The notes below the pieces were generated by a model that saw only the letters and a list, made by a program, of their open reading frames with translations, was not told the DNA's origin and searched no databases. From Desulfobacteraceae bacterium (GTDB lineage: Bacteria; Desulfobacterota; Desulfobulbia; Desulfobulbales; Desulfobulbaceae), in contig JALHJD010000023.1 in NCBI GenBank assembly GCA_022837185.1, positions 1 through 23,796 of the forward strand: a stretch of DNA of 23,796 nucleotides, written 5' to 3'. Shown here piece after piece: positions 1 through 23,796 of the stretch (positions are counted from its first letter, which is position 1; each line of letters opens with the position of its first letter). The position numbers and the translations under genes are program-made.

Positions 1-987
<987 letters not shown>

Positions 988-991
<4 letters not shown>

Positions 992-2031
992 GGTATATGA
1001 TGGGGACGCCGCGGCGTCTCAGGTTCCGGGTTCGGTTTGTCGCCGGTGAGCAGGCGCAGGAACAGCACCTCGCAGACCATCTGCCGGTTGCAGTTTCTTG
1101 CCAGCGCCTCCCTGGCGAATTCAACAGCTTGCATCTTATCAGAAAGTTGGTCCAAGTTCCAGCGTTCTCTTGCGCGAACCACGTAGGGCGCCATGGAGCT
1201 GCGCTCCGGGTCGGCCGGCCGGCGGCCCAGATGGGCGGCCATGGTCTCCTTGAAAAAAAGAAGGAAGAGGTCAAGCAGGGTTTCCAGGCCCTCGCGGATA
1301 TCAGCGGTCCTGACGGCCATCAGCAGCGCGGTCTCGATTGCCTCGGCCTCGCTTTCCGCTTGCGCGGCCAGGCAGTTCATGGACTCGTCGAAGAGGCGTG
1401 TCAGGTTTTCCGCGTCCAGCGAGCGGATCTTTCCGGGGCAGCCCCCGGTCAGGGCGGCAAGAGCGCGGGCCCGCCCGCTGTCCAGGCCGCTGTCCAGCCG
1501 CATCAGGATGTCCGCGGCGACCGCCGGCGGCAGGGGATGAAACGGGACGGTCTGGCAGCGCGACAGGATGGTCGGCAGCAGCGGTTCCGATTCGTCGGCC
1601 GTCAACAGGAGCAGATTGCCGGGAGGGGGCTCCTCCAGCAGTTTCAGCAGGCTGTTTGCCGCTTCCCGGCGCATGGTGTGCACGTCCTCGAGCAGGATGA
1701 CCCGCGGTCCCGATTCCAGGGGAGGGAAGCTGAGGATCTTTTTCAGTTCGCGGACCTGATCAATTTTGATCACCGCCCCCTGGGGCAGGATGTGATGAAA
1801 ATCGGGATGGTTGCCGGAAAAGAATTTCCGGCAGCCGCCGCATTGCCGGCACGGGGCGGAGGGAGTTCCCTCCCGGCAGAAGAGGGCGGCCGCCATGGAG
1901 CGCGCGGCAGTGGCCTTGCCCACCCCGTCCGGGCCGATGAACAGGTAGGCGTGGGCCAGCCGCCCGCCGGCAAGGGCGCGGCTGAGAAGTTGCACCGCCT
2001 TGGGCTGGCCGAGGAGTTCCGCGAAGACCAT
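988..2031 (-). CDS. holB: DNA polymerase III subunit delta prime
   Basis: A 347-aa clamp-loader subunit that helps open and load the sliding clamp during replication. The ATG at 2031 is chosen because the protein then starts MVFAELLGQPKAVQLL, the normal family start, two bases after the upstream stop; the open frame runs 60 codons further upstream but is low-complexity Gly/Pro/Arg sequence antisense to nothing conserved. Visible features are a Walker A-like GPDGVGKAT (33-41), the four-cysteine zinc module C52, C61, C64 and C67, LLEDVHTM (113-120), LLEEPP (131-136) and the clamp-loader SRC motif (157-159). Lysine is kept in the P-loop. It sits between the YhaM-like gene and ricT in a tight operon. 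Confidence 0.94.
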
Positions 2032-2033
2032 GG

Positions 2034-3122
2034 TTAAAAGAGGGACTGCTGGCCCTTGCCCTGTTCCGGCCCGTTTCCGCCGGCCCGGGTCGTCGTTTCC
2101 CGTCCGCCCGGGTCGTTCCCGGCTTCGGGCCGTTCCGGGCCTGGCGGGATTTCCGCCTCCGGCCCCCTGAGCAGCAGAAACCGCTCCAGGGGACGCTGGT
2201 AGTCGCTCCACTGATGGCGGCCGGGTTCGACCTGTTCGCTCAGCCGGTCTATGTAGTTCACCTTGGCATCCATATCGTCGATATGATGGAGCAGGATGGC
2301 TTCAACGGTCATCGGCAGGCAGGGGGAGCCGAATTCATGCCGGCCGTGGTGGCTGAGGATAAGGTGGAGCAGCCGGTCCAGACGTTCGGGGGACAGTTCG
2401 GGAATTTGCTCCGCCCGGCGCCGGACCATTTCGCTGCCGAGGACCAGGTGGCCGATCAGCCGGCCCGACTCCGTGTAATCAAAGGGGACCGAGGAAAAGC
2501 TGAATTCACGGACTTTGCCGATATCATGCAGCAGGGCGCTGGCCACCAGCAGGTCGCGGTCAAGGCCGGGGTAGTGCCGGGACAGGCCCACGGCCAGGCC
2601 GGTGACGCTCAGGGTGTGTTCGAGCAGGCCCCCAAGGTAGGCGTGGTGCATCATCTTGGCGGCCGGCGCCAGACAGAACTGCTTGAGAAAAGCTCCCTGG
2701 AAGGTTGCCTCCAGAAGCGGGCGCAGCGCCGGATCGTTGACCGTCCTGATCAGCCCGGCCAGCTCGGACTTCATCTCCCGGACGGACCGTTTGCTGGAGG
2801 GCATGAAGGAGTCGAGGGGGACGGCGCCGTCCTCGACCGCCTGCAGGGAGGTGATGTTGAGCTGCAGCTGGTCGCGGAACGGTTTGGCCAGGGCCTCGAC
2901 TGCGACGATCTGGCCGATTTCCGCCTGCGACTCGAACCGGGCGGCGTCTTCCCAGATCCGGGCCTCGATCTCACCCGATCTGTCCATCAGGGTCAGGGCC
3001 AGGTAGGGCTTGCCGTTTTTGGTTTCGGCCAGGGTTTTCCTGCTCACCAGGAACAGGTCGCGGATCTGCTGGCCTTCCCTGATGTCGGCCACAAAAATGG
3101 TTTTTCCGATGTCGATGTTCAT
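2034..3122 (-). CDS. OB-fold/HD-domain protein, YhaM-type 3'-5' exoribonuclease family
   Basis: A 362-aa cytosolic protein. Residues ~14-95 resemble a nucleic-acid-binding OB-fold (VADIREGQQIRDLFLVSRKT, then LALTLMDRSGEIEARIWED). Residues ~155-295 form an HD metal-dependent phosphohydrolase domain, with H159/H160, H169, the HD pair in LLHDIGK (199-203), SHHG (258-260) and a late Asp cluster near 282-285. This arrangement matches YhaM/CBF1-type 3'-5' exoribonucleases, so a role in RNA or DNA 3'-end trimming is inferred. The family is usually near 310-320 aa. The extra length is a Pro/Gly/Arg-rich tail (about 320-362) that is probably disordered. The ATG has AGGA immediately upstream. It is the first gene of the compact block with holB, ricT and metG. 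Confidence 0.85.
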   Translation of the reverse strand: MNIDIGKTIFVADIREGQQIRDLFLVSRKTLAETKNGKPYLALTLMDRSGEIEARIWEDAARFESQAEIGQIVAVEALAKPFRDQLQLNITSLQAVEDGAVPLDSFMPSSKRSVREMKSELAGLIRTVNDPALRPLLEATFQGAFLKQFCLAPAAKMMHHAYLGGLLEHTLSVTGLAVGLSRHYPGLDRDLLVASALLHDIGKVREFSFSSVPFDYTESGRLIGHLVLGSEMVRRRAEQIPELSPERLDRLLHLILSHHGRHEFGSPCLPMTVEAILLHHIDDMDAKVNYIDRLSEQVEPGRHQWSDYQRPLERFLLLRGPEAEIPPGPERPEAGNDPGGRETTTRAGGNGPEQGKGQQSLF

Positions 3123-3179
3123 TTTCCTGCGGTTGTCTCAAGCTCCTGAAACCTTGTGTCCCCACGGGCAGGCTGGACC

Positions 3180-3220
3180 GACCGCGCCCTCCTTGCCCGA
3201 CGGCTCCTGGGTGCGCGGTC
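3180..3220. other. Inverted repeat in the ychF-YhaM gap
   Basis: Perfect 8-bp arms GACCGCGC (3180-3187) and GCGCGGTC (3213-3220) flank a 25-base loop in the 199-bp gap between the ychF stop and the start of the YhaM-like gene. There is no T-run on the minus strand after it, so it is not a textbook terminator. It may be an mRNA 5'-leader structure for the downstream operon, or chance in GC-rich DNA. Confidence 0.35.
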
Positions 3221-3287
3221 CGTCAACAATCCGCTGCAAGGCAGGGGGCGGCAAGGGGAATCGTCACGGCCGCCCTTCCCGGGAGGC

Positions 3288-3307
3288 GGGGAAAGCCAGG
3301 CTTCCCC
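3288..3307 (-). terminator. Hairpin 14 bp past the ychF stop
   Basis: GGGGAA (3288-3293) and TTCCCC (3302-3307) form a perfect 6-bp stem with an 8-base loop just downstream of ychF on the minus strand. No strong U-tract follows, so it may act as an mRNA 3' end or a weak terminator separating ychF from the YhaM-holB-ricT-metG block. Confidence 0.35.
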
Positions 3308-3321
3308 GGTTGTGCAGGGCA

Positions 3322-4354
3322 CTATACATTAAAACGGAACAGAATGCAGTCCCCATCGCGGACGACGTAATCCCTGCCTTCCGACCGCATGAGGCCCTTC
3401 TCCCTGGCCCGTGCTTCGCTGCCGCAGGCAATATAGTCCTCGTAGGCAATGACCTCGGCCCGGATGAACCCCCGTTCGAAATCGGAGTGGATTTTGCCGG
3501 CCGCCCCCGGTGCCCTGGTGCCGCGCTGAATGGTCCAGGCCTTGGTTTCCTTTTCCCCGACGGTGAAGAAGGTGCTCGGTGAGGAATTCCGCCTGTTCCT
3601 CCCGGCTCAGGCGGCTGAGCTCCTGTTCAATGCTGCCGGCGATCACCACCACCGGGGATTGTTCCGCGGCGGCCGCCTCCCGCAGCAGGTCAACGAAACT
3701 GTTGCCGCCCGCCAGATCGTCTTCATGGACATTGGCGACGTAGAGCACCGGCTTGGCCGTCAACAGGCAGAGCTCCCGCAGCAGGTCCCGCCGGGTCCGG
3801 TCGCCGGCCGCCACGCTCCGCGCCGGCTGGCCGCTGTCGAGGATGTCCCGGACCTGTTCCAGGAACGCGACCTGGGCGATCACCTTGCTGTCCCCGGACT
3901 TTGCCTGGTTGCGGGTTTTCTGCAGGCGGCGGTCGACGGTGTCCAGGTCGGCGAGGATCAGTTCGGTGTTGATGACCTCCCGGTCCCGCAGCGGGTCGAC
4001 CGAACCGTCCACGTGAACGATGTTTTCATCCTCAAAACAGCGGATGACGTGGACAATGGCATCAACCTGCCGGATGTGGCCGAGAAACTGATTGCCGAGC
4101 CCTTCACCGCGGCTGGCGCCCCTGACCAGTCCGGCGATGTCGACGAATTCCATCTGGGTCGGGACTTTGCTGCGGGTATGGACCAGGTCGGCGAGCCGGT
4201 CGAGCCGCTCATCGGGCACCGGCACAATGCCGACATTGGGTTCAATGGTGCAGAACGGATAGTTGGCCGCGTCAATGGCCGCGGCGGTCAGGGCATTGAA
4301 TATGGTCGACTTCCCCACATTGGGCAGGCCGACGATTCCACAACGAAATCCCAT
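3322..4354 (-). pseudogene. ychF: YchF/OLA1-type ATPase, frameshifted with internal deletion
   Basis: Residues 1-260 are a normal YchF GTPase-fold domain: P-loop GLPNVGKST (9-17), DIAGLVRGASRGEGLGNQFL, and NVHE in place of NKxD, the hallmark of the ATP-preferring YchF/OLA1 family. After EQAEFLTE (ending near 3575) the frame goes off into low-complexity sequence and stops at 3329. The expected C-terminal TGS-like domain resumes in another minus frame from about 3570 ([20 protein letters not shown]) and ends [11 protein letters not shown] at the TAG at 3322, the exact family C-terminus. The two parts add to ~342 residues against the usual ~363. About 22 codons, the helix before the TFFT strand, are therefore missing along with the frame. 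YchF is a ribosome-associated stress regulator. The break could be real or an assembly error. The start has AGAGGAG just upstream. Confidence 0.88.
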
Positions 4355-4464
4355 GGCTCCTCTACGTATTCACTCAGGACGCCCGCCGCGTAGACGCGGG
4401 ATACGCTCACAGGGCGGGGTGTTTGCTGTTCATGGCTGACGGGCGGAGGGACGGGCGAAAAAAA

Positions 4465-4492
4465 TTGCCGTTCCCGGTCAAGGGTGTATAGT
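4465..4492 (+). promoter_or_regulatory. Predicted sigma70-type promoter for mtaD
   Basis: TTGCCG (4465-4470) and TATAGT (4487-4492) are separated by 16 bases and point into mtaD, leaving a leader of about 65 bases. The 210-bp gap between the divergent ychF and mtaD genes also holds a small hairpin, GCAAG (4544-4548) with CTTGC (4556-4560), just before the start codon, which might affect initiation. No recognisable SAH or SAM riboswitch was seen. Confidence 0.4.
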
Positions 4493-4564
4493 TCCGCACG
4501 GGTGCTCAGTGCTCCCTGTGATACACTAAATCATGATGATTATGCAAGCAGTTCTCTTGCCGGG

Positions 4565-5872
4565 ATGATGACGGCGGATATTTTGATAACGGACGGCTTT
4601 CTGCTGCCGGAACCGGGCACGGACAGGGTGACGGAGCGGGGATATGTCGCCATCCGCGGCAGCTCTATTGGCGCCGTGGGCGACATGGCCGACCTGGGCA
4701 CGGTCCGGGCCCGGGAGGTTGTCGATGCCGGCGGCGCCGTTGTCATGCCCGGCCTGGTCAACTGCCACTGCCACGCGGCCATGACCCTTTTCCGCGGCCT
4801 GGCCGACGACCTGGCCCTGGGCGAGTGGCTTGGCGAACATATATTTCCGGCCGAGAGCCGGCACGTGAACCCGGAGATGGTGTACTGGTGCTCCAGGCTG
4901 GCGGCCGCCGAAATGCTGCTTTCCGGGACGACCATGGTTGCCGACGGCTATTTTTTTGCCGACGCGGCCGCCAGGGCCTTCAGCGAGACCGGCCTGCGGG
5001 CCGTGGCCGCCCAGGGGGTCATAGATTTTCCGGCGCCGGGGGTGCCGGATCCGGCCGATAATGTCCGGGTTGCCGCCCGCTTCCTGGATGCCTGGCACCT
5101 GCGCCACCGTCTTGTCACCCCGGCCGTTTTCGCGCACTCCCCCTACACCTGCGCTCCGGAGACCCTGCAGCGGGCAAAACAGGAGGCCGACCGCCGGGGC
5201 CGGCTGTTTTTCATCCATACGGCCGAGACCCAAGGGGAACCGTCTCTGATCCAGGACCGGCGCGGCGCTTCCCCGGTCAGGCATCTTGACGCCCTGGGCC
5301 TCCTTGACCCCTTGACGGTCTGCGTGCACTGTGTCTGGGTCGACGAGGAGGATATCGCCATCCTGGCCCGCCGGGGAGCCCGGGCCGTTCTCTGCCCGCA
5401 GTCGCACCTCAAGCTGGCGTCTGGAATTGCGCCGTTTGCCGCCCTGCGGGCCCAGGGCGTGGTTGTCGGCCTCGGCACCGACTCCGCCGCCAGCAATAAT
5501 TCTCTGGACATGTTCCGGGAAATGGACGTCTGCGCCAAGGTGCAGAAGGCGCGGACAGGCGATCCGGTGGCGGCCCCGGCAAAAACCATCCTGCGGATGG
5601 CCACGGGAGAAGGGGCCGAAGTCCTGGGATCCGGGGGGTGGGGCGGCGTCCTCCGCCCCGGAGCGCCGGCCGACGTGATCCTGATCGACCGGAACAGCCC
5701 GCACCTGACGCCCTTTTACGGACCGGACCTGCTGGTGTACGGCGCCCGGGGGAGCGATGTCCGCACCGTAATCGTTGACGGCCGGCCGGTGGTGCGGGAC
5801 AGACGCCTGCTGACCGCGGACCTGGACGCGGTCATGGCAAGAGTGCGCGCTTTCGCCGCCCAGGCGGGGTAG
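4565..5872 (+). CDS. mtaD: 5'-methylthioadenosine/S-adenosylhomocysteine deaminase-like amidohydrolase
   Basis: A 435-aa zinc amidohydrolase of the TrzA/AtzA-like group. Metal ligands are visible: H68 and H70 in NCHCHAAMTLFRG, H218 with E221 in FIHTAETQGE, H255 in CVHCVW, and D306 in LGTDSAASNNSLDMF. These blocks are those of MtaD, which deaminates methylthioadenosine, S-adenosylhomocysteine or adenosine and links to SAM recycling; substrate preference cannot be settled from sequence. The open frame extends to a GTG at 4484, but the first 27 codons are unlike the family, so ATG 4565 is preferred (ATG 4568 is equally possible; neither has a strong ribosome site). It converges on the cytochrome gene with 12 bases between stops. 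Confidence 0.88.
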   Translation: MMTADILITDGFLLPEPGTDRVTERGYVAIRGSSIGAVGDMADLGTVRAREVVDAGGAVVMPGLVNCHCHAAMTLFRGLADDLALGEWLGEHIFPAESRHVNPEMVYWCSRLAAAEMLLSGTTMVADGYFFADAAARAFSETGLRAVAAQGVIDFPAPGVPDPADNVRVAARFLDAWHLRHRLVTPAVFAHSPYTCAPETLQRAKQEADRRGRLFFIHTAETQGEPSLIQDRRGASPVRHLDALGLLDPLTVCVHCVWVDEEDIAILARRGARAVLCPQSHLKLASGIAPFAALRAQGVVVGLGTDSAASNNSLDMFREMDVCAKVQKARTGDPVAAPAKTILRMATGEGAEVLGSGGWGGVLRPGAPADVILIDRNSPHLTPFYGPDLLVYGARGSDVRTVIVDGRPVVRDRRLLTADLDAVMARVRAFAAQAG

Positions 5873-5884
5873 GGCCGGAGCGGT

Positions 5885-6295
5885 CTAACGGTCCTGCTCC
5901 CCCCGCAGAAGCTCCGGGCCGCTGTCCGAGCCGTGCGGGTCATGGCAGCCGAGGCACTCGCTGTTTTCGGCGCTGTGGGTGGAGGCGGCCCCCCGGGAAT
6001 GGCAGAACCGGCACATCTCGACCGCCGCCGGCAGCGGCTTGAATATCCCCCCCTTATCCGCCGAGCAGGCTTCGCCGTCCGGCACATGGCAGGCGACGCA
6101 TCCGCGTCCGCCGATCTGTTCGGCCGCCACCGGGCCGTGCAGATACTTCCCCGCCGCCACTCCCCGGTGGCAGTCGCCGGTCAGGCACGTTGCCGCCTCT
6201 CCCGGGCCTGCCGGGAAGACCAGAACCAGGAAAAGGCTGGCCAGAACCGCTTTGTCCCCCACCCGGCGGATTTTCTTCTCGATTGCTGCGTACAT
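5885..6295 (-). CDS. Exported tetraheme c-type cytochrome, doubled-CXXCH family
   Basis: A 136-aa protein with an N-terminal signal peptide (basic start, hydrophobic ~16-30, likely cleavage near GEA-A, ~35), so it is periplasmic or outside the inner membrane. There are four haem c attachment motifs: CLTGDCH (37-43, a CX4CH variant), CVACH (66-70), CRFCH (95-99) and CLGCH (114-118). The last runs into CHDPHGSD, typical of doubled-CXXCH proteins. It probably carries electrons; partners are unknown. ATG 6295 is preferred over an upstream GTG because GGAGGGGG sits just before it. It follows the DedA-like gene by 102 bp, so it may be the last gene of that operon or have its own promoter. The short acidic tail has no haem motif. 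Confidence 0.85.
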   Translation of the reverse strand: MYAAIEKKIRRVGDKAVLASLFLVLVFPAGPGEAATCLTGDCHRGVAAGKYLHGPVAAEQIGGRGCVACHVPDGEACSADKGGIFKPLPAAVEMCRFCHSRGAASTHSAENSECLGCHDPHGSDSGPELLRGEQDR

Positions 6296-6397
6296 GAACT
6301 TCCCCCTCCCGCGCACGGGATGCCATGACTGTCTGTTCGGTCCGGCCCGGGGTGGTCGTTCATGGCGCCGCGGCCCGGCCGGTATGCGGATTGATCC

Positions 6398-7021
6398 TTA
6401 AAGTACCATTTTGAGGAGAAGAAAGCCACCAATGAGGAGGATAAGGAAAAGGATGGTGAGCAGGTTGAAATAGCGGAGGATGAAGTGCTGCACCCTGGGA
6501 CCGTAGGCATGGATGAGCCAGGCGATGAGAAAAAAACGGGCCGAGCGGGAGAGGGCGGACACCACCGCAAAGACAACGAAATTGATTTGAAAGGCACCGG
6601 CGGTGATGGTGAACAGCTTATAGGGCAGGGGGGTGAAGCCGGCCGCGCCGACGGCCCAGGCATCGTAGCGGCGGTACAGGTCCTGGACGACCTGGTACTT
6701 GTCATGGAGGCCGTACCAGTCGAGGATGCGGAAGCCCACCGTGTCCATGAAGCCGAAACCGAGGCCGTAGCCGAGCATGCCGCCGACAACCGAGCCGGCG
6801 GCGCAGACCAGGGCGTAGCGGAACGATTTTGCCGGGACGGCGATGCAGAGGGCGATGAGAAACACATCCGGGGGGATGGGGAAGAAAGAGGATTCGGCAA
6901 CGGCGATGAAGAACAGCGCCCAGATTCCCGCCGGAGTCCGGATCCATTCCATGCAGCGGAGGTATATCCGTTGCAGCAGGGAATAGCGTGTCTGTCCGGC
7001 CGCGTCAGGCTGACCAGCCAT
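6398..7021 (-). CDS. DedA/YqaA-family inner membrane protein
   Basis: A 207-aa protein of the VTT/SNARE-associated (DedA) superfamily, YqaA-like subgroup. Hydrophobic segments lie at roughly 32-60, 68-90, 125-165 and 180-205. The family block with the conserved [18 protein letters not shown] and the re-entrant G-rich stretch ([18 protein letters not shown]) is clear, followed by [19 protein letters not shown], where the FTPLPYK motif is characteristic. DedA proteins are linked to membrane homeostasis and lipid-carrier flipping or transport; the exact substrate here is unknown. The start codon lies 17 bases inside the 3' end of pcm, so translation is probably coupled. No signal peptide is expected beyond the first membrane segment. 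Confidence 0.88.
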
Positions 7022-7658
7022 GGGTTCCTATCAGATTGACAAAGCGGACGTATTCAATGGTCCTGACCTTGATTTCCCCCTTGGTCTTCTCCAGCAGCTG
7101 CAGCTCCTGGAGAAACTGGTCGCCGACCGGAATGACCAGGCGGCCGGGATCGGCGAGCTGCTCGATGAGGGGTTCGGGGATCTTCGGGCCGCCGGCCGTC
7201 ACCAGGATCCCGTCAAAGGGCGCTTCGTCGGGCCAGCCAGCCGTCCCGTCGTCGATGCGGGAAATGATGTTGTGGTAATGCAGGCGGTCAAAGACCTTCC
7301 TGGCCCGGACCAGCAGGGCGTCGATGCGCTCAATGGTGTAGACCTTCCTGCAGATCCTGGAAAGAACGGCGGCCTGGTAGCCGGAGCCGGTGCCGATTTC
7401 CAGCACCCGTTCATGGCCCTTGAGGGCAAGGGCCTGGGTCATCAGGGCGACGATGTAGGGCTGGGAGATGGTCTGGCCGGAGCCGATGGGCAGGGGATGG
7501 TCCCCGTAGGCGGCCGAAGCCATGGCGTCATCGACGAACAGGTGACGGGGCACGGTGCGCATGGCGCGCAGGGTTGCCTCGTCATGGATGCCCCGGGGAA
7601 TGAGTTGCTCCTCAACCATCCGCTCCCGGTTGATATCCCAGGGAGAAGGAGAGCTCAC
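7005..7658 (-). CDS. pcm: Protein-L-isoaspartate O-methyltransferase
   Basis: A 217-aa SAM-dependent methyltransferase that repairs isoaspartyl residues in damaged proteins. The family start [12 protein letters not shown], the substrate-site [15 protein letters not shown] (about 59-73), SAM motif [17 protein letters not shown] (85-100), and [20 protein letters not shown] are all present. The GTG start at 7658 overlaps the TGA stop of the lipoprotein gene by four bases (GTGA); an internal ATG at codon 14 is an alternative but would remove the family's usual leading residues. Downstream it overlaps the DedA-like gene by 17 bases. The context, with a stress-type lipoprotein upstream and htpG nearby, fits an envelope/protein-damage theme, but that link is inference. 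Confidence 0.95.
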
Positions 7659-8032
7659 CGTACTTCGTCCCAGGTGAAATCGTCGGCCCAGTCACGGTCG
7701 TTCTTGCCGACGGTCCTAAACTCCACGTTGCTGACCCTGTCGCCGGTCAGGGTGATGATGAGCATTTCGTCGCCCTCCTTGCCCACCACGGAGCCGAGCA
7801 GGGGGGTGCGCCCGAAGACGTTCTTTCTTTCCTCGTGGTAGACATATTCTTCAACCCCCGGGGCGACCGTGCGGTGACCGTCCGGCTCACCTATGTACCG
7901 GAGGACATCCTGCCGGGTCGATTCGCCCGCCCTGATCAGGCTGGCGTCGGAGGCCAGATGGCGGACCGGTTTGGAGTAGCAGCCCGCCAGCAGCACCGCA
8001 ATGATGAATCCGACGAATATGAGACGACGCAT
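7655..8032 (-). CDS. SmpA/OmlA (BamE-like) outer membrane lipoprotein
   Basis: A 125-aa lipoprotein. The N-terminus has two arginines, a hydrophobic stretch and the lipobox LLAGC with the acylated cysteine at 18. The body has the SmpA/OmlA pattern: a helix beginning [19 protein letters not shown] (G..T..DV...LG.P) followed by strands ending with VEYVYHEER and [13 protein letters not shown], as in BamE/small lipoproteins of the assembly machinery. Whether it serves the BAM complex is unknown. GGAGG sits 7 bases ahead of the ATG. It is the first gene of a pcm-dedA operon, with a good promoter just upstream. The C-terminus is acidic ([14 protein letters not shown]). Confidence 0.78.
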
Positions 8033-8095
8033 TAACTTCCTCCGGGAGTTGCACGGGATCGGGAAAGAAGAGGGGATCCGTGCCTGGGTTAGGTT

Positions 8096-8124
8096 CCTAT
8101 ATCGTGATCTCCTTTTTTTTTCAA
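8096..8124 (-). promoter_or_regulatory. Predicted sigma70 promoter for lipoprotein-pcm-DedA operon
   Basis: On the minus strand TTGAAA (8124-8119) and TATAGG (8101-8096) are 17 bases apart, ahead of the GGAGG ribosome site of the lipoprotein gene. It lies in the 135-bp gap after htpG, so the downstream genes need not depend on htpG transcription. Confidence 0.55.
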
Positions 8125-8167
8125 GCTTCTTGACCTCTCAGCGCCGGAAAATAGGGAGCCGTTCCGC

Positions 8168-10039
8168 CTACAGTTCCTCGGCCATGCGCTCCAGGATCCT
8201 GTAATTGCGGCTGACCATCTTCTGCGAGTCGACCGGCAGGCCGGCCTGGATCATGGCGTTGTCATAGATCTGCTCGGTGACGTCCCGGGCAAAATCCTGA
8301 TCCGAATCGCGCAGGGCGGAGAGTTTCCTGATCAGGGAGCTGGCCGGATTGATCTCGAGATTTTTTTTACCGCTCATGGCAAGGTGCTCATCCCCGGACG
8401 TGGCCCGCAGCACCCGCTCCATGGAGGAGGTGAGATAGCCGTCGGCGGTGACGATCATGGCCGGGCTGTCCACCAGCCGGGTGGAAATGATCACCTCGTT
8501 GACCCGGTCGCCGAGGGCGTCTTTTATAAAGGTGCACAGTGCCCCGGCTTCCTCGGCGGGAAGGGATTCCCCCGGCCCGGCGGCTCCGCCGTCCTTTTCC
8601 TGGCCGGTGGTTGTTTCCGGCAGCTTGAGATCGGCCCGGTCGGCGGAGACCAGCTTTTTCCCCTGGAATTCGCCCAGGTGGTTGAGAACAAAGTCGTCAA
8701 TGGGCTCGAGGGTGAACAGAATTTCGATGTCCCGCTGGCGGAACAGCTCCACATAGGGTCCCATCTCCAGGGCTTCACGGCTGGGGCCGTTGATGTAATA
8801 AATGGTGTCCTGCCCCTCCTTCATCCGCTCGATGTACTGCGGGAGCGAAACCAGGTCGCCTTTGGAGGAGGCAAAGCGGAGCAGGCCGGCGAGGTCGTCC
8901 CGGTATTCGAAATCGGTGGTGATGCCTTCCTTGATGAAAATACCGAAAGTTTCCCAGAAGGTGCGGTATTTTTCCGGGTCCTCGGCCGCCTGCTCATTGA
9001 GAAATTTGATGCAGCGCCTGGTCAGAACCTTGCGCAGCTTGTGCACCAGGGCGTTGTCCTGCAGGGCCTGCCGGGAAATATTGAGGGGCAGGTCTTCGGA
9101 GTCGACCACGCCCTTCAGGAACCGGAGCCATTCGGGCAGGATGTTCTCGCTGTGCTGGTCGATGAGGACCTTCTGGCAGTACAGGTTCACACCCGGCTGC
9201 ATGCGGCCCATGCCCAGGACCTCGAAATTTTCGCGCGGGACGTAGAGGAGGGCGTTGATGGACAGCGGGGCGTCCGTGGAAAAATGGAGGCGGTACAGGG
9301 GGTCGTCGACCGCGTTGCCGATATACTTGTAAAACTCGGTATATTCCTCCTCGCTGATCTCATTCTTCGACCGGGACCATATGGCCTGGACGGTGTTGAC
9401 CTTTTTCCCTTCGACGATGATGGGAAAGGGCACAAAGGAGGAATACTGTTTGATGATTCGTTCGATGGTGAATTTCGAGGCGTACTCGTGGGCGTCGTCC
9501 TTGAGCTCCAGGATGACCTTTGTTCCCCGGTGGAGTCCCTCGCAGGGCCTGATCGTATAGGTGCCGCCGCCGTCCGATTCCCATTCGTGTCCCTCGCCGC
9601 CGTCCCATGATCTGGTCTGGACGCGGATTTTTTTGGCGGCCATGAAGGCGGAGTAGAAGCCGACCCCGAACTGACCGATGATGCTGACATCCTTTCTGGC
9701 CGCCTCGGCCAGGCGCGTCCAGAACTCCCCGGAACCGGAATGGGCGATGGTGCCGAGATTCACCTCCAGTTCCTCCCGGGTCATGCCGATGCCGGTGTCG
9801 GTGATGGTCAGGGTATGGCGCTTGTCATCACAGTCAATGGTTATTTCCAGGGGAACGTGGGCGTCGAACTCCGCCTTTTCCACCAGGCTCTGGTGGCGGA
9901 ATTTTTCCAGGGCGTCCGCGCTGTTGGAGATCAATTCCCGGACGAAGATATCCCGCTCGGTGTACAGGGAGTGAATGACTATATCGAGCACTTTTCTGGT
10001 TTCCGCCTGGAACTCACGGGTAATGGTCTGTTCGGTCAT
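8168..10039 (-). CDS. htpG: HSP90-family molecular chaperone HtpG
   Basis: A 623-aa ATP-dependent chaperone of the cytosol. The N-terminal GHKL ATPase motifs are intact: ELISNSADAL (35-44, with the catalytic Glu and Mg-binding Asn), DTGIGM (81-86), GTIAHSGS (96-103) and GQFGVGFYS (122-130). The middle domain (PLNISRQALQ) and C-terminal dimerisation region, ending RILERMAEEL, are present, so the protein is complete at the normal length of ~620-640 aa. An insertion-like acidic stretch near 485-510 (TTGQEKDGGAAGPGESLPAEE) is a flexible linker. AAGGGA precedes the ATG. It has no CIRCE element that I can find, and a sigma70-like promoter is upstream. Confidence 0.97.
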   Translation of the reverse strand: MTEQTITREFQAETRKVLDIVIHSLYTERDIFVRELISNSADALEKFRHQSLVEKAEFDAHVPLEITIDCDDKRHTLTITDTGIGMTREELEVNLGTIAHSGSGEFWTRLAEAARKDVSIIGQFGVGFYSAFMAAKKIRVQTRSWDGGEGHEWESDGGGTYTIRPCEGLHRGTKVILELKDDAHEYASKFTIERIIKQYSSFVPFPIIVEGKKVNTVQAIWSRSKNEISEEEYTEFYKYIGNAVDDPLYRLHFSTDAPLSINALLYVPRENFEVLGMGRMQPGVNLYCQKVLIDQHSENILPEWLRFLKGVVDSEDLPLNISRQALQDNALVHKLRKVLTRRCIKFLNEQAAEDPEKYRTFWETFGIFIKEGITTDFEYRDDLAGLLRFASSKGDLVSLPQYIERMKEGQDTIYYINGPSREALEMGPYVELFRQRDIEILFTLEPIDDFVLNHLGEFQGKKLVSADRADLKLPETTTGQEKDGGAAGPGESLPAEEAGALCTFIKDALGDRVNEVIISTRLVDSPAMIVTADGYLTSSMERVLRATSGDEHLAMSGKKNLEINPASSLIRKLSALRDSDQDFARDVTEQIYDNAMIQAGLPVDSQKMVSRNYRILERMAEEL

Positions 10040-10072
10040 GCTGAATCCCTTTTTTTATGGTTGAAGAGTTTG

Positions 10073-10101
10073 ATTTTATGTATGATCCATATTTCCGGCA
10101 A
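10073..10101 (-). promoter_or_regulatory. Predicted promoter for htpG
   Basis: TTGCCG (10101-10096) and TAAAAT (10078-10073) with a 17-base spacer, on the minus strand about 35 bases before the htpG start. It resembles sigma70 rather than the sigma32 CTTGAA/CCCCAT form, and there is no CIRCE repeat. Confidence 0.45.
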
Positions 10102-10184
10102 CATGGTAAGCATGATCGCCGGACTGTCAAGATTATGGACCCTTTCGTTGCCCTGTCTTCGGCGGGGTTGGAGGTGCTGGATAT

Positions 10185-11594
10185 ATGAAGACCAGACAGG
10201 TTGACGTGGTCATCGCCGGCGCGGGTCTGTCCGGCCTCAGTGTCGCCCGGTTTCTGCGGCGCGACCGGCCGGAGCTTTCCCTGCTCGTCCTCGAAAAGAG
10301 CGATCGCCCCGGCGGCGCGATCCTCAGTCACTGCGAGGAGGGCTACCTGGCCGAATGGGGCGCCCACGGCTTTCTCGACAACTGCGCGGAGAGCCGGGCC
10401 CTCCTTGCCCTGGCCGGACTGGAAGGGGAGGTCGAAAAAGCCCCGCTGGGCAAGTTTGTCCGCTACGTCTGCCTGGGGGGCAAATTGCGGCTGATTCCCC
10501 AGAAGCCGGGGAAAATTATCGCTGCCCCCCTGGTGCCGTTATGGGCCAAGCTCCGGGTCCTGGGCGACCTGTGGAAGAAACCGCTGCCCGGCGAGCCCAC
10601 GGTGGCCGAGTGGGTGGCGCACCGTTTCGGCAGCTCCCTGCTGCCTTTTGCCGACGCCGTCTTCACCGGAACCTATGCCGGCGACATCGACCGGTTGAAA
10701 ATCGATGCCGTCATGCCCGGGGTCCGGGGGCTGGAACGGGAGCACGGCTCGGTGATCCGCGGGCTACTGCGCAAACGCGCCGGTATGAAGAAAGGTCCCG
10801 GCAAGCGCCCCCTCCTGCCGGCCATGACCAGCTTCAAGACCGGGATGGGCAGGCTGCCGCAGGCCCTGGCCGAAGGCCTGCGGCTCAATGAGGAAATGTA
10901 CTACCGCAGCGGCGTGGCCGCGGTCAGCCCGGCAGCCGATGGGTGGTGGGAGGTGCGGACATCCCAGCATGTAATCCGCTGCCGGCACCTGGTGCTGGCC
11001 CTGCCCGCCAACCAGACCCTGGCCCTCCTCGATCAGGTCAGGGAGATTGCCCCCCCGCCGATGGCTTCGATTCCCGAGGCAAAAATAGCCACCATTGCCC
11101 TGGGCTTCACCGACAGGGCCAGGGTTCCGTTCGGTTTCGGCTACCTGGCCCCCGAGCAGGAGCACCGCTTTGCCCTGGGCGCCCTATTTTCCTCCCATAT
11201 GTTTCCGGGCCGCGCTCCCCGGGGGCATCTCCTGCTGGAAGCGCTCGTCGGCGGGCGGCGTCATCCCGACCGCCTGGAGCTGGACGATGAGGAACTGGTC
11301 AGCCGGGTGTATAACGATTTGCGCCGGTTGCTGGATCTGCCCGAAGAGCCGAGTTTTGCTCGGGTTCTGCGCCCCGGTGCCGGCATCCCGCAGTTGGAGG
11401 AAGGCTATCCGGCCCTGCTGGACTGGCTTGATGGGCAGTGCGGAGGCCACGCCGGATTGCATGTGTGCGGGTTCGGCTGGCGCGGCATCGGCATCAATGA
11501 CATGACCAAGGAGGCCGCAAAGGTCGCGGCGGCCATTCTCGAGACCACGGGATCCCGGGGCGCCGAGGCGGAAGTCAAGCCGGTCTACTTTTAG
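10185..11594 (+). CDS. hemG: Protoporphyrinogen/coproporphyrinogen oxidase, HemY-type FAD enzyme
   Basis: A 469-aa FAD-dependent amine-oxidase-fold enzyme. The dinucleotide-binding site GAGLSGLS (12-19), then E37 and RPGG (41-44) mark the FAD site. The C-terminal block VCGFGWRGIGINDMTKEAAKVA matches the FAD-binding end of HemY-type protoporphyrinogen oxidases. It should convert protoporphyrinogen IX (or coproporphyrinogen III) to the porphyrin during haem synthesis; which substrate is used cannot be read here. The family uses oxygen or another acceptor, which is notable in a probable anaerobe. The start is supported by GGAGGT nine bases upstream. It is a single-gene unit diverging from htpG and converging on dnaA. 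Length is normal. Confidence 0.85.
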   Translation: MKTRQVDVVIAGAGLSGLSVARFLRRDRPELSLLVLEKSDRPGGAILSHCEEGYLAEWGAHGFLDNCAESRALLALAGLEGEVEKAPLGKFVRYVCLGGKLRLIPQKPGKIIAAPLVPLWAKLRVLGDLWKKPLPGEPTVAEWVAHRFGSSLLPFADAVFTGTYAGDIDRLKIDAVMPGVRGLEREHGSVIRGLLRKRAGMKKGPGKRPLLPAMTSFKTGMGRLPQALAEGLRLNEEMYYRSGVAAVSPAADGWWEVRTSQHVIRCRHLVLALPANQTLALLDQVREIAPPPMASIPEAKIATIALGFTDRARVPFGFGYLAPEQEHRFALGALFSSHMFPGRAPRGHLLLEALVGGRRHPDRLELDDEELVSRVYNDLRRLLDLPEEPSFARVLRPGAGIPQLEEGYPALLDWLDGQCGGHAGLHVCGFGWRGIGINDMTKEAAKVAAAILETTGSRGAEAEVKPVYF

Positions 11595-11632
11595 GATCGG
11601 TCCAGGCCGTCGGGATCTGGCCCGGGGTATCT

Positions 11633-11675
11633 GGCCGGTCGCTGCCGGCTCCCTTGCCGCTCCGGGCGACCGGCC
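11633..11675. terminator. Bidirectional terminator hairpin between hemG and dnaA
   Basis: A perfect 10-bp inverted repeat, GGCCGGTCGC (11633-11642) with GCGACCGGCC (11666-11675), around a 23-base loop, in the 92-bp gap between convergent genes. It lacks a long T-run, but position and stem strength fit a shared 3' structure. Confidence 0.6.
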
Positions 11676-11686
11676 GAGGGGATTGG

Positions 11687-13024
11687 TTATTTCGCCTGCC
11701 GGCTCTTCAGTTTGCGGCAGAGCAGTTCGATCTGTTCGCTGACCGAGGTTTCCTTGGATATTCCCCTGGTAATGGTGCGGATGGCGTGGAGGACGGTTGA
11801 ATGATCACGGTTGTACAGCTGACCGATGTCGGCGAGCGACTGGTCCGTGTATTTTCTGGTCAGGTACATGGCGACCTGGCGGGGAAAGGTGACCGAGCGC
11901 TTCCGTGAGCGGGAAGTCAGCTCGTCGATGCTGATCTTGAACTGGGAACCGATGAAGTTCCGTATGCCCTTGCCGTCCAGCTTTTCCGGGGCGACGATGA
12001 GGTCGCTCAATACCTCATTGACCAGGATTTTGTCCGGCGGGGTGTCGAGCAGGCTTGATTTGGCCTTGATGCCGATGATGGCGCTTTCAATCTTGCGGAC
12101 ATCGCCGTTCAGTTGCTGGGCGAGCAGGTCGATGAGAGAGTCGTCCAGGCGGAGGTTGTTTGTTTCCGCCTTTCGGCGGATAATATTGACCCTGGTTGCA
12201 TAGTCGGGGGGGTCGATTTTCGTCACCAGGCCCGAGGTCATCCGGGACTTGAAATCCTCGTCAATGCCGTCCAGCCTGCTGGGGGTCACCGAGGCGGTCA
12301 AAATGACTCTTTTGCCGGCCTTGATCAGGTAGTCGAGGATCATGTTGAGCTCTTCCTGGGTCTTGTTCTTCCCCACCAGGGTGTGGATGTCCTCGACCAG
12401 CAGGATGTCGCAGTTGTGGATGAATTTCTGGGAAAATTGATCCATGCATTTGTTGCGTATCCCGTTGACCATTTCAGCCGAAAATTGCTGGGCCGTCAGG
12501 TAGTGGAGCATGGTTGACGGCGCGTTCTGCAGGACGGAGTGCACCACCGCCTGGGTGAGATGGCTTTTGCCGAGGCCGGTGGTGCTGTTGATGAACAGAC
12601 AGTTGCCGAAGGTCCTGTCGCCGGTCGCAATGGCATGGCAGGCGGAGCGGGCCAGCAGGTTGGACTGGCCGACCATGAATTCCTCGAAGGTATAACCCGG
12701 GTGGAGTGAACGGAGTTTACAGACATGGTTGGTGACGCCGGGAAGACGAAGCTGCCCGGAGCGCCTGCCTTCCAGTTGCGGCACGGGTGAATCGGCGACG
12801 GTGAGGACGGCGGCGGGACATGTCCCGCCCGACAGCTCCTTCACCGTGATGTTGATCAGGTCGAGATAATGGTCGCGGACCCAGGAGCAGAAAAAGCGGT
12901 CCGGACCCGCGAGTTCCAGCAGCCGGTTACCCTGCCGCACGCAGACCAGCGGCTTGATCCACAGGATATACTCGCTCTCGGGAAGAGATTCTTGCAAAGA
13001 TTCCCTGACTATGTCCCACAGCAT
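11687..13024 (-). CDS. dnaA: Chromosomal replication initiator DnaA, divergent
   Basis: A 445-aa protein with the four DnaA regions: an N-terminal domain (MLWDIVRESLQESLPESEYILWIKPL), a short linker, the AAA+ domain from about 110 (YTFEEFMVGQSNLLA) and domain IV with SRSRKRSVTFPRQVAMYLTRKYT and the DnaA-box recognition motif RDHSTVLHA (406-414). The ATG at 13024 gives the family start and has AGGAAAGG upstream; the longer open frame to 13219 is not conserved. Two nucleotide-site features are unusual: the Walker A is STTGLGKS (147-154), with Ser where the first Gly is normal, and the Walker B region reads LLVEDIH (208-214) rather than LLIDDIQ. The candidate Arg finger (R261) and sensor II (GDVRKIE) are kept. 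It initiates replication. Confidence 0.93.
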   Translation of the reverse strand: MLWDIVRESLQESLPESEYILWIKPLVCVRQGNRLLELAGPDRFFCSWVRDHYLDLINITVKELSGGTCPAAVLTVADSPVPQLEGRRSGQLRLPGVTNHVCKLRSLHPGYTFEEFMVGQSNLLARSACHAIATGDRTFGNCLFINSTTGLGKSHLTQAVVHSVLQNAPSTMLHYLTAQQFSAEMVNGIRNKCMDQFSQKFIHNCDILLVEDIHTLVGKNKTQEELNMILDYLIKAGKRVILTASVTPSRLDGIDEDFKSRMTSGLVTKIDPPDYATRVNIIRRKAETNNLRLDDSLIDLLAQQLNGDVRKIESAIIGIKAKSSLLDTPPDKILVNEVLSDLIVAPEKLDGKGIRNFIGSQFKISIDELTSRSRKRSVTFPRQVAMYLTRKYTDQSLADIGQLYNRDHSTVLHAIRTITRGISKETSVSEQIELLCRKLKSRQAK

Positions 13025-13117
13025 GACGTAACCTTTCCTGTAGCTGAATATCTGCTTTGTTTGCCGGGCCTGAGGGCTTGTCCGGCTTGCGGTGAAAAAA
13101 ATTGAGTTGGTGCCTCT

Positions 13118-13147
13118 GTGATAGCGCACGATGACCTGCCCGGTCAA
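13118..13147 (-). promoter_or_regulatory. Candidate dnaA promoter overlapping a small inverted repeat
   Basis: On the minus strand TTGACC (13147-13142) and TATCAC (13123-13118) are 18 bases apart, about 95 bases before the dnaA start. TGACC (13132-13136) and GGTCA (13142-13146) form an inverted repeat across the -35 box and could bind a regulator. Support is moderate because the -10 box is imperfect. Confidence 0.35.
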
Positions 13148-13321
13148 AATTGATTTACCCTGATTTGGCGGACAGCTTGAGGAAGTTGAATATTGAGGAA
13201 ATGATACTGCTCTGAACAATGGTTAGGGGTGGCCGCACAGGTATTGGCGCAGATTATCATAGTTTTTTGCCATGCCGCGGAATTGGATAGAGATTCAATG
13301 AGTTACAGGGAACCCGCCAAG

Positions 13322-13343
13322 TTATCCACAGGTTGTTAACAAC
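13322..13343 (+). promoter_or_regulatory. Consensus DnaA box plus 12-bp palindrome
   Basis: TTATCCACA (13322-13330) is the exact DnaA-box consensus. Two bases later starts GTTGTTAACAAC (13332-13343), a perfect palindrome. The pair sits upstream of dnaA at the edge of the AT-rich tract and may serve in initiation or dnaA autoregulation. Confidence 0.6.
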
Positions 13344-13472
13344 GGTAAACTTTTTTGATCCTCATCATTGCTTAATTTCTCTCACGAAATCTTAATTTTT
13401 TGCTTTTTTATTTCTGCCTGATTTTAACCTGGCGGAATAGCAGGATTTTAGGGGGCCAAATTTTTTGTCAAA

Positions 13473-13488
13473 GGCGGCGGGGCGGGGG
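13473..13488 (+). other. Potential G-quadruplex run in the dnaA-comF gap
   Basis: GGCGGCGGGGCGGGGG, four consecutive G-runs with single-base C loops, lies inside the otherwise AT-rich gap, with another GGGGG at 13451-13455. It could fold as a two-tier quadruplex. No function is implied by sequence alone. Confidence 0.3.
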
Positions 13489-13600
13489 AAAAAGAATTTT
13501 TGCATTGCCACAACGTGGCATGGCCGGGGCGGTTTGCCATTTTGAAAGTTTTTTATTTTTAATATGTTAAGCAGTAAAAGATGAATAAATGTAGATGAAT

Positions 13601-14314
13601 TCAAACTGTCCGGGCGAGGGTAAAAATTTCCACTCGGGCGGCCCCGGCCCGGCGAAGGACCCGGGCGCATTCATTGACGGTGCTGCCGGTGGTAAACACA
13701 TCGTCAATCAAGAGAATTCTTTTATTTTTGACCTTCTGGGACTGTTTAACCGAAAAAGACCCGGAAATATTACGGCGTCTTTCCGTGCCGCTGAGCTGGG
13801 TCTGGGGAACGGTGGGGCTGATTTTGACCAGGGTGGAGGCGTCGATGATCCTTCCGCGGTCGGGAAAGCAGAAGCGGGCAAGGACTAGAGCCTGATTGAA
13901 CCCGCGCCGGCGCAGCCGTTTCGGATGGAGGGGCACCGGGAGAATGAGGTCGGGATCGCCCAGTTCCCGGAAACCATGGGAGCTGACGGCAAGACCGGCC
14001 AAAGAGGCGATGCCGGTCATCAACCCCTGGAATTTCAGGGCGCCGATCAGGGAGGCGATGGGGGGCTGATACGCCAGCGCCGCCCGGGCCAGGCTGAAGG
14101 AGTAGGGTTTTGTCAGGCAGACGCCGCAGAGATGATCCTCGCCCCGGGCATAGGGAAGACCGCAGCAGGGGCAGCGGGGGGAGCGGATGAACGGGATCAG
14201 TTGGTGGCAGCCGTCGCACAGGAGCGGCAGCCGGTCCAGGGGCAGACGCCGCCCACAGGCAAGACAGGCAGGGGGAAAGACAAGTTCCCGGCAGGCCGCG
14301 AGCAGGGAATGCAC
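13601..14314 (-). CDS. comF: ComF-family phosphoribosyltransferase-like protein
   Basis: A 237-aa protein. The N-terminal part has cysteine pairs CLAC (17-20), CDGC (33-36), CPCC (48-51) and CGVC (63-66), the double zinc finger of ComF. The C-terminal part is the PRTase-like domain with LILPVPLHPKRLRRRGFNQA and the PRPP-binding loop ILLIDDVFTTGSTV (200-213). ComF is needed for DNA uptake in transformable bacteria but is widespread beyond them; its reaction is uncertain. The start is GTG at 14314, with a G-rich ribosome site. It lies 158 bp downstream of icd, and that gap shows no further gene. It ends at the edge of the AT-rich candidate origin region. Confidence 0.93.
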   Translation of the reverse strand: MHSLLAACRELVFPPACLACGRRLPLDRLPLLCDGCHQLIPFIRSPRCPCCGLPYARGEDHLCGVCLTKPYSFSLARAALAYQPPIASLIGALKFQGLMTGIASLAGLAVSSHGFRELGDPDLILPVPLHPKRLRRRGFNQALVLARFCFPDRGRIIDASTLVKISPTVPQTQLSGTERRRNISGSFSVKQSQKVKNKRILLIDDVFTTGSTVNECARVLRRAGAARVEIFTLARTV

Positions 14315-14472
14315 GCCCCGGTGCCCCCTTTCTTACCGGCGGCCGGCCGTCTTTGCCCGGCCGGGGGGCCCGGAGGACGGCCGGGATGCCGCCCGGGGGA
14401 GAGCCGGAGCGCATCCGGGGAGCAAAGGGGAAAAGACGTACCCGACCATGCCGGCTGCCCGCGGCGGAACGC

Positions 14473-16813
<2,341 letters not shown>

Positions 16814-16857
16814 GATCGGGCGGCGCCGGGCGGCGGCGGAGGGGCCAGGAAAACCAG

Positions 16858-16885
16858 TTGATTTCATTTGCTTATATGCTATAAC
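16858..16885 (+). promoter_or_regulatory. Predicted sigma70 promoter for SDR-TIM-E1-TusA operon
   Basis: TTGATT (16858-16863) and TATAAC (16880-16885), 16 bases apart, about 40 bases before the SDR start. A GGGAGGA ribosome site follows. It is the clear AT-rich spot in the gap and probably drives all four genes to 20012. Confidence 0.55.
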
Positions 16886-16923
16886 TCATCAGAACAGGTA
16901 CCGTTGAGGGAGGACGTAACGCT

Positions 16924-18129
16924 GTGATGGAAGGCGATGACCGGTCCGGTCCCGGCCCGGCGGGGGGCAAAAAACGACTCGGGGTTCTGATCGGCGGCTC
17001 AGGTCTGATCGGCGGCACCCTGGTGCATTATTTCAAGACCATGACCGCGGACGAGATAGATATCCGTGCGCCCAGCAGCAAAAAACTGTCCATCCGCAAT
17101 GCCGAGGATATCCGGACATACCTGATCAGGGCGCGGCCGGACTTTGTCATCAACTCGGCCGTGGCCTCGCTGGACAGTGATGCCCAGCTGGCCTTCGAAG
17201 TAAACTACAAAGGGTCCGTCAACCTTGCCCGGGCCTGCTGCTCCCTTGGGATTCCCTATATCCATATCAGTTCGGCGGCGACGCTGCCCAACGGCGAAAA
17301 CCTGTCGGAGGAGGAGCATCTCCCCCTGTCGCCGTCCCTGAACCATTATGCCAAGTCAAAACTGATGGCCGAGCGGACCATCCGGCACATGGGCAAGGAG
17401 CAGGGGCTCGATTACACCATAATCCGTCTGGCCATCGTCTACGGCGAACATGACCACAAGATCCAGGGATTCCACCGGCTGTTTTTCTCCATCGCCGACG
17501 AGGCCATGCCGTTCATGGTGACCAGGAAGGGGGTCAAGCATTCCTACACCAATTCGGACAAGATTCCCTACTTTGTCCATCACGTGCTTGATCATCGCGA
17601 GGAATTCGGCCAGGAAACATATCATTTTGTCGACAAGGACCCGGTCGAGCTGGCGGACCTCATCCTGACGATCCGCTCCTATCTTGAACTGAAGCGGCCC
17701 CGGGAAATATATATCCCCTATACGGTTATCCGCTCGGGCAAATTTTTTCTCCAGTGGCTGGCCAGCATACTCAACTGGTTCGGGATCAGTGTCCGCCTGC
17801 CGCCGGAGCTCATCTTTCTTGAGCATTTTTACAAGACCCAGACCCTTTCCTGCGAGAAACTGCGGAATTCAAGCTTTATCGATCCCCTGCCGGACGAATC
17901 CATCTATACCGCCCTGCCCCGGCTGGTGGTCTATTATCTCGAGCGCTGGGGACATCTCAACCTGATCACCACCTTCAATGAAGAGTTCCTTGGCAAATTC
18001 GAATTTGAGGATGATTTTCTCCATCAACCCAGGAAACTGCTGAATACGATTCACGCCGATACGGATTCCATCGCACCGTTTCCTGAATTACAGACCTTGC
18101 GGCGCAACGGGGGGAAAAATGGCTGCTGA
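16924..18129 (+). CDS. Extended SDR / NAD-dependent epimerase-like protein (RmlD-like)
   Basis: A 401-aa protein. Residues 24-31 GGSGLIGG are the Rossmann NAD(P) glycine motif. The block RPDFVINSAVASLDSDAQLAF resembles RmlD/epimerases, ISSAA (115-119) supplies the Ser, and YAKSK (142-146) is the YxxxK catalytic pair, so the active site is intact. Residues ~200-400 are a long, poorly recognised C-terminal part (FFLQWLASILNWFGISVRLPPELIFLEHF, with a hydrophobic stretch near 275-290). It is likely an NAD(P)-linked epimerase, dehydratase or reductase on a sugar nucleotide or other carbonyl substrate, which is unknown. GTG 16924 has GGAGGA at good spacing; ATG 16927 is an alternative. It overlaps the next gene by 11 bases. 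Confidence 0.8.
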   Translation: MMEGDDRSGPGPAGGKKRLGVLIGGSGLIGGTLVHYFKTMTADEIDIRAPSSKKLSIRNAEDIRTYLIRARPDFVINSAVASLDSDAQLAFEVNYKGSVNLARACCSLGIPYIHISSAATLPNGENLSEEEHLPLSPSLNHYAKSKLMAERTIRHMGKEQGLDYTIIRLAIVYGEHDHKIQGFHRLFFSIADEAMPFMVTRKGVKHSYTNSDKIPYFVHHVLDHREEFGQETYHFVDKDPVELADLILTIRSYLELKRPREIYIPYTVIRSGKFFLQWLASILNWFGISVRLPPELIFLEHFYKTQTLSCEKLRNSSFIDPLPDESIYTALPRLVVYYLERWGHLNLITTFNEEFLGKFEFEDDFLHQPRKLLNTIHADTDSIAPFPELQTLRRNGGKNGC

Positions 18130-18841
18130 GACAACGAAGGACAGGCAGAAAATAGTTCTGGCCAACTGGAAGGCGCATCTGTCGCCGGCCCAGGCGGAAA
18201 AGTGGACGGCCGAGTTCGTCCGCCTCTATCTGCCGACGTCGATTCACGTCATTCTGGCGGTCCCGGACATCGTCCTTTCCGCCGTGCACGCCCTGACCCG
18301 GGACCTGAAAAATGTGTCACTTGCCGCCCAGGACGTCTCGCCCTTTCCGCCGGGGGGCTACACCGGGGCAACGCCGGCCGCCTGGCTGGAGGGTCTTGCC
18401 GGTTATGTCCTGATCGGCCACCGGGAGCGGCGCCGCTATTTTCATGAGACGGTTCAGGATGCCGCCAACAAGATCAGCGAGGCCGCGGCGGCGGGCCTTC
18501 GCCCGATCCTGTGCCTGCCCGGGACCGACATTGCCGGGCATCTGGCCCCGGTTGATTCGGCCGACCTGGAGCGGTTGATTCTCGCCTATACACCCGATGA
18601 CGCCGAAGCGCTGGAGGTGGCGAGGAACAGGGAGCCGGTCGCCGCCGCGGTCCGGCAGCTGGCCGAAGCGGCCGGGGGCCGGCCGGTCCTGTACGGGGGA
18701 GGGGTCAACGCTGACAACGTCGCCGACTTGATAACCATTCCCGGCCTGGCGGGGGTGATGGCCGCCGGCGGGAGCCTCAGGCCTTCCGGGTTCATCAGTA
18801 TGCTCAACAATGCGGATCGGGCTCTTGCCGCCGCTTCGTGA
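18119..18841 (+). CDS. Triosephosphate isomerase-like protein lacking the catalytic glutamate
   Basis: A 240-aa TIM-barrel protein of the TpiA family. N16 and K18 in LANWKAH match the substrate-binding Asn/Lys, H101 and E103 in IGHRERRR match the electrophilic His of GHSERR, and YGGGVNADNVADL (192-204) matches the phosphate site YGGSV. Where TpiA has AYEPVWAIGTG, this protein has AYTPDDAEA (156-164). The general-base Glu is therefore Thr158, and the mobile loop 6 with its WAIGTG is gone. It should not isomerise triose phosphates in the usual way, and may bind a phosphate-bearing ligand or do other chemistry. The ATG follows a GGGGGGAAAAA stretch inside the SDR 3' end. It would be annotated tpiA automatically, but that may mislead. 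Confidence 0.83.
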   Translation: MAAETTKDRQKIVLANWKAHLSPAQAEKWTAEFVRLYLPTSIHVILAVPDIVLSAVHALTRDLKNVSLAAQDVSPFPPGGYTGATPAAWLEGLAGYVLIGHRERRRYFHETVQDAANKISEAAAAGLRPILCLPGTDIAGHLAPVDSADLERLILAYTPDDAEALEVARNREPVAAAVRQLAEAAGGRPVLYGGGVNADNVADLITIPGLAGVMAAGGSLRPSGFISMLNNADRALAAAS

Positions 18842-18871
18842 GCCGCATCCCGCGACGGAGCACCTCTGCCC

Positions 18872-19690
18872 ATGATCGACTTCACCCCTGAACAGCTGCA
18901 GCGCTACAGCCGGCAGATCATCCTCAAGGAAATCGGCATAGAAGGCCAGGCAAAGCTGCGGCGGGCCAGGGTGCTGATTGCCGGGGCCGGCGGCCTCGGT
19001 TCGCCGGCGGCCCTTTACCTGGCGGCGGCCGGGGTGGGGGCCATTGACATCGTCGACAGCGACGTGGTGGAGGTCTCCAACCTGCAGCGCCAGATAGCGC
19101 ATGGCACTTCCGACATCGGCAGGGCCAAGGCGCAGTCGGCGGCGGAGGCCATGCTGGCCGTCAATCCGGAAATCAAGGTCCGCCCCCTGCAGACGAGGCT
19201 GCGGGCCGACAACATCATGGAACTGGTCCGCGGCATGGATTTCGTCCTGGACGGCACCGATAATTTTCCGGCCAAATTTCTGCTCAACGATGCCTGCGTT
19301 CTCGCCGGCACTCCCCTGTCCCACGGCGGCGTGCTCGGCTTCGCCGGACAGGCCATGACCATCCTCCCGGGGCGGTCGGCCTGCTACCGGTGCGTTTTCC
19401 GGCGGCCGCCTCCACCCGGGGCGGTCTCCACATGTTCGGAAGCGGGCATCCTGGGGGCGGTGGCCGGACTGCTCGGCACGATCCAGGCTGCCGAAGCGGT
19501 CAAGTGCATCACCGGCGCCGGCGTCCTGCTGACCGATGTTCTGCTCCGCTTTGACGCACTGACCATGGATTTCCGCCGGATTCCCCTGGCCCGCCAGGAG
19601 GATTGTCCTCTCTGCGGCAAAGCGCCGGCCATAACCGCACCAGTCGACATCCCCTGGCCGGCGTGCCCGGGGGCCGAACAATGCCCATGA
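18872..19690 (+). CDS. E1-like adenylyltransferase, HesA/MoeB/ThiF family
   Basis: A 272-aa protein that should adenylate the C-terminus of a ubiquitin-like sulfur carrier such as ThiS/MoaD. Seen in order: RYSRQIILKEIGIEGQAKL (11-29), the ATP loop GAGGLGS (38-44), DSDVVEVSNLQRQ with its conserved Arg (R73), K86, and the Mg site GTDN (128-131). The active-site-type Cys is C188 in STCSEAGILGAVAGLLG. CYRC (171-174) and CPLC (245-248) are zinc pairs. The C-terminal tail has two further Cys (C265, C271), which is unusual. No ThiS/MoaD-like carrier gene is in the window. It lies 30 bases after the TIM-like gene and 76 bases before a TusA-like gene, so a sulfur-transfer function is likely. MoeB versus ThiF cannot be decided. 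Confidence 0.9.
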   Translation: MIDFTPEQLQRYSRQIILKEIGIEGQAKLRRARVLIAGAGGLGSPAALYLAAAGVGAIDIVDSDVVEVSNLQRQIAHGTSDIGRAKAQSAAEAMLAVNPEIKVRPLQTRLRADNIMELVRGMDFVLDGTDNFPAKFLLNDACVLAGTPLSHGGVLGFAGQAMTILPGRSACYRCVFRRPPPPGAVSTCSEAGILGAVAGLLGTIQAAEAVKCITGAGVLLTDVLLRFDALTMDFRRIPLARQEDCPLCGKAPAITAPVDIPWPACPGAEQCP

Positions 19691-19731
19691 ACAATCCGGC
19701 CAGGTCACCTGCAGTAAAGGCTGCGGGACAG

Positions 19732-19748
19732 GGCCGGGATTCCCGGCC
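19732..19748 (+). promoter_or_regulatory. Hairpin just before the TusA-like gene
   Basis: GGCCGGG (19732-19738) and CCCGGCC (19742-19748) form a perfect 7-bp stem with a 3-base loop, ending immediately upstream of the GGGAGGG ribosome site. It may influence TusA-like translation or mark an RNA processing point. Confidence 0.4.
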
Positions 19749-19766
19749 ACGGGGAGGGAAGCAGCC

Positions 19767-20012
19767 ATGAACGGCGGCGGCCGGCGGCCCGATGCCGAAA
19801 AAAACCTGGTGGGCACCGGCTGCCCCATGAACCTGGTCTACGCCAAGTTTGAGCTGGCAAAGCTGGAACAGGGCCAGATCCTGCGGCTCATCATCGACGA
19901 CGGGGCCCCGGTCGACAATGTTTCCCGCTCCCTGGCGGGCGAGGGGCACCTGATCATGGACCGGGAGCAGCTCGCGGACGGGACCTGGATGCTCCTCGTT
20001 CGCAAGGGGTAG
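19767..20012 (+). CDS. TusA/SirA-family sulfur-transfer protein with CPMN motif
   Basis: An 81-aa small protein of the TusA/SirA/YedF fold. The likely sulfur-carrying Cys is C19 in TGCPMNLVYAKFELAKLEQG (17-36); canonical TusA has CPxP, and this has CPMN, a variant I associate with a TusA subset found next to E1-like and sulfur-reductase genes (from memory, not checked). The second half, ILRLIIDDGAPVDNVSRSLAGEGH, then the C-terminal strand MLLVRKG, follows the family. It would carry persulfide sulfur in the cytosol. GGGAGGG eight bases ahead supports the start. It is the last gene of the operon and ends in a hairpin shared with the convergent htpX gene, 4 bases away. Confidence 0.85.
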   Translation: MNGGGRRPDAEKNLVGTGCPMNLVYAKFELAKLEQGQILRLIIDDGAPVDNVSRSLAGEGHLIMDREQLADGTWMLLVRKG

Positions 20013-20025
20013 ACGCCTACCGCTT
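20004..20025. terminator. Hairpin spanning both stop codons of the TusA-like gene and htpX
   Basis: AAG-g-GGTAG (20004-20012) pairs with CTACC-g-CTT (20017-20025) around the loop ACGC, one mismatch. The two TAG stops sit symmetrically in the arms. No T-run follows, so it may be a weak bidirectional terminator or a stop-codon structure. Confidence 0.4.
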
Positions 20026-20862
20026 CGCCAGGGTCATGAGCCGGCGGATCCGCTCCTCGATGGGGGGATGGGTGGAAAAAAGGTTCGCCAGTTGTCCGCC
20101 GGTCAGCGGATTGACGATATACATCTGGGCCGAGGCCGGATTGACCTGCATGGGCATCTGTTTGTTATAGGTGGTGAGTTTCTGCAGGGCGCCGGCCAGC
20201 GCCTGGGGATGCCCGGAAATTTCCGCCCCGGCCTGGTCGGCAAGATATTCCCTGCTTCTGGATATGGCCATCTGAATGAGGGCGGCGGCAAGGGGAGCAA
20301 TGATGATCATGGCCAGGGCGGCGATGGGATTTCCCCCTTCACCGTCACGGCTGCGGCCGCCGCCGAAAATCATGGCCCACTGGGACATGGTCGCCAGGTA
20401 GCTTATGGCGCCGGCCATGACCGCGGCGATGGAGCTGATGAGGATGTCGCGGTTGCGGACATGGCCGAGTTCGTGCGCCAGCACTCCTTCCAGTTCATCC
20501 CTGTTCAGAATCTCAAGCAGGCCGGTGGTCACCGCAACGGCGGCGTGCTCGGGGTTGCGGCCGGTGGCGAAGGCATTGGGGGTCGGGTTGTGGACGATAT
20601 ACACCTTGGGCATCGGCAGGCCCGCCCGCTGGGCCAGCTGGGCCACTACCCGGTGCAGTTCCGGGGCCTCGGCCTCGGAGACCTGTTTAGCCCGGTTCAT
20701 GGCCAGGGCCATCTTGTCACTGTTCCAGTAGGCGAAAAAATTGAGCCCGGCGGCAATGAGCAGGGCGATGAGCATTCCCTGCTGCCCCGCCATGACCTGG
20801 CCGCCAACCATGAACAGGGCCGTCAGGGCGGCCATGAGCATAAATGTCTTTACGGTATTCAT
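20017..20862 (-). CDS. htpX: Membrane zinc metalloprotease HtpX
   Basis: A 281-aa protease of the M48 family that degrades damaged inner-membrane proteins. The active site is HELGH (130-134), with the third zinc ligand E205 in [12 protein letters not shown]. Membrane segments are near 8-24, 29-46, 140-160 and 180-200, with the catalytic part facing the cytosol as in the family. The [21 protein letters not shown] segment and [24 protein letters not shown] block are characteristic. It is complete, with the family end [13 protein letters not shown]. It is convergent with the TusA-like gene and has its own promoter in the 292-bp gap upstream. Besides that promoter and palindrome, the gap shows no gene, RNA or repeat that I recognise. 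Confidence 0.96.
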
Positions 20863-20981
20863 CTTTCAATCCTTATGTTCTTCGGGGGCTGCGGGAATCG
20901 GGGCGAATCCGCTGCGCGCGTCCGGCAGCGCCGGTACCGGGCGGTTCGGCGCCCTGCCGCGGAGCGGTCAATCCTTTCCAT

Positions 20982-21009
20982 ACGATAAGTTGACTGCCCG
21001 GGAAGTCAA
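20982..21009 (-). promoter_or_regulatory. Candidate htpX promoter with overlapping palindrome
   Basis: On the minus strand TTGACT (21009-21004) and TATCGT (20987-20982) are 16 bases apart, leaving an ~110-base leader to htpX. The -35 box is one arm of a 20-bp near-palindrome, TTGACT-GCCCGGGA-AGTCAA (20990-21009), with one mispaired position, so a repressor or activator could bind here. Confidence 0.45.
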
Positions 21010-21154
21010 GAGTGGCGGCGCCCGGATCGCCGGTCGTCGCGGCGGAGGCTTATGTGCCGGCGCCTGGACACCTGAACACCAAAAGGGTCCGGGCGGCGGC
21101 AGGGTCCCGGGCAAACGCTCCGGGGGGGCGGGCAGGGCGTGGAACGGAAGACGA

Positions 21155-21886
21155 TCAGGACCGGACCATATCCTTCATGTCGGGTTCATTCTGCAGCCGG
21201 TAGGCGGCGGCGATGATTTTCTTGAGGGGCCGTTTGATTTCAGCCGGGGGAGTCAGTGAAGGAATGATCGGCAGGAGCTCGTCGACGGGGGGCGGCGGTT
21301 CGACTTTCATCTTCTGCTCGAGTCCGGTGCCGGTTTCAGGAGTGATGACGCCCACCATGCCGCCCGCGCTGTGCATGTCGCCCCCGTCCAGTCGGCGGAG
21401 AAAGTCCATCATGGTCCCGAGGTCGTGCTTATAGTAGAACTGCCTGATCTCCTCGGCGATGTTGTCCCTTTCGGTGGACAGAGTGGCCAGGTTTTTGTGA
21501 TAACTTTCGACGTCCCTGACCAACTCGGCGTAGATATCGAGAATCAGGTTTCTGAATCGTCCGGCCCGGGTGAAACCGCGGAGGCGCAGGCCGGCGAGCA
21601 CGCTTTTTCGGATCGTCGGCGACTCGGTCAGATAGGGGTCGTAAAAGATGAGCTGCTCCAGACCCGCCGATTGGAAAAATTCGTGGATAAGTTTTTCATC
21701 TTTCAGTAAGATGTAGAGCCGGACCAGATTGAAGCCGATCTGCTGCTCCAGGCGGAGGAAGGAGGCGAGGACCTGGTCGTCGAATTCCTTGATATCCTCT
21801 TCGATGAGTTTGCGGAACCCGAAATACCGCTCCGCCATTTCCTTTTTGACTTCCAGGGCGAGAATATCGGTTATGTCATCCTGCAT
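21155..21886 (-). CDS. Uncharacterised mainly helical protein
   Basis: A 243-aa protein I do not recognise. The first ~165 residues look mainly alpha-helical and charged (MQDDITDILALEVKKEMAERYFGFRK, with EEDIKEFDDQVLASF after it), with no signal peptide, membrane segment or cysteine. A Gly/Met-rich hinge (168-190, GGDMHSAGGMVGV) and a proline-rich linker (196-222: VEPPPPVDELLPIIPSLTPP) lead to a short basic C-terminal helix (KRPLKKIIAAAYRLQ). It looks like a cytosolic adaptor or scaffold, but that is a guess. GGAG lies upstream of the ATG. It is divergent from dnaG across an 87-bp gap. Codon use looks like its neighbours', so there is no sign of recent transfer. Confidence 0.7.
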   Translation of the reverse strand: MQDDITDILALEVKKEMAERYFGFRKLIEEDIKEFDDQVLASFLRLEQQIGFNLVRLYILLKDEKLIHEFFQSAGLEQLIFYDPYLTESPTIRKSVLAGLRLRGFTRAGRFRNLILDIYAELVRDVESYHKNLATLSTERDNIAEEIRQFYYKHDLGTMMDFLRRLDGGDMHSAGGMVGVITPETGTGLEQKMKVEPPPPVDELLPIIPSLTPPAEIKRPLKKIIAAAYRLQNEPDMKDMVRS

Positions 21887-21973
21887 CTGTCTCGTGCTCC
21901 GGCTCAGTGACCATACTCAAAATATATCCCTTTTCGGCGTTTTTTTCACTTGGTATCTTCAACGGGAACGCTC

Positions 21974-23761
21974 ATGACATCATCTTTTCTTCGTGATGAA
22001 GTCAAAAACAGGGTCCGCGAGGCCGCCGATATTGTCCAGGTGATCGGCGAATACGTGGAGCTGAAGAAGGCCGGTTCCCGCTTTACGGGGCTCTGCCCCT
22101 TTCATGCCGAGAAGACTCCCTCGTTTTCCGTCAATCCCCAGCGGGGATTTTTCCACTGTTTCGGCTGCGGCGAATCGGGCGACGTTTTCACCTTTCTCAT
22201 GAAGTACAGCCGCCTTTCCTTTCCCGAGGCCCTCAGCGAACTGGCCCGACGCTATCATATCGACCTGCCCGAGCCGAAACTGAGCGATGCGGACAAAAAA
22301 CGGATCCGGGAGCGGGAAGCCCTCTACCGGGTCAACGAAGAGGCGGCCCGGATATTTGAGCGATGCCTGGCCGAATCCCCCGACGCGGAACCGGCCAGGG
22401 GTTATCTGCACCGGCGCGGCGTCCCCGGGGAAGCGATCCGCGCGTTCAGGCTCGGATACGCGCCCGGCCCTGAGGCGGGGGGGTGGAATTTCCTCTTTTC
22501 CCGCCTGCAGGAGACGGGCATCCCGGTGCGGGACATCGAGCGGGCCGGTCTGGCGGTCCGCAAGGATCGCGGCGGCTACTACGACAGGTTCAGGGACAGG
22601 ATCCTTTTCCCGATCCTGGACATGACCGGCCGGGTGGTGGCCTTCGGCGGCCGGATCCTCGGCGACGGTAAACCGAAATACATGAATTCCCCCGAGAGCC
22701 CGATCTTCGATAAAAGCCGGCTGCTGTTCGGCCTCTATCAGCACCGGGAACAGATCCGGACCCGGCGGCGGGCCCTGGTCGTCGAGGGCAATTTCGATCT
22801 GCTCATGCTGGCCGTCCATAACTGTCCGAACGTCGTGGCCCCCCTGGGTACGGCCCTGACTGCCAGCCATATCCGCTCCCTGCGGGGCTACTGCGACGAG
22901 GTCGTCCTCCTCTTTGACGGCGACAGCGCGGGCCTGAAGGCGGCCATGCGGTCGGTCCCTCTTTTCCTGGCCGAACAGGTGGATGCCCGCATCGCGGTGC
23001 TGCCGGAAGGGCACGATCCGGACACCCTCGTCAGGGCAGAGGGAGAAGAGGGAATCGGCCGGCTTGTCGAACGGGCGGAGCCCCTGGCCGAGTTTGTTTT
23101 TGACCGCCTCGTCAAACAGCACGGCCTGACCCTGCAGGGAAAAAACCGGATTGTCGGTGAGCTGCAGCAGATCATCGCCGCCTGTACCGAACAGGTACAG
23201 CGATCGCTGATGGTCGCCCACTTCAGCGAAATGCTCGGCATCCCTCCGGCCCAGTTTGCCGCCGCGCCGCCGGAGAGGGCGGCCGAACGGGAACCGCGGG
23301 ACCAATCGTTCAGGGACGCCCTCAGGGGGTTGTCGCGCAAGCAGCAGCAGTTGATCGATTTTCTCATTTATTATCCGGAGTTCATCGACGAACTGATTGT
23401 TTGCGGGGTCGAAGAGCTGGTCCCCGGACAGCCGGTGCGGGAGATCATCGCCCGCCTCAGGGAACTGGCCGGGACCGGAGTAGTCTCTTCGGACCGGCTG
23501 TTGGCCGCCCTTCCCGAGGAGAGCGGGGAGCGCCGTTATGTGGCCGAACGCCTCGTCGCCGGCAATCAGTCCGGCGAGGAGGAGGATGAAGACCGGGGAC
23601 GGCGGATGTGCGACGAACTGGTGGCCTGGCTGCGCAGGGAGAGGCAGCAGAAGGAACACGCCGAACTCATGCGCCAAATCAACGAGGCCCAGCATGCCGG
23701 CGACAATGAACTGCTGATGCAATTATTGCGACAGAAGCAGATCTGTGGAAAAAATTATTAA
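21974..23761 (+). CDS. dnaG: DNA primase
   Basis: A 595-aa primase that makes RNA primers at the replication fork. The N-terminal CHC2 zinc finger is CPFH (41-44) with CFGC (62-65). The catalytic Toprim domain has EGNFD (271-275) and the DGD of LLFDGDSAG (315-317). The C-terminal part (residues ~430-595) is the helicase-binding region, of low similarity and charged. The start at ATG 21974 gives the family N-terminus MTSSFLRDEVKNRVREAADIVQVIGEY; the eight upstream codons from a TTG are not conserved. The last 35 bases of the window are the AT-rich start of the next gap; in many bacteria rpoD follows, but it is not visible here. Confidence 0.97.
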   Translation: MTSSFLRDEVKNRVREAADIVQVIGEYVELKKAGSRFTGLCPFHAEKTPSFSVNPQRGFFHCFGCGESGDVFTFLMKYSRLSFPEALSELARRYHIDLPEPKLSDADKKRIREREALYRVNEEAARIFERCLAESPDAEPARGYLHRRGVPGEAIRAFRLGYAPGPEAGGWNFLFSRLQETGIPVRDIERAGLAVRKDRGGYYDRFRDRILFPILDMTGRVVAFGGRILGDGKPKYMNSPESPIFDKSRLLFGLYQHREQIRTRRRALVVEGNFDLLMLAVHNCPNVVAPLGTALTASHIRSLRGYCDEVVLLFDGDSAGLKAAMRSVPLFLAEQVDARIAVLPEGHDPDTLVRAEGEEGIGRLVERAEPLAEFVFDRLVKQHGLTLQGKNRIVGELQQIIAACTEQVQRSLMVAHFSEMLGIPPAQFAAAPPERAAEREPRDQSFRDALRGLSRKQQQLIDFLIYYPEFIDELIVCGVEELVPGQPVREIIARLRELAGTGVVSSDRLLAALPEESGERRYVAERLVAGNQSGEEEDEDRGRRMCDELVAWLRRERQQKEHAELMRQINEAQHAGDNELLMQLLRQKQICGKNY

Positions 23762-23771
23762 TCTTTCGATA

Positions 23772-23789
23772 ACATTTTGAAAAAAATGT
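23772..23789 (+). other. AT-rich hairpin after dnaG
   Basis: ACATTTT (23772-23778), GAAA loop, AAAATGT (23783-23789): a perfect 7-bp inverted repeat directly after the dnaG stop. A TAAAAT (-10-like) lies at 23789-23794. It could be part of a promoter for the next gene or a stem in the dnaG transcript; the window ends too soon to judge. Confidence 0.3.
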
Positions 23790-23796
23790 AAAATCT

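What the first reader, a model, noticed from the sequence alone, without database searches (positions are those of the whole stretch)
18119..18841. TIM-family protein with a missing general base and loop 6
Asn, Lys, His and the phosphate loop of triosephosphate isomerase are kept, but the catalytic Glu is Thr158 and the mobile lid (PVWAIGTG) is replaced by PDDAEALEVARN. Keeping the ligand-binding residues while losing the proton-shuttling base suggests a pseudoenzyme or a new activity on a phosphorylated ligand. Automatic pipelines would label it tpiA.
Basis: partly seen in the sequence, partly recalled or inferred. Interest (0 to 1): 0.72.

Follow-up and report, generated by a model that had tools for sequence, protein, structure and literature searches.

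The report
Conserved glutamate-free triosephosphate isomerase relative
Many sulfur bacteria of one order carry, beside their normal triosephosphate isomerase, a second relative of this textbook enzyme that has lost its essential glutamate and rebuilt its lid but keeps the rest of the active site, so it probably does a different, still unknown job.

Summary
Observation confirmed, and it is wider than one gene. The ORF at 18119-18841 is a TIM homologue in which the catalytic Glu is Thr158 and the lid PVWAIGTG is PDDAEALE; Asn16, Lys18, His101, Glu103 and Cys132 are kept. 72 of 146 genomes searched in the same order (probably Desulfobulbales) carry this paralogue. In 91 non-identical paralogues the catalytic column is Gly 49, Thr 36, Cys 4, Ile 1, Asp 1, never Glu; 51 of 51 canonical TIMs have Glu. 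The sampled paralogues form one branch apart from canonical TIMs and show purifying selection. Canonical tpiA accompanies them: in the window's genome its start is cut by a contig end behind pgk; all 7 paralogue-bearing genomes in one to three contigs that I checked have it whole. Base, lid and lid contacts are lost together; the Lys/His/Glu half is kept. An acidic residue two or three positions after the lost Glu occurs in 87 of 91 paralogues and 0 of 51 canonical TIMs: a moved base, or a hinge contact. Best reading: a neofunctionalised, non-TIM paralogue with a live ligand pocket; ligand and reaction unknown.

The parts
18119..18841 (+). Glu-less TIM paralogue, 240 aa
18164..18172 (+). Asn16-Trp17-Lys18, the kept Asn and electrophilic Lys
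   Evidence: Asn 90 of 91 (one gap), Lys 89 of 91 paralogues
18419..18427 (+). His101-Arg102-Glu103, catalytic His and its Glu neighbour; the Ser between them is Arg in most of the window's clade
   Evidence: His 91 of 91, Glu 86 of 91; Arg102 26 of 33 in the YGGG clade
18590..18592 (+). Thr158 in place of the catalytic Glu
   Evidence: Gly 49, Thr 36, Cys 4, Ile 1, Asp 1 of 91; canonical Glu 51 of 51
18596..18601 (+). Asp160-Asp161, acidic pair on the rebuilt lid; Asp161 sits at the lid Trp position
   Evidence: acid at 160 or 161 in 87 of 91 paralogues, 0 of 51 canonical
18590..18625 (+). rebuilt lid, residues 158-169 (TPDDAEALEVAR)
   Evidence: mean pLDDT of residues 161-170 is 60
18614..18616 (+). 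Glu166, conserved in the window's clade
   Evidence: 32 of 33 in the YGGG clade
18692..18703 (+). YGGG (residues 192-195), remnant of the YGGS phosphate loop
   Evidence: Gly193 and Gly194 91 of 91; Ser 51, Gly 33, Ala 6, Pro 1 at 195
18764..18775 (+). AGGS (residues 216-219), altered second phosphate loop
16924..18129 (+). extended SDR (NAD-dependent epimerase/RmlD-like); its stop overlaps the start of the paralogue
   Evidence: SDR family present beside the paralogue in 8 of 91 loci
18872..19690 (+). ThiF/MoeB-like E1 enzyme, probably an independent neighbour
   Evidence: in 7 of 91 loci
19767..20009 (+). TusA-like protein

Best explanation
It is a neofunctionalised TIM paralogue, not a triosephosphate isomerase. 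Shown: one half of the TIM active site (Asn16, Lys18, His101, Glu103, Cys132, and the Gly-Gly of the strand 7 phosphate loop) is kept across an order-wide family, while the other half (catalytic Glu, lid Trp and C-hinge, and the Gly-Glu and Arg after strand 5) is replaced; the gene is under purifying selection and lives beside a canonical tpiA. Inferred: the pocket still binds an anionic, probably phosphorylated carbonyl ligand, polarised by Lys18 and His101; the small residue at 158 (Gly, Thr or Cys) leaves room for a ligand larger than a triose phosphate. Most likely mechanism, inferred: acid-base chemistry on that ligand with an acidic residue of the rebuilt lid (160/161, or Glu166 in the window's clade) in place of the lost Glu. 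I give the moved-base step about 0.35 and the core statement (selected, non-TIM, with a live pocket) about 0.7.
For: 0 of 91 non-identical paralogues has Glu at the catalytic column against 51 of 51 canonical, while Asn (90 of 91), Lys (89), His (91), Glu103 (86) and Cys (91) are kept. Of 54 positions held by at least 98% of canonical TIMs, 26 are kept, 13 intermediate and 15 lost; 8 of the 15 lost are the catalytic Glu, lid and C-hinge (E168, W171, T175, G176, A179 of reference L012) and the stretch after strand 5 (G129, E130, R135). Acid at 160 or 161: 87 of 91 against 0 of 51. dN/dS 0.07-0.24 in 13 pairs. One branch, SH-aLRT 100, apart from canonical TIMs in a tree of 86 rows. Canonical tpiA co-occurs. 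Clearly a TIM fold; a second family member is modelled at pLDDT 90.7.
Against: No ligand, activity or crystal structure is known. Acids at 160/161 could instead be hinge contacts that replace the lid Trp to Glu contact (that contact is recalled). Four of 91 have no acid at 160/161. The second Gly of the GGASL phosphate loop is lost in 86 of 91, which argues against unchanged phosphate binding. 74 of 146 genomes of the order gave no match in the paralogue's score range (some are incomplete), so the function is dispensable. Four genomes showed the paralogue and no canonical TIM (G086, G133, G015, G033); three of them lack pgk and the fourth has only a pgk piece at a contig end, so I read these as assembly gaps.
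Confidence: 0.7

Rival explanations
1. Binding-only pseudoenzyme: it senses or sequesters a triose- or tetrose-phosphate-like metabolite, or scaffolds a partner, without chemistry.
For: The general base is lost in every one of 91 members while ligand-side residues stay; the catalytic column drifts mostly among small residues Gly, Thr and Cys; the commonest genomic neighbours are housekeeping genes (metG, yggT, divIVA-like, yggU), not a pathway.
Against: Lys18, His101 and Glu103, whose established role in TIM is catalytic (recalled), are nearly invariant, and an acid is conserved close to the lost base.
Confidence: 0.3
2. A weak or backup triosephosphate isomerase that uses Asp/Glu 160/161 or Glu166 as the base.
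For: Nearest PDB chain by profile, 7r9b, named triosephosphate isomerase, carries Asp at the Glu position and Glu at the lid Trp position (alignment), so a protein that depositors name TIM shows some change there. Four genomes show the paralogue without a canonical TIM.
Against: Those four also lack pgk or have only a piece of it; canonical TIM is present in the well-assembled genomes and most others; lid, hinge and phosphate-loop invariants are also lost; the window protein scores below the cut-off of all nine NCBIfam models listed for it. The 7r9b Asp is still a carboxylate; 90 of 91 paralogues have none at that position.
Confidence: 0.08
3. Decaying pseudogene or assembly error.
For: One locus (G139) has an internal TAG and G010 has an extra truncated copy.
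Against: 91 non-identical sequences share the pattern, with dN/dS 0.07-0.24 in 13 pairs; a 93% identical orthologue lies in another genome of the same genus.
Confidence: 0.01

Closest known systems
Canonical bacterial triosephosphate isomerase (TpiA, PF00121, TIGR00419)
   Different: Catalytic Glu, lid Trp and lid C-hinge, the Glu after strand 5 and second phosphate-loop Gly lost; about 20 residues shorter (median 230 against 251)
Short TIM of PDB 7r9b (223 aa; organism not shown in the tool output)
   Same: Best PDB match by profile for both A1 and A3 (175 and 169 bits); short; YDPKEAIGTG has an acid at the lid Trp position as in the YGPVEA paralogues
   Different: Keeps a carboxylate (Asp) at the base position and the GTG lid tip
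L-erythrulose-1-phosphate isomerase (PDB 11ef, 11eg, Brucella)
   Different: No special sequence affinity seen; that it keeps the catalytic Glu is recalled, not tested
Second TIM listed for Desulfocapsa sulfexigens (UWK_01623, PMC3739170)
   Same: That paper lists two triosephosphate isomerases in a complete genome of the Desulfobulbaceae, one (UWK_00786) numbered next to pgk (UWK_00787) (passages)
   Different: Described there simply as TIM; that UWK_01623 is this paralogue is my inference, its sequence was not seen

Membership tests
Triosephosphate isomerase superfamily (PF00121) | Pfam profile over its curated cut-off | tested here: met
   125.1 bits against 20.1
Triosephosphate isomerase superfamily (PF00121) | TIM-barrel fold | tested here: met
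Triosephosphate isomerase (enzyme, TIGR00419 equivalog) | NCBIfam equivalog cut-off | tested here: not met
   67.4 bits against 130.6; all nine listed models are below cut-off for the window protein
Triosephosphate isomerase (enzyme) | catalytic Glu (Glu165 in the usual numbering) | tested here: not met
   Thr158; 0 of 91 family members has Glu
Triosephosphate isomerase (enzyme) | Asn, Lys and His of the active site | tested here: met
   Asn16, Lys18, His101
Triosephosphate isomerase (enzyme) | lid loop 6 motif PxWxxGTG | tested here: not met
   PDDAEALE in the window; Trp 0 of 91
Triosephosphate isomerase (enzyme) | phosphate loops YGGS and GGASL | tested here: inconclusive
   Gly-Gly of the first 91 of 91, its Ser 51 of 91; first Gly of the second 78 of 91, second Gly 5 of 91
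Triosephosphate isomerase (enzyme) | isomerase activity on DHAP/GAP | not testable with these tools
   needs purified protein
Tetrulose-phosphate isomerases (EryH and kin) | same fold | tested here: met
Tetrulose-phosphate isomerases (EryH and kin) | erythritol-type operon | tested here: inconclusive
   neighbours in 91 loci read by clustering; those I identified are other genes, and many singletons were not identified
Tetrulose-phosphate isomerases (EryH and kin) | catalytic Glu kept (recalled) | not tested
   sequence of 11ef not aligned residue by residue here; the window protein lacks the Glu

The most novel reading that the evidence does not exclude
A new enzyme class on the TIM active site: the Lys/His electrophile is retained, the general base has been moved to an acidic residue on a rebuilt lid, and the freed space accepts a larger phosphorylated substrate, in an order-wide family of sulfur bacteria that the databases name triosephosphate isomerase.
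Probability: 0.33. Interest if true: 0.8.

Novelty: new variant of a known kind. Interest (0 to 1): 0.6.

Why it matters
TIM is the textbook case of a perfect enzyme in which the general-base Glu is held to be indispensable (recalled). A natural, order-wide clade that dropped the base and lid module and kept the electrophilic module is a ready-made experiment on how the two halves of the TIM site can be separated and reused. It also means that tpiA counts in this group mislead: about half of the sampled genomes (72 of 146) carry a second gene that should not be read as redundancy in glycolysis.

Tried and rejected
Replacement of tpiA by the paralogue: G086, G133, G015 and G033 showed only the paralogue in the PF00121 search; G086, G133 and G015 also lack pgk and G033 has only a pgk piece at a contig start, so a missing stretch of assembly around pgk-tpiA explains it best. 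Pathway from neighbours: SDR and ThiF/TusA flank few loci (8 and 7 of 91), and in two loci (L054, L058) ThiF lies in a set that looks like ThiS, MetY-like, JAMM and TusA (named from my own knowledge, only TusA of the window was checked), so I do not use them for function. The commoner context, ricT-metG-yggT-(divIVA-like)-yggU (yggU in 47 of 91 loci, always same strand), is housekeeping; of 13 paralogue-free genomes with a DUF167 (yggU) match (of 15 searched), 10 have yggU beside yggT, and 5 have it beside the membrane gene F16, without the paralogue in the stretch held, so the gene is dispensable there. F16 has no Pfam match. Wider distribution: 395 genomes of the phylum gave matches above 260 bits in 8 genomes, all of the same order; the other 27 genomes with a match at E 1e-42 or better scored at most 153 bits. 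Other phyla were not searched for it except by the protein searches, of which only the best 120 rows were listed each time. The genome-contig scan kept 80 loci, at 25-34% identity, none titled as this order, so the order name rests on source names. Literature: eight searches listed no description of a Glu-less TIM paralogue in the open library; absence there is not proof. I saw passages of one paper (PMC3739170) and only listings of the rest. Geometry of the acidic residues: no coordinates were available, left open.

Full report

Second TIM in the genome. The window lies in a fragmented assembly (3.32 Mb, 535 contigs, 89% complete). A PF00121 search finds the window gene and one more: the first 52 positions of a TIM next to pgk, cut by the contig end. 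The ORF in front of it is phosphoglycerate kinase and the fragment begins MARRPLIAGNWKMHL, the canonical form. Its catalytic Glu lies beyond the cut and was not seen. Among 57 genomes of close relatives (own genome included), 31 have two or more PF00121 matches; full-length ones fall in two score classes, about 280-330 bits and about 112-182 bits. In 146 genomes of the order a profile of the paralogues (A1) separates cleanly: 72 genomes (my count from the printed rows; 77 rows) have a match above 260 bits, and the canonical TIMs printed score at most 136 bits. By the match counts of that table 69 of the 72 have a further match; not every row was printed, and in a few of these one further match is a second paralogue or a piece. 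The other three are the window's own genome, whose tpiA is a fragment, and G086 and G133, which lack pgk too. Two relatives of lower completeness, G015 and G033, also show only the paralogue; G015 lacks pgk and G033 has only a piece of it. Seven paralogue-bearing genomes in one to three contigs (G010, G072, G079, G096, G100, G135, G161) all carry a full canonical TIM; the three paralogue-free one-contig genomes in the same call (G012, G153, G039) carry only that. So the paralogue is an addition to tpiA, not its replacement.

Which organisms. Homologues named by their sources are Desulfobulbaceae bacterium and bacterium BMS3, and Desulfocapsa sp., Desulfobulbaceae, Thermodesulfobacteriota, Proteobacteria and one Desulfoarculaceae, so the order is probably Desulfobulbales (inference). 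In 395 genomes of the phylum, matches above 260 bits occur in 8 genomes, all of the same order; the remaining 27 genomes with a match score at most 153 bits.

Conservation. I collected 99 paralogue genes by score, 91 non-identical, and 51 full-length canonical TIMs, 29 from the close relatives and 22 from other genomes of the phylum. At the catalytic column canonical TIMs have Glu in 51 of 51; the paralogues have Gly 49, Thr 36, Cys 4, Ile 1, Asp 1 and no Glu. Asn16 is kept in 90 (one gap), Lys18 in 89, His101 in 91, Glu103 in 86 (Asp in 3), Cys132 in 91. Of 54 positions held by at least 98% of canonical TIMs, 26 are kept in at least 90% of paralogues, 13 are intermediate and 15 are lost. Eight of the lost ones are the catalytic Glu, the lid Trp, the lid tip and C-hinge (Thr, Gly, Ala) and the Gly, Glu and Arg after strand 5; that the latter contact the lid is recalled. 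The second Gly of the GGASL loop is lost as well. The change looks modular: the electrophilic half of the site stays, the base-and-lid half goes.

A possible new base. In 87 of 91 paralogues the residue two or three places after the lost Glu is Asp or Glu; in canonical TIMs 0 of 51. The four without read FTPKLE, YGPVSA, YTPVAA and YDPYVP, the last with Asp at the base position itself. In the window's clade (33 rows with YGGG) Glu166 is also near-invariant, 32 of 33. Either could serve as a moved base, or the acid at 161 could simply replace the hinge contact of the lid Trp. I could not measure distances. The nearest PDB sequence by profile, 7r9b, named TIM, reads YDPKEAIGTG there: Asp at the base and Glu at the Trp position, an intermediate-looking pattern; I do not claim descent from it.

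Selection and descent. dN/dS by NG86 is 0.07-0.24 in the 13 pairs printed. A tree of 86 of 222 rows puts 42 paralogues on one side of a branch with SH-aLRT 100 and 44 canonical TIMs of many phyla on the other; the paralogues do not nest among the phylum's canonical TIMs (quick method). The Thr label needs three changes on that tree, though starred branches force only one. The root is not inferred, so the order of changes is not shown.

Neighbourhoods. In 91 loci the commonest neighbours are ricT-metG-yggT-(divIVA-like)-yggU upstream on the same strand: yggT in 49, metG in 48, yggU in 47, ricT in 40, the divIVA-like gene in 27. The names come from my reading of the sequences; PSP1 was checked in the window's own copy and DUF167 by search in other genomes. 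The SDR family of the window occurs beside the paralogue in 8 loci and ThiF in 7. In the genomes without the paralogue, yggT-yggU is often intact (10 of 13). Context therefore gives no substrate.

How it most likely works. Shown: fold, kept and lost residues, selection, co-occurrence with tpiA. Inferred: a phosphorylated carbonyl ligand bound by the strand 7 and 8 loops and polarised by Lys18 and His101; a larger ligand because position 158 is small; acid-base chemistry through the lid acid. A binding-only sensor is the main rival and fits nearly as well. I rate a working non-TIM pocket at 0.7, the moved base at 0.35.

Known or new. The fold and superfamily are known. Eight searches of the open library listed no description of this clade. 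No model of its own turned up in NCBIfam: the window protein is below all nine cut-offs, and the 23 members of A1 match the same general TIM models (where cut-offs of the other members were not shown). The Desulfocapsa sulfexigens genome paper lists two TIM genes as one step of glycolysis (PMC3739170, passages); one is numbered beside pgk and the other may be this paralogue. I file it as a new variant of a known kind.

Noticed in passing
L035, L213, L231, L232: Some genomes of one family (f12) carry a second copy of the paralogue near a glucan-branching-type enzyme; two of these islands (L035, L231) also show BON-domain-like proteins by my reading.
   Followed up: partly
L053:5325-5705 (G010:C1:2886031-2886411): A truncated extra copy of the paralogue, C-terminal half only, about 5 kb from the full one.
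   Followed up: no
L065:4980-5696 (G001): One paralogue with Ile at the catalytic position and the following Pro changed (GCIADEG), an aberrant lid in its clade.
   Followed up: no
L054, L058: Beside the SDR-paralogue pair lies a set that looks like ThiS, MetY-like, ThiF, JAMM and TusA, a possible protein-thiocarboxylate sulfur pathway; the window keeps ThiF and TusA.
   Followed up: no
L049, L056 and others, family F16: An about 480-aa membrane-type protein without Pfam match lies directly upstream of the paralogue in 10 of 91 loci and persists in 5 paralogue-free genomes.
   Followed up: partly
G012: A one-contig genome without paralogue also lacks a DUF167 (yggU) match.
   Followed up: no
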